Positions 1 through 64,000 of a DNA stretch of 64,000 nucleotides are shown here, in pieces. The position numbers and the translations under genes are program-made. The DNA is taken from contig NZ_CP095187.1 in the NCBI RefSeq assembly GCF_022965755.1, positions 2,232,001 through 2,296,000 of the forward strand. Direction: 5' to 3'. This DNA comes from Pseudoxanthomonas sp. F37. GTDB lineage: Bacteria > Pseudomonadota > Gammaproteobacteria > Xanthomonadales > Xanthomonadaceae. The notes under the pieces were generated by a model. The model did no database searches. It worked only from the letters and a program-made list of their open reading frames with translations, and was not told where the DNA came from. Within the stretch, counting starts at the first letter, position 1. The number at the start of each line of letters is the position of its first letter.

Positions 1-50
1 CGCACGTATGGCGAGATGTAGTTGCCGATGATCGTCAGCGTCTGCGCCAT
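1..50 (-). CDS. Glutathione S-transferase family protein, N-terminal fragment
   Basis: Only the first 16 codons lie in the window. They read MAQTLTIIGNYISPYV, the usual opening of a GST thioredoxin-fold domain: a beta strand, then the loop that would bind glutathione. A GGAG motif lies just upstream of the ATG on the minus strand. The rest of the gene is to the left of the window, so subclass and substrate cannot be judged. It is not the same gene as the GST at 8580-9251. Confidence 0.6.
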   Translation of the reverse strand, partial: MAQTLTIIGNYISPYV

Positions 51-230
51 GTCCCTGCTCCGTCGAAGTCCGATGCAGGGTGCGCAGTCCGTGCGGCCCG
101 GTCAACCCGGCGCACTGCGCTGGCCCCCTCTTCGGGGGACGCCCTGCGCTGACCAAGGGCGCGTTGACGATTCATTACAGGTGACGACATTAAGCTGCCC
201 GCCTCCACCGCCACCCGAGGAGCCTGCGCG

Positions 231-926
231 ATGCCACGCCCCCTGCTGACCATGGCCTGCCTGCTCGGACTGGCGGCATGCCAGTCCCCGGTCACCACGC
301 CGCCGCCTGCCGAAGGGACATCCACGCCGCGACCGGCCGCGCAGAACCCCAGCGACGCCGCTGCCGCCGCGCCGATCCCGTGGCAGTGCGGTGACCAACG
401 CATCGGCGCGCGCGTCGACAACACGGCACGCAACATTTCGCTGGAGATCGACGGAAAGACCCTGACCCTGGCGCAATCGCCTGCCGCCTCGGGCGCACGC
501 TATGCCGACGCCGCCGGCAACGCGTTCTGGAATAAAGGGGATGAGGCGACGCTGACCCTCGCCGGCCGAACCGTCGTCGAATGCCGTCAGGCCAGCCAGG
601 ACTCCCCCTGGGACGCGGCCAGGGCGCGTGGCAGTGTGTTCCGTGGCCTGGGTACCGAGCCCGGCTGGACCGTGGAGATCGGTGCCGGTGCAACGCCGCG
701 CCTGCTGGCCGAGCTGGACTACGGCGAACGCCGGATCGAAGTGGCGCAGGCGAGCAGGACCGAAGAGGGTTACGTCGGCAGCACGGCCGAAGGCCTGGCC
801 GTTTCGCTGACCACCAAGCGTGAACCCTGCAACGACGGCATGAGCGACAACGCCTACCCGGCGTCGGCAACCCTGACCGTCGGCGGCCGGACCTACCGTG
901 GCTGCGGCCGCTTCCTGACCGAATGA
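231..926 (+). CDS. Lipoprotein with MliC-like and COG3650-like domains
   Basis: A 231 aa predicted outer-membrane or periplasmic lipoprotein. A short signal peptide ends in the lipobox LAAC with the lipidated Cys at residue 17, followed by a Pro/Ala-rich linker. Residues about 51-120 resemble MliC, the membrane-bound inhibitor of C-type lysozyme: a WQC start, an FWNKGDEATL-like stretch and a closing Cys. Residues about 135-230 resemble the small COG3650 domain (FRGLGTEPGW, DGMSD, GCGR). A GAGGAG ribosome site precedes the ATG by 8 nt. The RNase gene starts 7 bp downstream, so the two are probably co-transcribed. Lysozyme inhibition is inferred from the family only. Confidence 0.75.
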   Translation: MPRPLLTMACLLGLAACQSPVTTPPPAEGTSTPRPAAQNPSDAAAAAPIPWQCGDQRIGARVDNTARNISLEIDGKTLTLAQSPAASGARYADAAGNAFWNKGDEATLTLAGRTVVECRQASQDSPWDAARARGSVFRGLGTEPGWTVEIGAGATPRLLAELDYGERRIEVAQASRTEEGYVGSTAEGLAVSLTTKREPCNDGMSDNAYPASATLTVGGRTYRGCGRFLTE

Positions 927-933
927 GGCACGC

Positions 934-1491
934 ATGAGCCGACGTTCCCGCCGCCGCCAGTCCGCTGGCCTGCGTCTGCCCCTGATCGCTTTCGCGGCGC
1001 TGCTGCTGGTCGGTGCCGGCGCCTGGTGGTGGTCGCAGCGCGACGACGCGCCCGATGCGGCGACGGCCGTCGACGCGCCGCGGGCCGGCGATCCGCAACG
1101 CATCAAGGAAACACTCTCGCTGCCGCCGGTCGAGGACACACGCCCCGGCGGTCTTGCCGGGGACGTGCCCATGCCGCCGGCCAGCGCTCCGGCCACCCGC
1201 GCCCTGCCCGCCTTCCTGCCGCCCGAGGCGCGCACGACGCTGGCGCTCATCGCGCGCGGGGGCCCCTACCCGCACCGGCAGGATGGTGCCGTGTTCCAGA
1301 ACCGCGAAGGCCGCCTGCCGCGGCAGGGGCGCGGCTACTACCGCGAGTACACGGTGGACACGCCCGGGCTGGCGCATCGCGGTGCGCGCCGCATCGTCAC
1401 CGGCGGCGATCCGCCGCGCGAGTACTACTACACCGACGACCACTACGAGAGCTTCCGCCGGTTCGAGATCGGCCAGGACGCCACGCCATGA
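934..1491 (+). CDS. Membrane-anchored barnase-like guanyl ribonuclease
   Basis: 185 aa. An Arg-rich start and one hydrophobic segment (about residues 14-33) predict a signal anchor or uncleaved signal peptide. A Pro/Ala linker follows, then a microbial RNase domain of the N1/T1/barnase type at about residues 92-180. The catalytic triad of barnase has visible counterparts: Glu138 (in YREYT), Arg153 (in ARRIV) and His170 (in TDDHYESF). It should cleave RNA 3' to guanine and act outside the cytoplasm. The stop overlaps the barstar start in an ATGA, so toxin and inhibitor are translationally coupled. The role (nutrient scavenging or inter-bacterial toxin) is not shown. Confidence 0.82.
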   Translation: MSRRSRRRQSAGLRLPLIAFAALLLVGAGAWWWSQRDDAPDAATAVDAPRAGDPQRIKETLSLPPVEDTRPGGLAGDVPMPPASAPATRALPAFLPPEARTTLALIARGGPYPHRQDGAVFQNREGRLPRQGRGYYREYTVDTPGLAHRGARRIVTGGDPPREYYYTDDHYESFRRFEIGQDATP

Positions 1492-1922
1492 GCGATTCCG
1501 GCTTCGACCCCGGCCTGGCCGACCCCGCGCGCGCCGGCGTGTTCTTCGTCACCGAGGACGACCTGGGACCGTTGGCCGCCGTCGGCCGCGACGCCGGCCT
1601 GCTCGCGCGGCGCATCGACCTGTCCGGCTGCGACGGCAAGGCGGCGCTGCTGCTGCGCATCGCCACGGTGCTGGACTTCCCGGATACCTCCGGACGTAAC
1701 TGGGACGCCCTGTCGGACAGCCTGCGCGATCTGTCCTGGTTGCCCGCGCCCGGCTATGTGCTGCTGTTCGAGGAAGCCCACGCGCTGCGCGAGCGCAACG
1801 AAACCGATTTCGACACCCTGCTCGACATCCTGGACGAAGCCTCGCAGGCGTGGGCGGCGGCGGACGTGCCGTTCTGGGCCTTCATCGCCCTGCCGGACGA
1901 GGAGTTCCCCGACCTGCAGTGA
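1488..1922 (+). CDS. Barstar family ribonuclease inhibitor
   Basis: 144 aa, with no signal peptide, so cytoplasmic. The central part (about residues 40-130) has the barstar fold signature: a helix-rich DFPDTSGRNWDAL segment, a SLRDLSWLP stretch and an acidic run around the hydrophobic VLLFEEAH strand. Barstars block the active site of barnase-type RNases through acidic residues. It overlaps the RNase gene by 4 bp (ATGA), the expected arrangement for a nuclease with its immunity protein. The long N-terminal extension (about 35 residues) compared with the 89 aa Bacillus barstar is usual in proteobacterial homologues. Start chosen from the ATGA coupling. Confidence 0.85.
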   Translation: MSDSGFDPGLADPARAGVFFVTEDDLGPLAAVGRDAGLLARRIDLSGCDGKAALLLRIATVLDFPDTSGRNWDALSDSLRDLSWLPAPGYVLLFEEAHALRERNETDFDTLLDILDEASQAWAAADVPFWAFIALPDEEFPDLQ

Positions 1923-1962
1923 AGCCACGGGCGGCGGTCGCGCCGATCTGCGAAAATGCCGC

Positions 1963-3339
1963 ATGCTCGATTTCAGACATCTCCCGCTGGCGCCCGGCCT
2001 GCAGCAGGGCGTCGACGCCCTCGGCTACACGCAACCGACCCCCATCCAGGCGCAGAGCCTGCCCGCCATCCTGGAGGGGCGCGACGTCATCGCCCAGGCC
2101 CCCACCGGCAGCGGCAAGACCGCCGCGTTCGGCCTGGGCCTGTTGCACCGGCTGGACGTGGCCAGCGTGCGCACGCAGGCGCTGGTGCTGTGCCCCACGC
2201 GCGAACTGGCCGACCAGGTGGCGCAGCAGCTGCGCAGGCTGGCGGTGGGCCTGCCCAACCTCAAGGTGCTGACGCTGTGCGGCGGCCTGCCGCTGGAGCC
2301 GCAGATCCGTTCGCTGGAAGCGCACGACCCGCACGTGGTGGTCGGCACGCCGGGCCGCATCCAGGAACTGCTGCGCAAGAAAGTGCTGCACCTGGGCGGC
2401 GTGCGCACGCTGGTGCTGGACGAGGCCGACCGCATGCTGGACATGGGCTTCGAGGAACCGATCCGCGAGATCGCCGGCAAGACGCCGAAGGACCGCCAGA
2501 GCCTGCTGTTCTCGGCCACCTTCACCGACGCCATCCGCGACATCGCCCGCAATACCCTGCGCGACCCGCTTGAGGTCACGGTGGACGCGCCGCAGGAGCA
2601 GGCGGCCATCGAGCAGCGCTTCGTGCGCGTGGAGCCGGAGCGCAAGCAGACCGCGCTGGCCGGCCTGCTGGCGCAGCGCGGCGTGGCATCGTGCGTGGTG
2701 TTCTGCAACATGCGCAAGGACGTGGACGAAGTGGCCGGCTCGTTGCAGCACTTCGGCTTTTCCGCGCTGGCCCTGCACGGCGACATGGAACAGCGCGACC
2801 GCGACGAGGTGCTGGTGCGTTTCGCCAACCGCAGCTGCAACGTGCTGGTCGCCAGCGACGTGGCGGCGCGCGGACTGGACATCGAGGACCTGGCGCTGGT
2901 CGTCAATTACGACATGCCCAGCGATGCGGACACCTACGTGCACCGGATCGGCCGCACCGGACGCGCGGGTCGCGGGGGCTTGGCGATCAGCCTGTGCACG
3001 CCGCGCGAATTGCCGCGCGCCGCGGTGATCGAGGAACGGCTGGGCGCACCGCTGTTGTGGGACCGCAACGTCCCTTCGGCGCCCAAGGCCAACACCGCGC
3101 CGCCGGCCACGATGACCACGCTGCGCATCGACGCCGGCAAGACCGACAAGCTGCGCCCCGGCGACGTGCTCGGCGCGCTGACCGGCGATGCGGGCCTGCC
3201 CGCGTCCGCGATCGGCAAGATCAACGTCTTCGCCACCCGGACCTACGTGGCCGTGGCGCGCGACAAGGCCGGCGCCGCGCTGGCGCGGCTCAACGCCGGC
3301 AGGATCAAGGGCCGAAGCTTCCGCGTGCGCAAGCTCTGA
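1963..3339 (+). CDS. dbpA: ATP-dependent RNA helicase DbpA
   Basis: 458 aa DEAD-box helicase. Visible motifs: Q motif GYTQPTPIQ (21-29), Walker A APTGSGKT (46-53), DEAD (153-156), SAT near 184, and the C-terminal HRIGRTGRAGR. The last about 75 residues form the DbpA RNA-binding domain (GDVLGALTGDAGL, IGKINVF, GRSFRVRKL), which in E. coli directs the enzyme to hairpin 92 of 23S rRNA during 50S assembly. That domain separates it from RhlE/RhlB. ATG chosen because the protein then starts just before the Q motif, as in the family. It lies 40 bp after barstar. Confidence 0.93.
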   Translation: MLDFRHLPLAPGLQQGVDALGYTQPTPIQAQSLPAILEGRDVIAQAPTGSGKTAAFGLGLLHRLDVASVRTQALVLCPTRELADQVAQQLRRLAVGLPNLKVLTLCGGLPLEPQIRSLEAHDPHVVVGTPGRIQELLRKKVLHLGGVRTLVLDEADRMLDMGFEEPIREIAGKTPKDRQSLLFSATFTDAIRDIARNTLRDPLEVTVDAPQEQAAIEQRFVRVEPERKQTALAGLLAQRGVASCVVFCNMRKDVDEVAGSLQHFGFSALALHGDMEQRDRDEVLVRFANRSCNVLVASDVAARGLDIEDLALVVNYDMPSDADTYVHRIGRTGRAGRGGLAISLCTPRELPRAAVIEERLGAPLLWDRNVPSAPKANTAPPATMTTLRIDAGKTDKLRPGDVLGALTGDAGLPASAIGKINVFATRTYVAVARDKAGAALARLNAGRIKGRSFRVRKL

Positions 3340-3358
3340 CACCCAGGCCGCAGCGCGT

Positions 3359-3430
3359 GGGAGCGCCCCCTGGGCGCGATGCGGTTACCTGTCTGATCCG
3401 GAAAGAAGCATCGCGCCCAAGGGGCGCTCC
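3359..3430. repeat. Palindromic REP-like doublet between dbpA and the cold-shock gene
   Basis: Two inverted arms: GGGAGCGCCCC...GGGCGCGATGC (3359-3382) and its near reverse complement at 3408-3430, separated by a short AT-richer loop. The pattern G(T)nGGnGCGCCCC..GGGCGCGA recurs inside icmF at 51586-51660, so it is a dispersed family. It can fold into a large hairpin at the 3' ends of two converging genes. Confidence 0.7.
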
Positions 3431-3461
3431 TGCAGGTCTTGCGAATGGCTGCCCGCAAACA

Positions 3462-3491
3462 AAAACGCCGGCGCTTGCGCACCGGCGTTTT
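3462..3491. terminator. Bidirectional intrinsic terminator
   Basis: A perfect 10 bp stem AAAACGCCGG / CCGGCGTTTT around a short GC loop. On the minus strand it is followed by a T-rich tract, so it suits the cold-shock gene ending at 3517. It can also stop transcription coming from dbpA. Confidence 0.8.
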
Positions 3492-3516
3492 CTTGAACCA
3501 AGGGTTCAGGGCTGGA

Positions 3517-3726
3517 TTACAGCGCCTGCACCTGGTCGGCCTGCATGCCCTTCTGGCCCTGCACGGCGACGAAGGAGACCGCCTGGCCTTCCTTCAGCGA
3601 CTTGAAGCCATTGCCCTGGATCGAGCGGAAGTGCACGAACAGGTCGGGGCCGCTCTGCGGGGTGATGAAGCCGAAGCCCTTGGCGTCGTTGAACCACTTG
3701 ACGGTGCCGGTCTGACGTTCAGACAT
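3517..3726 (-). CDS. Cold-shock family protein (CspA type)
   Basis: 69 aa, the usual length for a single cold-shock domain. RNA-binding motifs RNP1 (KGFGFI, following WFNDA) and RNP2 (LFVHF) are intact. It binds single-stranded nucleic acid and acts as an RNA chaperone. In the cold-shock motif, FRSI replaces the common FSAI. Start: ATG at 3726, because AGGAG lies 8 nt upstream. An in-frame ATG 21 nt further out would bury that ribosome site inside the coding region. Whether it is cold-induced or constitutive cannot be told from the sequence. Confidence 0.93.
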
Positions 3727-4030
3727 CTTTACTAACTCCTGAAACATGGATGAAAGGACCACGATTCCGGCATGGACCGGATCGGGACTGGGTTTGCAGG
3801 CGTTGGTAAAGCGGGAAGATGTAGCAGATGTATCTACCGCATCAGGCTCACGATTCACGGTGACCCTGGCAAGCACAGTGGGGCGCACTCTACCGGGGTT
3901 TTGGCGTAAAAGCGAATCCCAGCCTCCTGGAAGCTGAACAGGGGTCTCCCCGTCCTGCGGCAAAACCGCCCGCGGCCGGCCCGCCCGCGCTCCCGGCGTA
4001 TGATGGCGCCCCTTTCGCAGGACCCCCGCC
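3727..4030 (-). other. Long untranslated leader and promoter region of the cold-shock gene, shared with yaeQ
   Basis: About 300 bp without a gene, between the divergent cold-shock gene and yaeQ. Known cspA-type genes carry a long 5' leader that folds differently with temperature, and this region is noticeably less GC-rich than the genes around it, which fits. I could not assign a convincing -35/-10 pair, and no fold was computed. Confidence 0.35.
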
Positions 4031-4588
4031 ATGGCCCTCAAGTCCACCGTCGTCAAAGCCGAGCTGCAGATCAGCGACATGGACCGCCACTACTACGGTG
4101 CCCACAGCCTGACCCTGGCCCAGCACCCCTCCGAGACCGATGAAAGGCTGATGGTGCGGCTGCTCGCCTTTGCGCTGCTGGCCGGGGACCGACTGGAGTT
4201 CGGCAAGGGCCTGAGCAACGAGGAAGAACCCGACCTCTGGCGCAAGGACTACACCGGCCTGATCGAACAGTGGATCGACCTGGGCCAGCCGGACGAATCG
4301 CGGATCCGCAAGGCCTGCGGGCGTGCCCGCGAGGTCGTGGTGGTCAACTACGGCGGCCGCGCGGCCGATCTGTGGTGGGACAGGAACGCGGCGCTGCTGG
4401 CGCGCCACCGCAACCTGACCGTGCTCGACATCGCGCCCGAGGCGGTCGAGGCCCTGACGGCGCTGATGGTCCGCAGCATGCGTTTCAACGTGATGATCCA
4501 GGACGGCGAGATGCAGTGGATGACCGACGATCGCGTCGTCAGCGTCATTCCCGCGATCCGCCAGACAGGGCTCGCCCGGGCCGCCTGA
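4031..4588 (+). CDS. yaeQ: YaeQ family protein
   Basis: 185 aa, the normal length of the family. Typical opening ([19 protein letters not shown]) and the conserved segments [29 protein letters not shown] and [11 protein letters not shown]. YaeQ has a PD-(D/E)XK nuclease-like fold, and its biochemical role is not settled; the E. coli and Salmonella proteins were first noted as affecting RfaH-dependent expression. It is divergent from the cold-shock gene. The flavoprotein gene starts 4 bp after its stop, so the two are probably one transcript. Confidence 0.9.
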
Positions 4589-4592
4589 GCGC

Positions 4593-5774
4593 ATGGCGCC
4601 CACCCACGACGTCCTGGTGATCGGCGGCGGCGCGGCCGGTCTGATGACCGCACTCACGGCCGGCCAGCGTGGCCTGCGCGTGCTGGTCGTCGAGCACGCC
4701 AACAAGGTCGGCAAGAAGATCCTGATGTCGGGCGGCGGACGCTGCAACTTCACCAACACCGGCACCACGCCGGCCAACTTCCTGTCGGCCAATCCGCACT
4801 TCTGCAAGTCGGCGCTGGCGCGCTACACGCCGGGCGATTTCATCGGCTTGGTCGAGCGCCACCGCATCGCCTACCACGAGAAGGAACTCGGCCAGCTGTT
4901 CTGCGATGTCTCGTCCAAGCTGATCGTGAAGATGCTGGTCGACGAATGCCTGGCCGCCGGCGTGCGCATCGAGACAGGCTGCAGCGTGCACCAGGTCGGG
5001 CAGGCCGAGGGCGTGTTCCGGCTGGACACCACGCTGGGCCGCTTCGCAGCGCCCTCGCTGGTGGTCGCCACCGGCGGCCTGTCGATTCCCAGCATGGGCG
5101 CCACCGGCTTCGGCTACGACCTGGCGCGCCAGTTCGGCCACGACGTGCTGCCCACGCGCGCGGGCCTGGTGCCGTTGACCCTGAGCGGCAAGCACCAGCA
5201 GCGGCTGGCCGACCTGAGCGGCCTGTCGTTCCCGGTGGAAGCGCGATGCGGCAAGGCGCGTTTCCGCAACTTCATGCTGCTGACCCACCGGGGCGTGAGT
5301 GGGCCGTCGATCCTGCAGATCTCCTCGTACTGGCAACCGGGCGACGATCTGCGGCTGGACCTGCTGCCCGACCGCGATGCGCGGGACTGGCTGGAAGCCC
5401 AGCAGAAACAGCGGCCCGACGCCGAATTGAAGACGGTCCTGTCCGACGCGTTGCCGCGCCGCTTCGCCCAGCGCCTGTGCGAGGTCTGGCTGCCCAACCG
5501 GCCGATGAGGCAGTTCAACGCGCCGCAGCTGAAGCAGGCCGCCGAACTGCTCGCCGACTGGCCCCTGGTCGCCAGCGGCACCGAGGGTTACCGCACCGCC
5601 GAAGTCACGCTGGGCGGCGTGGACACCGACGGCGTGTCCAGCAGCACGATGATGTCCAGGCAGGTGCCAGGCCTGTTCTTCGTCGGCGAAGTGCTGGACG
5701 TCACCGGCTGGCTGGGCGGTTACAACTTCCAGTGGGCCTGGGCCTCGGGCCGCGCGGCGGGCATGGCGGTCTGA
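4593..5774 (+). CDS. NAD(P)/FAD-dependent oxidoreductase, HI0933/YhiN (BaiN/RdsA) family
   Basis: 393 aa flavoprotein. The Rossmann FAD-binding motif VIGGGAAGLMTA is at residues 8-19. The family-specific KVGKKILMSGGGRCNFTN lies at about residues 36-53, and the C-terminal GEVLDVTGWLGGYNFQWAW closes the FAD site. E. coli YhiN and the clostridial BaiN belong here; BaiN has been linked to bile-acid reduction, but the physiological substrate of most members is unknown. It follows yaeQ by 4 bp. A related but distinct flavoprotein is encoded at 16578-17846. Confidence 0.88.
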   Translation: MAPTHDVLVIGGGAAGLMTALTAGQRGLRVLVVEHANKVGKKILMSGGGRCNFTNTGTTPANFLSANPHFCKSALARYTPGDFIGLVERHRIAYHEKELGQLFCDVSSKLIVKMLVDECLAAGVRIETGCSVHQVGQAEGVFRLDTTLGRFAAPSLVVATGGLSIPSMGATGFGYDLARQFGHDVLPTRAGLVPLTLSGKHQQRLADLSGLSFPVEARCGKARFRNFMLLTHRGVSGPSILQISSYWQPGDDLRLDLLPDRDARDWLEAQQKQRPDAELKTVLSDALPRRFAQRLCEVWLPNRPMRQFNAPQLKQAAELLADWPLVASGTEGYRTAEVTLGGVDTDGVSSSTMMSRQVPGLFFVGEVLDVTGWLGGYNFQWAWASGRAAGMAV

Positions 5775-5843
5775 CGCACTGCGGCGTTCCTGACACACCC
5801 CCCTTTGCTAGTCTGTGGAAACCGGTGTCATCCCAGGGTTTCC

Positions 5844-7454
5844 ATGACCGTATCCAACGAAACATCGCGGCGACGCTTCCTCGCGCAATTGCTCGGCACG
5901 TCGGTGTTCGCCACTCTGGTGACCGCACTGCCCAGCCGCGCCGCGACCGCCAGGACTGCGTCCGCAACGACCCGCAGCGGACGCATCGCCGGCTTCGTCG
6001 ATCGTGGCATCCACGTCTTCCGCGGCGTGCCCTACGGCGGCGATACCGCCCGCCGGCGGTTCCAGCGCGCCCTGCGTGAAGCCGCCTGGACCGGCACGCG
6101 CGATGCCACCGGCTTCGGCGCGTCGGCACCGCAGCGCGGCGATGCCGACGGACAGCCCGTCAGCGAGGACTGCCTGTTCCTCAACGTGTACACGCCGGCC
6201 CTGCGCGATGGCGGCAAGCGCCCCATCCTGTTCTACATCCACGGCGGCGGCTACAACAACGGCTCGGGCTCGCACCCGCTGTACGACGGGGTGAACCTGT
6301 GCCGCCGGGGCGATGTCGTCGTGGTCACCGTCAACCACCGGCTCAACGCGTTCGGCTACCTGTATCTCGGCGAGAGCGACGATGAGCGGCTGCGCGAGGC
6401 CGGCAACGTCGGCCAGCTGGACCTGATCGACGCCCTGCGCTGGGTGCGCGAGCATGCGCACGAGTTCGGCGGCGATGCGGGCAACGTCACCGTGTTCGGC
6501 CAGTCCGGCGGCGGCGCCAAGATCGCCACGCTGATGGCCATGCCCGCGGCCGATGGCCTGTTCCACAAGGCGATGACGATGAGCGGCCAGCAGGTCACCG
6601 CGGCCGGTCCGCGCGCGGCCGCGCAGCGCACCGCGCTGTTCCTGGCCGAACTGGGCCTGGGCACACGCGATACCGACGCACTGCTGGCAATGCCTATGGC
6701 GCGCCTGCTGGAGGCCACGCGCGTGCGCGATCCGTCGCGCGTGGAGAATACCTCGCTCTACTTCGGCCCCGTGCTGGACACGCACACCCTGCCCCGGCAT
6801 CCGTTCTACCCCGATGCCCCTGCGCAGTCGGCACGCATCCCGATGGTCATCGGCAACACCCGCGACGAGACGCGCGCGTTCCTCGGCCACGACGAAGCGA
6901 ACTTCGTGCTGACCTGGGACCAGCTGCCGCAGAAGCTGCGCGAGCAGCAGTACGTCGATCTGTCGCCGGACGTGGTGATCGCCGAGTACCGCCGGCTGTA
7001 TCCGGACTACACGCCGTCGGAGGTGTTCTTCGCGGCCACCACCGCGGGCCGGTCCTGGCGCGGGGCCATCATCGAGGCGGAGGAACGGGCGAAGCAGGGA
7101 TCACCCGCCTGGGTCTACCAGCTGGACTGGCGCTCATCTGCCGAAGGCGGACGCCTGCGCGCCTTCCATACGCTCGACATCCCGCTGGTGTTCGACAACG
7201 TGACGGCCGAAGGGTCGAAGACCGGCGACGACGCACGGGCGCGCACGCTGGCCTCGCGCATGAGCCAGGCCCTGATCGCCCTCGCCCGCCACGGCGACCC
7301 GAACCATGCGGACCTGCCGGCGTGGGCGCCGTACACCCTGCCGCAGCGCCAGACGATGGTGTTCGACGACACGCCCAGGATGCAGGACGACCCGCGTGGC
7401 GGCGAACGCAAGCTCTATCAGCGCGTGCCCTTCGTCCAGCGCGGCACGATGTAG
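5844..7454 (+). CDS. Tat-exported type-B carboxylesterase
   Basis: 536 aa. The N-terminus SRRRFLAQLLG followed by a hydrophobic stretch and an Ala-rich cleavage region (near residue 34) is a twin-arginine signal, so the enzyme should be exported folded. The carboxylesterase/lipase type-B signatures are visible: EDCLFLNVY (108-116), the oxyanion loop HGGG (133-136) and the nucleophile Ser221 in FGQSGGGAK. The acid and His members of the triad should follow in the C-terminal half. Start: ATG at 5844, the codon that begins directly before the Tat motif; AGGG precedes it. Substrate is unknown; these enzymes hydrolyse carboxylic esters. Confidence 0.88.
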   Translation: MTVSNETSRRRFLAQLLGTSVFATLVTALPSRAATARTASATTRSGRIAGFVDRGIHVFRGVPYGGDTARRRFQRALREAAWTGTRDATGFGASAPQRGDADGQPVSEDCLFLNVYTPALRDGGKRPILFYIHGGGYNNGSGSHPLYDGVNLCRRGDVVVVTVNHRLNAFGYLYLGESDDERLREAGNVGQLDLIDALRWVREHAHEFGGDAGNVTVFGQSGGGAKIATLMAMPAADGLFHKAMTMSGQQVTAAGPRAAAQRTALFLAELGLGTRDTDALLAMPMARLLEATRVRDPSRVENTSLYFGPVLDTHTLPRHPFYPDAPAQSARIPMVIGNTRDETRAFLGHDEANFVLTWDQLPQKLREQQYVDLSPDVVIAEYRRLYPDYTPSEVFFAATTAGRSWRGAIIEAEERAKQGSPAWVYQLDWRSSAEGGRLRAFHTLDIPLVFDNVTAEGSKTGDDARARTLASRMSQALIALARHGDPNHADLPAWAPYTLPQRQTMVFDDTPRMQDDPRGGERKLYQRVPFVQRGTM

Positions 7455-7514
7455 CGGGCGCCGAGCGCGCGATCGCCAGGATGGCCCGGCCGCCGGTCGT
7501 GTGCGCGGCGCACG

Positions 7515-8495
<981 letters not shown>

Positions 8496-8579
8496 GGTGG
8501 CACCGGCAATGACGATGCGATCGTCATGGGGACGCGGACGGCCCGCTTCCACCCCGCGGGGCGGGACGCTGTATCCCGC

Positions 8580-9251
8580 CTAGCCCAGCAGGTCGAACGG
8601 CCCACCCTGCTCGAGCGCACGCTGATAGGCCGGTCGTGCGTGGATGCGCTGCAGGAAGCCGGCCAAGTTGGGATAGGCCCCCAGTCCGGCGCGTACCGCC
8701 GCGGCTTCGATCGGGAAGCTCATCTGGATGTCGGCCGCGCTGAACTGCTCGCCCGCGAACCACGGTGCCCTGCCCAGTTCGCTTTCCATGTAGCCCAGGT
8801 GCAGTTGCACCTGCGGACCGACGAAGGTCCGCATCGCCTTGTCGGCGATGCCGCGCGCGATGGGACGGGCGAAGAACGGCATGGGCGCCTTCTTCAGGCG
8901 GGAGAACACCAGGCTCAGCAGCATCGGCGGCATCGCCGAGCCTTCGGCGTAATGCAGCCAGTAGCGGTACCGCAGGTGTTCGGCCGTGCCGGGCGACGGG
9001 GCGAACCGGCGCGCGGCGTCGTAACGCTCCACGAGGTATTCGAGGATGGCAGCGGATTCGGCCAGGATGTATCCACCATCGGCCACCACCGGCGACTTGC
9101 CCAACGGGTGGATCTTCTTCAGCTCCGGTGGCGCGAGCAGGGTCTGCGGTTCGCGCTGGTAGCGCACCACGGTGTAGTCCAGGCCCAGTTCCTCGAGCAG
9201 CCAGAGCACGCGCTGGGAACGGGAGTTGTTGAGGTGGTGGACGGTGATCAT
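8580..9251 (-). CDS. Glutathione S-transferase family protein
   Basis: 223 aa. N-terminal thioredoxin-like domain with the opening MITVHHLNNSRSQRVLW, the cis-Pro motif GKSPVV and the glutathione-contacting ILAESAAILEYL. The C-terminal helical domain ends with AADIQMSFP and a helix common to GSTs. The Asn-Ser-Arg-Ser in the first loop places the probable catalytic Ser near residue 10-12, as in beta-like and fungal Ure2-like GSTs. Cytoplasmic. The IS110 element and its target repeat lie just upstream and separate it from selO. Confidence 0.88.
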   Translation of the reverse strand: MITVHHLNNSRSQRVLWLLEELGLDYTVVRYQREPQTLLAPPELKKIHPLGKSPVVADGGYILAESAAILEYLVERYDAARRFAPSPGTAEHLRYRYWLHYAEGSAMPPMLLSLVFSRLKKAPMPFFARPIARGIADKAMRTFVGPQVQLHLGYMESELGRAPWFAGEQFSAADIQMSFPIEAAAVRAGLGAYPNLAGFLQRIHARPAYQRALEQGGPFDLLG

Positions 9252-9295
9252 GCCGTTACTCCGTGGGGATGGGCCATGCTACCGCGGCTCTCATC

Positions 9296-9422
9296 CCGGT
9301 AGGAGCGACGTCAGTCGCGACCGGATGCAGCGGCCGTGTGTGACTCCGCTGCAGGCGCGAGGGCTCGGTGCCAAGTGTCCGCTCCCGCGAGTGTGGGCCG
9401 TGCGGTCGCGACTGACGTCGCT
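9296..9422. repeat. REP-like inverted pair, interrupted by the IS110 element
   Basis: Left arm GGTAGGAGCGACGTCAGTCG (from 9299) and right arm GGTCGCGACTGACGTCGCT (9404-9422) face each other about 80 bp apart. The right arm stops abruptly at 9422 and its missing end CCTACAGGG is found at 10562-10570, after the IS. A second, intact copy of the family lies at 14750-14866. Confidence 0.85.
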
Positions 9423-9445
9423 TGTGTCTATCGATTGGGTAGATT
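9421..9445 (+). promoter_or_regulatory. Half of a junction promoter, completed only in the circular IS form
   Basis: TAGATT at 9440-9445 is a plausible -10. The -35 is absent in the integrated copy. Joining the right end (TTGA, 10556-10559) to the left end (CT, 9421-9422) creates TTGACT exactly 17 bp upstream of that -10. This matches the known behaviour of IS110 elements, where the excised circle drives the bridge RNA and transposase. The predicted start is near 9452. Confidence 0.7.
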
Positions 9446-9451
9446 GCGTTG

Positions 9452-9600
9452 TGAGAGCGGAGTGCGGCAGCCCGATATGTCGCTGTGCGTTAGCACGTGT
9501 AGGAGTCCGGGGCGCCGCACTCCGTACTCCCATCTCAAGCCCGAACAGTTGCACGGATGGCAGTCCGCAGTACAAGCCAGGGATCGATGGGAGTGCTCTC
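9452..9600 (+). ncRNA. Predicted IS110 bridge RNA
   Basis: Two stem-loops lie between the left end and the transposase. Loop 1 (9459-9523) is closed by a perfect 10 bp stem GGAGTGCGGC/GCCGCACTCC. Inside it ATGTCGCT (9477-9484) matches the left target ACGTCGCT with one G-U-compatible change. A GTGC/GCAC hairpin follows, then TGTAGGAG (9498-9505), the exact reverse complement of the right target CTCCTACA. Loop 2 (9524-9596) is closed by an 11 bp stem with one wobble pair. It holds ACAGTTG (9545-9551), identical to the right IS end, and ACAAG (9572-9576), complementary to the left end. This is the order of target- and donor-binding loops described for IS621. The 3' end is approximate. Confidence 0.82.
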
Positions 9601-9625
9601 GCCCCTAGGCTACTACGGAGTGCGC

Positions 9626-10549
9626 ATGAATTCGTACGTCGGCATCGATGTCTCCAAGGACGAACTGGTCGTCCATGTCCTGCCCGCCCAGCAGGACCGC
9701 GTGTTTCCCAACACCGCTCAGGGTCTAGTCGGACTGGTCGGCTGGCTGCTGGAACTGGAAGGCTGCCGGGTTGCCTTCGAGGCCAGCGGCGGCTATGAAC
9801 GCGATCTGTTGGATGGACTGCACCAGGCCGGTGTGGCGGCCGTGCGTTTGCCGGCCCGGCGTCCACGCGATCTGGCCAGAGCGTTGGGCTTGAAGGCCAA
9901 GACCGATGCCCTGGATGCCCGCGTGCTGGCCCTGGCCGCGCAGATGCTGCCGGCCACTACCACGCCCCCTGCGACCGCTCCGATGCAGAACCTGCGCGAG
10001 TGGTTGCAACTGCGCACGGCCCTGGTGCAGGAGCGCGACAATCATCGGCGACGGATCCAGCAGGTGCGCCAAGCCTCTGTGCAGACCTTCCTGCGCTCGG
10101 TCATCGACAGCCTGCAACAGCGAATTGCCCAGGTCGAGCAGCAACTACGCTGCGCCCTTGAACGCTGTCCCGTCCAGATCGGCGCCGCGCCGGGACTGGG
10201 CCCGATCCTGCGTGCCACCCTGGCCGCCCGCCTGTCGGAACTGGGCCAGCTGGACCGGCGGCAGATCGCCTCCCTGGTCGGTCTGGCGCCCTACAACCGC
10301 GACAGTGGACGCTGGCGTGGTCAGCGCTGCATCGGAGGCGGAAGGGCCGATGTGCGACGCGTGCTCTACATGGCGACCTGGGCCGCCATCCGGGCACGCT
10401 CACCCCTGGCGCAGACCTACCAGCGGCTGGTAGCCGCAGGTAAACCCAAGAAGCTCGCAGTGACCGCCTGCATGCGCAAGTACCTGACCATGCTCAACGC
10501 CATGGCGCGCGATCAAGCGCCATGGGCGCCTGCTACGTCGACGGCCTAG
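9626..10549 (+). CDS. IS110-family transposase (bridge-RNA-guided recombinase)
   Basis: 307 aa. The N-terminal RuvC-like DEDD domain shows YVGIDVSKD (Asp8), AFEASGGYE (Glu52) and KTDALDA (Asp94, Asp97). The C-terminal transposase_20 domain holds GAAPGLGPI and the Ser-containing RDSGRWRGQ (Ser227, the likely catalytic serine), then ADVRRVLYMA. A helical linker (about residues 120-180) joins them. The length is normal and the reading frame intact, so the element may be active. Start ATG at 9626, with GGAG 5 nt upstream; upstream in-frame ATGs lie inside the bridge RNA. The stop codon is part of the right subterminal repeat. Confidence 0.93.
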   Translation: MNSYVGIDVSKDELVVHVLPAQQDRVFPNTAQGLVGLVGWLLELEGCRVAFEASGGYERDLLDGLHQAGVAAVRLPARRPRDLARALGLKAKTDALDARVLALAAQMLPATTTPPATAPMQNLREWLQLRTALVQERDNHRRRIQQVRQASVQTFLRSVIDSLQQRIAQVEQQLRCALERCPVQIGAAPGLGPILRATLAARLSELGQLDRRQIASLVGLAPYNRDSGRWRGQRCIGGGRADVRRVLYMATWAAIRARSPLAQTYQRLVAAGKPKKLAVTACMRKYLTMLNAMARDQAPWAPATSTA

Positions 10550-10561
10550 ACACAGTTGACT

Positions 10562-10570
10562 CCTACAGGG
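10562..10570. repeat. Right remnant of the interrupted REP-like repeat
   Basis: CCTACAGGG completes the palindrome broken at 9422: together the flanks read GACGTCGCTCCTACAGGG, the mirror of the left arm at 9296-9322. Confidence 0.8.
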
Positions 10571-10582
10571 AAACGATGCGAT

Positions 10583-12151
10583 TCAGGAGCTGCACGACAG
10601 CATCGAACAACCCGCGCGATCGCGTGCCCAGTCGGGGCGACGCCCGGCATAGCGCTCGCGGCCCGGCTGGTCGTCGTACGGCCGGCGCATGACGTCCAGC
10701 AGTTCATGGACGCCGGACAGGTCGCCCGCTTCGGCGGCTTCGATGGCCTGCTGGGCCAGGTAGTTGCGCAGCACGTAGCGGGGATTGGCCAGGCGCATGC
10801 GCTCGCGGCGCGCGCCGGCATCGAGCGCGTCCTCGTCGCGGCGGCGTGCGTATGCGGCCAGCCAGTCGCGCAGCGCCGGCGCGACGGCCTCGCGCTTCGG
10901 CGGATCGTAGAAGGCGTCATCGAAGGCCGACAGCGAGGCATCCGATGGATCCGCATCGATCAGCGCACGGAAGAACAGCGTCATGTCGACCTCGCCTTCC
11001 TGCAGGAGGCCGAGGAGGACTTCCATGCGCACGACATCTTCGTCGCGGCACTCGGCCAAGCCCAGCTTGCGTGCGATGTTGTCGCGATCGGCCCGCGCGT
11101 AGGCGTCGGCGAAGCGCTGCAACCCTTCCTGCAGGGCCTCCACTCCGTCCAACAAGGGCGACAGCGCCTGCGCGAAGCGGCTCAGGTTCCAGCCCGCCAC
11201 CCGCGGCTGCCAGCCGAAGCGATAGCGACGGCCCTGCGCGTCGGTCGTGTTCGGCGTCCAGTCCGGATCGTAGTTGTCGATCCAGCCGTAGGGGCCGTAG
11301 TCGATGGTCAGGCCGAGCACCGACATGTTGTCGGTGTTCATCACGCCATGCACGAAGCCCACGCGCATCCAGTGCGCCACCATCGCCGCCGTGCGTTCGC
11401 AGACCTCGGCGAACCAGGCCGCATAGAGCGACTCGCCTTCCCCCGCCAGGTGGGGAAAATCGCGCCGGATCGTGAAGTCCACCAGTGCGCGCAGCAGCTC
11501 CGTTTCGCCGCGCGAGGCCGGCAACTGGTAATGGCCGAAGCGCAGGAACGACGGCGCCACGCGGCACACGATCGCACCCGGCTCGGGCTGCGGATGGCCG
11601 TCGTAGAACATGTCGCGCACGACCTGCTCGCCCGTGCCGACCAGGCTCAAGGCCCGCGTGGTGGGCACGCCCAGATGGTGCATGGCCTCGCTGCACAGGA
11701 ACTCGCGGATCGAGGAGCGCAGCACCGCGCGTCCATCGGCCGTGCGCGAGTACGGCGTCGGTCCTGCGCCTTTGAGCTGCAGTTCCCAGCGTTCGCCGCG
11801 CGCATTGACCGCCTCGCCCAGCATGATGGCGCGGCCATCGCCGAGTTGCCCGGCCCAATGGCCGAACTGGTGGCCGCCATAGTTGCCGGCGTAAGGCCGC
11901 ATGCCGGACAGCAGCGCGTTGCCGCCGAACACCTGTGCGAATGCGGGAGACGCGACATCGGCGTCGTCCAGCCCCAGCAGCGCCGCCACTTCGCGCGAAT
12001 GCGCCAGCAGCGTCGGGGCGAGGACCGGCGTGGGGTCGGCCGGCGACCACAACGCGCCACGAACCTCGCGGCGCCGGGATCCCTGTTCCGGGTCTCCCGG
12101 CAGTTCGCGGACGAAGCGGTTGTCGAAGCGCAGGGCGTCCAGGCCGCTCAT
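10583..12151 (-). CDS. selO: Protein adenylyltransferase SelO (YdiU family)
   Basis: 522 aa pseudokinase-like enzyme that transfers AMP from ATP to Ser/Thr/Tyr of target proteins; E. coli SelO is linked to redox stress. Visible family motifs: [33 protein letters not shown] (nucleotide-binding Lys), [18 protein letters not shown], the metal-binding [10 protein letters not shown] and [10 protein letters not shown]. The C-terminus ends CSMLSCSS, the Cys-Ser-Ser tail where eukaryotic members carry selenocysteine. The protein is somewhat longer than the E. coli one (478 aa). The start ATG overlaps the trhO stop by 4 bp, so the two are coupled in one operon. Confidence 0.94.
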
Positions 12152-12897
12152 GCGGCGTCCGCGGCCCCGTCCACCAGCGGCGTCAGGTCCGGCCGCAGCG
12201 CCACGCGCTCATCGAACACGAAACAGGCGCCGTCGTAGCCGAAGCCGCCGACCTGTTCGAAGTAGCCCAGGATGCCGTCGTCCAGCTGCAGCACGTTGTC
12301 CATGCCGTCGGCCTGCATCCACAGCGCGGCCTTTTCGCAGCGGATGCCGCCGGTGCAGAAACTGACCACCGTGGCGTCCCTCAGTGCATCGCGATGCGGC
12401 TCCAGCGCGGCCGGCAGGTCGGTGAACTTCTCGATCGGCAGCGTCAGCGCACCGGCGAAGGTGCCGTAGGCGATCTCCTGCTGGTTGCGGGTATCCAGCA
12501 TCACCACGCGACGGCCGGCATCGTCGTGCCCCCGTTCCAGCCAGCGGGCCAGCGTGGCGGGGGCGACGACGGGCGCCCGCGCGCGTTCGGGCGTGGTGCC
12601 GGGGCGGCGGAAGCTGATGATCTCCGGCTTCACCTTGACCTTCAGGCGCGCGAACGGGACCCGGCCACTGGTGCTGTACTTCACCCGCAGGCCGGCGAAG
12701 CGCGCGTCATCACGCAGCGGGGCAAGGAAGGATTCGATCGCGTCCGCGTCGCCGGCCAGGAACAGGTTCAGCCCCTCGCCCGCCACCAGCACCGAGCCGC
12801 GCAGCGACAGTGCGCCGGCACGCGCATGCAGGGTGGCCGCGAAGTCGGCGGGCGCTTCGATGGGCGTGAAGTGGTAGGCGGCGATATTGGTGACCAT
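12148..12897 (-). CDS. trhO: tRNA uridine(34) hydroxylase TrhO (rhodanese-like, YceA)
   Basis: 249 aa. An N-terminal acylphosphatase-like domain (about residues 1-95: [29 protein letters not shown]) precedes a rhodanese domain with [19 protein letters not shown] and the active-site loop [11 protein letters not shown] (Cys181, Cys187). TrhO makes 5-hydroxyuridine at position 34 of tRNAs, using molecular oxygen. It is slightly shorter than E. coli YceA (350 aa), lacking the C-terminal zinc-like extension, which is usual for this branch. First gene of the trhO-selO operon. Its promoter region faces the arsR promoter. Confidence 0.9.
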
Positions 12898-12934
12898 GCC
12901 GCGATTTTACCGTCCGTCGGCCGGCAGCCCTTCA

Positions 12935-12992
12935 TTCAACCAGGTGGTTGACAGTCATCGACCCAGCCAGGATATTCAACCGCATGGTTGAA
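12935..12992 (+). promoter_or_regulatory. arsR promoter with two palindromic operators
   Basis: TTGACA (12948-12953), a 17 bp spacer and GATATT (12971-12976) form a good sigma-70 promoter. Two copies of the dyad TTCAACC-N4-GGTTGA sit at 12935-12952 (overlapping the -35) and 12975-12992 (TTCAACCGCATGGTTGAA, covering the start codon). Their centres are 40 bp apart. The predicted start of transcription falls at or next to the ATG, so the mRNA would be leaderless. Autorepression by the ArsR protein is the natural reading. Confidence 0.75.
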
Positions 12993-13346
12993 CAAGACAC
13001 GGACCGGCTGGACGCCCTCTTCCACGCACTGGCCGACGGCACACGCCGCCGCATGCTCCGCAGCCTGGGCGGGCAGCCGCGCAGCGTCGGCGAGCTGGCG
13101 GCGCCCTTCCGCATCTCGCTGGCCGCGGCCTCCAAGCACATCAAGGTGCTCGAGCGCGCCGGCCTGGTCACGCGGCAGATCCGCGGCCGCACCCACCTGT
13201 GCCACCTGCAGCCGCAGGCGCTGGCCGAAGGCGAAGCCTGGCTGCGCCATTACGCGCAGTTCTGGACCGCCCGCCTGGACGCGCTCGATGCGGTCCTGCA
13301 GGAGGACACGCCATGCCCTTCCTTTCCGACCGAGAGCCCATCATGA
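12984..13346 (+). CDS. ArsR/SmtB-family transcriptional regulator
   Basis: 120 aa winged-helix repressor: ALFHALADGTRRRMLRSL, GELAAPF, and the recognition helix SLAAASKHIKVLERAGLVTRQI. There is no Cys/His metal site of the ArsR or SmtB kind, so it belongs to the metal-free branch usually paired with SRPBCC (AHSA1-like) proteins. Start ATG at 12984: an upstream ATG at 12948 would lie inside the promoter. The operator palindrome itself encodes the first codons (Met-Val-Glu). The gene overlaps the SRPBCC gene, so the two are co-expressed. Confidence 0.9.
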   Translation: MVEQDTDRLDALFHALADGTRRRMLRSLGGQPRSVGELAAPFRISLAAASKHIKVLERAGLVTRQIRGRTHLCHLQPQALAEGEAWLRHYAQFWTARLDALDAVLQEDTPCPSFPTESPS

Positions 13347-13801
13347 CGACGTCTTCCGCCACCGCCACCGCCACGGTCGAGGTGACCGTGCACCGCGGCT
13401 TCGCCGTGTCCGCCGAACGGGTGTTCGACGCCTGGCTGACGCCCCGCCTGCTGGGCCAATGGATGGTCGGTCCGGACGTACGCGAGGAAAAGCTGCTGCG
13501 CCTGGACGTGGACCCGCGGGTCGGCGGCCGCTTCTCGATGCTCGTCGAACGCGACGGCGAGCGCATCGACCATGTCGGCGAATATCTGATCATCGAGCGG
13601 CCGCATCGGCTGTCCTTCACCTGGACCATCGCCGGTGAGGCCGACCAGGATGGCAGCCGCGTGGATATCGTGATTTCCCCGACGGACGCCGGCTGCGAGC
13701 TCCGGCTCACCCACACGCTGCCACGCGCCTGGGCGGACTACGCCGACCGCACGCAGCAGGGCTGGTCGCGCATGCTCGAGGCCCTGCACGCGATATTCTG
13801 A
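13313..13801 (+). CDS. SRPBCC (AHSA1/START-like) domain protein
   Basis: 162 aa. One AHSA1-type ligand-binding domain: VHRGFAVSAERVFDAWLTP, LLGQWMVGP, DVDPRVGGRFSMLVERDG, the strand RLSFTWTI, and the closing GWSRMLEALHAIF. These proteins bind hydrophobic ligands; the ligand is unknown here. Start: AGGAGG lies 7 nt before the ATG at 13313, which favours it over the in-frame ATG at 13343 that would touch the arsR stop. The first ten residues would then be an extension not seen in most family members. Partner of the upstream ArsR repressor. Confidence 0.85.
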   Translation: MPFLSDREPIMTTSSATATATVEVTVHRGFAVSAERVFDAWLTPRLLGQWMVGPDVREEKLLRLDVDPRVGGRFSMLVERDGERIDHVGEYLIIERPHRLSFTWTIAGEADQDGSRVDIVISPTDAGCELRLTHTLPRAWADYADRTQQGWSRMLEALHAIF

Positions 13802-13843
13802 GGCTGTCGCAGCCCATCCGGCGGGACGAGCAACGCCCGGCTT

Positions 13844-14206
13844 TCAGAGCAGCAGCCAGGGCAAGGCCAGCGTCACCGCGACGATGAAGAGCATCGCCGC
13901 CAGCACGCCGACGACGTACAGCGGCCGGTCGCGCAGCAGGCCGGCGAAGGTCTCGGCGCGCCCCTCCCGCTCGGCAGTGGCGCGCTCGGAGCGCGCACGG
14001 TCGCGGCGCAGCGCCTGGTAGTCGGCCATCAGGGCCTTCGCGCGGGCCAGCTGGCCGGTGTCCTCGATCCACAGCCCGCCTGAAGAGATGCCCCAGGGGC
14101 TCGGCTGGGTCTCGTAGAAATCGATCGCGTTCGCCCGCAGCAGGTCGCGTACTTCATCGGCCTCGTCGGCCGGTACGTTGCGCAGGTTGAGGAAGAGTTT
14201 CGCCAT
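13844..14206 (-). CDS. DUF6164 family small membrane protein
   Basis: 120 aa. The N-terminal half (MAKLFLNLRNVPADEADEV, DFYETQPSPWGISSGGLW) is a soluble domain resembling DUF6164. A charged Arg/Glu helix (about 62-85) follows, and one or two hydrophobic segments at the C-terminus (about 95-120) anchor it in the membrane. No function is known. Common in gamma-proteobacteria, including xanthomonads. It converges with the SRPBCC gene. Confidence 0.8.
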   Translation of the reverse strand: MAKLFLNLRNVPADEADEVRDLLRANAIDFYETQPSPWGISSGGLWIEDTGQLARAKALMADYQALRRDRARSERATAEREGRAETFAGLLRDRPLYVVGVLAAMLFIVAVTLALPWLLL

Positions 14207-14282
14207 CGCGGCAGTCTAGCCGGTCAGCGTGCGGCGCACCGGCGTGCGGTACGCTGCGCGTCCCCTCCCGTCCGGATGTCCG

Positions 14283-14717
14283 ATGCGCGCCCTGTTGCTT
14301 GCCCTCTCGCTGACCCTGCTCGCCGCCTGTACGCCCCCCGGCCCGCCGCCCGGTGGCAGCGTCGCCGAATTGCAGCGCCTGGATACCCGCGCAGGCACGG
14401 GCACCGTCGCCACCAGCAGCAGCGACGTCACCGTGCACTACACCGGCTGGCTGTATGACGAGAACGCGCCCGACAAGCACGGCGTGAAGTTCGACAGCTC
14501 GGTCGACCGCGGCCAGCCGTTCACCTTCCTGCTGGGCGCGGGCCAGGTGATCCGCGGTTGGGACGAAGGCGTGGCGGGCATGAAGGTGGGCGGCAAGCGC
14601 ACGCTGCTGATTCCAGCCGACCTGGGCTACGGCAGCAATGGCGCGGGCGGCGTGATCCCGCCCGGCGCGTCGCTGGTGTTCGACGTGGAGCTGCTGGATG
14701 TCAAGCCGCACGAGTGA
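14283..14717 (+). CDS. FKBP-type peptidyl-prolyl isomerase, lipoprotein
   Basis: 144 aa. Signal peptide with lipobox LAAC (Cys16), then a short Pro/Gly linker and a complete FKBP domain at about residues 35-143: [59 protein letters not shown] and [16 protein letters not shown]. The aromatic residues lining the Pro-binding pocket are present. It should catalyse prolyl isomerisation in the periplasm, bound to a membrane. Start ATG at 14283, the one directly before the signal peptide. Divergent from the DUF6164 gene. Confidence 0.92.
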
Positions 14718-14749
14718 GCGGCGATATCGTCGCCGGAGCGAAGGCCAGT

Positions 14750-14866
14750 GCGGGAGCGACGTGAGTCGCGAGCTTCCGGCAAGGGAAAAGGCCTGCCGGA
14801 CGCGATAAGGCGGACCGGACGCCGCATGCCCGGCGGTGCGTTCATCGCGACTGGCGTCGCTCCCGC
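14750..14866. repeat. Intact REP-like inverted pair (IS110 target family)
   Basis: GCGGGAGCGACGTGAGTCGCG (14750-14770) faces TCGCGACTGGCGTCGCTCCC (14845-14864). It is the same repeat as the one broken by the IS at 9296-9422/10562, here uninterrupted. It separates the FKBP gene from the converging serine hydrolase gene and may act as a terminator for both. Confidence 0.8.
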
Positions 14867-14887
14867 CTCTGCCATCCCGACCTCGGC

Positions 14888-16486
14888 TTACTCCACCGGC
14901 GCCAGCCGCAGGTCGTGGAAGTCGAAGCTGAAATCGGTCAGCGGCGAGATCGCTTCCATCCGCGCTTCGCGGATGCCGCCATCCGGTTTCAGCGAGAAGG
15001 TCAGGAAGGCGTCGGCATTGAGCCAGCGCTCGCGCCAGCGCACCACGAAGGTGTCGTGCTGCCACGGCTGCAGGTCGCCCACCAGTTCGGGCGTACGGCT
15101 GAAGCGCAGGACCAGGCCATCGCCTTCCTGCGCCACCACGACATCGCCATACCAGGGGTCGCGCAGCGTGCCGGCGTATTCCGGCAACGGCAGCGACGGC
15201 TTGGAGGCGGCATCGCGCGCGGCCTGCAGCTTCTGCCAGTGCGCGTCGGCATCGCCCTTGGCCTGGGCGACCTGCGCCTGGTAGGCCGCCAGCCAGTCGG
15301 TGCCGCTGTCGGCCAGATACGCATCCAGCACTTTCAGCGTGATCGCGTGGAAGGCGGCGCCGACTTCCTGGTTGGTCAGCACCACCACGCCCAGCTTCTG
15401 CTCCGGCACCAGCGTGACGCGCGAGACCATGCCCGGCCATCCGCCGGTGTGCCAGACCAGCTTGCGGCCCTGGAAGTCGGAGACCATCCAACCCTCGCCA
15501 TACCCCAGGAAGTTCGGCTTCGCGGCCTTCAGCGCTTCCACCTTGGGTTCGGAAATCGGGATCGGCGTGACCAGCGACCACATCGCCTTCTGCCGGGCGG
15601 GCGTGAACAGGGCCTGCTCGCGCCCCTTCGCATCGCGATAGAGGCCACCGGCAAGTTGGGCGTTCATCCACTTGGCCATGTCCTCGACGCTGGAATAGAT
15701 CCCGCCCGCGCCCGCGACGTTGCGCCACGTCATCCGCGGCGCCGGCTGCAGGGCGCTGAAGTCCGCCTTGGCATGCCCGGTGGCGACGTTGTCGCCCGGT
15801 TTCAGCGCATCGCTGTTGTAGCGTGTCTGGCGCATGCCCAGCGGCTGGAAGATGCGGCTGCGCAGGAACTGCTCGTAGGACTGGCCGCTGGCCTGCTCGA
15901 TCACCAGCTGCGCCACGCCGTAGAGGATGTTGTCGTAGGCGTAGCGCTCGCGGAAGCCCCCGCTGAGCGGCACATCGCGCAGGCGCTCGGCCACTTCGCG
16001 GTTGCTGTAGGTGGTGGTGGGCCAGTACAGCAGGTCGCCCGCCCCCAGTCCCAGCCCGCTGCGGTGGACCAGCAGGTCGCGGATGCGCATCTCGCGGGTG
16101 ACGTACGGATCGGTCATGCGGAACCATGGCAGGTGGTCGATGACGCGATCCTCCAGATCGAGCTTGCCTTCGTCGGCCAGCATCGACAGCGAGGCCGACG
16201 TGAACGCCTTGGTGTTGGAGGCGATGGCGAACATGGTGTGCGCATCCACCTTGGCCGGCCTGCCCAGCTCGCGCTCGCCCCAGCCCTTGGCCAGGACCAC
16301 CTCGCCGTCCTTCACCACCGCCACTGCGATGCCGGGCACGTCGAACGCCTTGCGGACCGATTCGACATACGCATCGAGGTCCTGCAGTTCGGGCGGGGGC
16401 GGCGCCTGCCGGGCGAAGGCCGCCGGGGCGGCCAGGCACAGCAGCAGCAGGGCGCGGCGCACGGCCGCAGGCGCGAGTGGATGCAT
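14888..16486 (-). CDS. Serine hydrolase, beta-lactamase class C / PBP4-like family
   Basis: 532 aa with a cleavable signal peptide (hydrophobic run at residues 11-24, AFA-R cleavage). The beta-lactamase-family motifs are intact: SNTK (Ser90, Lys93), YDN (184-186) and HTGG near residue 345. A C-terminal lipocalin-like extension of about 120 residues (DUF3471 type) follows the catalytic domain. Such proteins are periplasmic esterases or D-aminopeptidase-like hydrolases more often than true beta-lactamases. Start ATG at 16486, with GGGGA 6 nt upstream. It diverges from the flavoprotein gene. Confidence 0.88.
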   Translation of the reverse strand: MHPLAPAAVRRALLLLCLAAPAAFARQAPPPPELQDLDAYVESVRKAFDVPGIAVAVVKDGEVVLAKGWGERELGRPAKVDAHTMFAIASNTKAFTSASLSMLADEGKLDLEDRVIDHLPWFRMTDPYVTREMRIRDLLVHRSGLGLGAGDLLYWPTTTYSNREVAERLRDVPLSGGFRERYAYDNILYGVAQLVIEQASGQSYEQFLRSRIFQPLGMRQTRYNSDALKPGDNVATGHAKADFSALQPAPRMTWRNVAGAGGIYSSVEDMAKWMNAQLAGGLYRDAKGREQALFTPARQKAMWSLVTPIPISEPKVEALKAAKPNFLGYGEGWMVSDFQGRKLVWHTGGWPGMVSRVTLVPEQKLGVVVLTNQEVGAAFHAITLKVLDAYLADSGTDWLAAYQAQVAQAKGDADAHWQKLQAARDAASKPSLPLPEYAGTLRDPWYGDVVVAQEGDGLVLRFSRTPELVGDLQPWQHDTFVVRWRERWLNADAFLTFSLKPDGGIREARMEAISPLTDFSFDFHDLRLAPVE

Positions 16487-16577
16487 CAGGTGTCCCCGTT
16501 CGAATCTGCGCGCGACGATACCGCACCTGGCATGGGCGGTGTGCCCGACGAAGGCGCCTGTCTGCGCGCGGCATACT

Positions 16578-17846
16578 ATGCCGATGCCCCGATCGCAGTC
16601 CGACACCGCCGCCCCCACCTCCACCGTCGCCGTCATCGGGGGCGGCCCCGCGGGCCTGATGGCGGCCGAAACCCTGCGCGCGGCAGGCCTGCAGGTGGAT
16701 CTCTACGACGCCAAGGGCTCGGTGGGGCGCAAGTTCCTGATCGCCGGCAAGGGCGGCCTGAACCTGACCCACTCGGACCCGTTCGATGCCTTCGTCGCGC
16801 GCTACGGCGAACGTGCGCCTGACGTATCCACCTGGCTGCGCCGCTTCGACGCCGATGCGCTGCGTGCCTGGGCGCGCGGGCTGGGCGTGGACACCTTCGT
16901 GGGCACATCCGGGCGCGTTTTCCCTACCGATCTCAAGGCCGCGCCCCTGCTGCGCGGCTGGGTACGCCGCCTGCGCGAACAGGGCGTGCGCTTCCACGTG
17001 CTGCATCGCTGGCTGGGCTGGGATCCGGACGGCGCATTGCGCTTCGCCACCCCGCAGGGCGAGGCCCCCGTGCGGTGCGACGCGGTGGTGCTGGCCCTGG
17101 GCGGCGGCAGCTGGCCGGAGCTGGGCTCGGACGGTCGCTGGGTTGGCGTCCTGCAGGCGCGCGAGATCGGCATCGCGCCGCTGCGACCCTCCAATTGCGG
17201 TTTTGACATCGACTGGAGCGACCACCTCGCCAGCCGCTTCGCGGGCGAGCCCTTGAAGCCGGTCACCGCGCACTGGCACGACGACGCGGGCAGACCGCAC
17301 CAACGCCAGGGCGAGTGCGTGATCACCGCCACCGGCATCGAAGGCAGCCTGGTCTACGCGCTGTCGCCGATGCTGCGCGATGCGATCGCGCGCGACGGCC
17401 ATGCCACGCTGGTGCTGGACCTGTTGCCGGGGCGCGAGGAAAGCGATCTGCGGCGCCGGCTGGCCAAGCCGCGCGGTTCCCGCAGCCTGAGCGAGCACCT
17501 GCGCCGGGAAGCCGGGGTCAGTGGCGTGCGTGCGGCGCTGCTGTACGAAGTGCTCGACAAGGCCGCGATGGCCGATCCGGCGAAGATCGCCGCGACACTG
17601 AAGCGGTTTCCGTTCCGGCTGCAGCGCACGCGTCCCATCGCAGAAGCCATCAGCAGCGCGGGCGGCATACCGATGGAAGCGCTGGACCAGGGCCTGATGC
17701 TGCGGCAGTTGCCAGGCGTGTTCGCCGCCGGTGAGATGCTCGACTGGGAAGCACCCACCGGCGGCTACCTGCTGACGGCGTGCTTCGCCAGCGGCCGCCA
17801 GGCCGCGCTCGGCGTGGTCGACTGGCTGGCGCAACGCAACGCCTGA
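16578..17846 (+). CDS. TIGR03862 family flavoprotein (HI0933-like oxidoreductase)
   Basis: 422 aa. FAD-binding VIGGGPAGLMAAE near residue 20, then the family motif SVGRKFLIAGKGGLNLTHSDP, which differs from the sister protein at 4593-5774 by GGLNLTHS in place of GGRCNFTN. C-terminal GEMLDWEAPTGGYLLTACFASG contacts FAD. Substrate unknown. Two ATGs (16578 and 16584) are possible and neither has a clear ribosome site. The shift from GGRCN to GGLNL is a fixed difference between the two subfamilies. Confidence 0.87.
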   Translation: MPMPRSQSDTAAPTSTVAVIGGGPAGLMAAETLRAAGLQVDLYDAKGSVGRKFLIAGKGGLNLTHSDPFDAFVARYGERAPDVSTWLRRFDADALRAWARGLGVDTFVGTSGRVFPTDLKAAPLLRGWVRRLREQGVRFHVLHRWLGWDPDGALRFATPQGEAPVRCDAVVLALGGGSWPELGSDGRWVGVLQAREIGIAPLRPSNCGFDIDWSDHLASRFAGEPLKPVTAHWHDDAGRPHQRQGECVITATGIEGSLVYALSPMLRDAIARDGHATLVLDLLPGREESDLRRRLAKPRGSRSLSEHLRREAGVSGVRAALLYEVLDKAAMADPAKIAATLKRFPFRLQRTRPIAEAISSAGGIPMEALDQGLMLRQLPGVFAAGEMLDWEAPTGGYLLTACFASGRQAALGVVDWLAQRNA

Positions 17847-17979
17847 CTGGTCGTCCGCAGGGGCTGCGGCGCGCACCCCGGGAAGTGCGTGCCGCAGCGG
17901 CTGCGGAACGTGGGGCGCACGATACGCGAGCTGTTGTTGAAGTCCGGTTAGCGTTTCAAAGCAGTTTTATTACAGACGT

Positions 17980-18174
17980 TTACGGCCGGATGTGCATGCT
18001 GCACCTCAGGCCGCTGAACCGTCGTTCAGGCGCGTCCGGCGCGCCCTCTCCAGCCTGGTCTTCGCGCCACGCCCTGACAGCGGCTTGCAGCTTGTCGACC
18101 CGACGGGGATAGCGTCGGCCCGCGGCCACGGCACGAGCGCGCGCCTCATCCACCTGGGCCGAGGTCGGCTTCAG
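17980..18174 (-). CDS. Possible small protein overlapping the ridA stop (start codon uncertain)
   Basis: A 64-codon open frame directly after ridA on the same strand. It contains DEARARAVAAGRRYPRRVD, a motif resembling small conserved proteins with a ..AGRPYPNLVDN.. pattern. No ATG, GTG or TTG lies at the expected place: the frame could open with CTG overlapping the ridA stop (18174) or with an internal GTG at 18153, neither with a ribosome site. It may be a decayed gene. The rest of 17847-17979 holds a GC-rich imperfect inverted repeat and nothing else I can name. Confidence 0.28.
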   Translation of the reverse strand: MKPTSAQVDEARARAVAAGRRYPRRVDKLQAAVRAWREDQAGEGAPDAPERRFSGLRCSMHIRP

Positions 18175-18515
18175 GCCGCCGCAGTCACCACGATCTCGAT
18201 CAGCCAGCCAGGACGTGCCAGATGCGCCTGCACGGTCGCGCGCGGCGGCGCATGGCCTGCCGGGACCCACGCATCCCACACCCGGTTCATCGCTTCGAAA
18301 TCCTGCAGGTCCTTCAGGAAGATCTCCGCGCGCAGGATCTTCGCCTTGTCGCTGCCGGCGCGCGCCAGCAGCGCGTCGATCTCGGCAAGCACCTGCTGGG
18401 TCTGGCCGGCGATGCCCTGGGTGGCGTCCTCGGCCACCTGCCCGGCCAGGTAGATCACGCCATTGTGGATGGCCATTTCCGACAGCCGCGGGCCTACGTC
18501 GAAGCGCTGGATCAT
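18171..18515 (-). CDS. RidA/YjgF/YER057c family protein
   Basis: 114 aa. Typical RidA features: VIYLAGQVAEDATQGIAGQTQQVLAEIDALLARAG, then AEIFLKDLQDFEAMNRVWDAW. RidA hydrolyses reactive enamine/imine intermediates released by PLP enzymes. The Arg normally needed for the deaminase reaction (in the C-terminal ...PPARxxV/xV segment) appears as APPRATVQAHL, so it may be present. It belongs to the shorter subgroup with a WxxWVPAGHAP segment. GGAG precedes the ATG by about 9 nt. Cytoplasmic. Confidence 0.88.
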   Translation of the reverse strand: MIQRFDVGPRLSEMAIHNGVIYLAGQVAEDATQGIAGQTQQVLAEIDALLARAGSDKAKILRAEIFLKDLQDFEAMNRVWDAWVPAGHAPPRATVQAHLARPGWLIEIVVTAAA

Positions 18516-18544
18516 GAAGTCGTTCTCCGGTGTGTCGTCGAAGC

Positions 18545-19207
18545 TTAGCGCCCCACTCCATCGTCCGCACGACCGATGGCCCGGTGGAGCCAGGCGCCGG
18601 CCAGCAGCATGGCCGACACGATCAGCGCGACCAGCAGTTTCTGCACCCATCCATGCCCGGCCGGCGGCCACAATGCATGCACCCACAGCAGCACGAAGCA
18701 GGCGACCGACCAGGTGGCGGCCAGCGGGAAGCGGTGGCGCCATGCCGCATCCAGGCGGAAGCGCCAGGCCTGCAGCACCATGCCGCTGACCACGCACAGG
18801 AAGGCGGTGATGGCGCAGACAGGGTGGAACATCCGGTGGAAGTCCGGCGCCACCTGCGGCAGCCATGAGTCTCCGATGGCCACGCCCGCCAGAGCGAGCG
18901 CACCGGTACTCAGAAGGAGGACCGGCGCAGCGCTGCGCGCCCGCGGCGCCAGCTGCACGTACAGGCCCATCGCCAGCGCCACGATCGCAACGGCCAGCAG
19001 GCAGTACATGGTCCGCAGCAGCAGGCCGTACGGACCCAGCAGGTATTGGCTGAGCGTCGCCTGCTGCCATGCCAGGTCATCGCGTACGAGTTGCAGGCCG
19101 CCCGCCACGCCCAGGAACAGCAGCGCCCCGAGGATCGCCAAGCGCGCCGCCAGCCTGGCGGCGCCGCGGTGCATGGGCTGCGGGTACGGGGGGGCGGTGT
19201 CCGACAT
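18545..19207 (-). CDS. DUF998 domain membrane protein
   Basis: 220 aa with about six hydrophobic segments, beginning near residue 20 (LAARLAILGALLFLGVAGG). The motif QATLSQYLLGPYG, then GIGDSWLPQVAPDFHRMFHP and CVVSGMVLQAW, match DUF998, an inner-membrane family of unknown function. Start ATG at 19207 (MSDTAPPYP); an in-frame ATG at 19252 is less likely. It lies 29 bp upstream of ridA on the same strand, so the two may be one transcript. Confidence 0.82.
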   Translation of the reverse strand: MSDTAPPYPQPMHRGAARLAARLAILGALLFLGVAGGLQLVRDDLAWQQATLSQYLLGPYGLLLRTMYCLLAVAIVALAMGLYVQLAPRARSAAPVLLLSTGALALAGVAIGDSWLPQVAPDFHRMFHPVCAITAFLCVVSGMVLQAWRFRLDAAWRHRFPLAATWSVACFVLLWVHALWPPAGHGWVQKLLVALIVSAMLLAGAWLHRAIGRADDGVGR

Positions 19208-19381
19208 GTACGGGCCGGTGACGGGAGGGCCCGGGATTATCCCGGAACTCAAGAATCACCGGCACCGGCCGCTGGGGTGGCAGGCCTGCGCGACGTGCCT
19301 GCCGTCACGCTTTGACCTACACTCCGGCTTCTCCCGGCCTGCCGGGGATGGCCGCCATGAGCAAGGGGACTCTTCGCGCCA

Positions 19382-20470
19382 ATGCCTTCCGATACACCGC
19401 CGCCCGGCGCCGATCCGGCGCGCCACGCCCAACGCCTGCCGCGCCGGATCCACCGGCTGCGCATGCTGGGCATGGGCCTGGCGGCGTTGCCCATCGGCAT
19501 GGTGCTGCTGGAGAACCAGGCCGGCACCGGCCACTGGGGCTTCCTGCTGTTCACCACCGTGCTGTGGCCGCAGTTGGCGCTGTGGCTTGCGCTGCGCCAC
19601 CGCGAGCCCTTCCGCGGCGAGATCCGCAACCTGCTGCTGGATTCGATCCTGGCGGGGATGTGGGTACCGCTGATGGCATTCAACCTGCTGCCCAGCGTCA
19701 TGCTGGTGACCCTGGCCACGGTGGACAAGATCAGCACGGGCATCGACAGGCTCTGGTACTGGTCGCTGCCGCTGATGCTGGCCGGCGGCGTGGCGGCCGG
19801 GCTGATCACCGGTTTCGAGCTGCGGCCGGTCACCAGCATGGCGGTGATGATCGCCTGCCTGCCCATGCTGCTGATCCACTCCATCGCGGTCAGCCAGGCC
19901 AGCTACCGGCTCGTCCGCAAGGTGAAGCGCCAGAACCGCCAGTTGGACGAACTGAGCCGGCGCGACACCCTGACCGGCCTGGACAGCCGGCGGCACTGGC
20001 AGGAGCGCGCGTCCGCGCTGCTGGAACAGTGCGCGGCGACCGGCGACCCGGCCACGCTGCTGATGATCGACATCGACCACTTCAAGGCGATCAACGACCG
20101 CCACGGCCATGCGGCCGGCGACGACGTGCTGCGCGCAACGGCGGAAGTGATACGCCACAGCATCCGCGGGCAGGACGACGCGGGCCGGCTGGGCGGCGAC
20201 GAGTTCGCGGTGGTGCTGCGCCATACGGACGTGGAGGCGGCTGCCACGGTCGCCCGGCGCATCCGCGAAGGCGTGGAGGCGCTGCGCGTGCAAAGCGCGC
20301 CGGGGCTGCGGCCCACGGTGAGCCTGGGCCTGGCACAGGCCATGGCACCGCAGGAGGGGCTGCGTGCGTGGATGGAAGCGGCCGACCGCGCGCTTTACCG
20401 GGCCAAGAGCGCGGGCCGCAACCGGCTGGCGGTACACGAGGGCCTGGAAGCCTCCATCGACACCCCCTGA
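19382..20470 (+). CDS. Diguanylate cyclase with MASE2-like membrane sensor
   Basis: 362 aa. Residues about 25-180 form a membrane domain with the MASE2 signature (RMLGMGLAALPIGMVLLEN) and about five transmembrane segments. A short helical linker leads to a complete GGDEF domain: DTLTGLDSRRHW, LMIDIDHFKAINDRHGHAAGD and RLGGDEFAVVL (GGDEF at about 271-275). The inhibitory I-site RGQD sits five residues before GGDEF, so product feedback should work. It makes c-di-GMP at the inner membrane, like E. coli DgcC. It converges with a second cyclase gene. Confidence 0.92.
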   Translation: MPSDTPPPGADPARHAQRLPRRIHRLRMLGMGLAALPIGMVLLENQAGTGHWGFLLFTTVLWPQLALWLALRHREPFRGEIRNLLLDSILAGMWVPLMAFNLLPSVMLVTLATVDKISTGIDRLWYWSLPLMLAGGVAAGLITGFELRPVTSMAVMIACLPMLLIHSIAVSQASYRLVRKVKRQNRQLDELSRRDTLTGLDSRRHWQERASALLEQCAATGDPATLLMIDIDHFKAINDRHGHAAGDDVLRATAEVIRHSIRGQDDAGRLGGDEFAVVLRHTDVEAAATVARRIREGVEALRVQSAPGLRPTVSLGLAQAMAPQEGLRAWMEAADRALYRAKSAGRNRLAVHEGLEASIDTP

Positions 20471-20479
20471 GGCGGGGTG

Positions 20480-22294
20480 TCAGGCGCCGATGTGTTCGCT
20501 GCGTTCCCGCTGCGGCAGTTCCAGCACGTTGCTGGCGGCACGCGCCGGTTCGTGCTCGTGTTCGTTCTCGTGCACGCACACGCGGTTGCGGCCCAGGTGC
20601 TTGGCGCGGTAGAGCTGCCTGTCGGCATGGGAGAGCAGCTTTGCCAGGCTGTAGCCGGACTGCACGCTGGAGGTCACGCCGAAGCTGCCGGTGATGGCGA
20701 ACACGTGGCCGGTTTCGCGGGTGTCGAGCTGGGCCAGGCGCAGGCGGCAGTCTTCGGCCACGCGGGCGGCGGCGCGCAGGTCGCAGCCGTACATCAGGAT
20801 GGCGAATTCCTCGCCGCCCAGGCGGCCCAGCACGTCGATGCGCCGGCAGAAGCCCTTGCTGGCCTCGGCCACTTCCTTCAACGCCCAGTCGCCGGTGCCG
20901 TGGCCGAAGCGGTCGTTGATGTTCTTGAAGTGGTCCAGGTCGTACATGATCAGCGCGGCCTGTTCGCCGTTGCGGGCGCATTCGGCCAGCGCGCGCTCGG
21001 CGCGGATGGTGAAGTGGTGGCGGTTGCAGATGCCGGTCAGCGCGTCGGTCTCGGCCATCTTCTTCAGCGACAGCTGCACGCGCTTGATCTTGAACGCCCA
21101 GTAGCCGATGGATGCCACCAGCACGATCAGCAGCATCACGATCAGCCGGTTGTTCTGCGCCGCCTGCTGGTCCACCTTGCGCTGCAGCTGCAACACCTGG
21201 TTCTGCTGGTCCAGCAGGTTGATCTGCTGGGTCTTCTGCAGGGTTTCCTGGCGCACGATCTGGTAGGCCAGCTCGCGGGCCTTTACTTCGTTGAGGTAGG
21301 CCTTGTCGGCTTCGGCGTAGTTCCGGTAGGCCGCCAGCGCGGCATCCGAGTCTCCACGGCGATCCGCGATCTCGTAGATGGCCCGATACGCCTTTACCAA
21401 AGGCAAAGTCGTATTGAGACTCGCACTCTGCGCGATGGTATCAAGAGCATATCGCTCAGCTGCTGCTGCGTTGCCGTTCTCCAGCATCAGTTCGGCAAGG
21501 GTGGATTTTACCTCCGCCAAGAGACGCGGGTAACGCGTCCGCTCCATCTCCGGCAGGTATTTCTGCAGCAATGCGATCGCACCGGAGCGGTCGCCGTTGG
21601 CAGCCATCTTCTTTGCCAGAGTTATGCGGATCAGGTTCGCTGCCGCCATCTCACCGCTTGCAGCGCACATGTTGACGCCATCGACGATCTGCTTCTGCCC
21701 AGCGCTCAGCCGACCAAGATACTGTAGTGATTCGAGCTCCACCTGTTTTGCCAGGCATTGGGTGCGAGCATCGGGGCTGTCGCGCTGGATATTGAGCGCA
21801 TACTTGAGCGCAACCTCATGCTGGCCGATCTGGCTATTGATCAGTGCGGCAACACCCAGACCCTGATGCCTCAGTGCCTTCGACTTGACTTGATCGATGG
21901 CCCCGAGCGTTTGTTCAAGCTGCCTCAAGCCCTCGGTGAACTGCCTATTCACAGCATAGGCGTTCACTATCAGCGCTCCCACGCGAAAACGCATGTCCGG
22001 ATCTTTGGATGTATCAAACAACCTCTTGGCTGTATCGATGGCCAGGTCATGCTTTCCTTGGAACGCATACGAATAGGCGTTCAAGTACTGGATGCGTTCT
22101 CCTTCCGACTCGGTCGCAGAACCAGCCTGCTCGTTAAGCCTCTCCAGGATTCGCCGGAACTTGGCCGGATCGGCGCTACGGGCCGTCTCCGCCTGTTCAA
22201 GAAGGCGAGTCAGCGAATCGGACGCGCCAGCATCGAAGCTGGCGCATACGAAAGAGAAGAAGACAAGAGCAACTGCCGGCCTAAAGAACGTCAT
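20480..22294 (-). CDS. Diguanylate cyclase with periplasmic TPR-like sensor
   Basis: 604 aa. A signal peptide (residues 1-24) precedes a long helical, TPR-like region (about 25-320). A coiled coil rich in Gln (about 325-375), one transmembrane helix (about 380-402) and a GGDEF domain ending with GGEEF near residue 493-497 follow. The I-site RRID lies five residues upstream of GGEEF. It should make c-di-GMP in response to a periplasmic signal or partner. AGGAG precedes the ATG. The 5' half, encoding the sensor, is clearly less GC-rich than the cyclase half, which suggests a mosaic origin. It starts 38 bp after the putative borosin precursor gene and could share its transcript. Confidence 0.92.
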   Translation of the reverse strand: MTFFRPAVALVFFSFVCASFDAGASDSLTRLLEQAETARSADPAKFRRILERLNEQAGSATESEGERIQYLNAYSYAFQGKHDLAIDTAKRLFDTSKDPDMRFRVGALIVNAYAVNRQFTEGLRQLEQTLGAIDQVKSKALRHQGLGVAALINSQIGQHEVALKYALNIQRDSPDARTQCLAKQVELESLQYLGRLSAGQKQIVDGVNMCAASGEMAAANLIRITLAKKMAANGDRSGAIALLQKYLPEMERTRYPRLLAEVKSTLAELMLENGNAAAAERYALDTIAQSASLNTTLPLVKAYRAIYEIADRRGDSDAALAAYRNYAEADKAYLNEVKARELAYQIVRQETLQKTQQINLLDQQNQVLQLQRKVDQQAAQNNRLIVMLLIVLVASIGYWAFKIKRVQLSLKKMAETDALTGICNRHHFTIRAERALAECARNGEQAALIMYDLDHFKNINDRFGHGTGDWALKEVAEASKGFCRRIDVLGRLGGEEFAILMYGCDLRAAARVAEDCRLRLAQLDTRETGHVFAITGSFGVTSSVQSGYSLAKLLSHADRQLYRAKHLGRNRVCVHENEHEHEPARAASNVLELPQRERSEHIGA

Positions 22295-22332
22295 AAGAAC
22301 TCCTACCTTCCTGAAGGAGCCCGCGGAGTAAA

Positions 22333-22611
22333 TTACTCCTGCGGGGACTCTTCTTCCCCTTGTTCATCACCGTCCGGCAAATTCTCGTCCTCGCGCGCCG
22401 GCTCCTGATCTGGGGCCCAGATCATGCACATCATTGCCGCTCGCCCCCCCATTGCTTCGCTGAGCATAGCGACATCCCTCAAGGTGAGGGCCTCACGCTG
22501 CGCCTCATCGATCTGCAAAGCGGCGACCTCAGCAGCGTAGGTCTCAGAAGACACGTCCTGAGACCTGCTTCCCAATGACTCAAGAAAACCGACTACGTCC
22601 GTCACGTGCAT
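22333..22611 (-). CDS. Putative split-borosin precursor peptide
   Basis: 92 aa from ATG at 22611, or 90 aa from GTG at 22605. AGGGG abuts the ATG but sits 6 nt from the GTG, so the GTG may be the true start. Residues 4-55 are predicted helical (DVVGFLESLGS, EAQREALTLRDVAMLSEAMG), like the substrate-binding domain of borosins; the ALTLRDVAMLSEAM stretch resembles the clasp region of OphMA. A hydrophobic segment RAAMMCMIWAP (57-67) follows as the probable methylated core. The tail (68-92) is very acidic. It is encoded 172 nt downstream of the borosin-type methyltransferase on the same strand. No peptide product is proven. Confidence 0.75.
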   Translation of the reverse strand: MHVTDVVGFLESLGSRSQDVSSETYAAEVAALQIDEAQREALTLRDVAMLSEAMGGRAAMMCMIWAPDQEPAREDENLPDGDEQGEEESPQE

Positions 22612-22783
22612 CCCCTAATCTAGATGAAATTCGCAAGCACAAACCCAGATTCCGACAACCGGCATCTGGCCCCCGTAAGGGGAAAGGAAGCACCCCCGCC
22701 ACCATTTCCCCTTCTGTTACAAGACATTACCGGCTTTTGTCGGACGTTGCCACTAGGTTGCCTGGCTTTCCAACCCCTCCATC

Positions 22784-23569
22784 CTACGGAAGGCCCATGA
22801 GGGATTGGAGGCGACTGACCACCAAATCATTGGGCGTCATCGGCTGAGATGGCTCCACTACCAGGGTGCTGGCCGGCGAAAGGGTTACCTCCACAAGCTG
22901 TTTCAGGCCGCATTTGACTATCCGCGGCCGGCTAATGGGCAAGGTTGCTGCTTCATAGATGACTAGCGGATGCCCAGGGGGATAGTGCTCTGAAAGCAGT
23001 TCCACCAGCACTTCACGAATTTTGGGGCCCGTGGAGAGCTTGGCGAAACTGTTGTCCCCCGCCACCCCGATCTGCCACAGGATAAGGTAGGCCGAAGGGT
23101 CGATCCGCCGCTGGTAGAACATGAACTGGCTGGCCTCGTAGTGCTGGCAGCCATAGGTACCGGGATCGATCCCGAGGTCCGCATACAGGCAATCCTCGGC
23201 GGATACCGCGGCCTCCATGACCGCCTCGTACCCTTCCTCCCGCGCCTGGGTCACCGCCCGGTGCGGCACGACGGCGAACACGCCCGGATGACCGTAGAAC
23301 GCGCCGCAGACCCGACGTCCCGCCCGCACCTCTTCCATCATGGCCGCTACCATCTCGCGGTAGGTCTCGGTCCGCGGCTTGCCCTCGGCATAGAACGGCT
23401 GAAGACTGCGCACGTCCCGGTTCATGCCCTGTACCCACAACTCCACCAGTGGATCGGACACCGCCACGAACACCACGTCGGCTTCTTCGATATGACTGCG
23501 CGCACGCGGCCCGATATGCGCGCCCAGCATCATGCCGGTGCCCACGCAGGCCAGACTCCCCTTCTTCAT
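22784..23569 (-). CDS. Borosin-type peptide backbone alpha-N-methyltransferase
   Basis: 261 aa, tetrapyrrole-methylase (TP-methylase) fold. The SAM-binding GTG near residue 10-12, FYGHPGVF (91-98) and AVSAEDCLYADLGIDP (121-136) are hallmarks of the OphMA/SonM borosin group rather than of precorrin methylases. Tyr60, Arg66, Tyr70 and Tyr92 fall at a constant offset of six from the OphMA catalytic residues Tyr66, Arg72, Tyr76 and Tyr98. The protein ends where fungal borosins continue into a fused precursor, so it should act on a separate peptide, the small protein encoded downstream. AGGGGAC precedes the ATG by 5 nt. The GNAT gene ends 18 bp upstream. Confidence 0.9.
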   Translation of the reverse strand: MKKGSLACVGTGMMLGAHIGPRARSHIEEADVVFVAVSDPLVELWVQGMNRDVRSLQPFYAEGKPRTETYREMVAAMMEEVRAGRRVCGAFYGHPGVFAVVPHRAVTQAREEGYEAVMEAAVSAEDCLYADLGIDPGTYGCQHYEASQFMFYQRRIDPSAYLILWQIGVAGDNSFAKLSTGPKIREVLVELLSEHYPPGHPLVIYEAATLPISRPRIVKCGLKQLVEVTLSPASTLVVEPSQPMTPNDLVVSRLQSLMGLP

Positions 23570-23587
23570 CTCGTCCCCTGTTTCAGA

Positions 23588-24175
23588 TCATTCGGATGGC
23601 GCAGTCTTGGGCGCCCTCGTTTGCATACCGCCGGCGCGTTGCCAGCGCCGACGGGTCCGCTCCCAGCGCACTTCCCCGCCCTTACTCCCCTCGGCGGGAA
23701 TACGTCGGAAATCCAGCTTCCGCATCAGACCTTCCGCGCCCCCATTCACCGTCCGATGGCGAGTGAACACCGTATCCACCCCACCCTCGGAGAACGCGAA
23801 GTCCATCAGTCGGCGGATGATCTCGGTCGCGACACCGGCATTGTGGTACTGCGGCCAGATCAGCGCGCCGATCTCGGAGCCGCCCTCCCGCGCGACCAGT
23901 GCAAGCAGCCCCCATTCCTCGCCCGTCGAACGATCCACGACCACCCAGGCCTGATAGCCGCCATCCGTTCTCTGAGTGAATGCCAGCACCTTGTCAAAGG
24001 CACTGCGCGCCGCCGGAAGTGTCAGCGCATCACCCACGTGCCGCATTACCTCAGCGTTTGTGTAGAGCGCGATGTAGAGCCCGTCGTCGTGCGCCTTGAG
24101 GGGTCGAAGGCGGAACCGGGCGGTTTCAAGCGGGAGTGCTCCTAGTGGCGGGGCACCAGTGATGCATCCACTCAC
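23588..24175 (-). CDS. GNAT family N-acetyltransferase (RimJ/RimL type)
   Basis: 195 aa from a GTG start that overlaps the trxC stop in a GTGA, which implies coupled translation. Opening LETARFRLRPLKAHDDGLYIALYTNAEVMRHVG, the acetyl-CoA loop region ALIWPQYHNAGVATEIIRRLMDFAF and TVFTRHRTVNGGAEGLMRKLDFRR fit the RimL-like subgroup, which acetylates protein N-termini or small amines. The basic C-terminus (WERTRRRWQRAGG) is unusual. GC content is like the chromosome average. It sits 18 bp upstream of the borosin methyltransferase, so it may modify the peptide, but it could equally belong with trxC. Confidence 0.82.
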   Translation of the reverse strand: MSGCITGAPPLGALPLETARFRLRPLKAHDDGLYIALYTNAEVMRHVGDALTLPAARSAFDKVLAFTQRTDGGYQAWVVVDRSTGEEWGLLALVAREGGSEIGALIWPQYHNAGVATEIIRRLMDFAFSEGGVDTVFTRHRTVNGGAEGLMRKLDFRRIPAEGSKGGEVRWERTRRRWQRAGGMQTRAPKTAPSE

Positions 24176-24612
24176 CCCACCTGCCCCCGCGCCCACCGCA
24201 CAATCGCCTCCGCCGGCATCGCGCCGCTCTGGCGCGCGATCTCGCGGCCGCCCTGCAACAGCACCATGGTCGGGATGCTGCGGATGCCGAACCGGTTGCC
24301 CAGTCCCGGGCTGGCCTCGGTGTCCACCTTGGCCAGCCGCATCGTGGGCTCCAGCAACCCGGCGGCGCGCTGGAAGTGCGGCGCCATCTGCAGGCACGGG
24401 CCGCACCAGGGCGCCCAGAAATCCACCAGCAGCGGCAAGGTGCCGCGCAGCGCGTGGCGGTCGAAATCCGCCTCGCCCAGCGCCAGCGGCATGCCGGTGA
24501 ACAACGGATGGTGGCAGCGCCCACAGGCGGGGGCCTCCGCCAGGCGCGCCAGCGGCACCCGGTTCATCGCGGCGCAGTGCGGACAGGCGATCAGGGGGTC
24601 TTCGGCGCTCAT
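24172..24612 (-). CDS. trxC: Thioredoxin TrxC (thioredoxin 2)
   Basis: 146 aa. An N-terminal zinc-binding module with two Cys pairs (CPHC and CGRC, residues 10-13 and 30-33) precedes a thioredoxin domain with active site WCGPC (near residues 69-73) and the cis-Pro loop RSIPT. TrxC reduces disulfides in the cytoplasm and resists oxidative stress. Its stop overlaps the start of the GNAT gene, making it the first gene of a possible trxC-GNAT-methyltransferase transcript. Confidence 0.93.
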   Translation of the reverse strand: MSAEDPLIACPHCAAMNRVPLARLAEAPACGRCHHPLFTGMPLALGEADFDRHALRGTLPLLVDFWAPWCGPCLQMAPHFQRAAGLLEPTMRLAKVDTEASPGLGNRFGIRSIPTMVLLQGGREIARQSGAMPAEAIVRWARGQVG

Positions 24613-24833
24613 GCCGGCATCCTACCGCCCACGCCTCCGCCGCGTCACCGCGCCCGTACCCGCCGCCCCCCTCCCTCCGTATGGTGGGCGCACCTGCGAC
24701 GCCGAGCCCGTCACGACCACGCCTCACGGCGAGGACATCCATGCGTCGCCGGCCGGCGGCCATGCCGCACTGCGATTCGGGCCTACACTCGGGCCACGCG
24801 GACGCGTCCCCGTGCGGGACCCGGAGGTGGACC

Positions 24834-25907
24834 ATGTGGACGAAGTGGCTTGGCGCCCTGCTGCTGGCGTCCTGGGCCTTGGCGGCACGTGCCCAACCCG
24901 CCCCACCGCCCGCCCCCGCCGACGTGCTGGCGATCCCCGCGGCGCTGAAGCAGCAGTTCCGCGAACAGGTCATCGACCCCACCCGGCTGCCGAATGCCCG
25001 GCTGGAGCGGATGGTCGACTTCCTTTTCAGCCCTCAGGGACTGGGCATGACCTACGACGCGGCCGCCAACCATACCGTGGCGCAGGCCTACGCCACCCGC
25101 AAGGCCAACTGCATGAGCTTCACCCTGCTGACCGTGGCCCTGGCGCGCGAAGCCGGGCTGGAGGCCTACGGCCAGCAGATCGAAGAAACGCTGGCCTGGC
25201 GGCGGGACCAGGACACGCTCTACCGCACGCAGCACGTGAACGCCGGGGTGCGCATCCGCGGGCGCAGGCTGACCATCGACGTGGCATGGAACGAGGTCAT
25301 CACCCGCAGGCCGCCGCAACCCATTGGCGATGAACGCCTGGTCGCCCACTACTACAACAACCGCGCCGCCGAGCTGCTGGAGCACGGCGCGGTCCAGGAC
25401 GCCTTGCGCCACGCCGGGATGGCCCTGCAGCTGGACCCGGGCTATGCCACCAGCTGGAGCAACGCCGGGGTGATGCATCTGCGCAACGGCGACCCCGCAC
25501 GCGCGCAACAGGCGTACCGGCAAGCGCTCGCCCTCGATCCGGACCACCCCGGCGCGCTGTTCAACCTGGTGGCCTTCCATCAGCGTGCGGGCCAGCAGGA
25601 TGCCGTGCGGCCGCTGCAGGCCCGGCTGGACGCGGTGCAGGCGCGCGACCCGTTCCATCATTTCCTGCTGGCCACCGGCTTCGAACGCGACGGCGACCTG
25701 CAGCGCGCCGTCCGCCACTACCGCCAGGCCATCGCGCTGCACGATGGCGAGCACCGCTTCCACTTCGGCCTGGCACGCGCCTACTTCCTGCTGGGCGACA
25801 GCCGGCGTGCCGGCCGGTCGCTGGCGCGGGCGCGCGAACTGAGCCAGGGCGACACCCGGCGGCTCTACCAGGCCAAGCTGGACGTGCTGCGCGCAGGCGA
25901 ACGCTGA
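24834..25907 (+). CDS. Exported TPR protein with transglutaminase-like domain
   Basis: 357 aa with a signal peptide (residues 1-22, ARA-Q). Residues about 45-160 resemble a transglutaminase-like fold: TYDAAANHTVAQAYATRKANCMSFTLLTVALAREAGL, where the Cys in NCMSF and a later His (NAGVRI region: TQHVNAG) and Asp (IDVAWNE) could form the triad. Residues about 185-340 hold TPR repeats (SWSNAGVMHLRNGDPARAQQAYRQALALDPDHP). Periplasmic or surface role unknown. Start ATG at 24834, with GGAGG 7 nt upstream. Confidence 0.85.
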   Translation: MWTKWLGALLLASWALAARAQPAPPPAPADVLAIPAALKQQFREQVIDPTRLPNARLERMVDFLFSPQGLGMTYDAAANHTVAQAYATRKANCMSFTLLTVALAREAGLEAYGQQIEETLAWRRDQDTLYRTQHVNAGVRIRGRRLTIDVAWNEVITRRPPQPIGDERLVAHYYNNRAAELLEHGAVQDALRHAGMALQLDPGYATSWSNAGVMHLRNGDPARAQQAYRQALALDPDHPGALFNLVAFHQRAGQQDAVRPLQARLDAVQARDPFHHFLLATGFERDGDLQRAVRHYRQAIALHDGEHRFHFGLARAYFLLGDSRRAGRSLARARELSQGDTRRLYQAKLDVLRAGER

Positions 25908-25955
25908 CCTGCCCGACGGGGCCGTGCCCCTCCCGGGGCACAGCCCCACGGGGAC

Positions 25956-26393
25956 CTATTTCAGCTTCAACTGACGGACCAGGTTGCTGCCCAGGATCTG
26001 CCGCATCTTGCCGCGGTCGGCGTAGGCGGTGTTGGCCTGCGTCGTGTTCTGCCCGGTGACCTTGCTGGACACCGCTTCGGACCGGTCGCGCAGGCCATCG
26101 AAGGCGGCCATGTTCGGATACACGACGGTCAGGTAGAGATCCGGCTCGTCGGGCCGGCGCGCCTGCGTGGAGTACACCGCGTAGTCCAGGATGATGCCGG
26201 CTTCCTTCTGCGCCTCCATGACACGTTTGTACTGTCCTTGCAGGTGCGCCATGTAGTTGTCGAACTGGCCGTCCATGACCTTGACCGCGGTGACTTCCAT
26301 CACCGGCCCTTCGGTGTAACTGCGGTCCTGCGCGGACAGCGGGAGGCACAGCGCGTACAGCAGCAGCGCCCACAGCAATGGCAAGCTTTTCAT
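25956..26393 (-). CDS. Secreted protein of unknown function
   Basis: 145 aa. A signal peptide (MKSLPLLWALLLYALCLPLSAQ) is followed by a single small domain of about 110 residues with alternating strands and helices (VMEVTAVKVMDGQFDNYMAHLQGQ, LYLTVVYPNMAAFDGL), reminiscent of dimeric alpha-beta barrel proteins such as the EthD or NIPSNAP families. I do not recognise the family. GAGGA precedes the ATG. Transcribed towards the TPR gene. Confidence 0.75.
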   Translation of the reverse strand: MKSLPLLWALLLYALCLPLSAQDRSYTEGPVMEVTAVKVMDGQFDNYMAHLQGQYKRVMEAQKEAGIILDYAVYSTQARRPDEPDLYLTVVYPNMAAFDGLRDRSEAVSSKVTGQNTTQANTAYADRGKMRQILGSNLVRQLKLK

Positions 26394-26586
26394 GTCGGAT
26401 TCCTCGTTCGGTGCCCGCCGGATGATTCCGGGTGCCCAGCTGAACGCGGCGCGGCACCCCGCGTCGGCCATGCACGCGGAGCAATCCGGCGCCCGGCCGA
26501 CGAACGCGCGCCGCGGCGAGCCTGTATTACATAGTTGCGCTACACCGTCACGCCCGGCATGGCGCGGCACCGGCCCGCGGGCCCGG

Positions 26587-27180
26587 CTAATCCGCCAGCG
26601 ACCATTCGCCCAGGCACTGGTAGTCCGGCTCGCCCTCGACGCCCTGCAACAGGTGCACGGCCTGCGGATGCAGCACCACCGGCGGCACGTCCACCGGCGC
26701 GGTGCGCGGGGGGACATAGGCCAGCGTCAGGTGCGGCACGAAGCTGCGGCCCAGCGGCTGCCGGAACCCGGCCCGCAGCAGCCGCTGCTGCAACCCGCGC
26801 CAGAACGCCACCACCGCCGGCGAGGGATGCAGCGCCGCCAGCGTCAGGGCCGGGTTCTTCGGATTGCCCAGGCACAGCAGGTGGTCCAGGGTGATGCCCA
26901 GCGGCTCGGGTTGCCAGTCGCGCATCGCCTCGTGCGCAGCGGTCACCAGGTCCTCGCGCGGCCCCTCGCTCTCGCCCAGGAAATGCAGGGTCAGGTGATA
27001 GCGCTCCGGGCGCACCCAGCGCGCTTGCGGAAAGGCGGCCTGCAGGTCTTCGGCGCGGTGCCGGAGGGCCTCGCGCTCACCGGCGGAAGGCACCAGGGCG
27101 AAGAACAGGCGGTGCAGCCGGCCCGGCTGCGGGCCGCCGAACAGATCGCCTTGCTGGGATGACGCGGGGGTGGCGGGCAT
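26587..27180 (-). CDS. thpR: RNA 2',3'-cyclic phosphodiesterase ThpR (2'-5' RNA ligase family)
   Basis: 197 aa. The two HxTx motifs of the 2H phosphoesterase superfamily are present: HLTLHFLGE and HLTLAYV, about 80 residues apart. The N-terminus RLFFALVPS and the RWVRPERYHLTL segment match ThpR/LigT. The E. coli enzyme opens 2',3'-cyclic phosphates and reversibly joins tRNA halves with 2'-5' linkage. Start ATG at 27180; the open frame continues upstream without a good start. Cytoplasmic. Confidence 0.9.
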   Translation of the reverse strand: MPATPASSQQGDLFGGPQPGRLHRLFFALVPSAGEREALRHRAEDLQAAFPQARWVRPERYHLTLHFLGESEGPREDLVTAAHEAMRDWQPEPLGITLDHLLCLGNPKNPALTLAALHPSPAVVAFWRGLQQRLLRAGFRQPLGRSFVPHLTLAYVPPRTAPVDVPPVVLHPQAVHLLQGVEGEPDYQCLGEWSLAD

Positions 27181-27578
27181 GACGCGAACGGCGTGGGGAC
27201 AGCGACGATGGGCTGCATCATCGGCGCGATGCGCAAGCCGCGCAAGCCACGACAGGCCGGACGGTGGAGGTTGCACAGCGGCGCGAAGGCGCGATCGGCC
27301 ACCCTGCCTTCCATCCGCCATCATCTTTTCAGCCGTGGCGCGGCATGCGCCCTTCTTCTCAGACTGGGCGCATTGCGCCATCGGTCGACCATGCCCGACG
27401 CGAACGAATCGAGCGCGCCCACCGACGCCTGCTCACATCGGCCTTACAAGCGCTTCGCGCACTGCGCACGTTGATGAACGCCACGTGCGAACGGTCACGC
27501 GGTGTTGATGCCGCGTGCGTCACGGTGTCCTGCAAGGGCACCACACCCTGTCCAACACATTCCCCTAAAGGAGTTCTC
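27181..27578. other. Intergenic region between thpR and the PA2169-like gene
   Basis: About 400 bp between divergent genes. It must carry promoters for both. I see no repeat, RNA gene or clear -35/-10 pair. The three long open frames across it have no ribosome sites and no recognisable protein. Confidence 0.4.
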
Positions 27579-28034
27579 ATGAACACGCAGAAGAAGATCC
27601 AGCACAGCCTCAACGATCTGATCGAGATCGCGCGCGACGGGCACGACTTCTACACCGAAGCCGCCGGCAAGGTGAAGGATGCCGAACTGTCCGCGCTGTT
27701 CATGCGGATCGCGGGCGTGAAACAGGACATCGTGGCCCGCCTCAGCGCCGTGGTGGCCTCCGCCGGTGGCGAGCCCGCCGAGCACGGCACGATGGTGGGC
27801 AGCATGCAGCAGTTCTACGCCAAGGTCCGCGCCGCGCTGGGCGACACCACCTATGGCTACGTCGCCGAGCTGGAAGAATCCGAAGACCGCCTGCTGAAGG
27901 CCTTCAACGAGACCATCGGCGACGACGACACCCCTGCCGCCGCGCGCGCCGAGGCGCAGGCGCTGCTGCCCAGCGTGCGCGAGTGCCACAACGTCATGCG
28001 CGATCGCAAGCAGGTGCTGAAGCGCGCCAGCTGA
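27579..28034 (+). CDS. PA2169 family four-helix-bundle protein (DUF2383)
   Basis: 151 aa, all helical. The opening NDLIEIARDGHDFYTEAA and the segments YAKVRAALGDTTYGYVAELEESEDRLLKAFNE match the PA2169/DUF2383 family, which has a ferritin-like four-helix bundle. Acidic residues that could bind metal are present, but metal binding is not established for the group. AAGGAG lies 8 nt before the ATG, a strong ribosome site. Often stress-induced in pseudomonads. A strong terminator follows. Confidence 0.88.
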   Translation: MNTQKKIQHSLNDLIEIARDGHDFYTEAAGKVKDAELSALFMRIAGVKQDIVARLSAVVASAGGEPAEHGTMVGSMQQFYAKVRAALGDTTYGYVAELEESEDRLLKAFNETIGDDDTPAAARAEAQALLPSVRECHNVMRDRKQVLKRAS

Positions 28035-28051
28035 TCCAGGCCCGCTGCATG

Positions 28052-28087
28052 ACGACAGAAGCCCCGCCGATGCGGGGCTTCTGTCGT
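28052..28087. terminator. Strong bidirectional intrinsic terminator
   Basis: A 16 bp perfect stem (ACGACAGAAGCCCCGC and its reverse complement) with a CGAT loop. It lies between the converging PA2169-like and zinc-finger genes and can serve both. Confidence 0.85.
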
Positions 28088-28109
28088 GCGCAGGGTGACC
28101 GCCAGCGGG

Positions 28110-28376
28110 TCAGCGCAGCTGGCTGTCCTTGCTGCCGCGGCGGTTGTAGGTGGCGATGCCCTGGGCCTCCGCGTCCGCCGCCTCCTGGCAGGCCACGCAC
28201 AGCCGTACGCCGGGCACGGCCTTCTGCCGCGCAGCGGGAATCGGCTTCCCGCATTCCTCGCAGTGGGTCAGGCTGGGGCCCTGGGGCAATGCGCGGCGCG
28301 CGCGTTCGATGCCGTCCTTGACGGTCGCATCGATCTGGTCCTGCACGGCGCCATCGCCGGCCCATCCGGTTGCCAT
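28110..28376 (-). CDS. DksA/TraR-type C4 zinc-finger protein
   Basis: 88 aa. A CEECGKPIPAARQKAVPGVRLCVACQ motif holds four Cys in the DksA/TraR pattern. The short N-terminal part lacks the long coiled coil of DksA that reaches into RNA polymerase, so it belongs to the small YbiI/TraR-like group. Residues NRRGSKDSQLR at the end are typical. Binding to RNA polymerase is inferred from the family. Start ATG at 28376. Confidence 0.88.
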   Translation of the reverse strand: MATGWAGDGAVQDQIDATVKDGIERARRALPQGPSLTHCEECGKPIPAARQKAVPGVRLCVACQEAADAEAQGIATYNRRGSKDSQLR

Positions 28377-28471
28377 GGTCGTCTCCTCGCGGATCCGGGT
28401 CGCGGGTCCAGCTTACGCCACCCTCGGACCCGGGTCTTCACCCGTCAGGATGGGGTCGCGAAGGTCCCGCT

Positions 28472-29398
28472 TCAAGCGTTCGCCAGGGCGTAATCGATCG
28501 CCGCCACCACCGCGGCCACCTGGGCATCGTTGCACTGCTGCGGCGTGGCCTTCGGGCTGTCCGGATAGACCTCGGTGATGGTGGTGTAGCGCGCATCGGT
28601 GATGCCGGTGCACAGGCCGAGCGACCTGACCGGATACTCGATCACGCCTTCGGCCACCACCGGCGAACCGATGATCTGGCCCCGCGCGTCGGCCGGCGCG
28701 ATGTGGGTGACGGCGGCCACCGCGGCGATCACCGCGCGCTGGAACGCCGGCTGCCGGCGCTCGCTGTCGTCCACCAGGTAGAACCCGTCCGGGATCCCGC
28801 CCGGCTCGAACGGCTTGCCGTCGCGCGCGGCCAGCGCGGGGCGGAACTCGGATTCGTCGCTGTCGGTGGTTTCATGCAGGTCGATATGCATCAGCACCCG
28901 CTCCCTGAGCGGCTCGACCAGGGCCATCAGCGCCGCCGACTCCTGCGCGGGACTGCCGGCACGGAAGGAACGGTTGGGGTCCAGCGCATCGGCATTCCAG
29001 CGATGGATGCGCTCGTAGCCCCACGGACTGACGCACGGCACCACCAGCAGGTTGGCCCTGCCCGCATAGTCGCCGGCGCGCTGTTCGAGGAACTGCAGCG
29101 CGCCATGCACGCCACTGGTCTCGTACCCGTGCACGCCGCCGGTGACCAGCATCAGCGGCAGCGCATCGTCCCAGTCGCGGCTGCGGACCGCGTGCAGCGG
29201 ATAGGTTTCGCCGGGACCATAGTCGATCGTGCCGTACTGCCGCACGTCGAAGCGCCCGCGCAATGCGTCGACCGCCATGCCGACATCGTCCACGTACCGG
29301 CGCCGCACGCGCTGCTGCGCGCGCCACAGCGCCTTTTCTGCCGCGCCCCACGGCTGGCCCGGGGTACCGATGGGATGGAAGCGCTCTGGCAGGTTCAT
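28472..29398 (-). CDS. M14 family zinc metallocarboxypeptidase
   Basis: 308 aa. Zinc ligands are visible: His and Glu in GGVHGYETSG, and His in DLHETTDSD. The substrate-binding DPNRSFRAG and the late Glu in TEVYPDSP (general base) complete an M14 site. No signal peptide, so cytoplasmic. It is close to the succinylglutamate desuccinylase/aspartoacylase-like peptidase group. Substrate unknown. Start ATG at 29398. Confidence 0.85.
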   Translation of the reverse strand: MNLPERFHPIGTPGQPWGAAEKALWRAQQRVRRRYVDDVGMAVDALRGRFDVRQYGTIDYGPGETYPLHAVRSRDWDDALPLMLVTGGVHGYETSGVHGALQFLEQRAGDYAGRANLLVVPCVSPWGYERIHRWNADALDPNRSFRAGSPAQESAALMALVEPLRERVLMHIDLHETTDSDESEFRPALAARDGKPFEPGGIPDGFYLVDDSERRQPAFQRAVIAAVAAVTHIAPADARGQIIGSPVVAEGVIEYPVRSLGLCTGITDARYTTITEVYPDSPKATPQQCNDAQVAAVVAAIDYALANA

Positions 29399-29523
29399 GG
29401 CGACGTCGGCGTGCGGATCGAGGGGCCCGCACTATACCAGCGGGGTCCGCGATGCCGGATGCACTGTCCTCCACGGGCCATCGCGGCGAAAATGCGGAAC
29501 TGCTTGCTGCGCATGACGCTTCT

Positions 29524-30366
29524 ATGCCCCGCTACACCGGCCCCCTGCTGACCCGCGACACCGCCCTCGCCTTGCTCGCCGCCCATGATCGTGGCCAGGC
29601 GCACTGGGCGGGCTCGCTCGACCTCGGCCGTACCCAGGGCGAGGCGCTGCTGGAGCAAGACGGCTGGCGCTGGCACGGGATCGCCTACCCGTATCCAGGC
29701 ACGCTCAAGGACCGGACGCTGTACTGGTGGGATGGCGAGGACTTCGCGCCGGTGTCGCGCTATGCGGGCTCGCTGATCAAGCTGGTGCCCACCGGATGGG
29801 GCGTGCCCACGTTCGAGATCGACGGCATCAAGATGCTGCCGACCTCGAAGGAATCGCCGCTGGACGATGCGCGGCGCAAGGTCGCGCTGGTCGAACCGCG
29901 CGGCAAGGCGGTACTGGATACCTGCGGCGGCCTGGGATACTTCGCCGCCTGCTGCCTGACGGCCGGTGCCGCACGTATCCGCTCGTTCGAAAAGAACGAG
30001 GACGTGCTGTGGCTGCGGAGCCTCAACCCGTGGTCGCCGGACCCGGACGCACCCGAGCACGGCGGTCGTCTGGAACTGGCGCAGGCCGATGTGTCGCACG
30101 CCATCGCCGCCGTCGCCGATGCGTCCATCGATGCCGTGCTGCACGATCCGCCGCGCTTCGGCATCGCCGGAGAACTGTATTCGCAGGCGTTCTACGACCA
30201 GCTGGCGCGCGTGCTGCGCCGTGGCGGCAGGCTGTTCCACTACACCGGCAGTCCCAACAGGCTCACCAGCGGGCGGGACGTGCCGGGCGAGGTGGCGAAG
30301 CGGCTGGAGAAGGCCGGATTCAAGGCGGAACGGGCATTGGACGGCGTGGCCGGCGTGCGCCGCTGA
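29524..30366 (+). CDS. Class I SAM-dependent methyltransferase (COG2521-like)
   Basis: 280 aa. Motif I VLDTCGGLGYFAACCL and motif IV VLHDPPRF, followed by LARVLRRGGRLFHYTGSPN, define a Rossmann methyltransferase. The DPPR motif is the kind seen in nucleic-acid or small-molecule methylases. An N-terminal domain of about 120 residues carries YWWDGEDFAPVSRYAGSLIKLVP. Similar archaeal-type proteins are called COG2521; the substrate is unknown. Start uncertain: ATG at 29524 is preferred, with 29452 as alternative. Divergent from the M14 peptidase gene. Confidence 0.8.
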   Translation: MPRYTGPLLTRDTALALLAAHDRGQAHWAGSLDLGRTQGEALLEQDGWRWHGIAYPYPGTLKDRTLYWWDGEDFAPVSRYAGSLIKLVPTGWGVPTFEIDGIKMLPTSKESPLDDARRKVALVEPRGKAVLDTCGGLGYFAACCLTAGAARIRSFEKNEDVLWLRSLNPWSPDPDAPEHGGRLELAQADVSHAIAAVADASIDAVLHDPPRFGIAGELYSQAFYDQLARVLRRGGRLFHYTGSPNRLTSGRDVPGEVAKRLEKAGFKAERALDGVAGVRR

Positions 30367-30535
30367 CGGCATCCAGACCGGCCTTCACGCCGGCCAGGTC
30401 CGGCCCCGCACCTGCGTGCCCCGAAGACGGGCATCACGCTTGCGCGATGGTGCGTTGCAGCTTTCCCCTTTGGCCAATGCCCCCGCGCGGGGGCTTGTGG
30501 CCCACTGCCGGCACTTCACACCGGAGGTGCCGTCG

Positions 30536-32365
30536 ATGTCGATCGCTGCGCTGTTGTGTGGTTCCGCTCCGCGTTCCCGTGCGCACGGCACGGGCCTGGT
30601 GCTCGCTTCCCTGCTCCTGCTGCTGGCCAGCGGCCCTGCGCTGGCGCTGACCGAAGTCACCGGCTTCGGCAGCAATCCCGGCAACCTGCGCATGCACAAG
30701 TACGTTCCCGCCGGCCTGCCGGCGGATGCGCCGCTGGTGGTGGCGCTGCATGGCTGCGCGCAGTCCGCGTCCAACTACGACGCCGAGACGGGCTGGGAAC
30801 TGCTGGCCAACCGCTTCGGCTTCGCCCTGCTGCTGCCCGAGCAGCAGACCGGCAACAACAGCAGCCGCTGCTTCAACTGGTTCGAGACCGCCGACACCAC
30901 GCGTGGCCAGGGCGAACCGCTGTCGATCAGGCAGATGGTCGACCGCATGATCGCCGACCACGCGATCGATCCCGCGCGCGTCTACGTCACCGGCCTGTCC
31001 GCCGGCGGCGCGATGACCTCGGTGATGCTGGCCACCTACCCCGACGTGTTCGCCGGCGGCGCGATCGTGGCGGGCATCCCTTACCGCTGCGCGACCACCC
31101 AGACCGCGGCCTTCGGCTGCATGAATCCCGGCAGCGACCTGACGCCGGCGCAATGGGGCGCGAAGGTACGCGCCGCCAGCGGCTGGACCGGGCCGTGGCC
31201 GATCGTCTCGATCTGGCATGGCGATGCCGACTACGTGGTGCGCCCGGCCAACCTGGCCGAGAGCCTGGACCAGTGGGCCGACGTGCACGGCATCGACACC
31301 GTGGCCGACGCCACCGACACCGTCAGCGGCTATCCGCACAAGGTCTACAAGGACGCGGCCGGCAACGCCAGGGTGGAGACCTATGTCATCACCGGCATGG
31401 GCCACGGCACCCCCGTCGATCCGGGCACCGGCGAAACGCAATGCGGCACGGCGGGCGCCTACATCCTGGACGCGAACATCTGCTCCAGCTACCACATCGC
31501 CCGTTTCTTCGGCCTGGACGACCTGGACGGCGTGCCGCCGACCGTGGCCCTGACCTCGCCCGTCGATGGCGCCGCCGTCAGCGGCACGGTGACGCTGGCG
31601 GCCACGGCCAGCGACGACATCGGCGTGGCGCGCGTGGACTTCCTGCTGGACGGTGCCCTGTTGGGCAGCGATGCCAGCGCGCCCTACAGCCTGGCCTGGA
31701 ACAGCAGCGGCACCAGCGACGGTGCGCACGTGCTGCAGGCGCGCGCGCTCGACCTCGCCGGCAACACCGGCACGTCGGCCGCGGTGAACGTGGGCGTCAG
31801 CGGCGGCACCGGCGGCGGCGCGCCGGTCACCGTCGTGTTCAACAACCAGGACGCCAACGACGGCTACGTGAAGGCCAGCGCGAGCGGCGGCAGCCCCGCC
31901 GTGGGCACGTTGGAGGCCTACTACGGCCTGGCGATCGGTCGCGGCACCGACGGCAACCACAATCGCACGGTGCTGTCCTTCGATACCTCGTCGCTGCCGG
32001 ACAACGCCGTGGTCACCTCGGCCACGCTGACCGTGGCCTATCGCAGCGCGAGCGGCGACCCATGGAGCAATCCCGCCGGCAACACGCTGGTGGTCGACGT
32101 GCACAGCGGCTACCTGGGGACATGCACCATCGAAGCGGCGGACTGGGCGGCCGCCACGACCACGACCCACAGTGCGCAGGTGCCGGCCTTCAGCGGCGGC
32201 AACCAGACCAGCACCGTGTTCGACACCGCCGGGCGTGCGGCGATCGACCGCACCGGCCGCACCCAGCTGAAGTTGCGCTTCGCCGCCAACCCCACCGCGA
32301 CGCACTACGTGTGGATCGACCGCGGTGCGACCGCCAAACTCTCGGTCACCTACACGCTGCCCTGA
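30536..32365 (+). CDS. Extracellular PHB depolymerase-family esterase with Ig-like and DNRLRE-like domains
   Basis: 609 aa. Signal peptide to about residue 38. The catalytic domain (about 40-330) shows VVALHGCAQSASNYD (oxyanion loop), the nucleophile Ser155 in GLSAGGAM, and a late His in TGMGHGTPVD. It is the esterase family of short-chain polyhydroxyalkanoate depolymerases and feruloyl esterases. A bacterial Ig-like domain (about 335-425: PPTVALTSPVDGAAVSG) follows, then a C-terminal beta domain with RTVLSFDTSSLPDNAVVTSA, resembling DNRLRE modules that bind polymers. GGAGG precedes the ATG. Secreted. Confidence 0.88.
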   Translation: MSIAALLCGSAPRSRAHGTGLVLASLLLLLASGPALALTEVTGFGSNPGNLRMHKYVPAGLPADAPLVVALHGCAQSASNYDAETGWELLANRFGFALLLPEQQTGNNSSRCFNWFETADTTRGQGEPLSIRQMVDRMIADHAIDPARVYVTGLSAGGAMTSVMLATYPDVFAGGAIVAGIPYRCATTQTAAFGCMNPGSDLTPAQWGAKVRAASGWTGPWPIVSIWHGDADYVVRPANLAESLDQWADVHGIDTVADATDTVSGYPHKVYKDAAGNARVETYVITGMGHGTPVDPGTGETQCGTAGAYILDANICSSYHIARFFGLDDLDGVPPTVALTSPVDGAAVSGTVTLAATASDDIGVARVDFLLDGALLGSDASAPYSLAWNSSGTSDGAHVLQARALDLAGNTGTSAAVNVGVSGGTGGGAPVTVVFNNQDANDGYVKASASGGSPAVGTLEAYYGLAIGRGTDGNHNRTVLSFDTSSLPDNAVVTSATLTVAYRSASGDPWSNPAGNTLVVDVHSGYLGTCTIEAADWAAATTTTHSAQVPAFSGGNQTSTVFDTAGRAAIDRTGRTQLKLRFAANPTATHYVWIDRGATAKLSVTYTLP

Positions 32366-32386
32366 CCTGCGAGGCCTGCCGCCGCA

Positions 32387-33730
<1,344 letters not shown>

Positions 33731-34017
33731 TCATCACCCCATCGAAGGACGCCATGGCCGTCCACGTCCCCCGGGGACGGCCCGCGCAGCGATGGTATAG
33801 CAGCCCGCAAGGGCGGCGCGAACGCCGGCGCCCCTGCCTTCTGTGCGCCGGCCCGCGCATTCCGGCGACCTGGCAGGTGCCCGCGGCGGTGCGAAGTCCT
33901 TGAAAACAGGCGTTTGGCCCCCGTCCCCGCACGCCCGGCGGTAATGCGGGCTATCGTGTACGCCTGCGGACCGCCCAGCTGATCCGTCTCCTCCTTACTT
34001 CCGGATACCCCCTGCCC

Positions 34018-34173
34018 ATGGCAAAACCCAACTACTCCTTCGAAAAACGCCAGCGCGAACTGGCCAAGAAAAAGAAGAAAGACGAAAAGGACGCCAAGAA
34101 GCGCGCCGAGCGCGATGCGGCCCGTCCCGACGCCAATCCCGATGCGACCGGATCCGACGCCGCCACCGAATGA
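34018..34173 (+). CDS. Small lysine-rich protein overlapping yaiI
   Basis: 51 aa: [18 protein letters not shown], then a run of Lys/Asp/Glu and a Pro/Asp-rich tail. The highly charged middle is probably helical. The stop overlaps the yaiI start in an ATGA, so the two are translationally coupled. Similar short Lys-rich proteins beginning MAKPNYxFEKRQRE occur in many proteobacteria, with unknown function. It may bind RNA or ribosomes; this is inference from charge only. Confidence 0.75.
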
Positions 34174-34640
34174 GTGAGGGCACCCCCACGGCACCGCAGG
34201 TCTGGGTGGATGCCGATGCCTGCCCGGGCCCGGTGAAGGACATCCTGTTCCGCGCCGCCGAGCGCGCCCAGGTGCAGGTCACCCTGGTCGCCAACCAGTG
34301 GTTGCGCACCCCACCCTCGCGCTTCATCCGCGCGCTGCAGGTGCAGGGCGGTTATGACGTGGCCGACGACGCCATCGCCGAGCGGGCGCGCAGCGGCGAC
34401 CTGGTGGTCACCCAGGACATCCCGCTGGCGGCGCGCGTGCTGGCCAACGGCGCCCAGGCGATCAACCCGCGCGGCGACCGTTACACGCCGGACAACATCG
34501 CCGAGCGCCTGTCGATGCGGAACTTCATGGACGAGCTGCGCGGCGCCGGCGTGCAGACCGGCGGCCCGGCCGCGTTCAACGCGCGCGACCGCCAGGCGTT
34601 CGCCAGCCAGCTGGACCGCTGGCTGGCCGCCAGGCGCTGA
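34170..34640 (+). CDS. yaiI: YaiI/YqxD family (DUF188) protein
   Basis: 156 aa, normal length. [22 protein letters not shown] at the N-terminus and [31 protein letters not shown] in the middle are the family hallmarks. The fold is NYN/PIN-like, with acidic residues (Asp14, Asp16, Asp near 86) that could bind metal, so it may be a nuclease. No substrate is established. Coupled to the small Lys-rich gene by an ATGA overlap and followed 4 bp later by a DUF6122 gene. Confidence 0.9.
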
Positions 34641-34644
34641 GCCG

Positions 34645-34965
34645 ATGCCCGATCTGCCGTTCCGCCCCGTCCTCCACCTGGTCCTGCACGTCATCGTGCC
34701 GCTGGCGGTGGCGCGGCTGTTCTGGCCGAAGGACTGGAAACGCGCGGCGCTGTGGATGCTCGCGGCCTGGGTGATCGACCTGGACCACCTGCTCGCCGAC
34801 CCGGTCTATGCGCCCGGCCGTTGCAGCCTCGGCTTCCACCCGCTGCATGCCTGGCCCGCAATCGCGGTGTATGCCGGCCTGACCGTGCCGAAGAAGACCC
34901 GCTGGTTCGGCATCGGCCTGCTGGTCCATATCGCGCTGGACGGGATGGATTGCCTGCTGATGTAG
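34645..34965 (+). CDS. DUF6122 family membrane protein
   Basis: 106 aa with three or four hydrophobic segments. The HLVLHVIVPLAVARLF start, WVIDLDHLLADP and FHPLHAWPA motifs carry several conserved His and Asp residues, as in the LexX/YdjM-like metal-dependent hydrolase families in the membrane. DUF6122 has no assigned function. It starts 4 bp after yaiI, so the three genes from 34018 form one operon. Confidence 0.82.
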   Translation: MPDLPFRPVLHLVLHVIVPLAVARLFWPKDWKRAALWMLAAWVIDLDHLLADPVYAPGRCSLGFHPLHAWPAIAVYAGLTVPKKTRWFGIGLLVHIALDGMDCLLM

Positions 34966-35245
34966 CCCCTTCCCTCCCGCCGAACCGGGCCGGAGTCTGA
35001 CCGGCACGTTCAGGTCCGGGCGCCCTGGGCGGGCAAGGCGGGTCACAAGCGCGTAGGATGGGCGGGCTTCACTTTCTGCGTCCCGTCCGACCGCCGACAA
35101 CGTTCGCCCGCTGCGCTTTCCTCCATGCGTCAGGCCCCGCCGGGCAGACGCCCTTCCGGGAGCGCCCCATGCCGGCCACACCGCTGTCCCTCGTTTCCCG
35201 TCCCGCGGCTGGCGCCGCCTCGCCGCGCCGGTCCCCGGTGCCCGC

Positions 35246-35563
35246 ATGAATGCCGTTGCCGCAGCCGCGGTCCCGCTGTGCGCGCGCTGCGATGCGGTGT
35301 GCTGCCGCCTGACCGTGGTACTGCAGCCGGAAGACCGCATTCCCGCGCACCTGACCACGCATACCGACGCCGGGCTGCACGTGATGGCGCGCGACGAGGA
35401 GGGCTGGTGCGTGGCCATCGACGCCGCGCACATGCACTGCTCCATCTATGCCACACGCCCCGACACCTGCCGCCGCTTCGTGATGTCGGGCCCCTACTGC
35501 CGCGACGTGCGCGAGGACTACCTCGACCGCACCTCACGCGGCATCCCTCTCATCTTGTACTGA
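35246..35563 (+). CDS. YkgJ family cysteine cluster protein
   Basis: 105 aa. Cys residues in CARCDAVCC, MHCSIYATRPDTCRRF and YCRDVRE form the putative zinc- or iron-binding cluster of the YkgJ/CxxCxxCC family. Function unknown. The ribosome site is weak. A 26-codon frame ending in an ATGA overlap lies just upstream (35169-35249) and could couple translation. The region 34966-35168 before it shows no feature I can name. Confidence 0.85.
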   Translation: MNAVAAAAVPLCARCDAVCCRLTVVLQPEDRIPAHLTTHTDAGLHVMARDEEGWCVAIDAAHMHCSIYATRPDTCRRFVMSGPYCRDVREDYLDRTSRGIPLILY

Positions 35564-35574
35564 CAGGAGCCCCC

Positions 35575-35784
35575 ATGGCCCGCCCCCGCAAGACCGCGCC
35601 CGATGGCGCCCCCGCAACCGATGCCTCCCGCGGTGCGAGCCGCGCCTTCGCGCGCCGCCCCACCGGCGATCGCGGCGCCCTGACCCACGATGTCATCGCC
35701 GCGGACCTGGACGCCTTCCGCCAGGCCGGCGGCACCATCGAGGTCCTGGGCACCACGCTGTCCTGGCGGAAGAAGTCCGTCTAG
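35575..35784 (+). CDS. Small hypothetical protein
   Basis: 69 aa. A basic, disordered N-terminus (MARPRKTAPDGAPATDASRG) is followed by a short domain ALTHDVIAADLDAFRQAGGTIEVLGTTLSWRKK. It looks like a real small protein: AGGAG lies 8 nt before the ATG and the gene begins 12 bp after ykgJ. The C-terminal QAGGTIEVLG segment recurs in small proteins near ykgJ-like genes. Function unknown. Confidence 0.65.
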   Translation: MARPRKTAPDGAPATDASRGASRAFARRPTGDRGALTHDVIAADLDAFRQAGGTIEVLGTTLSWRKKSV

Positions 35785-35802
35785 CGCCGCTGCCTGGCAG
35801 GG

Positions 35803-36852
35803 TCAGCCGGCGAACACCGGCTCCAGCATCCGGAACGTGCCAGCGTCGGCGTCCATTTCCACCCGGCCGCCGACCGGCACGATGAACTGCTGGCGGATGT
35901 GGCCGATCATCGCACCCCGGTAGGCAGGGATCTTCAGGGGCTTGAAGTAGTCGTCGAAGATCTCCGGCAGCGTCAGCGAGCCGTAGCCGTTGCCCGGGTC
36001 GCACTCGGTGCACTCGCCGAAGATCACGCCGGCCACCTGGTCCAGCGCACCCATCAGCCGCAGCGTGCTGAGCATGCGGTCGATGCGGTACGGCGCTTCG
36101 GACACGTCCTCCAGGAACAGGATCTTGCCGCGGAAATCCGGCAGGTACGGCGAGCCGGCCAGCGCCACCAGCACCGACAGGTTGCCACCCACCAGTTCGC
36201 CCTGCGCCTTGCCGCCGGTGATGGTGACGGTGCGGTTGCGGCGTTGCACCAGTTCGTCGCCCTTGTCGGTGCTGTTGCGGTATTCCATCTGTTCGCGCTG
36301 GAAGAACACGCGACGGAACTGGTCGGCATTGAAGCTGTTCCAGCTGCCGATGCCGATGGGGCCGTGGAAGCTGACCAGCCCGGCCTGCGACAGCAGCGCG
36401 TTGTGCAGCGCGGTGATGTCCGAATACCCCAGCAGGATCTTCGGATGGCGGCGGATGGCCGCGTAGTCCAGCAATGACAGCAGGCGCGCCGCACCCGAGC
36501 CGCCGCGTGCGCAGACGATCGCCTTGACCTCGCCGTCGGCGAACATGGCGTTGAGGTCGCCCGCGCGCTCGGCGTCGCTGCCGGCCAGATGCCCGCGCCG
36601 CGCCCCCAGATGCGGCCCCACCTTCACCTTCAGGCCCAGGGCCTCCATCGCTTCCTGCGCCAGCTGCAGGTCCAGCGGCTCGTCGGTGGCGGCCGACGGG
36701 CTGACCAGGCCGACGGTGTCGCCGGGATTCAGTGCCGGCGGCAGCAGGCGCCTGCGCGGCGCGGCCGCGAACGCCTGGGCGCCGCCGCCCCACGGCAGCA
36801 TCAAGGAAGTGGCCGCCAGTGCCGCGGTCCCGAGGAAATGTCGTCTGCGCAT
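35803..36852 (-). CDS. LD-carboxypeptidase (S66 family), Tat-exported
   Basis: 349 aa. A twin-arginine signal (RRRHFLGTAALAATS) predicts export; cytoplasmic LdcA of E. coli lacks this. The S66 peptidase fold shows LLGYSDITALHNAL (nucleophile Ser), the catalytic Glu in FGECTECDP region and His near the end in GHIRQQFIVPVGG. These enzymes remove the terminal D-Ala from the muropeptide tetrapeptide or, in the MccF branch, cleave microcin C. Peptidoglycan recycling or remodelling in the periplasm is the likeliest role. Confidence 0.87.
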   Translation of the reverse strand: MRRRHFLGTAALAATSLMLPWGGGAQAFAAAPRRRLLPPALNPGDTVGLVSPSAATDEPLDLQLAQEAMEALGLKVKVGPHLGARRGHLAGSDAERAGDLNAMFADGEVKAIVCARGGSGAARLLSLLDYAAIRRHPKILLGYSDITALHNALLSQAGLVSFHGPIGIGSWNSFNADQFRRVFFQREQMEYRNSTDKGDELVQRRNRTVTITGGKAQGELVGGNLSVLVALAGSPYLPDFRGKILFLEDVSEAPYRIDRMLSTLRLMGALDQVAGVIFGECTECDPGNGYGSLTLPEIFDDYFKPLKIPAYRGAMIGHIRQQFIVPVGGRVEMDADAGTFRMLEPVFAG

Positions 36853-36910
36853 GGCGCTGCCTGTGGATGGACAGCAGGCAGCTTAACAAGCCGGCGTGGG
36901 AGCGTCCCCG

Positions 36911-37093
36911 TCAGCGCTTGCAGGTGTTGACGCCCAGCAGCCGGTACAGCGGGCAGAAATTGAACAGGCCGGTGACCAGCGGCACCACGCCGACCCACGC
37001 CCAGACCGGTCCGCCCGCGAGCACCCAGCCGATCAGCAGCACCCCCACCACGATGCGGGCCCATTTGTCGAAACCGCCTACGTTCGCCTTCAT
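36911..37093 (-). CDS. DUF2892 (YgaP-type) membrane protein
   Basis: 60 aa. Two transmembrane helices (IVVGVLLIGWVLAGG and VGVVPLVTGLFNFCPLY). The segment TGLFNFCPLYRLLGVNTCK is the DUF2892 motif found in the membrane part of YgaP. GGAGG lies upstream of the ATG, so the full-length form of 79 aa starting at 37150 is less likely. Function unknown; it often accompanies rhodanese or sulfur-handling genes, but none is adjacent here. Confidence 0.85.
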   Translation of the reverse strand: MKANVGGFDKWARIVVGVLLIGWVLAGGPVWAWVGVVPLVTGLFNFCPLYRLLGVNTCKR

Positions 37094-37243
37094 CTGCGCA
37101 CCCTCCTCCGATGATGGGCACAGCATGCGCGCGCCACGACCGGCCGGCATTGATCGCGATCAACTCCGCGCCGTGTCGAATCCGCCCTGCCCCGCTCGTC
37201 GCTCATGCAGGGCGGACCCCACCGATCCGCACGGAAACCTCCC

Positions 37244-37861
37244 ATGCGCAAGCTCATCGCCGCCGTCATGATCAGTCTTGATGGCGTGATCCAGGCCCCC
37301 GGCGGCCCTGGCGAAGACCGCAGCGGCGGCTTCGCCCTGGGCGGTTGGGCCTGGCCCTACGCCAGCGACGGCGAAGCGATGGATGGCCTGTTCACCCGTC
37401 CCTTCGCACTGGTCCTGGGACGCCACACCTACGACATCTTCGCCGGTTACTGGCCGCAGGTCGCCAGCGATGCCCCGCATGGCGCCATCGCCGATGCCTT
37501 CAACGCGGCCACGAAACACGTCGCCACGCATCGCCCGGACACCCTGGCGTGGGCGCACAGCCATGCGCTGGACGGCGAGGTGGTCGACGCGCTGCGCACG
37601 CTCAAGCGCAGCGACGGCCCCGACCTGGTGACCCAGGGCAGCAGCGCGCTGCTGCACCAGCTGCTGGCCCGCGATGTCGTCGACGAATTGCGGTTGCTGG
37701 TCTATCCGATCGTGCTGGGCCGCGGCAAGCGGTTGTTCAACGACGATGCGCAGGCGGCCGCCTTCCGCCTGGCCGGCACGCGCGCCACGCCGACCGGCGT
37801 GGTCGTCAGCCGCTACGAACGCCAGGGCGATGTCCGCACCGGCTCGTTCGCCGACGGCTGA
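37244..37861 (+). CDS. Dihydrofolate reductase family protein (RibD C-terminal type)
   Basis: 205 aa. MRKLIAAVMISLDGVIQAPGGPGED, FALVLGRHTYDIFAGYW and the nucleotide-binding QGSSALLHQLLARDVVDELRLLVYPIVLGRGKRLF are the marks of this family, related to the reductase domain of RibD and to YwjB/YyaP. It probably binds NADPH. Substrate unknown. Start ATG at 37244, where the family begins. Divergent from the DUF2892 gene. Confidence 0.88.
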   Translation: MRKLIAAVMISLDGVIQAPGGPGEDRSGGFALGGWAWPYASDGEAMDGLFTRPFALVLGRHTYDIFAGYWPQVASDAPHGAIADAFNAATKHVATHRPDTLAWAHSHALDGEVVDALRTLKRSDGPDLVTQGSSALLHQLLARDVVDELRLLVYPIVLGRGKRLFNDDAQAAAFRLAGTRATPTGVVVSRYERQGDVRTGSFADG

Positions 37862-37937
37862 GCCCGCCGCCCGCCTCACCCTGTCTTTCCCACGGACGCG
37901 ATGATCTGCCCTCGCTTCCCCAACCCTGGAGCGCTCC

Positions 37938-38417
37938 ATGACCCCGAAGAACACCCTCTGCCTGTGGTTCGACCATAGCGCCGAAGAAGCCGCCCGCTTC
38001 TACGCCGCCACCTTCCCCGACAGCCGGGTGCAGGCCGTGCACCGCGCGCCGGCCGACTATCCCAGCGGCAAGGAAGGCGACGTGCTGACGGTGGAGTTCA
38101 CCGTCTGCGGCATCCCCTGCATCGGCCTGAACGGCGGCGCTGCCTTCACCCACAGCGAAGCGTTTTCGTTCCAGATCGCCACCGACGACCAGGAGGAGAC
38201 CGACCGCCTGTGGAACGCCATCGTCGGCAACGGCGGCCGCGAGAGTGCCTGTGGCTGGTGCAAGGACAAATGGGGCCTGAGCTGGCAGATCACCCCGCGC
38301 GTGCTGACCGACGCCATGGCCCATCCCGACCGCAGCGTCGCCAGGCGCGCGTTCGAAGCCATGATGACGATGGGCAGGATCGATATCGCGAAGATCCAGG
38401 CCGCCATCCGCGGCTGA
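37938..38417 (+). CDS. VOC family protein (PhnB-like)
   Basis: 159 aa. CLWFDHSAEEAARFYAATFPDSRV, LTVEFTVCGIPCIGLNGG and CGWCKDKWGLSWQITPRVL match the PhnB/YdcL-like vicinal-oxygen-chelate proteins, once called 3-demethylubiquinone methyltransferase-like. The metal ligands of true VOC enzymes are not all visible. Function unknown. It lies 76 bp after the reductase gene in the same direction. Confidence 0.87.
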   Translation: MTPKNTLCLWFDHSAEEAARFYAATFPDSRVQAVHRAPADYPSGKEGDVLTVEFTVCGIPCIGLNGGAAFTHSEAFSFQIATDDQEETDRLWNAIVGNGGRESACGWCKDKWGLSWQITPRVLTDAMAHPDRSVARRAFEAMMTMGRIDIAKIQAAIRG

Positions 38418-38701
38418 GGCGCGCGTCCCCCAACCCGTTCGGCGCAGGCCCCGGAGGCATGGCGGCCGACGTCCAACAGGCGCTCAGCCGGAAGCGCCCG
38501 GCTGCGGAGGTGATCGGAGCGAAGGCGTCGCCACCGCCGGTGGACCTGCGGCCTGTCCGCCAGGCCCGTTGACGCGCGCCGGCAGGTGACTTCCGGCAGG
38601 TCCCGCGCATGACCTCTGCGCCATGACCGCCGCATACCGCTCTGTATACTCGGTCACGGTCGGCGGGCACTCTTTCCCGCCACGAATCACGGAGCGATGT
38701 C

Positions 38702-39850
38702 ATGGGTCTTGTACAGGCGGTGGTGGGTGCGGTCGGTGGCGTGCTGGGCGACCAGTGGAAGGATTTCTACACGGTCCCGGCGGGCCTGCCGCCGACGGCG
38801 GCGCTGTTCGCCGCGGTACCGCAGGGCACCAATGCCGGCCGTGGCTCCAACACCAGCGGCTCGTCGAACATCATCAGCAACGGCTCGAAGATCGTCGTGC
38901 CGGAGGGCTACGGCCTGCTGCTGATGCAGGATGGCGCCATCACCGCCTTCGTCGCCGAGCCGGGCGGTTACGAATGGCGTTCGGACGACATCAACTCCAG
39001 GTCGATCTTCGCCGGCGACGGCCTGGTCTCCACCTTCATCACCCAGAGCTGGGAACGCTTCAAGTTCGGCGGCCAGCCGGGCTCGCAGCAGGCGGCCTTC
39101 TTCGTCTCGCTGAAGGAACTGCCGGACAACCGCTTCGGCACCCAGTCCGAGATCTACTGGGACGACGGCTTCCTCAACACCCAGGTGGGCGCGATCACCC
39201 GCGGCACCTACACGCTGAAGATCGTCGACCCCATCCTGTTCGTGAAGAACTTCGTGCCGGCCAGCTACCTGCAGCCGGGCAAGGTGTTCGACTTCACCGA
39301 TCTGGACAACGCCGCCGCCAGCCAGCTGTTCAACGAAGTGGTGGGCTCGCTGGCGCCGGCCTTCAGCCTGTACACCAACGATCCGTCCAAGGGCAACCGC
39401 ATCACCAAGCTGCAGCAGGATTCGCTGGGCTTCGCGCAGAGCCTGTCGGCGGCGGTGGAACAGGGCTACCAGTGGAAGTCCGACCGCGGCCTGGCCATCG
39501 TCAAGACCGCCATCGTCTCCATCGAGTACGACGCCAATACCCGTGAACTGCTGAAGACCGTGCAGCGCGCCGACGCGCTGGCCGGTTCGCGCGGCAATTC
39601 CAACCTGCAGGCCAGCGTGGCCCAGGGCATCCAGTCCGCCGGCGAGAACGGCGGCGCGGCCGGCCTGATGGGCATCGGCATGGCCTCCGGCATGATGGGC
39701 GTGGGCGGGCTGCAGCAGCCGGCCACGCCGGCCGCCCCGGCCGCGGACGATCCGGTGGCCAAGCTGCAGAAGGCCAAGCAGATGCTCGACCTGGGCCTGA
39801 TTACCCAGGCCGACTACGACGCGCTGAAGGCGAAGGCTCTGGGCCTGTAA
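38702..39850 (+). CDS. SPFH domain protein (virion-core-protein-like, YdjI type)
   Basis: 382 aa. The SPFH/Band-7-like region covers about residues 40-300 (SKIVVPEGYGLLLMQDGAITAFVAEPGGYEW, GAITRGTYTLKIVDPILFVKNFVP). It is followed by a Gly/Met-rich linker and a C-terminal SHOCT-like helix pair (DPVAKLQKAKQMLDLGLITQADYDALKAKALG). Such proteins, annotated after a poxvirus core protein, assemble at membranes. No signal peptide. The next two genes follow within 15 bp and a 4 bp overlap, so the three form an operon. Confidence 0.85.
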   Translation: MGLVQAVVGAVGGVLGDQWKDFYTVPAGLPPTAALFAAVPQGTNAGRGSNTSGSSNIISNGSKIVVPEGYGLLLMQDGAITAFVAEPGGYEWRSDDINSRSIFAGDGLVSTFITQSWERFKFGGQPGSQQAAFFVSLKELPDNRFGTQSEIYWDDGFLNTQVGAITRGTYTLKIVDPILFVKNFVPASYLQPGKVFDFTDLDNAAASQLFNEVVGSLAPAFSLYTNDPSKGNRITKLQQDSLGFAQSLSAAVEQGYQWKSDRGLAIVKTAIVSIEYDANTRELLKTVQRADALAGSRGNSNLQASVAQGIQSAGENGGAAGLMGIGMASGMMGVGGLQQPATPAAPAADDPVAKLQKAKQMLDLGLITQADYDALKAKALGL

Positions 39851-39864
39851 TCCGCACACCGTCC

Positions 39865-41187
39865 ATGTCCAACCCGAACCGTCCGGCGCCCCCGCCGCTG
39901 CCGCCGGCCCCGCCCACGGGGCCCGGCTCCCCGCAGGAGGTGCCGCCGCTGCCCGGCACCTTCCCGGTCGATCCCGCCACCTTGCCCGACGCCATCCGCG
40001 ACGAGCTGCAGGCGCCCGATCCGGTCGCCATCGACACGGCCGCGGCCGAACTGCGCGACGGGCAGAACCACTGCCCGAAGTGCGGCGCCACCGACATCCG
40101 CCACAAGATCGGCAGCGACCTGCTGGTCTGCCTGTACTGCCGCCACGAGTGGGACGGCGCGCGCGTGGAGGAAGCCTTCGGCTTCGGCACCGGCCATGCC
40201 GAGCTGCGCGGCACGGTCATCGCCTCCGGCGCACGCGACATCGATGCCGATGCCGCGCTGCTGATGACCTTCAAGTGCACCGGCTGCGGCGCCGAGGTCA
40301 CGGTCAACACCGAGAACGCGATGACCGCGCGCTGCCACTGGTGCCGGCACGTGTTCGGCGTGAACGAGCAGATCGCCAACGGCGCCGTGCCCGATGCGGT
40401 GCTGCCGTTCCATATCAGGAAGGACGACGCGGTCGCGCGCATCCGCCAGTTCGTCGACAAGCGGCGGATGTTCGCCCTGAAGGCGTTCAAGGAACAGTTC
40501 ACGCCCGAGAACGTGGTGGGCGTGTACCTGCCCTACATGATCGTGGACGGCAACGCCAGCGCCGAAGTGTCGGGCAAGGGCGAGGTCCTGATCCGCCGCT
40601 ACACGCGCGGCACGGACAAGAACAAGAAGACCTACTACGACGCCGACCTCTACCAGGTCGAGCGGCAGGTGGACTTCACCGTGGACGACCTGCCGCTGGA
40701 ATCCTCGCGCGAACGCGGCAACCTCGATACGTCCGTCCACACCCAGAACATCATCAACACCATCCTCCCGTTCGACACCAAGAACGCGGTGAAATGGAAC
40801 GCCTCCTACCTGTCCGGCTTCACCTCGGAGAAGCGCGACACCGACGTGGAACAGCTGCGCCCGCGCCTGGAGGACCAGTTGCTGTCCATCGCCCGCGCGC
40901 AGGTGGAGGATTCGGTGCGCCGCTACGACCGCGGCGTGCGCTGGGAACAGGAACGCCTGGACGTGCACGGCACGCGCTGGGTGTCGATGTACCTGCCGGT
41001 GTGGCTGTACTCCTACCACCAGCCCGGCAAGAACGGCGGCCTGCTGCACTACATCGCGGTCAACGGCCGCACCGGCGAAACCATGGGCAGCGTGCCCGTG
41101 CAGCACTGGAAGCTGCTGCTGGCCGCGCTGACGGTGGGCACATTCCTGGAGGGCATCGCCCTCGCGATCATCTGGGCGGGCGCATGA
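39865..41187 (+). CDS. Zinc-ribbon membrane protein of the SPFH operon
   Basis: 440 aa. A Pro-rich start is followed by two zinc ribbons: CPKCGATDI...CLYCRHEW (residues about 70-95) and CTGCGAEV...CHWCRHVF (about 137-165). A long beta/alpha region ends in one transmembrane helix (about 415-437: LLLAALTVGTFLEGIALAIIW). It resembles the TFIIB-type zinc-ribbon proteins that accompany SPFH/virion-core genes. Function unknown. It starts 15 bp after the SPFH gene. Confidence 0.85.
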   Translation: MSNPNRPAPPPLPPAPPTGPGSPQEVPPLPGTFPVDPATLPDAIRDELQAPDPVAIDTAAAELRDGQNHCPKCGATDIRHKIGSDLLVCLYCRHEWDGARVEEAFGFGTGHAELRGTVIASGARDIDADAALLMTFKCTGCGAEVTVNTENAMTARCHWCRHVFGVNEQIANGAVPDAVLPFHIRKDDAVARIRQFVDKRRMFALKAFKEQFTPENVVGVYLPYMIVDGNASAEVSGKGEVLIRRYTRGTDKNKKTYYDADLYQVERQVDFTVDDLPLESSRERGNLDTSVHTQNIINTILPFDTKNAVKWNASYLSGFTSEKRDTDVEQLRPRLEDQLLSIARAQVEDSVRRYDRGVRWEQERLDVHGTRWVSMYLPVWLYSYHQPGKNGGLLHYIAVNGRTGETMGSVPVQHWKLLLAALTVGTFLEGIALAIIWAGA

Positions 41188-41444
41188 GCGACGACAACGG
41201 TCTATGGCTGCTGGCACTGGGCCCCGCGGGCGCCAGCGCGCTGTACTGGGCGCTGTACCGCTATTACCGCAACACCGACAAGTCGCACGCCTTCGAGCGG
41301 GAGACCGACGTCGTCGCCCAGCCGGTCACCGGCTCGGACCGCAAGATCGACGAGATCCGCGGCACCCAGCGCTCCGGCATCGAGGGCGACAATGTCCACG
41401 CCTACCGCCAGCGGGTGCAGCGCATTCGCGGCGACAGCGGCTAA
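41184..41444 (+). CDS. Small membrane protein, third gene of the SPFH operon
   Basis: 86 aa. One transmembrane segment at about residues 6-24 (LWLLALGPAGASALYWAL), then a charged cytoplasmic tail with HAFERETDVVAQPVTGSDRKI. The ATG overlaps the zinc-ribbon gene's stop (ATGA), so translation is coupled. No known domain. Probably works together with the two preceding proteins. Confidence 0.8.
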   Translation: MSDDNGLWLLALGPAGASALYWALYRYYRNTDKSHAFERETDVVAQPVTGSDRKIDEIRGTQRSGIEGDNVHAYRQRVQRIRGDSG

Positions 41445-41477
41445 CGGGGCCGTTTGCGCAGGCGGGATGTCGCTTGC

Positions 41478-41509
41478 GTAGGCCGGGTTGGCGCCATCAA
41501 CCCAGCATC
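41478..41509. repeat. REP-like repeat, GTAGGCYGGGTT family
   Basis: GTAGGCCGGGTTGGC (from 41478) pairs with its inverted end TCAACCCAGCATC. It matches the three copies at 48571-48772. A weaker second copy follows near 41589-41615 (GCGCTGGGTTGGGCAGCCCA). They sit between the SPFH operon and a converging regulator gene. Confidence 0.7.
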
Positions 41510-41648
41510 GCGCGATCCTTGGGATCGCAGGATCCCTGCGACACGCAGGTCGGCTTGCAAACCCAGGTGCCACGCTCGATCGACGAAGCGCGCTGGGTTG
41601 GGCAGCCCAGTCTGCGAAAAGCGCAGCCTCGCACGCCGGCGGTTCCCG

Positions 41649-42725
41649 CTACGACAACTCCGGTTCTGCGCGCGCAGTGGCGCGGTGCGCAGTGCGGTAT
41701 GCCGTGGGGGTGCACCCCATCGCGGCCTTGAATGCGCGGTTGAACGGGCCCAGCGAGGCGAAGCCGGCATCGCCGCTGATGTCGAGGATGGTGGCGGCGT
41801 CGTCCGCAGCGGCCAGCCGCGCGCAGGCATATGCGATGCGGTGGCGGTTGATCAGCTGGTTGAAGTTCCTTTCGCCCAGCCCCTGGGTGATCAGGCGGCT
41901 GAGCCGGTGTTCGGCGGTGCCGATGCGATGGGCGAGATCGGCGACTTTCAGTTCGTGCTCGCGGTACACCTGCAGCACGTCGAGCTGGCGCTGCAGGGCG
42001 CGCGCCAGCCGCGCATCCTCGTCGCTGAGCGGACCGGGCGTCGCGCGCGTTGTGGGCTGCGACGCGACCGTTGCCACCGGGGCACGGCGGCGATGCCACA
42101 GCGCGGCATGGGTGAACAGGATCATCGCCATCGCGCACAGCGGGACCACCCCGGCCCGCACCGAGGCCAGCGACGGCCAGGCGGCGGCCAGCGCCCCCAG
42201 CAGCGTGGCGGTCAGCACGCAGGTGGCGAACAGCAGCATGAAGGCCACGCGCAGACGGCGTTCGGCGCGTGGCAGCGACGACCAGCGGCCGCGCAGCGCT
42301 TCCAGGAAGGTCAGTGCCAGCAGGGTGGAACTGGCCAGCGTCAGCAGGCTGTCCACGCCCGCCACCCACGGCGACACGGCGCCATGCGCGCCCAGCGTGC
42401 CGCCCCGGTAGGCCGCGATCAGCAGCGCCACGCCGCCGGCGACCAGCACGTGCACGCGGGACACCCCGCCCTCGCCACGGAACAGCGCCCGCGATACCAG
42501 CCAGAAACCGTTGCAGGTCGCACTGCCGCCGATCGCGACCGCCCAGCGCATCCACGCGGGCGCGCCCTCCATCCAGGGCGACATCAGCGACAACGCCATC
42601 GAACCGCTGACCACCGCGAACACGATCTCGGCATCGCGCCGGGTGCGTTGCCCTACCAGCACCAGCAGCGACGCCACCGCCACCGTGACGGCGGCGCCGG
42701 TGGTGATGGCCTGCCAATCCTGCAT
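41649..42725 (-). CDS. AraC-family regulator with membrane sensor domain
   Basis: 358 aa. Seven or so hydrophobic segments fill residues 5-225, then an AraC/XylS HTH domain (about 250-345: QLDVLQVYREHELKVADLAHRIGTAEHRLSRLI, LGERNFNQLINRHRIAYACARL, DISGDAGFASLGPFNRAFKAAMGCTP). It is a membrane-bound regulator of the YesN/7TM-AraC type, sensing an unknown signal. Start ATG at 42725. It diverges from the DUF2306 gene; direct repeats in the shared region could be its binding sites. Confidence 0.87.
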   Translation of the reverse strand: MQDWQAITTGAAVTVAVASLLVLVGQRTRRDAEIVFAVVSGSMALSLMSPWMEGAPAWMRWAVAIGGSATCNGFWLVSRALFRGEGGVSRVHVLVAGGVALLIAAYRGGTLGAHGAVSPWVAGVDSLLTLASSTLLALTFLEALRGRWSSLPRAERRLRVAFMLLFATCVLTATLLGALAAAWPSLASVRAGVVPLCAMAMILFTHAALWHRRRAPVATVASQPTTRATPGPLSDEDARLARALQRQLDVLQVYREHELKVADLAHRIGTAEHRLSRLITQGLGERNFNQLINRHRIAYACARLAAADDAATILDISGDAGFASLGPFNRAFKAAMGCTPTAYRTAHRATARAEPELS

Positions 42726-42810
42726 GATCGCGCCCTCCTGATGACGGCCGAAGCGTGCAACGGCGCGGCCTGGGCTGCCAAGCGCCATCGGTCATGCCCT
42801 GCGCGACGCT

Positions 42811-42859
42811 GAATGCCGAATCGACACGGGCGATCCGGCTGGCCGAATTCCGAATCGGC
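42811..42859. promoter_or_regulatory. Direct repeats, candidate AraC-type operator
   Basis: GAATGCCGAATCGAC (42811-42825) and GAATTCCGAATCGGC (42845-42859) agree at 13 of 15 positions and begin 34 bp apart, in the region between the divergent regulator and DUF2306 genes. Direct repeats one to a few turns apart are the usual target of AraC-family dimers. Confidence 0.45.
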
Positions 42860-42916
42860 AGGACGCAGGCGGGCCTCGCCTTCCATCGTGCGGGTCTTTC
42901 CCACCTGAGCCCCGCC

Positions 42917-43720
42917 ATGCCTGCCCCCGCTTCCCTGCCCTTCCCCTCCCGCCTGCTGTCCCGCGGCGCCGCCGCCTGGTTCATCGCCGCCACCTTGGGG
43001 CAATGGGCGTTCGTGGCCTTCATCGTGCTGTTCTTCGGCGGGCCGGTGCTGGACGGCGAGCTGGCGCCGCTGAACGCCAAGCCGCACGTCACCGGCTACG
43101 TGCCGGGCGATGTGATGGGCAACCTGCAGTTCGTCGGCCACGCGCTGCTCGCCGGCCTGGTGACTTTCGCCGGGGCGTGGCAGCTGGTGCCCGCACTGCG
43201 CCGACGCTGGCCCACGCTGCACCGGTGGAACGGCCGGGTGTTCCTGTCGGTGGCGCTGGTGGTGACGCTGACGGGGTTCTATCTGGTCTGGGTGCGCGGC
43301 TCGCAGTTGGGCCCGGCCAGCAACCTGTCGATTTCGTTGAACGGCCTGCTGATCGTGGTCTTCGCGCTGCTGGCCTGGCGCAGTGCGCGCGCCAGGGATT
43401 TCGCGGCGCATCGGCGCCACGCGCTGCGCGCGTACCTGCTGGTGAACGGGGTGTGGTTCCTGCGCATCGGCATCATGCTGGCCGGACTGGTGCTCACTCC
43501 GCTGGGCATCAGGATCGACTACACCGGCGCGCCCTTCATCCTGGTCAGCTTCGGCAGCTGGGTGGTGCCGATGGCGGTGCTGGCGCTGTACTTCCGGGCG
43601 GAACGCTCGCGCCATGCGCGGGCGAAGGTGGCCATGGGCGCCCTGCTCTGCCTGCTGGCCCTGCTCACGGCCGCCGGCAGTGCGGCGGCGATCGCCTTCA
43701 TGTGGTGGCCGGTGTTGTGA
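42917..43720 (+). CDS. DUF2306 family membrane protein
   Basis: 267 aa, with about seven transmembrane segments. VGHALLAGLVTFAGAWQLVPALRRRWPTLHRWNGRVF and HRRHALRAYLLVNGVWFLRIG are DUF2306 features, a family with conserved His residues that may bind haem or be related to cytochrome-b-like membrane proteins. Function unknown. Start ATG at 42917. Probably controlled by the divergent membrane AraC regulator. Confidence 0.85.
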   Translation: MPAPASLPFPSRLLSRGAAAWFIAATLGQWAFVAFIVLFFGGPVLDGELAPLNAKPHVTGYVPGDVMGNLQFVGHALLAGLVTFAGAWQLVPALRRRWPTLHRWNGRVFLSVALVVTLTGFYLVWVRGSQLGPASNLSISLNGLLIVVFALLAWRSARARDFAAHRRHALRAYLLVNGVWFLRIGIMLAGLVLTPLGIRIDYTGAPFILVSFGSWVVPMAVLALYFRAERSRHARAKVAMGALLCLLALLTAAGSAAAIAFMWWPVL

Positions 43721-43866
43721 TCGGCGACGCGTCGGCATCCGGCCACGCGGGACACTGTCGGCGCCTGCGCGTGACATCGGCCGTCCCCTGCACGCCACGC
43801 CGCGTTCGGGCACACTGCGCGGCCGTCACGTGATTCGGCCGCGCGCCCGCACCCCACAAGGACTTC

Positions 43867-44721
43867 GTGAAGACCCCTACCAGCCTGCTGATGCTGATCG
43901 ACGAAGGCGTCATCGACGAGGTCCTGCGCCCGCTCAAGAGCGGCAAGGAAGCGGCCGTCTACGTGGTGCGGTCCGGCGACGACGTGCGTTGCGCGAAGGT
44001 CTACAAGGACATGGCGCAGCGCAGCTTCCAGAAGCGCGCGCAGTACCAGGAAGGCCGCAAGTCGCGCGGCAGCCGCGAGGCCCGCGCGATCGCCACCAGC
44101 AGCCGCTACGGCCGCAGGCAGCAGGAGGCCGAGTGGAAGAACGCCGAGGTCGACGCGCTGTACCAGCTGCGCGAAGCCGGCGTGCGCGTGCCGGAACCTC
44201 ATGGCTTCTTCCACGGCGTGCTGGTGATGGAACTGGTCACCGACGCCGAGGGCTTCTCCGCCCCGCGCCTGGGCGAAGTGGAACTGACACCCGAACAGGC
44301 CCGCGCGTATCACGCCGTGCTCGTGCGGCAGGTGGTGCGCATGCTGTGCTGCGGCCTGATCCACGGCGACCTGTCCGCTTACAACGTGCTGGTCGGCCCC
44401 GATGGCCCGGTGGTGATCGACTTCCCGCAGGTGGTCAGCGCCGCCGGCAACAACGCCGCCCGCAGCATGCTGCTGCGCGACGTCAACAACCTCACCGCCA
44501 CCCTCGGCCGCTGGGCGCCGGAACTGCTCGACACCTGGTACGGCGAGGAGATGTGGGAGCTGTTCGAAGCCGGCATGCTGCTGCCGGACACCCCCCTGAC
44601 CGGCCAGTTCACCCCCAACGAACGCAGCGTCGATCTCGATGGCGTGCGCGATGCGATCAACGACGCGCGCGAGCTGGCGCTGATCCGCCAGCAGGGCCGC
44701 GAGGCGCAGGACGAAGATTGA
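43867..44721 (+). CDS. RIO-type serine protein kinase (PA4780 family)
   Basis: 284 aa from a GTG start (GTGAAGACC). The RIO1-like fold shows GKEAAVYVV with the ATP-binding Lys in CAKVYKD, the flexible loop with RSFQKRAQYQEGRKSRGSR, the catalytic HGDLSAYNVL (Asp, Asn) and metal-binding DFPQ. In Pseudomonas this family phosphorylates serine on target proteins; in archaea and eukaryotes RIO kinases act in ribosome maturation. A dimerisation or substrate tail follows the kinase core. Cytoplasmic. Confidence 0.9.
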   Translation: MKTPTSLLMLIDEGVIDEVLRPLKSGKEAAVYVVRSGDDVRCAKVYKDMAQRSFQKRAQYQEGRKSRGSREARAIATSSRYGRRQQEAEWKNAEVDALYQLREAGVRVPEPHGFFHGVLVMELVTDAEGFSAPRLGEVELTPEQARAYHAVLVRQVVRMLCCGLIHGDLSAYNVLVGPDGPVVIDFPQVVSAAGNNAARSMLLRDVNNLTATLGRWAPELLDTWYGEEMWELFEAGMLLPDTPLTGQFTPNERSVDLDGVRDAINDARELALIRQQGREAQDED

Positions 44722-45552
44722 TCACGCCTGCCCGGCCGCCACCGCGTCGGCCAGCCTCGGGAACAAGGGCTTGAAGCCCAGGTCCTCGCGGATGCGCTGC
44801 GTGTCCATCACCGCCGCGAACGCCTGCGCGCGTTCCGGCGTACTGCCGTCGGGCGGCGGATGACCGACGGCGGCGAACAGGGTGGCGAGGTCCGGCGCTT
44901 CGTCATCGGCCACGTTGTAGACGGCATGCGCAGGTGACGCCACTGCCAGCAGGCGCATCACGGCCTGCGCCACGTCAGCATGGTGGCCGATGGACATGCG
45001 CTGCGCCGGCGGAAAGGTGCGCATGAACGGCACCACGTCGGCGATATGCGGATCCCCATCGCCGTAGACGAACGGCAACCGCAGGATGCGCACATCCAGG
45101 CCGTCGATGTCCCGCAGCATACGCTCGGCGGCAAACTTGCTTTGCGGGTAAGCATCCGGCGGCGCGCACGCATCGTCCTCGTGCGCAGGGACACCCCCGT
45201 TCGGGCCATAGACCAGCCCGGTACTGGTGAACACGAAGCGCCCCACCCCGGCATTGCGGGCGGCGCGCGCCAGATGGTGCGTGCCCAGGTTGTTCACCGC
45301 GTGTGCCTGCTCCGGCGTGGCGCCACGGAAGAACGCCGCACAATGCACCACCGCCTCCACCCCCTGCACGGCCGCCGCCAGCGACGCGGGCTGCATCAGG
45401 TCGCCGATGACAAGCCGGATGCCGTGATCGGGCAATTCGGCTGCACGCGCGGCATCGCGCACCACGGCACGCACGACGTATCCCTGCTGCACCAGCCGTT
45501 TGGCCAGCCTGCTTCCCACTTTTCCGGTCGCGCCGGTGATCAGTATGTTCAT
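44722..45552 (-). CDS. NAD(P)-dependent epimerase/dehydratase family protein
   Basis: 276 aa. Extended-SDR fold: MNILITGATGKVGSRLAKRL with the GxxGxxG nucleotide site (residues 7-13), DLMQPASLAAAVQGVEAVVHCAA, and the YPQSKFAAERML segment carrying the catalytic YxxxK variant (Tyr-Pro-Gln-Ser-Lys). It acts on a nucleotide sugar or similar carbonyl compound; substrate unknown. Start ATG at 45552. Its stop directly abuts the RIO kinase stop. Divergent from an AraC-type regulator that may control it. Confidence 0.87.
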   Translation of the reverse strand: MNILITGATGKVGSRLAKRLVQQGYVVRAVVRDAARAAELPDHGIRLVIGDLMQPASLAAAVQGVEAVVHCAAFFRGATPEQAHAVNNLGTHHLARAARNAGVGRFVFTSTGLVYGPNGGVPAHEDDACAPPDAYPQSKFAAERMLRDIDGLDVRILRLPFVYGDGDPHIADVVPFMRTFPPAQRMSIGHHADVAQAVMRLLAVASPAHAVYNVADDEAPDLATLFAAVGHPPPDGSTPERAQAFAAVMDTQRIREDLGFKPLFPRLADAVAAGQA

Positions 45553-45650
45553 GCGGCCCACGATAGGCGGCATGGCGTGCTGCGCATTGGAAAAAACGGC
45601 CATCGCGTCCCGGTTTGCCGCGCGCCCGGCGAGGCGATCACAATGAGCGC

Positions 45651-46469
45651 ATGTCCCCCGCCCTCGCCCGCTCCCCTGTATTCGCGCCCACGGCCGACCT
45701 GGCGCCGATCATGGCGATGACGCTGAGCGAGTATCCGCGCGACCGACAGCGCGTCGCCATGCCACAGGTGGAAGCGCAGATCGTCGTGCGCCTCGGCCCG
45801 ACCCTGCCCGGCGGCGTCGACGTGCATGCGATGGGACCGCGCACGCGGGTGCAGCGCAAGTTCATCCGCGGCGGACAGCGCGCTGTGCTCGCGCGCCTGC
45901 GGCCCGGCACCTACGACGCCGCGCTGGGCCTCTCCGCCACCGAGTTGCAAGGCACGCCGGTACCGCTGGAAGCCTTGTGGGGAACGCCCGACGTCCATCG
46001 CCTGCGCGAGCAACTGGCGCAGGCGGCCGACATGCAGGCTGCCGGCGCGCTGCTGGAGGCCACCGTATCGGCGCGTGCGGCGCGGCGCACGACGCGCCAT
46101 GCCGCGCCGACGTTCCTGCCTGCCGCATTGGAACGTCTGCAGTCCGCGTCGGTCGGCCATGTCGCACGCGAACTGGGCGTCAGCGAGCGCCATCTTCGTC
46201 GCGTGCTGCACGACACGCTGGGCCTCAGCCCCAAGACCTACACTCGCCTGACGCGCTTCGTGTCCGCCGTGCGCGCCGCGCAATCGCGTGGCGACGCCCA
46301 CTGGGCTGCCATCGCCGCCGACGCCGGCTACTACGACCAGGCCCACCTGATCGCTGACTTCCACGCCATCGCCGGTCGCACACCGAGGGCACTGTTAGCC
46401 GAACTGCGCGACGGCGATGGTGATATCGCCGGAGCGCCGCGCTTTGTCGTCCTTGCACGCGATGCGTGA
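45651..46469 (+). CDS. AraC-family transcriptional regulator
   Basis: 272 aa. N-terminal ligand-binding region of about 165 residues; it begins MSPALARSPVFAPTADLAPIM and resembles the DUF6597-type sensor of AraC proteins. The C-terminal HTH covers about residues 170-255 (SVGHVARELGVSERHLRRVLHDTLGLSPKTYTRLTRF, AAIAADAGYYDQAHLIADFHAIAGRTP). Start ATG at 45651. Divergent from the epimerase gene with a gap of about 100 bp, a common regulator-target layout. Confidence 0.88.
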   Translation: MSPALARSPVFAPTADLAPIMAMTLSEYPRDRQRVAMPQVEAQIVVRLGPTLPGGVDVHAMGPRTRVQRKFIRGGQRAVLARLRPGTYDAALGLSATELQGTPVPLEALWGTPDVHRLREQLAQAADMQAAGALLEATVSARAARRTTRHAAPTFLPAALERLQSASVGHVARELGVSERHLRRVLHDTLGLSPKTYTRLTRFVSAVRAAQSRGDAHWAAIAADAGYYDQAHLIADFHAIAGRTPRALLAELRDGDGDIAGAPRFVVLARDA

Positions 46470-46575
46470 TGCCCGATGTTCGTAGGGCGGGCCCTGGCCC
46501 GCTGTCTTTCGACCGAACGGTGACGCGGTAGCGGCCATCCAGACATCAACATGGCGGGCCCAGGCCCGACCTGCG

Positions 46576-47415
46576 TCACCACCCGAACAACCTCAGCGCA
46601 TTGCCGCTGCGGATCTTCGCCTTCTCTTCGGCGGTCAGGTCCAGGCGCTCGAACGCCTCCACGGTGGCGCCCAGGCCGATCTGCGGGTAGTCCGAGCCCA
46701 GCAGCACGTGGTCCAGGCCGACGTTGCGCAGGGTCCAGATGAACTCTTCTTCCACCGGCGAATCGGCCACCACCAGCACGGTGGCGGAGATGTCGAAATA
46801 CAGGTTCTCGAAGCCGAAACCGTCGGCGGTGCGGGCCAGGGCCAGGATGTTCCAGAAGCGGAAGTTCAGGCCGCCGATGTGGGCCAGGATGAACTTCGTC
46901 TTCGGCACGCGCACCACCAGGTTGAACAGTTTTTCGGTGTCGCCGGGCAGGATGTTGGCGTTGTCCATCAGCACGGTGATGCCGAGTTCGCCGGCACGGC
47001 GCGCGAGGGCTTCCACGCGCGGGTCGGCCACGTCGAAGCCCTGGGTGTGGGCGTGGATCTTCAGCACCTTCACGCCAGCGGTGGCCACGCGAGCCAGTTC
47101 GGCCAGCGCGGCGTCGCCGTCGTAGGGGTGCACGGTGGCGATGGGCAGTACGTCGGGGTGGGCGGCGGCCAGGGCGATCACCTTGTCATTGCCGGCGCGC
47201 ATCCTGGGCAGGTCGCCCTGCCGGGCCTGGTGGGGACCGCCGAACCACATGGCGCCGATGCCGGACAGCTCCAGCCCGGCGGAGCGGACCTGGTCGCGGT
47301 ATTCGCGCAGGGAGGTTTCGCCATCACGCAGGTGGACGTGCACGTCGAACACGGGCGTGGCGGCCACGGCGACGGGCGGGGCCAGGCAAAGCAGCAGGAA
47401 CAGCGTGCGCAACAT
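46576..47415 (-). CDS. Exported amidohydrolase family protein
   Basis: 279 aa. Signal peptide (MLRTLFLLLCLAPPVAVAA, cleaved near residue 19). The metal-binding DVHVH follows at residues 23-27. A TIM barrel continues with KVLKIHAHTQGFD, FILAHIGGLNFRFW and HVLLGSDYPQIG (late Asp), the amidohydrolase-2 (COG2159) pattern. Substrate unknown; relatives include decarboxylases and hydrolases. Start ATG at 47415. An exported member is less usual. Confidence 0.87.
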   Translation of the reverse strand: MLRTLFLLLCLAPPVAVAATPVFDVHVHLRDGETSLREYRDQVRSAGLELSGIGAMWFGGPHQARQGDLPRMRAGNDKVIALAAAHPDVLPIATVHPYDGDAALAELARVATAGVKVLKIHAHTQGFDVADPRVEALARRAGELGITVLMDNANILPGDTEKLFNLVVRVPKTKFILAHIGGLNFRFWNILALARTADGFGFENLYFDISATVLVVADSPVEEEFIWTLRNVGLDHVLLGSDYPQIGLGATVEAFERLDLTAEEKAKIRSGNALRLFGW

Positions 47416-47665
47416 GCGTCGTCTCGCAACAAGGGGAGGCGCGCATGGTGCCATGGACGCGCGGGCGAAGCCTTCCACGGCCGCTCGGCCAACGCCGTCC
47501 ACGCCGGACATCGACCACACCGGACGTATCCGTCGCCATCTTCTCTGCCTCTTAAACGACAGCCCAGATTGCAATAGCCATGACGTCGCCCACCCGCTAA
47601 TGTCTCTGCTACGCCGCCCGCACCTCCCCCATGAAGTCCCCTCCCCCCGCACCCCTCACCCCCGC

Positions 47666-48541
47666 ATGACCGATGCGCCGAGCCGCACGCGCGCGGCCTT
47701 GCAACACCCGCTGGACAGGGAAGACCTCCACATCAGACGGAACGAGCGCAGCATCGCCTCGCTGGTGAGCCTGCTGGTGCACCTGCTGTTCGTGCTGGCC
47801 CTGCTGTACTCCTCCAAGCTGGAACTGGCCCAGACCGAGAGCAGCAGCAGCGGCGGCGCCCGCGTCAAGGTGGACTTCCTGGGCGACACCACCCAGGACG
47901 ACGCCCAGCCGCCTGTGCCCCCCACCGGCGCCAAGACCCCCCGCGAACGCCCCAAACCCCTCAAGCCCCTGGTGACCACTCCCGTCACCTCCCCCGTCGA
48001 CACCACCCGCGTCACCGAAGCCGAAAACCCCGTCGCCCCCGACGAGGCCCAGCCCCAGCCCCCGGCCAGCCAACAGGCCATCGCCCCGCCCCAGAACCGC
48101 CCCCCGTCCAACCCACCCTCCTGGCGCCGCTCCGCCCAATGGGGCCAACCGCCCGGCATGCTGGCCCAGGACACCGCCCCCGAAAACTACGGCCCGACCG
48201 TCGGCACCGGCCAACGCCGAGGCGACCAACAGGGCAACGCCGCCACCCCCAGCATGGAAGTGGACGGGCACCAGATCTACTACGACCTGCGCAACGAACT
48301 GAAAGTCGCCGACTGGCGCGCCCAGGGCATGAAGGAAGTCTCCTTCCCGCTGCCCGGCCGCCGCGAACTGATGGTCTGCGCCCTGGAGATCGTGGCCACC
48401 CGCGGCTCCGGCGGCTGCCGCCTGCTGCAACCCGACGACCCCGCCCTGGCCACCATCGGCGACGCCCGCGACGTGGTCAACGTGATGCGCATCTATCGCC
48501 GCGGCGAGCTGATCTGGCGCGGACCGGGGGCGTACAGGTAA
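47666..48541 (+). CDS. TonB-like inner-membrane protein
   Basis: 291 aa. One N-terminal transmembrane helix (about residues 31-50: LVSLLVHLLFVLALLYSS), a long Pro/Gln-rich periplasmic spacer (about 75-160, with KPLKPLVTTPVTSPVD), and a C-terminal domain of about 95 residues (VDGHQIYYDLRNELKVADWRAQGMKE, ELMVCALEIVATRGSGGCRLL). The layout resembles TonB/TolA, but the C-terminal TonB motif is not clear. It may span the periplasm. Start ATG at 47666. Confidence 0.75.
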   Translation: MTDAPSRTRAALQHPLDREDLHIRRNERSIASLVSLLVHLLFVLALLYSSKLELAQTESSSSGGARVKVDFLGDTTQDDAQPPVPPTGAKTPRERPKPLKPLVTTPVTSPVDTTRVTEAENPVAPDEAQPQPPASQQAIAPPQNRPPSNPPSWRRSAQWGQPPGMLAQDTAPENYGPTVGTGQRRGDQQGNAATPSMEVDGHQIYYDLRNELKVADWRAQGMKEVSFPLPGRRELMVCALEIVATRGSGGCRLLQPDDPALATIGDARDVVNVMRIYRRGELIWRGPGAYR

Positions 48542-48570
48542 GCGTGGGCGCCCCAGGCGCGTGGGTATCC

Positions 48571-48772
48571 GATGCTGGGTTTATCAACCCAGCCTACGAA
48601 GCTCCTCGCTTCGCAGGGAGAGGGAACTCATCACGCTCCGCTACCCGTCGCACGCGGGCCGGGGCGGCAGGTGAACTGCGGATGCTGCCCGGTAGCCTGC
48701 GTAGGCTGGGTTGATAAACCCAGCACCGGAGGTTTCCGCGCACGGGATGCTGGGTCTGGCGACCCAGCCTAC
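48571..48772. repeat. Three REP-like palindromes (GTAGGCTGGGTT family)
   Basis: Copies at 48571-48598 (GATGCTGGGTTTATCAACCC), 48700-48727 (GTAGGCTGGGTTGATAAACC) and 48746-48772 (GATGCTGGGTCTGGCGACCC). Each is an inverted repeat able to form a hairpin; the first and third point opposite to the second. They fill the 300 bp between the TonB-like gene and the next gene and match the copy at 41478. Confidence 0.85.
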
Positions 48773-48796
48773 AAGAAGCCGACGCCGTCACCCGCC

Positions 48797-48826
48797 AAGA
48801 AAACCCCGCCGAGGCGGGGTTTTCTT
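48797..48826. terminator. Intrinsic terminator
   Basis: AAGAAAACCCCGCC (48797-48810) pairs with GGCGGGGTTTTCTT. It lies just after the stop of the minus-strand gene at 48842 and can also end transcripts from the left. A near-identical hairpin is at 49518-49543. Confidence 0.8.
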
Positions 48827-48841
48827 GGGCCGCACGGTGCC

Positions 48842-49432
48842 TCAGTTGAGCCGCGCGCCCGGCTCGGGGCCTGGTACGCCGCGCGCGGGGTCCATCGCGT
48901 CGACGACGGCGAGGCGCTGCGCGAGTTCATCATCGCTCAGCACGCCCTCGCGGTGCAGCCACTTGAAACGGCTACGGTGCTGCTCGGGCGAATCGTTCTC
49001 CGGCATGAAGTCGTACTCGCTGCGCATGTAGCTGGCGCGGCGGGAGGTGATCTCGTCGAGGATGCGCTGGCCTTCGGGGCCGTCAATGACCAGCAGGTTG
49101 CCGGCCTCGGTCGGAATAATGGTGAAGCGCGTGGAGAACAGGTGGTAGGCGCCGTAGCACGCCAGGCCCACCCAGATCCAGAACGAGATCTTCAGCCCCT
49201 GCTCGCCGGTCAGGCTCAGGCCCGTCGTCACCATACCGAGCACGATCCACAGCAGGCCCACGTTGCGCAGCCACTGGTTGCGCTCGACCAGCGTCTGCCG
49301 ATCACGGCTGATCGCCGAGTAAGGCACCGAGAACGACCGGCTGCCGGAGCTGTCCTGCACGTGGTAGTCCAACTGTTCGTCGCCGAAGACGTAACGCACC
49401 CGGTGGGAGTACTTCTTCTGACTGAGTTCCAT
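48842..49432 (-). CDS. Membrane protein of unknown function
   Basis: 196 aa. A soluble start with MELSQKKYSHRVRYVFGDEQLDYHVQDSSGSRSFSVPY (PH-like strands), two transmembrane helices (about residues 58-98), a second soluble region (FTIIPTEAGNLLVIDG, ITSRRASYM) and a helical tail ending with VLSDDELAQRLAVVDAM. The layout resembles bacterial PH-domain membrane proteins, but I do not recognise the family. Terminators lie on both sides, so it is a single-gene unit. Confidence 0.75.
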   Translation of the reverse strand: MELSQKKYSHRVRYVFGDEQLDYHVQDSSGSRSFSVPYSAISRDRQTLVERNQWLRNVGLLWIVLGMVTTGLSLTGEQGLKISFWIWVGLACYGAYHLFSTRFTIIPTEAGNLLVIDGPEGQRILDEITSRRASYMRSEYDFMPENDSPEQHRSRFKWLHREGVLSDDELAQRLAVVDAMDPARGVPGPEPGARLN

Positions 49433-49517
49433 GTCGGCCTCCCCGTGGCCTCTCCGATGGCCGGGGACTATAAGCGACCGCGCGCGACACGTCAGCCCTG
49501 CCTCGCGGCCCCGAAAG

Positions 49518-49543
49518 AAAAACCCCGCCGAGGCGGGGTTTTG
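49518..49543 (-). terminator. Intrinsic terminator of icmF
   Basis: AAAACCCCGCC/GGCGGGGTTTT stem followed on the minus strand by a T-rich tract (TTTTTCTTT), 12 bp after the icmF stop. Confidence 0.85.
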
Positions 49544-49554
49544 CGTGGACCGGC

Positions 49555-52500
49555 TTACATGTTACGCCGGTACTCGCCACCCACGTCGTACAGCGCGTGG
49601 CTGATCTGGCCCAGGCTGTGGGTCTTGACCGCTTCGACCAGGGCTTCGAACACGTTGCGGCGTTCGCGCGCGGTGCGCTGCAGGTAGGCCAGGCCGTGGC
49701 CGTCGTGGACTTCGGGCACGGCGTGCTCTTCCATTGCCGCGGCGTGGCTGTGGTCGGTCTCGCCTTCCGGCGCCAACCCGTTGCGCGAGGCCTGCCAGGC
49801 GCGCACGTTGGCGATCTGCTGGGCCTTCTCTTCTTCGGTCGAGCGGATCAGTTCGATCTCGGTGGCGATCTCGCCGCCGTGCTCGCGCGGCAGGAAGGTG
49901 TTCACGCCCACCAGCGGCAGGCTGCCGTCGTGCTTCTTGTGCTCGTAGTACAGCGACTCTTCCTGGATCTTGCCGCGCTGGTACATGGTGTCCATCGCGC
50001 CCAGCACGCCGCCGCGCTCGCTGATGGCTTCGAACTCCTTGTAGACCGCCTCTTCCACGATGTCCGTCAGCTGGTCGACCACGAAGCTGCCCTGCCAGGG
50101 GTTCTCGTTGAAGTTCAGCCCCAGCTCCTTGTTGATGATCATCTGGATGGCCACCGCGCGGCGCACGCTTTCTTCGGTCGGCGTGGTGATCGCCTCGTCG
50201 TAGGCGTTGGTGTGCAGGCTGTTGCAGTTGTCGAACAGCGCGTACAGGGCCTGCAGCGTGGTGCGGATGTCGTTGAACTGGATCTCCTGCGCGTGCAGCG
50301 AACGGCCGGAGGTCTGGATGTGGTACTTCATCATCTGGCTGCGCTCGTTCGCGCCGTAGCGCTCGCGCATCGCTCTTGCCCAGATGCGGCGGGCGACGCG
50401 GCCGATGACGGTGTACTCCGGGTCCATGCCGTTGCTGAAGAAGAACGACAGGTTGGGCGCGAAGTCGTCGATCTTCATGCCGCGCGCCAGGTAGTACTCG
50501 ACGATGGTGAAGCCGTTGGACAGGGTGAAGGCGAGCTGGCTGATCGGGTTCGCCCCAGCCTCGGCGATGTGGTAGCCGCTGATGCTCACCGAGTAGAAGT
50601 TGCGCACGCCGTTGTCGACGAAGTACTGCTGGATGTCGCCCATCATGCGCAGGGCGAACTCGGTGCTGAAGATGCAGGTGTTCTGCGCCTGGTCTTCCTT
50701 CAGGATGTCGGCCTGCACGGTGCCGCGCACGGTGGCCAGCGTCTCGGCCTTGATGCGGGCGTAGGTCTGTTCGTCCACCAGCTGGTTGCCGGTGATGCCC
50801 AGCAGGCCCAGGCCCAGGCCGTTGTTGGTCGGCGGCAGTTCGCCGTGGTACCGCGGCCGCGCGCGGCCCTCGAAGAAGGCGTCGATCTTCTTCTGCGCCT
50901 CGGCCCAGCGCGCGTCGTCGGCCCTGAGGTACTTCTCCACCTGCTGGTCGATGGCGGTGTTCATGAACATCGCCAGGATGATCGGCGCCGGGCCGTTGAT
51001 GGTCATCGACACCGAAGTGGTGGGCGCGCACAGGTCGAAGCCGGAGTACAGCTTCTTCATGTCGTCCAGCGTGGGGATGTTGACGCCGGAGTTGCCGATC
51101 TTGCCGTAGATGTCCGGACGCGGCGCCGGGTCCTCGCCGTACAGGGTGACGCTGTCGAAGGCGGTGGACAGGCGCGCGGCCGGCTGGCCCACGCTCAGGT
51201 AATGGAAGCGCCGGTTGGTGCGCTCCGGCGTGCCTTCGCCGGCGAACATGCGAATGGGGTCCTCGCCGGTGCGGCGGTACGGGTACACGCCGCCGGTGTA
51301 CGGATAGCTGCCCGGCAGGTTCTCCTTCTGCAGGAAGGTCAGCAGTTCGCCCCAGCCCTGGTAAGGCGGCGGCGCGATCTTGGGAATCTGCTGGTGGCTG
51401 AGCGAGGTGGTGTAGTTGTCGATGCGGATGGTCTTGCCGCGCACCTGGTACTCGTTGACCGGGTCGGTCACCGCCTTGTGGCGGGCCGGCCATTCGCGCA
51501 GCAGCTTCAGGGCTTCGGACGAAAGCGACTGGATGGCGTCGTTGTAGCGCTGGCGCAGCGTCAGCAGCGAGCGATCGGGCCCGTCGTAGGAGCGGGCCGT
51601 GCCCGCGATGCTTTCCGGCGCATCCGACGGAAGAGCCTCGCGCCCCTGGGGCGCACCTACAATAGCGTCGCTGGGATACAGCTCCAACGCCTTCGGCAAC
51701 GAAGGATCCTGGAGATCCTTCAGCGCATTCCAGTAATGCTGGGCGCGGCTGGCGGTCTCGGCCTCGGTCTCGATGCGGCGGTTGATGCCGCGGCCCTGCT
51801 CGGCGATCTCGGCCAGGTAGCGCACGCGGCTGCCGGGGATCAGCACGGTGGCGCGCGGCTCCTTCAGCTCCGTGTCGATGGCGGGCGTCCACTTCTCGGC
51901 CGGCAGCTGCAGCTTCTCGCGCAGCAGGCGGCACAGGTTGGCGAACATCCAGCTGACGCCGGGGTCGTTGAACTGGCTGGCGATGGTGGGATACACCGGC
52001 ACGTCGGCGTCCGCGGTCTGGAAGGCCACGCGGTTGCGCTTCCACTGCTTGCGCACGTCGCGCAGGGCGTCCTCGGCGCCGCGCTTGTCGTACTTGTTCA
52101 GCACGATCAGCTCGGCGAAGTCGATCATGTCGATCTTCTCCAGCTGGCTGGCCGCGCCGTAGTCGCTGGTCATCACGTACATGGGGAAGTCGACCAGGTC
52201 GACGATCTCCGAATCGCTCTGGCCGATGCCGGCGGTCTCCACAATCACCAGGTCGAAGCCCAGCGACTTCAGGAACGCGATGCAGTCCTTCAGCACGGCA
52301 TTGGTGGCCACGTGCTGGCGGCGGGTGGCCATCGAACGCATGTAGATGCGTTCGCTGCGCAGCGCGTTCATGCGGATGCGGTCGCCCAGCAGCGCGCCGC
52401 CGGTGCGGCGGCGGGTGGGATCGACCGAGATCACCGCGATGCGCATCTGCGGGAAGCACGACAGGAAGCGGTTCATCAACTCGTCGGTGACCGACGACTT

Positions 52501-53190
52501 GCCGGCGCCGCCGGTGCCGGTAATGCCGATGACGGGCGTTCCGCCCGTGCGGGAATGGGGAGTGGGGAATGGGGAATCGGAGCCGCCGGCGGCCCATTGC
52601 TTGCGCAGCCTGGCAAGTTCCTGCTCATTGAAAACGCCATCCTCGATGGCGGACATCATGCGGCCGATGGCGGCCTCGTCATGGAGATCGGGCTTGGCGG
52701 AAGGCCGCCATTCCCCATTCTCCATTCCCGATTCCCGCGCGTGCTGCGCGCGCGCCACCACATCCTGGATCATCTCCACCAGCCCCATCTTCATGCCGTC
52801 GTTGGGGTGGTAGATGCGCTCCACGCCGTAGGCCTGCAGTTCGGCGATCTCTTCCGGGGTGATGGTGCCGCCGCCGCCGCCGAACACGCGCACGTGGCCG
52901 GCACCGCGCTCCTTCAGCATGTCGACCATGTACTTGAAGTATTCGACATGGCCGCCCTGGTAGCTGGACAGCGCGATGCCATCGGCGTCTTCCTGCAAGG
53001 CCGCGCGCACCACGTCTTCGACGCTGCGGTTGTGGCCCAGGTGGATCACCTCCGCGCCTTCGCCCTGGATCAGGCGCCGCATGATGTTGATGGCGGCGTC
53101 GTGGCCGTCGAACAGGCTGGCCGCGGTCACGAAGCGCAGCGGTGTACGGTCGGTCTGGGCGGCGGGAAACTGGCTGGCGGGTGTGCTCAC
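49555..53190 (-). CDS. icmF: Fused isobutyryl-CoA mutase IcmF
   Basis: 1211 aa, longer than the about 1090 aa usual for IcmF. Order: B12-binding domain (residues about 18-145; [11 protein letters not shown] with the cobalt-ligand His30), G-protein chaperone of the MeaI/ArgK type (about 219-470; P-loop [10 protein letters not shown]), and mutase large domain (about 560-1090). It interconverts isobutyryl-CoA and butyryl-CoA using adenosylcobalamin; the chaperone loads and repairs the cofactor. The extra length lies partly in three linkers encoded by dispersed repeats (residues about 151-161, 204-214 and 511-535). Some relatives prefer isovaleryl/pivalyl-CoA, so the substrate is not certain. Confidence 0.9.
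51586..51660. repeat. REP-like doublet inside the icmF coding region
   Basis: GTAGGAGCGGGCCGTGCCCG (from 51586) faces TCGCGCCCCTGGGGCGCACC (from 51638). It is the family of the dbpA-csp repeat at 3359-3430, here translated in frame as residues about 511-535 of IcmF, in the linker before the mutase domain. Confidence 0.75.
52551..52740. repeat. Inverted pair of GGGAATGG-type repeats inside icmF
   Basis: GGGAATGGGGAGTGGGGAAT (from 52551 to about 52580) and, inverted, CCATTCCCCATTCTCCATTC (52709-52740). Both arms are built of GGGAATG-like units. They are translated as IcmF residues about 204-214 ([11 protein letters not shown]) and 151-161 ([11 protein letters not shown]), flanking the junction of the B12 domain and the G domain. 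Confidence 0.75.
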
Positions 53191-53311
53191 GCGTGCTCGC
53201 TCACGGTACGAATTCAGAAGCGGGATTGTAGCCGCTCGCGCGTGAGCACCTCACCTTTTGCATACCAATGGACCCTGTGGCCGCACTGTACGGCAGCGTG
53301 CGGAAAGCCGG

Positions 53312-54241
53312 TCAGCACAGCCCGAACGGCAACTCGCGCGTGGAGACCACGCGCTGGCCGACCGCGTCGCCGCGCAGGAAACGCAGGGCGGTATCGAGGG
53401 TTTCCGGCGCGATGGCCACGCGATGGTGCCCCAGTCCGGTGGTGCTGAGCAGCGTGGCCTGCGGCCAGTAGCGCGCGTAGCGCTCGCCTTCGCACCACGG
53501 CACGTCGGGGTCCTCCAGGTCGTGCACGATCAGGCCGGGGCGGCCGATGCGCGGCGCCGTGGCGTGGGCATGCAGGTCGCCCACGTCATGGGCGGTGAGT
53601 TCCTGGTACTCGTCGAACAGCCGCCGGCTGAGGAACTGCGCCAATCCGACCATGCCGCCGAAGCGGCGGGCGGCGTCGAAGGGATCGGCCGCAGGTGCCA
53701 GCAGGATCACGCGTTCGGCCTGCAGCCCACGCGCCATGGCGATGGCGGTCCCCGCCCCGCCCAGCGAATGGCCGACGACGGCGGCCAGCGGCCCGATGTG
53801 TTCGCCCATGCGGGCGATCGCATCGGCGAACATCGGCAGCGTGGCGCGACGGCCGCTGCTGCGGCCATGGGCGGGCTGGTCGAACGTCACCACGGCATAG
53901 CCCGCCCGGCGCAGCGGCTCCACCCATGGTAGGAAGCGCAGGCCGAAGCTGGACCAGCCATGCGCCAGCAGGACGGTCGGCTGGCGGGCCGGATCGCCCC
54001 AGGCGTAGGTCGCCAGGCGTTCGCGGCCGAAAACGACTTCGCCGAGGCGTGCGCCGCCCGTGTCGCTGTGGCGGGCCCGTGCGCGCGCACCCGGCATGGG
54101 CGTGCAGAACAACTGGAACGCGCGTGTCAGCGTGCTGCTCGGAGCGACCCAACTGCCGATGGCGAAGCGTGCGCTCAGCAGCGCGAGCCCCCACGATTTA
54201 CGAACGGTCGTGCTATTTTGCCGGACAGTCACAACGGCCAT
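53312..54241 (-). CDS. Alpha/beta hydrolase
   Basis: 309 aa. The hydrolase core shows LLAHGWSSFGLRFL (oxyanion region), VTFDQPAHGRSSG, the nucleophile elbow VGHSLGGAG and a late GLGHHRV with the catalytic His. The first 60 residues form a hydrophobic or amphipathic leader that could bind membranes. Start ATG at 54241, with GAGGG 9 nt upstream. It begins 19 bp after tetR and in the same direction, so it is probably part of that operon. Substrate unknown. Confidence 0.85.
   Translation of the reverse strand: MAVVTVRQNSTTVRKSWGLALLSARFAIGSWVAPSSTLTRAFQLFCTPMPGARARARHSDTGGARLGEVVFGRERLATYAWGDPARQPTVLLAHGWSSFGLRFLPWVEPLRRAGYAVVTFDQPAHGRSSGRRATLPMFADAIARMGEHIGPLAAVVGHSLGGAGTAIAMARGLQAERVILLAPAADPFDAARRFGGMVGLAQFLSRRLFDEYQELTAHDVGDLHAHATAPRIGRPGLIVHDLEDPDVPWCEGERYARYWPQATLLSTTGLGHHRVAIAPETLDTALRFLRGDAVGQRVVSTRELPFGLC
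54202..54217. promoter_or_regulatory. Second copy of the TetR operator sequence
   Basis: GAACGGTCGTGCTATT matches, base for base over 16 nt, the reverse complement of the operator at 54891-54910. Here it lies in the first codons of the hydrolase gene (residues about 8-13), where a bound repressor could block elongation or an internal promoter. Confidence 0.5.
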
Positions 54242-54260
54242 GGCGGTAACCCTCGGGTAT

Positions 54261-54881
54261 TCAGGCGGGATGGGAGACGGCAGGGGCGCCGTAGGACGCC
54301 AGCAGGCGGTCCAGGGAACGGCGGGCCAGCTGCGGGGCCTGTCCGGCATCGTAGAGCCGGGCGTCATGAAGGCCCTGGGCGATGGCGAACAGTTCGAACG
54401 CGAGCAGGACGGGGTCGGTCTTCGGCGAAAGTTCGCCGGTGTCGATGCACATGCCGATCGCCTTCACCAGTTGCTGGCGCAGCTGCAGCAGCCAGTCGAC
54501 GACCCGGTCGTGCAGCAGGCCCGGGCGCGCGTCGTATTCGTGGGCCGCGGCCAGGATGACGCAGCCATCGGGGTTGTCGCAGACCCAGCGGAACCAGTTT
54601 TCCATGATCGCGCGCAGGCGCGGCAGGCCGCGCGGCAGGCCGATGGCGGGGGCGATCACGGCGCGGGCGTAGCGGTCGGCCGTCCACGCCAGCACGGTCA
54701 GCTGCAGATCCTCGCGCGAGCCGAAGTGGGCGAAGACGCCGCTCTTGGACATGCCGGCGGCCGTGGCCAGTTCGCCGATGGAGAGCCCTTCCAGACCGTG
54801 CCGGGCGGCAATGTCGTAGGCCCGCGCCAGGATCATCTCGCGGGTGGCATTGCCCTTGTGGGTGGCGGCTTGCGGTGTCAT
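54261..54881 (-). CDS. TetR/AcrR family transcriptional regulator
   Basis: 206 aa. The N-terminal HTH covers about residues 15-60 (MILARAYDIAARHGLEGLSIGELATAAGMSKSGVFAHFGSREDL). A C-terminal ligand-binding domain of the TetR_C type follows (IMENWFRWVCDNPDGCVILAAAHEYDARPG). Ligand unknown. A perfect palindromic operator lies 10 bp upstream of the ATG, so it should repress itself and the co-directional hydrolase gene. It converges with nothing and faces the leucine dehydrogenase gene. Confidence 0.9.
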   Translation of the reverse strand: MTPQAATHKGNATREMILARAYDIAARHGLEGLSIGELATAAGMSKSGVFAHFGSREDLQLTVLAWTADRYARAVIAPAIGLPRGLPRLRAIMENWFRWVCDNPDGCVILAAAHEYDARPGLLHDRVVDWLLQLRQQLVKAIGMCIDTGELSPKTDPVLLAFELFAIAQGLHDARLYDAGQAPQLARRSLDRLLASYGAPAVSHPA

Positions 54882-54890
54882 ACCGACAGA

Positions 54891-54910
54891 AATAGCACGA
54901 CCGTTCTATT
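54891..54910. promoter_or_regulatory. TetR operator upstream of tetR
   Basis: AATAGCACGACCGTTCTATT is a palindrome with arms AATAGnACG and CGTnCTATT. It lies 10 bp in front of the tetR start and within the tetR/leucine-dehydrogenase spacer. The same core is repeated at 54202-54217. Confidence 0.7.
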
Positions 54911-55098
54911 TCCACAACTGCCCGCGCGCGCGAAGCGCCATGCCGCCCTTGTCATGGCACCCACCGCCGATTGCATTAAACTGCCGCCCTGCGACGACCA
55001 CGGCCGTGTTCCGGAAACGTCGCTTTTTTCTTTTCTGACAACCCGTTAGCCGCTGAAGGCAAGCCCGCGCCGGCCCCACCCGCGCACCGGAGCCCCCC

Positions 55099-56199
55099 AT
55101 GATCTTCGAAACGCTCGACACGTCCGGCCACGAACAGGTCGTCTTCTGCCACAACCCGGACGCCGGGCTGAAGGCCATCATCGCCATCCACAGCACGGTG
55201 CTGGGCCCGGCGCTGGGCGGCGTGCGCATGCGGCCCTATGCCGACAGCGCGCTGGCGCTGAACGACGCGCTGCGGCTGAGCCGCACGATGACCTACAAGA
55301 ACGCCCTGGCCGGCCTGAACGTGGGCGGCGGCAAGGCGGTGATCATCGGCGACAGCACCGTGGACAAGACCGAGGTGCTGTTCCGCAGCTTCGGCCGCTA
55401 CGTGGATTCGCTGGGTGGTCGCTACATCACCGCCGAAGACGTGGGCACCGACGTCAACGACATGGAGAACGTCTACCGCGAGACCGAATACGTGGTGGGC
55501 GTGCACCAGGTGCACGGCGGTTCCGGCGACCCGGCGCCGTTCACCGCCTATGGCGCGCTGCAGGGCCTGATGGCCACCTTGAACCGCAAGTTCGGCAACG
55601 AGGAAATCGGCAAGTACAGCTTCGCCGTGCAGGGCCTGGGCCACATCGGCATGGAGTACGTGAAGCTGCTGAAGGAACGCGGCGCCAAGCTGTTCGTCAC
55701 CGACCTCAACCCCGCGCTGGTCGAGCATGCGGTGGAGGAATACGGCGCCGAGGCGGTCAAGCCCGACGAGATCTACGACCTGCCCGTGGACGTGTTCAGC
55801 CCGTGCGCGCTGGAATACGCCATCAACGAACAGACCCTGCCCCGCCTGAAAGCCAAGGTGATCTGCGGCACCGCCAACAACCAGATGTCGCATGTCACCG
55901 GGGTGGAAGCGGCCAAGCGCGGCATCCTGTATGCGCCCGATTACGCGGTGAACGCCGGCGGCGTGATGAACGTGTCGCTGGAGATCGACGGCTACAACCG
56001 CGAGCGCGCCATGCGCATGATGCGCACCATCTACCACACGGTCGGCAAGATCTTCGACCTGGCGGAGAAGGAGAACATCGCACCGCAGTACGCCGCCGAC
56101 CGCATCGCCGAGGCGCGCATGACCGCCATCGGCAAGCTCAAGCTGCCGCTGGGCCGCACCGCGCCGCGCTTCATGGGGCATCTGCGCGGCGAGCATTGA
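55099..56199 (+). CDS. ldh: Leucine (Glu/Leu/Phe/Val) dehydrogenase
   Basis: 366 aa. Substrate domain LGPALGGVRMRPYA and the catalytic Lys in MTYKNALAGLNVGGGKAVI; NAD domain VQGLGHIGMEYVKLL (GxGxxG), then ICGTANNQMS and APDYAVNAGGVMNV. This is leucine dehydrogenase, which oxidatively deaminates Leu, Val and Ile to 2-oxo acids with NAD. In xanthomonads it feeds both amino-acid breakdown and the supply of branched primers for iso-fatty acids. Isovaleryl-CoA dehydrogenase follows 53 bp later, consistent with leucine catabolism. Confidence 0.92.
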   Translation: MIFETLDTSGHEQVVFCHNPDAGLKAIIAIHSTVLGPALGGVRMRPYADSALALNDALRLSRTMTYKNALAGLNVGGGKAVIIGDSTVDKTEVLFRSFGRYVDSLGGRYITAEDVGTDVNDMENVYRETEYVVGVHQVHGGSGDPAPFTAYGALQGLMATLNRKFGNEEIGKYSFAVQGLGHIGMEYVKLLKERGAKLFVTDLNPALVEHAVEEYGAEAVKPDEIYDLPVDVFSPCALEYAINEQTLPRLKAKVICGTANNQMSHVTGVEAAKRGILYAPDYAVNAGGVMNVSLEIDGYNRERAMRMMRTIYHTVGKIFDLAEKENIAPQYAADRIAEARMTAIGKLKLPLGRTAPRFMGHLRGEH

Positions 56200-56252
56200 C
56201 GTAGTACGTTCCACCGACAACATGGATTGGCCGCAATAGGAGGGAGGACCGA

Positions 56253-57425
56253 ATGCGACCGGATACCGTCAGCGGGTTTCCGCTGGGCGAAGAACTGGAT
56301 GCGCTGCGCGAGGCCGTGCAGCGGTTCGCGCAGACCGAGATCGCGCCGCGTGCGGCGCAGATCGACCACGACAATGCGTTCCCGCAGGACCTGTGGCCCA
56401 AGCTGGGCGAACTGGGCCTGCTGGGCATCACCGTGGACCCCGAGTTCGGCGGCAGCGGCATGGGTTACCTGGCCCACCTGGTGGCGATGGAGGAGATCTC
56501 GCGGGCCTCGGGCTCGGTGGGCCTGAGCTACGGCGCGCACTCCAACCTGTGCGTCTCCAACCTCTACCTCAACGGCAACGCCACCCAGCGCGCGAAGTAC
56601 CTGCCGAAGCTGTGCAGCGGCCAGTGGAAGGGCGCGCTGGCGATGAGCGAGCCGGGCGCGGGTTCGGACGTGGTCGGTTCGATGAGCTGCCGTGCCGAAC
56701 TCCGTGACGGCGTGTGGGTCGCCAACGGCAACAAGATGTGGATCACCAACGGGCCGGAAGCCGACGTGCTGCTGGTCTACATGCGCACCGCCGGCAAGGA
56801 TGCGGGCAGCAAGTGCATGACCGCCTTCATCGTCGAGCGCGGCATGAAGGGCTTCTCCACCGCGCAGAAGCTGGACAAGCTGGGCATGCGCGGCAGCAAC
56901 ACCTGCGAACTGGTGTTCGAGGACTGCGAGATTCCCGCCGAGAACGTGCTGGGCGAGGTCAACCAGGGCGTGCGCGTGCTGATGAGCGGCCTGAACACCG
57001 AGCGCCTGGTACTGAGCGGCGGGCCCATCGGCCTGATGCAGGCGGCGCTGGACATCACCCTGCCCTACGTGCGCGAGCGCAAGCAGTTCGACGCGGCCAT
57101 CGGCACCTTCGGCCTGATGCAGGGCAAGCTGGCCGACATGTACACCGCGCTGCAGTCCAGCCGCGCCTTCGCCTATCAGGTGGCGCGCGGCTTCGACCAA
57201 GGCCAGGGCTCGCGCGCGGCCGCCGCCGGCTGCCTGCTGCATGCCTCGGAAGCCGCCGTACAGGTCACGCTGGAAGCCATCCAGTCGCTGGGCGGCAACG
57301 GTTACATCAACGAGTACCCGGCCGGCCGCCTGCTGCGCGATGCCAAGCTCTATGCCATCGGTGCGGGCACCAACGAGATCCGCCGCATGCTGATCGGGCG
57401 GGAACTGTTCGACGGCCGGGGCTGA
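56253..57425 (+). CDS. liuA: Isovaleryl-CoA dehydrogenase
   Basis: 390 aa acyl-CoA dehydrogenase. [15 protein letters not shown] and [14 protein letters not shown] bind FAD and substrate. The catalytic Glu sits in [16 protein letters not shown], the position used by isovaleryl-CoA dehydrogenases instead of the late Glu of other acyl-CoA dehydrogenases. The C-terminus [20 protein letters not shown] is typical. It makes 3-methylcrotonyl-CoA from isovaleryl-CoA in leucine breakdown. GGAGG lies upstream of the ATG. The carboxylase beta subunit for the next step is at 60763-62370. Confidence 0.93.
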
Positions 57426-57521
57426 TCCGCCCCGGCCATGCCGTCGGGTGGGCCTTGGCCCCACCTCCGGCAGATCCATGGCGACGACGGGCTCGAGCGC
57501 CCGCGCCGACCCGCGCGCCGC

Positions 57522-58295
57522 TCACTCCAGCGCCGGCCACGCCGATGCATCCAGCGTCTCCCGGTACCCATGCCAGCTGGCGTAGGCCAGCCAGGGCATC
57601 AGCACGCCCAGGCCCAGCAGCGCGGTGGCGAAGCCCACCGCCGTCAGCACCACCAGCAGCAGGCCCCACACCAGCATCACCCGCTTGTTGCGCATGACGG
57701 CATGCACGCTGGAGACGGCCGCCGTCACCATGTCCACGTCGCGGTCGGCGATCATCGGCAATGAGAAGGCGGTGACGGCGAAGGTGAGCGTGGCGAATAC
57801 CGCGCCGACCGCAGACCCCAGCGCGAGGAACTCCCGGAACGCGCCCGGATCCCCGCCGTCGAACGGGAAGAACGCACCCACCATCATGCCGGCGCGCGAC
57901 CACAGCAGGATGATCACCCCCTGCCCCAGCGCGAATACCCCCGCCTGCCCCAGCACGCGGCGCGCCAGCACGAACGAATCGCGCAGGCGCGGCGTGCGGC
58001 CCTGTTCCAGCGCCCGGCTGACGCAGTACAGGCCCACGCAGATCAAGGGCGCCACGAACACGAAGCCGGACAGCAGGGTCGCCAGCAGCGCGAAGCGCCC
58101 CAGCGCATAGGCCAGCCACGAGATGCCGGCGCTGACCAGCACGATCACCGCGCCGAACAGCAGGCTCAATGCCGGCGCGCGACGCATGTCCCGCCAGCCC
58201 GCGCGCAGCCAGCGCCCGGGCGCACCCGCATCCAGGTCGGCGCAGGGCACGACGAAGGGACGCGCCGCCGGGTCTGTCGATGGTGGTTCCGCCAT
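57522..58295 (-). CDS. DUF2189 family membrane protein
   Basis: 257 aa with about six transmembrane segments. ALSLLFGAVIVLVSAGISWL, PLICVGLYCVSRALEQGRTPRLRDSF and GRFALLATLLSGFVFVAPL are DUF2189 features. The family is an inner-membrane group of unknown function. Start ATG at 58295 (MAEPPSTDPAARPFVVP). It interrupts the leucine-degradation genes on the opposite strand. Confidence 0.85.
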   Translation of the reverse strand: MAEPPSTDPAARPFVVPCADLDAGAPGRWLRAGWRDMRRAPALSLLFGAVIVLVSAGISWLAYALGRFALLATLLSGFVFVAPLICVGLYCVSRALEQGRTPRLRDSFVLARRVLGQAGVFALGQGVIILLWSRAGMMVGAFFPFDGGDPGAFREFLALGSAVGAVFATLTFAVTAFSLPMIADRDVDMVTAAVSSVHAVMRNKRVMLVWGLLLVVLTAVGFATALLGLGVLMPWLAYASWHGYRETLDASAWPALE

Positions 58296-58407
58296 GCTCC
58301 CCTCCCGGCACCAGCATACGCCGGCACGGCCCTGTACCAACGGCCGATTTGCCCGCCGTCGGCCGGCAGCGGGATAATCGTCGCCTCACTCCACGCGGGA
58401 ACCCCCC

Positions 58408-59583
58408 ATGTCCGACATCGTCATCGCCGCCGCCAAGCGCACCGCCATAGGCTCGTTCCTCGGCCAGTTCAACGGCGTTCCCACCCCGACGCTGGGCGCC
58501 ACCGCCATCGCCGCGGCATTGGAGCAGTCGGGCATCCCGGCCGCGGACGTGTCCGAGGTCATCATGGGCTGCGTGCTGCCGGCCAACCTGGGCCAGGCCC
58601 CCGCCCGCCAGGCTTCGCGCGCCGCCGGCATCCCCGATGCGGCCGGTGCGACCACCATCAACAAGGTGTGCGGCTCGGGCATGAAAGCGATCATGCTGGG
58701 CCATGACCTGATCAAGGCCGGTTCGGCCAGCATCGTGGTCGCCGGTGGCATGGAGTCCATGAGCAATGCCCCGCACATGCTCCCCAACTCGCGCACCGGC
58801 AACCGCTACGGCAACTTCCAGGCCGTGGACCACATGGCCTGGGACGGCCTGACCAACCCTTACGACGGCCAGGCCATGGGCGTGTTCGCCGAAGCCACCG
58901 TGGCCAAGTTCGGTTTCACCCGCGAGGAGCAGGACGCCTACGCCATCGAATCGGTCGCCCGCGCGCAGGCCGCGCAGGCATCGGGCGCCTTCAACGACGA
59001 GATCGTCCCGGTCAAGGTGGCCACCCGCAAGGGTGAGGTGGAGGTGGCCACGGACGAACAGCCGGGCAAGTCCGACGTCGCCAAGATCCCCACCCTCAAG
59101 CCCGCCTTCAAGAAGGACGGCAGCGTCACCGCCGCCAGTTCGTCCAGCATCTCCGACGGCGCGGCGGCCACCGTGCTGCTGAGCGCCGAGGAAGCCGCCC
59201 GGCGCGGCATCCGGCCGCTGGCCCGGATCGTCGGCCACGCCACCTACTCGCAGGCGCCGGAGTGGTTCACCACCGCCCCGGTCGCGGCCATCGACAAGCT
59301 GCTCAAGCAGGTCGGCTGGACCGTGGAGCAGGTGGACCTGTTCGAGGTCAATGAGGCCTTCGCCGTGGTCGCCATGGCGCCGATCAAGGAGCTGGGCATC
59401 CCCCACGCCAAGGTCAACGTCAATGGCGGCGCCTGTGCGCTGGGCCATCCGATCGGCGCCTCCGGCGCGCGCCTGGTGGTCACCCTGGTCAACGCGCTGC
59501 GTGTCCGCGGCCTGAAGCGTGGCATCGCCACCCTGTGCATCGGCGGCGGCGAAGCCACGGCCGTCGCGGTCGAGATCGTGTGA
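58408..59583 (+). CDS. Acetyl-CoA C-acyltransferase (thiolase)
   Basis: 391 aa. The active-site Cys lies in TTINKVCGSGMKAIM (near residue 89), with NEAFAVVAMAP (His/Asn region), GGACALGHPIGASGAR and CIGGGEATAVAVE completing the thiolase motifs. It condenses or cleaves acetyl-CoA with acyl-CoA, as in acetoacetyl-CoA thiolase (AtoB). It could finish leucine degradation by splitting acetoacetyl-CoA or act in other beta-oxidation steps. Confidence 0.92.
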   Translation: MSDIVIAAAKRTAIGSFLGQFNGVPTPTLGATAIAAALEQSGIPAADVSEVIMGCVLPANLGQAPARQASRAAGIPDAAGATTINKVCGSGMKAIMLGHDLIKAGSASIVVAGGMESMSNAPHMLPNSRTGNRYGNFQAVDHMAWDGLTNPYDGQAMGVFAEATVAKFGFTREEQDAYAIESVARAQAAQASGAFNDEIVPVKVATRKGEVEVATDEQPGKSDVAKIPTLKPAFKKDGSVTAASSSSISDGAAATVLLSAEEAARRGIRPLARIVGHATYSQAPEWFTTAPVAAIDKLLKQVGWTVEQVDLFEVNEAFAVVAMAPIKELGIPHAKVNVNGGACALGHPIGASGARLVVTLVNALRVRGLKRGIATLCIGGGEATAVAVEIV

Positions 59584-59754
59584 GTTCTTGCGCAATCGTG
59601 GGGGGCGAATCGGCCGTGATTCGCCCGGCCCATAAGGTTTAACAACGGGTTGACAAAGATAACCGGCCAGGCGCTTGACACGCGTAATGGGCTTGTCATC
59701 ATGTTGCAGGCGCGCAATTGCGCGTTGCCTAACTAACGACGAGGAAATTCTACG

Positions 59755-60099
59755 ATGACCATGAACAAGGCTCTGATCGCGCTGGCTCTGGGTTTCGCCC
59801 TGGCTGCGTGCTCGAACCAGGAACAGGCCGCCGACGCCGCTGCTGACGCCGCCGCGACCGCGACCGAAGCCCAGGCTGCCGCCGACGCCGCCGCCACCGC
59901 GGGCGAAGCGACCGCCGACGCCGCCCAGCAGTCGGCCGACGCCGCTGCCGCTGCCGCCGACGCTGCTTCGACCGCCGCGACCGACGCCGCTGCCGCCACC
60001 ACGACGGAAGCCGCCGACGCTGCTGCCGACGCCGCTGCCCAGGCTGCCGACACCGCCGAAGCCGCGACCGACGCTGCCAAGGAAGCCACCAAGCAGTAA
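59755..60099 (+). CDS. Alanine-rich lipoprotein
   Basis: 114 aa. Signal peptide with lipobox LAAC (Cys19), then a mature part that is roughly half alanine with regularly spaced Asp, Thr and Glu (ADAAADAAATATEAQ). It should form one long helix or alanine coil anchored in the membrane by lipid. Related in style to the next gene at 60266 and to alanine-zipper lipoproteins such as Lpp, but not the same family by any motif I can see. Function unknown. Two TTGACA boxes (59650 and 59675) lie upstream without a clear -10. Confidence 0.8.
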   Translation: MTMNKALIALALGFALAACSNQEQAADAAADAAATATEAQAAADAAATAGEATADAAQQSADAAAAAADAASTAATDAAAATTTEAADAAADAAAQAADTAEAATDAAKEATKQ

Positions 60100-60133
60100 T
60101 CTGCTGGCGGTTGCCTGATTTGGCGTTAAACTG

Positions 60134-60165
60134 AGAAAGCCGCCAGTTCGCTGGCGGCTTTTTCT
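60134..60165 (+). terminator. Intrinsic terminator
   Basis: AGAAAGCCGCCAG - TTCG - CTGGCGGCTTTTTCT: a 13 bp stem with a stable UUCG tetraloop and a T-run, 35 bp after the first alanine-rich gene. Confidence 0.9.
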
Positions 60166-60265
60166 GTATCCGGGACCGGTTCCCTTCCGTATCGCGCCCG
60201 TTCGCGATCGGATCCGGGCGCCGCTCCCGGCACCATCTTCCACACTACCGATTTGGGGATCCACC

Positions 60266-60643
60266 ATGAAGATCAAGAGCACCGTCCTGCTGGTCGCCGC
60301 CGCCCTGGCACTGAGCGCCTGCACGAAGAGCGAGAACACCGACGCCGCCGCTGCCGACGCCGCTGCCGCCGCCGACCAGGCCGCCGCCGCTGCCGGTGAC
60401 GCCGCCTCGGCTGCCGGCGACGCCGCTTCCGCCGCGGGCGACGCTGCCGCCGCTGCCACCGCCGACGCTGCCGCTGCCGCCACGGCCGCCGCCTCCGACG
60501 CCGCTGCCGCGACCGAAGCCGCCGCCACCGACGCCGCCGCCGCTGCTGCCTCGGCCACCGCCGACGCCGCCCAGGCCACTGCCGACAAGGCCGCCGAAGT
60601 GGCCGAGAAGGCCGACGCCAAGGCTGAAGAAGTCAAGCAGTAA
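60266..60643 (+). CDS. Second alanine-rich lipoprotein
   Basis: 125 aa. Lipobox LSAC (Cys19), then a sequence of about half alanine with repeated AGDAAS(A) units (near residues 43-62) and a charged C-terminus ending KAEEVKQ. Like its neighbour at 59755 it should be a lipid-anchored alanine helix. The repeats [18 protein letters not shown] suggest growth by slippage. Its own terminator follows, so it is a separate transcript. Function unknown. Confidence 0.8.
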
Positions 60644-60666
60644 TCGGCTCGCCTTCGCGCGAATCG

Positions 60667-60695
60667 AAAAAGGCCCGCGCAAGCGGGCCTTTCTT
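60667..60695 (+). terminator. Intrinsic terminator
   Basis: AAAGGCCCGC / GCGGGCCTTT stem followed by a short T-rich tract, 25 bp after the second alanine-rich gene. Confidence 0.85.
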
Positions 60696-60762
60696 TGCAC
60701 TGCGGTTTGGCGCGTGCCGGGCTTTATGGTCTGATGCCGCCTTTCCTGCCGTTCCGTACCGC

Positions 60763-62370
60763 ATGCCTGCCATCGTCTCGCAACTCGATCCGCGCTCGCC
60801 CGACTTCACCGCCAACGCGGCCTACCATCGCGTACTGGTGCAGGAACTGGACCGCCGGCTGGCGCGTGCCGCCGACGGCGGCGGCGAGAAGGCCCGCAAC
60901 CGGCATACCGAGCGCGGCAAGCTGCTGGCCCGCGACCGCATCACCGCCCTGCTCGATCCCGGTTCGCCCTTCCTGGAGATCGCCCCGCTCGCCGCCGAGG
61001 ACATGTACGACGGGGCCGCACCGGCGGCCGGCATGGTCTGCGGCATCGGCCGCGTGATGGGCAACGAGGTGGTGGTCGTGGCCAACGATGCCACCGTCAA
61101 GGGCGGCACCTATTTTCCGATGACGGTGAAGAAGCACCTGCGCGCGCAGGAGATCGCGCGCGAGAACCGCCTGCCCTGCGTCTATCTGGTCGACTCCGGC
61201 GGCGCCTTCCTGCCACTGCAGGACGAGGTCTTTCCCGACCGGGAGCATTTCGGCCGCATCTTCTACAACCAGGCACGGCTCAGCGCGGAGAACATCCCGC
61301 AGATCGCCGTGGTCATGGGCAGCTGCACCGCCGGCGGGGCCTACGTGCCGGCGATGTGCGACGAAAGCGTCATCGTGAAGGAACAGGGCACGATCTTCCT
61401 GGGCGGCCCCCCGCTGGTGAAGGCCGCCACCGGCGAGGTGGTGGATGCCGAGGCACTGGGCGGCGCAGAGGTGCACACCGGGGTGTCCGGCGTGGCCGAC
61501 CACTTCGCCGAGGACGACCGCCATGCGCTGGAGATCGCGCGCGGCATCGTCGGCCATCTCAACCGCCGCAAACCCGTGCCCATCGCGTTGCGCGAGGCGC
61601 GCGAACCGCTGTACGCCGCCGAAGAGCTGTACGGCATCGTGCCCAAGGACACCCGCCGGCCGTTCGACATCCGCGAGGTGATCGCCCGCATCACCGACGG
61701 CAGCGAACTGGACGAATTCAAGGCGCGCTACGGCAAGACCCTGGTGACCGGCTTCGCCCACCTGCACGGCTATCCGGTCGGCATCGTCGCCAACAACGGC
61801 ATCCTGTTCGGCGAGAGCGCGCTCAAAGGCGCGCACTTCATCGAGTTGTGCAACCAGCGCGGCATCCCGCTGGTGTTCCTGCAGAACATCACCGGCTTCA
61901 TGGTCGGCCGCAAGTACGAGAACGCCGGCATCGCCAAGGACGGCGCCAAGATGGTCACCGCGGTCGCCTGCTCGTCCGTGCCCAAGTTCACCGTGGTGAT
62001 CGGCGGCAGCTTCGGCGCCGGCAACTACGCCATGTGCGGCCGTGCCTACGGCGCGCGCTTCCTGTGGATGTGGCCGAATGCGCGCATCAGCGTGATGGGC
62101 GGCGAACAGGCCGCCAGCGTGCTGGCCACGGTGAAGCGCGACGGCATCGAGGCCGCCGGCAAGGCCTGGAGCGCGGAGGAGGAAGATGCCTTCAAGGCGC
62201 CCATCCGCGAGCAGTACGAGACCCAGGGCAGTCCCTGGTATGCGACCGCGCGGCTGTGGGACGACGGCATCATCGACCCCGCCGATACCCGCCGTGTGCT
62301 GGGCCTGGGGATCTCGGCCTCGCTCAACGCGCCGATCGAGCCGGCGAAGTTCGGCGTGTTCCGGATGTAG
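60763..62370 (+). CDS. liuB: 3-methylcrotonyl-CoA carboxylase, beta (carboxyltransferase) subunit
   Basis: 535 aa. [59 protein letters not shown] and [22 protein letters not shown] are the marks of the MCC beta subunit, distinguishing it from propionyl- and acetyl-CoA carboxylases. It carboxylates 3-methylcrotonyl-CoA, the product of isovaleryl-CoA dehydrogenase. The alpha (biotin) subunit, usually adjacent, is not in the window; the next gene is a bactofilin. The paired acyl-CoA hydratase is also absent here. Confidence 0.93.
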
Positions 62371-62555
62371 CCTCAGGCGTGCCCGGCAGCGGCCCTCCTC
62401 TTCATCGTTGTGATTGCCGCGTGCACAAGCCCGAATCCAGGGTGAACCGCGCCTGCCTGACCTGCGCCACGCCATCAATCGGCTGCGCAGGTCACAGCGC
62501 GCGCAGCGAGGGGCGGCGATAGTCCGGGGTCCCTGCCACCCGGAGCATCCCCTGC

Positions 62556-63089
62556 ATGTCCATCTGGAAAGACCCAGGCCCCGCGAAGAAAGAGGCCGCC
62601 ACGCCCCCCTCCGAACCCACGCCCGCCGGCATGCGTGAAGCTCCGGCCGTGGCCGACTTCTCGCCGACGGTCACCGCCCCGCCCGGCACCCGGGCGCCCG
62701 AGCGGGTGCCGCAGGAAACGCTGAAGGAATCGCTGATCGCCGCCGACCTGACCATCGAGGGCAAGATCGAGGGCACGGGCCACATCCGCATCGCCGGCCG
62801 GTTCAAGGGCGATGTCAACGTGCAGGGCGACCTGACCATCGAAACCGGCGCCAAGCTCAACGGCGGCGTCCGCGCCAAGAAGGTCATCATCGCCGGCGAG
62901 CTCGAGGGCAACATCGAGTCGGCTTCGCGCGTGGAACTGCTCGCCTCTGGCGTGCTGGTCGGCGACGTCAAGGCCGGCTCGCTGACCGTGGCCGCAGGTT
63001 CGCGCATGCGGGGACAGGCCGACTTCGGTTGGGACGAACCGGGCAAGGCCGGCAAGGGCGGCGGCACGGAGCCTGGCACGGCGGCATGA
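62556..63089 (+). CDS. Bactofilin (polymer-forming cytoskeletal protein)
   Basis: 177 aa. A disordered Pro/Ala-rich N-terminus (about residues 1-58) precedes the bactofilin beta-helix (about 60-160: SLIAADLTIEGKIEGTGHIRIAGRFKGDVNVQGDLTIETGAKLNGGVRAKKVIIAGELEGNI). It should polymerise into non-polar filaments without nucleotide, at the membrane. In relatives they localise cell-wall enzymes. The zinc-ribbon gene overlaps it (ATGA). The region 62371-62555 before it shows nothing I can name. Confidence 0.9.
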   Translation: MSIWKDPGPAKKEAATPPSEPTPAGMREAPAVADFSPTVTAPPGTRAPERVPQETLKESLIAADLTIEGKIEGTGHIRIAGRFKGDVNVQGDLTIETGAKLNGGVRAKKVIIAGELEGNIESASRVELLASGVLVGDVKAGSLTVAAGSRMRGQADFGWDEPGKAGKGGGTEPGTAA

Positions 63090-63454
63090 GCCAACCCCGC
63101 CCCGGCAGCGCCGGCGCCACCCGCACCTGCCCGCACTGCAAGGCGACCATCCTGGAGAGTGCGGCGGTCTGCCCCGGCTGCCGCCATCACCTGCGCTTCG
63201 AACCCGGCGCGGGCGCCAACGCGGCGCCTGCGCTCACCCCGCTGCGCATCGAGGGCACGCTGCAGCCGCCCGCGGAGGGCGCGGCGTGGGAATACAGCGT
63301 GGTGCTGTCCATCCGCAACGATCGCGGCGAGGAAGTGACCCGCCAGGTGGTCGGGGTCGGCGCGATGCAGCCGCACGAACGCCGCAGCTTCGTCCTGTCG
63401 GTCGAACTGAACCCCGCCACCGGGAAGGCGGCAGGGCGGCGTACGCGGCACTGA
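63086..63454 (+). CDS. Zinc-ribbon protein coupled to the bactofilin gene
   Basis: 122 aa. A four-Cys zinc ribbon (CPHCKATILESAAVCPGC, residues about 15-32) is followed by a beta domain (TPLRIEGTLQPPAEGAAWEYSVVLSIRNDRGEEVTRQVVGVGAM). It overlaps the bactofilin stop in an ATGA, so the two are co-expressed and may work together. Function unknown; similar zinc-ribbon proteins sit next to bactofilins in other gamma-proteobacteria. Confidence 0.8.
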   Translation: MSQPRPGSAGATRTCPHCKATILESAAVCPGCRHHLRFEPGAGANAAPALTPLRIEGTLQPPAEGAAWEYSVVLSIRNDRGEEVTRQVVGVGAMQPHERRSFVLSVELNPATGKAAGRRTRH

Positions 63455-63520
63455 CGCCCTCCCCGCCACCGCCCCGCCCGGCTACACTCGGCCTCGACAA
63501 GGACGCCAGCAGGGGGCTGG

Positions 63521-64000
63521 ATGATCGTCGGCATCGATCTGGGAACCACGCATTCGTTGATTGGCTATCACGGGCCGGATGGTCCGGTCCTGATACCGAA
63601 TGCACTGGGCGAGCTGCTCACGCCTTCCGTGATCAGCGTGGATGCGGACGACACGCTGATCGTGGGCCGGCCTGCGGTGGACCGGCTGATCACCCATCCG
63701 GATCGTAGCGTGGCCAGCTTCAAGCGCTGGATGGGCACCAATCGCGTCACCCGCCTCGGCAAGCACGCACTGCGTCCGGAAGAACTGTCGGCCCTGGTCC
63801 TGCGCGCGCTTGTCGCCGACGCGGAAAGCCATTTCGGCACATCCGTCAGCGAGGCCGTGATCAGTGTGCCGGCGTACTTCGGTGACGCCCAGCGCAAGGC
63901 CACCCGTATCGCCGGGGAACTGGCCGGCATCAAGGTCGAGCGACTCATCAACGAGCCGACCGCCGCCGCCATGGCCTACGGCCTGCAGCAGCGCGACGGC
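63521..64000 (+). CDS. hscC: Hsp70-family chaperone HscC, N-terminal part
   Basis: The first 160 codons, cut by the window end. [18 protein letters not shown] is the phosphate-binding start of Hsp70 ATPases. [19 protein letters not shown] and [45 protein letters not shown] continue the ATPase domain, ending just after [11 protein letters not shown]. The short form of the start and the [14 protein letters not shown] segment fit HscC rather than DnaK. AGGGGG precedes the ATG. The substrate-binding domain is outside the window. Confidence 0.87.

Follow-up and report, generated by a model that had tools for sequence, protein, structure and literature searches.

The window analyzed here, 64,000 nucleotides from the single-contig, 3.97-Mb genome of Pseudoxanthomonas sp. 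F37, carries a gene resembling those for peptide backbone N-methyltransferases close to a gene for a very small protein. This raised the question of whether the two proteins are the enzyme and substrate of a split borosin pathway and, if so, what the product does for the cell. Borosin types IV to X are bacterial and widespread, according to the available part of PMC11285071, and in the portion of the literature accessible to us the role of bacterial borosins for their producers is largely open. Four genes lie on the minus strand in the order GNAT acetyltransferase (23588-24175), methyltransferase (22784-23569), a 92-aa open reading frame (22333-22611), and a GGDEF protein (20480-22294), with intergenic gaps of 18, 172, and 38 nt. 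The earlier note on this DNA, which had proposed the split pair, spanned positions 22333 to 24175, a range that excludes the GGDEF gene, the fourth of the unit.

The methyltransferase (261 aa) matched the TP_methylase family (PF00590, 76 bits) and carries FYGHPGVF and VSAEDCLYADLGIDP, as had been reported. When it was compared with 177,635 distinct PDB sequences, the top six matches (E = 6.6e-72 to 3.5e-71) were SonM or its variants, under the PDB names TP-methylase family protein, alpha-N-methyltransferase, or SonM, a result that excludes a chance match and bears out the proposed assignment as a borosin enzyme. They were followed by 19 borosin sequences that we take to be fungal (E = 1.9e-49 to 7.8e-46); the best tetrapyrrole methylase, a precorrin-2 methylase, reached E = 0.05. 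Residues 4 to 254 aligned with SonM residues 2 to 255, a length that leaves no space for a fused clasp or core and agrees with the discrete, coreless alpha-N-methyltransferase of ~263 aa that characterizes type IV split borosins. Tyr60, Arg66, Tyr70, and Tyr92 aligned with the type IV active-site residues, SonM Tyr58, Arg67, Tyr71, and Tyr93, and in a set of 35 sequences that includes the window's, each is conserved at a level of 90% or higher. These four residues had also been placed at a constant offset of six from those of OphMA, and the offset, judged here from PDB titles and a match range rather than from a residue-by-residue alignment, fits the mutant names Y66F, R72A, Y76F, and Y98A and the match of residues 2 to 231 to residues 8 to 237 of dbOphM. 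Mutation of the SonM residues lowers activity, that of Tyr93 least, in the available part of PMC8429565. Judged by its sequence, the 261-aa protein is a borosin-type peptide alpha-N-methyltransferase, and it very probably methylates the backbone of its small partner protein. The gene is present in a single copy in the F37 genome, and its product has no transmembrane segment.

We then placed the enzyme in a tree of 62 rows, built after removal of locus L130 and comprising 60 borosin-type sequences, the window and SonM among them, and the two other TP-type methylases of the F37 genome, with diphthine methylases absent from the rows. The earlier note had named a grouping with precorrin or diphthine methylases as evidence against a borosin enzyme; instead, the two other F37 methylases split from the 60 borosin-type rows on a long branch with a support of 99. 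The closest rows to the window enzyme were methyltransferases from the same genus with identical gene order, and Pseudoxanthomonas strains were also the nearest named relatives of the locus among the matches listed. Precorrin-, RsmI-, and siroheme-type methylases were each considered as an identity for the enzyme and rejected on the E value of the best such PDB entry, on the tree branch, and on the NCBIfam scores, which listed tetrapyrrole- and diphthine-type families alone, all far under their cut-offs.

The small open reading frame, which begins 172 nt after the methyltransferase stop as claimed, encodes 92 aa from an ATG or 90 aa from a GTG two codons on. Because a PDB search with the single sequence gave no match, we used a profile of the precursor family, with which seven SonA sequences ranked first (E = 0.002 to 0.02; the next match had E = 0.62). 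The model of the protein gave weak fold matches to OphMA, and the gene was conserved beside the methyltransferase in the loci described below. These results support a separately encoded precursor with a borosin-binding-domain leader, as in type IV, and thus the split pair. The SonA-like protein would comprise a binding-domain-like leader (residues 1 to 57), a predicted core, MMCMIWAPD (residues 60 to 68; positions 22408-22434, minus strand), and an acidic tail (residues 69 to 92). The core was placed by an ungapped profile alignment to SonA residues 1 to 68, by column counts, and by the core-like repeats of a related precursor (locus L067). In this register, the methylated SonA residues 63 and 65 fall on Met63 and Trp65, which are the predicted methylation sites. 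The F37 pair is a new member of the type IV split borosins, offering a compact enzyme and a short core containing Met, Trp, and Cys for backbone N-methylation chemistry.

We next compared 91 loci (the window, 50 from the same bacterial family, and 40 from the order and class). Of these, 79 had a precursor-like gene, a figure that includes matches that are not independent, in the loci on which the profile was built (the window, L031-L080, and nine of L001-L030). Fairer counts come from the loci outside the training set (L092-L131; 31 of 40) and from named loci (79 of 80), the latter being the best 80 of 579 confirmed stretches, which biases them toward close relatives, some of the same species as training genomes. 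Represented among these 80 are Pseudoxanthomonas, Lysobacter, Luteimonas, Arenimonas, Dyella, Rhodanobacter, Luteibacter, Rheinheimera, Alkalimonas, Arsukibacterium, and Povalibacter. Pfam matched LigA in 7 of 50 aligned precursors, a weak result (best E = 0.058), and in all 8 precursors of a class with fused enzymes (best E = 4e-5).

Precursor architecture varied in several places. The L067 gene (7998-8333, plus strand) lies upstream of its own methyltransferase, has no GGDEF neighbor, and encodes four repeated core-like units, so that a multi-core borosin is possible. The leader is kept in L167 and L169 (Luteibacter and Dyella), with tails strongly unlike the Lysobacteraceae core that contain GTQMPS repeats or proline-rich runs. 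Two Steroidobacteraceae loci, L183 and L202, have methyltransferase frames of 452 to 485 aa, far beyond the methyltransferase domain, and precursors with long lysine-rich tail ends.

The GGDEF gene encodes a 604-aa protein (PF00990, 138 bits; model pLDDT 92) with a helical-solenoid, TPR-like sensor, one transmembrane helix, and a diguanylate cyclase domain, in which the GG[DE]EF signature is intact (GGEEF, with RRID upstream). A signal segment is predicted, and Cys180 and Cys210 are strongly conserved in the predicted solenoid (residues 22 to 312; 21359-22231). The transmembrane segment is predicted at residues 383 to 403 (21086-21148), a hydrophobicity maximum within a long helix of the model (residues 316 to 415), and we infer a topology with the sensor in the periplasm and the GGDEF domain in the cytosol. 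Pfam gave no TPR match for the window sensor; the label TPR-like is based on the model, its fold matches, and TPR matches in a relative. The model resembles the pheromone receptors Rap and NprR, with a score tied with those of other TPR proteins, and any ligand is hypothetical. Receptors of this RRNPP class are cytoplasmic and have a DNA-binding or phosphatase output, unlike the F37 sensor, which has a predicted signal segment and transmembrane helix, is predicted to be periplasmic and membrane anchored, and is joined to a GGDEF domain.

Across the 91 loci, 81 of 93 methyltransferase instances had a GGDEF protein that was either fused or encoded on the same strand no more than 1.7 kb away (66 downstream, 7 upstream, and 8 fused), with the GG[DE]EF motif intact in all 81. 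The upstream set includes L047 and L048, where a different GGDEF gene is nearer than the downstream sensor-GGDEF gene, L066, with GGDEF genes on both sides, and L113, where the GGDEF gene sits between two methyltransferase genes. The 12 instances without a GGDEF gene were in L067, L068, L070, L079, L080, L111, and L125-L130; in L070, the sensor match is cut by the contig end just past the methyltransferase. Of the named loci, again the best 80 of 579 confirmed stretches, 77 had a GGDEF gene. The F37 genome contains 32 GGDEF domains in its 3.97 Mb, and linkage to the borosin genes by chance is therefore unlikely, although the genomes are related.

The sensor and the methyltransferase also occurred together in genomes of the order. 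Both were found in 136 of 299 genomes, the sensor without a methyltransferase match in 19, the methyltransferase without the sensor in 7, and neither in 137; this table joins two 299-genome samples taken to be identical, and both single-gene counts depend on the cut-offs (E = 1e-15 and 1e-6) and on the completeness of the genomes. In the family sample, the sensor was present in 46 of 119 genomes, all 46 of them also on the methyltransferase list, which we treat as a lead only.

The order methyltransferase-precursor-cyclase was that of the window and of most other loci examined. Separate genes in the order precursor-cyclase-methyltransferase were found in L097, L103, and L105, and a precursor followed by a single sensor-GGDEF-methyltransferase chain was found in L071-L078, with a broken amino-terminal sensor frame in L073. 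The fused chains form one clade in the methyltransferase tree (support 99), which L103, L105, and L110 join (support 100); with 26 of the 58 inner branches open, the tree does not fix one or several origins of the GGDEF arrangements. L110 has the order precursor, 986-aa protein, methyltransferase, sensor-GGDEF. Its 986-aa protein (7974-10934, minus strand) is a hybrid histidine kinase, with HisKA, HATPase_c, and Response_reg domains, and its first 370 residues are similar to the fused-class sensor (30% over 345 aa; E = 1e-28). The association of the borosin genes with this sensor type is therefore maintained across different outputs.

The borosin genes are linked or fused to genes of one sensor family and co-occur with them across the order, which points to a concrete function for these borosins: regulating c-di-GMP or some other output of a receptor. 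The GGDEF neighbor in most relatives examined hints at the purpose of such peptides. We consider it probable that the F37 genes combine a type IV split borosin with a membrane signaling receptor, here a diguanylate cyclase, and that the product acts on the sensor. The helical leader of the precursor would dock onto the methyltransferase homodimer, and the enzyme would transfer methyl groups from SAM to backbone amides of the core, proceeding from the N to the C terminus, most likely at Met63 and then at Trp65. Docking and stepwise methylation are well founded by homology, and the methylation chemistry is likely. The product, either a peptide or the whole methylated protein and possibly capped by the GNAT enzyme, may then bind or regulate the TPR-like sensor on the co-encoded cyclase, thereby changing c-di-GMP levels. 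Both the binding of the methylated product by the sensor and this direction of signaling are our hypothesis. More tentatively, bacterial borosins of this group may be peptide signals, the N-methylated product binding a periplasmic, Rap-like TPR sensor that is connected across the membrane to an output that varies, in most cases a diguanylate cyclase and in a single locus a histidine kinase as well. If true, this would amount to a circuit through which peptides control c-di-GMP in Gram-negative bacteria; N-methylation of its backbone could allow the peptide to cross membranes without a dedicated exporter.

Other readings have to be weighed against these data. The locus could be an ordinary split borosin cluster making a secreted natural product, with the GGDEF gene merely controlling expression or being an inherited neighbor without direct contact. 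Methyltransferase loci without a GGDEF gene (L067, L068, L111, and L125-L130) and the abundance of GGDEF genes in such genomes, illustrated by the F37 count, are in keeping with this idea, which we find doubtful in view of the single GGDEF-methyltransferase chain in the eight fused-class loci fetched (L073 with its broken sensor frame), the co-occurrence over the order, and the turnover of thioredoxin and TPR-transglutaminase flanks around a unit that persists. The pairing of the sensor type with a kinase output in L110 also argues against it; this kinase slightly raised our estimate for the peptide-signal reading and slightly lowered that for a secreted product. Alternatively, the small protein could be a stable regulatory protein, its methylated stretch acting intact and without cleavage, rather than a peptide precursor. 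It has a long acidic tail beyond the core, and no recurring protease or transporter was recognized by eye among the six clusters present in at least 10 loci, a survey in which a crude longest-ORF gene caller could hide genes. The four core-like units of L067 and the two or three precursor genes in L042, L047, L048, and L066, both of which are often seen with RiPP precursors, make this rather unlikely.

Signaling could also run in reverse, the cyclase sensing something else and switching the methyltransferase, with both enzymes needing dimers and the methylated protein as the output. GGDEF domains act as dimers, and in the fused form both enzymes are on one chain. SonM, too, is an active homodimer in the available part of PMC8429565. 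We nevertheless regard this arrangement as unlikely, as the methyltransferase is a separate protein in the window and in the majority of the loci examined, with no transmembrane segment in the window enzyme, nothing indicates that it binds c-di-GMP, and the sensor is paired with a kinase as well in L110. That the methyltransferase is a tetrapyrrole- or diphthine-type enzyme unrelated to peptides would accord with the common TP_methylase fold and the families that NCBIfam listed far under their cut-offs; against a SonM match at E = 7e-72, compared with 0.05 for the best tetrapyrrole enzyme, and given the tree and the active-site residues, it is highly improbable.

Like SonM-SonA of Shewanella oneidensis (PMC8429565, available part), the F37 pair consists of a stand-alone methyltransferase with the same four active-site residues and a small precursor encoded apart from it, which has a helical leader, a profile match to SonA, and the same predicted methylation register. 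Unlike SonA as described there, the F37 precursor has an acidic tail past the core; its locus differs in the order methyltransferase-precursor-cyclase and in the upstream GNAT gene, and it includes a GGDEF partner, a feature examined here on the F37 side. The fungal fused borosins OphMA and dbOphMA share the methyltransferase domain (E = 2e-49 to 8e-46) and the precursor fold match, but they carry enzyme and core on one chain, unlike F37. By its legend, Figure 1 of PMC11395268 includes a GGDEF domain in a drawn borosin architecture, probably the type to which the fused relatives L071-L078 belong. The F37 cyclase differs from that type, as the legend gives it, in being a separate gene in another order, with fusion confined to those relatives, and the F37 precursor family is diverged and has a tail. 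RcbB of Vibrio vulnificus (PMC12282931), like the F37 protein, has an N-terminal TPR domain and a C-terminal GGDEF domain; its TPR domain represses the GGDEF enzyme, and a partner can release it. Unlike the F37 sensor, RcbB is predicted to be cytoplasmic, its partner is another TPR protein, and the available part of that account mentions no borosin genes. Our literature search, which did not cover two key borosin surveys, found no unfused borosin/sensor-cyclase association or signaling role and nothing tying borosins to diguanylate, c-di-GMP, or Xanthomonadaceae; priority for the unfused methyltransferase-precursor-cyclase operon is uncertain.

The GNAT gene (Acetyltransf_3; PF13302, 81 bits) ends 18 nt before the methyltransferase start, as the earlier note had it. 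A same-strand GNAT gene lay no farther than 1.7 kb from the methyltransferase in 49 of the named loci (the best 80 of 579 confirmed stretches), and the enzyme is a possible, putative tailoring enzyme. Its start overlaps by 4 nt the stop of a thioredoxin-2-like gene (24172-24612, minus strand; PF00085 and PF21352), which is probably on the same transcript as the borosin genes in F37. Among 51 loci compared, 11, one of them the window, had a match to the thioredoxin gene, which is outside the conserved borosin unit.

Three loci, L212, L213, and L214, carry the same sensor-cyclase type with no methyltransferase or convincing precursor nearby, which suggests orphan receptors or a wider family. In L079 (6472-8013, plus strand) and L080 (minus strand), the methyltransferase frames are extended at the C terminus (450 to 513 aa) and lack a GGDEF neighbor; these represent another borosin architecture within the same bacterial family. 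In the window, a second GGDEF protein (362 aa) is encoded at 19382-20470 on the plus strand, convergent to the cyclase gene and 9 nt beyond its stop, and an opposite-strand GGDEF gene occupies a comparable place in several close relatives (e.g., L031-L035).
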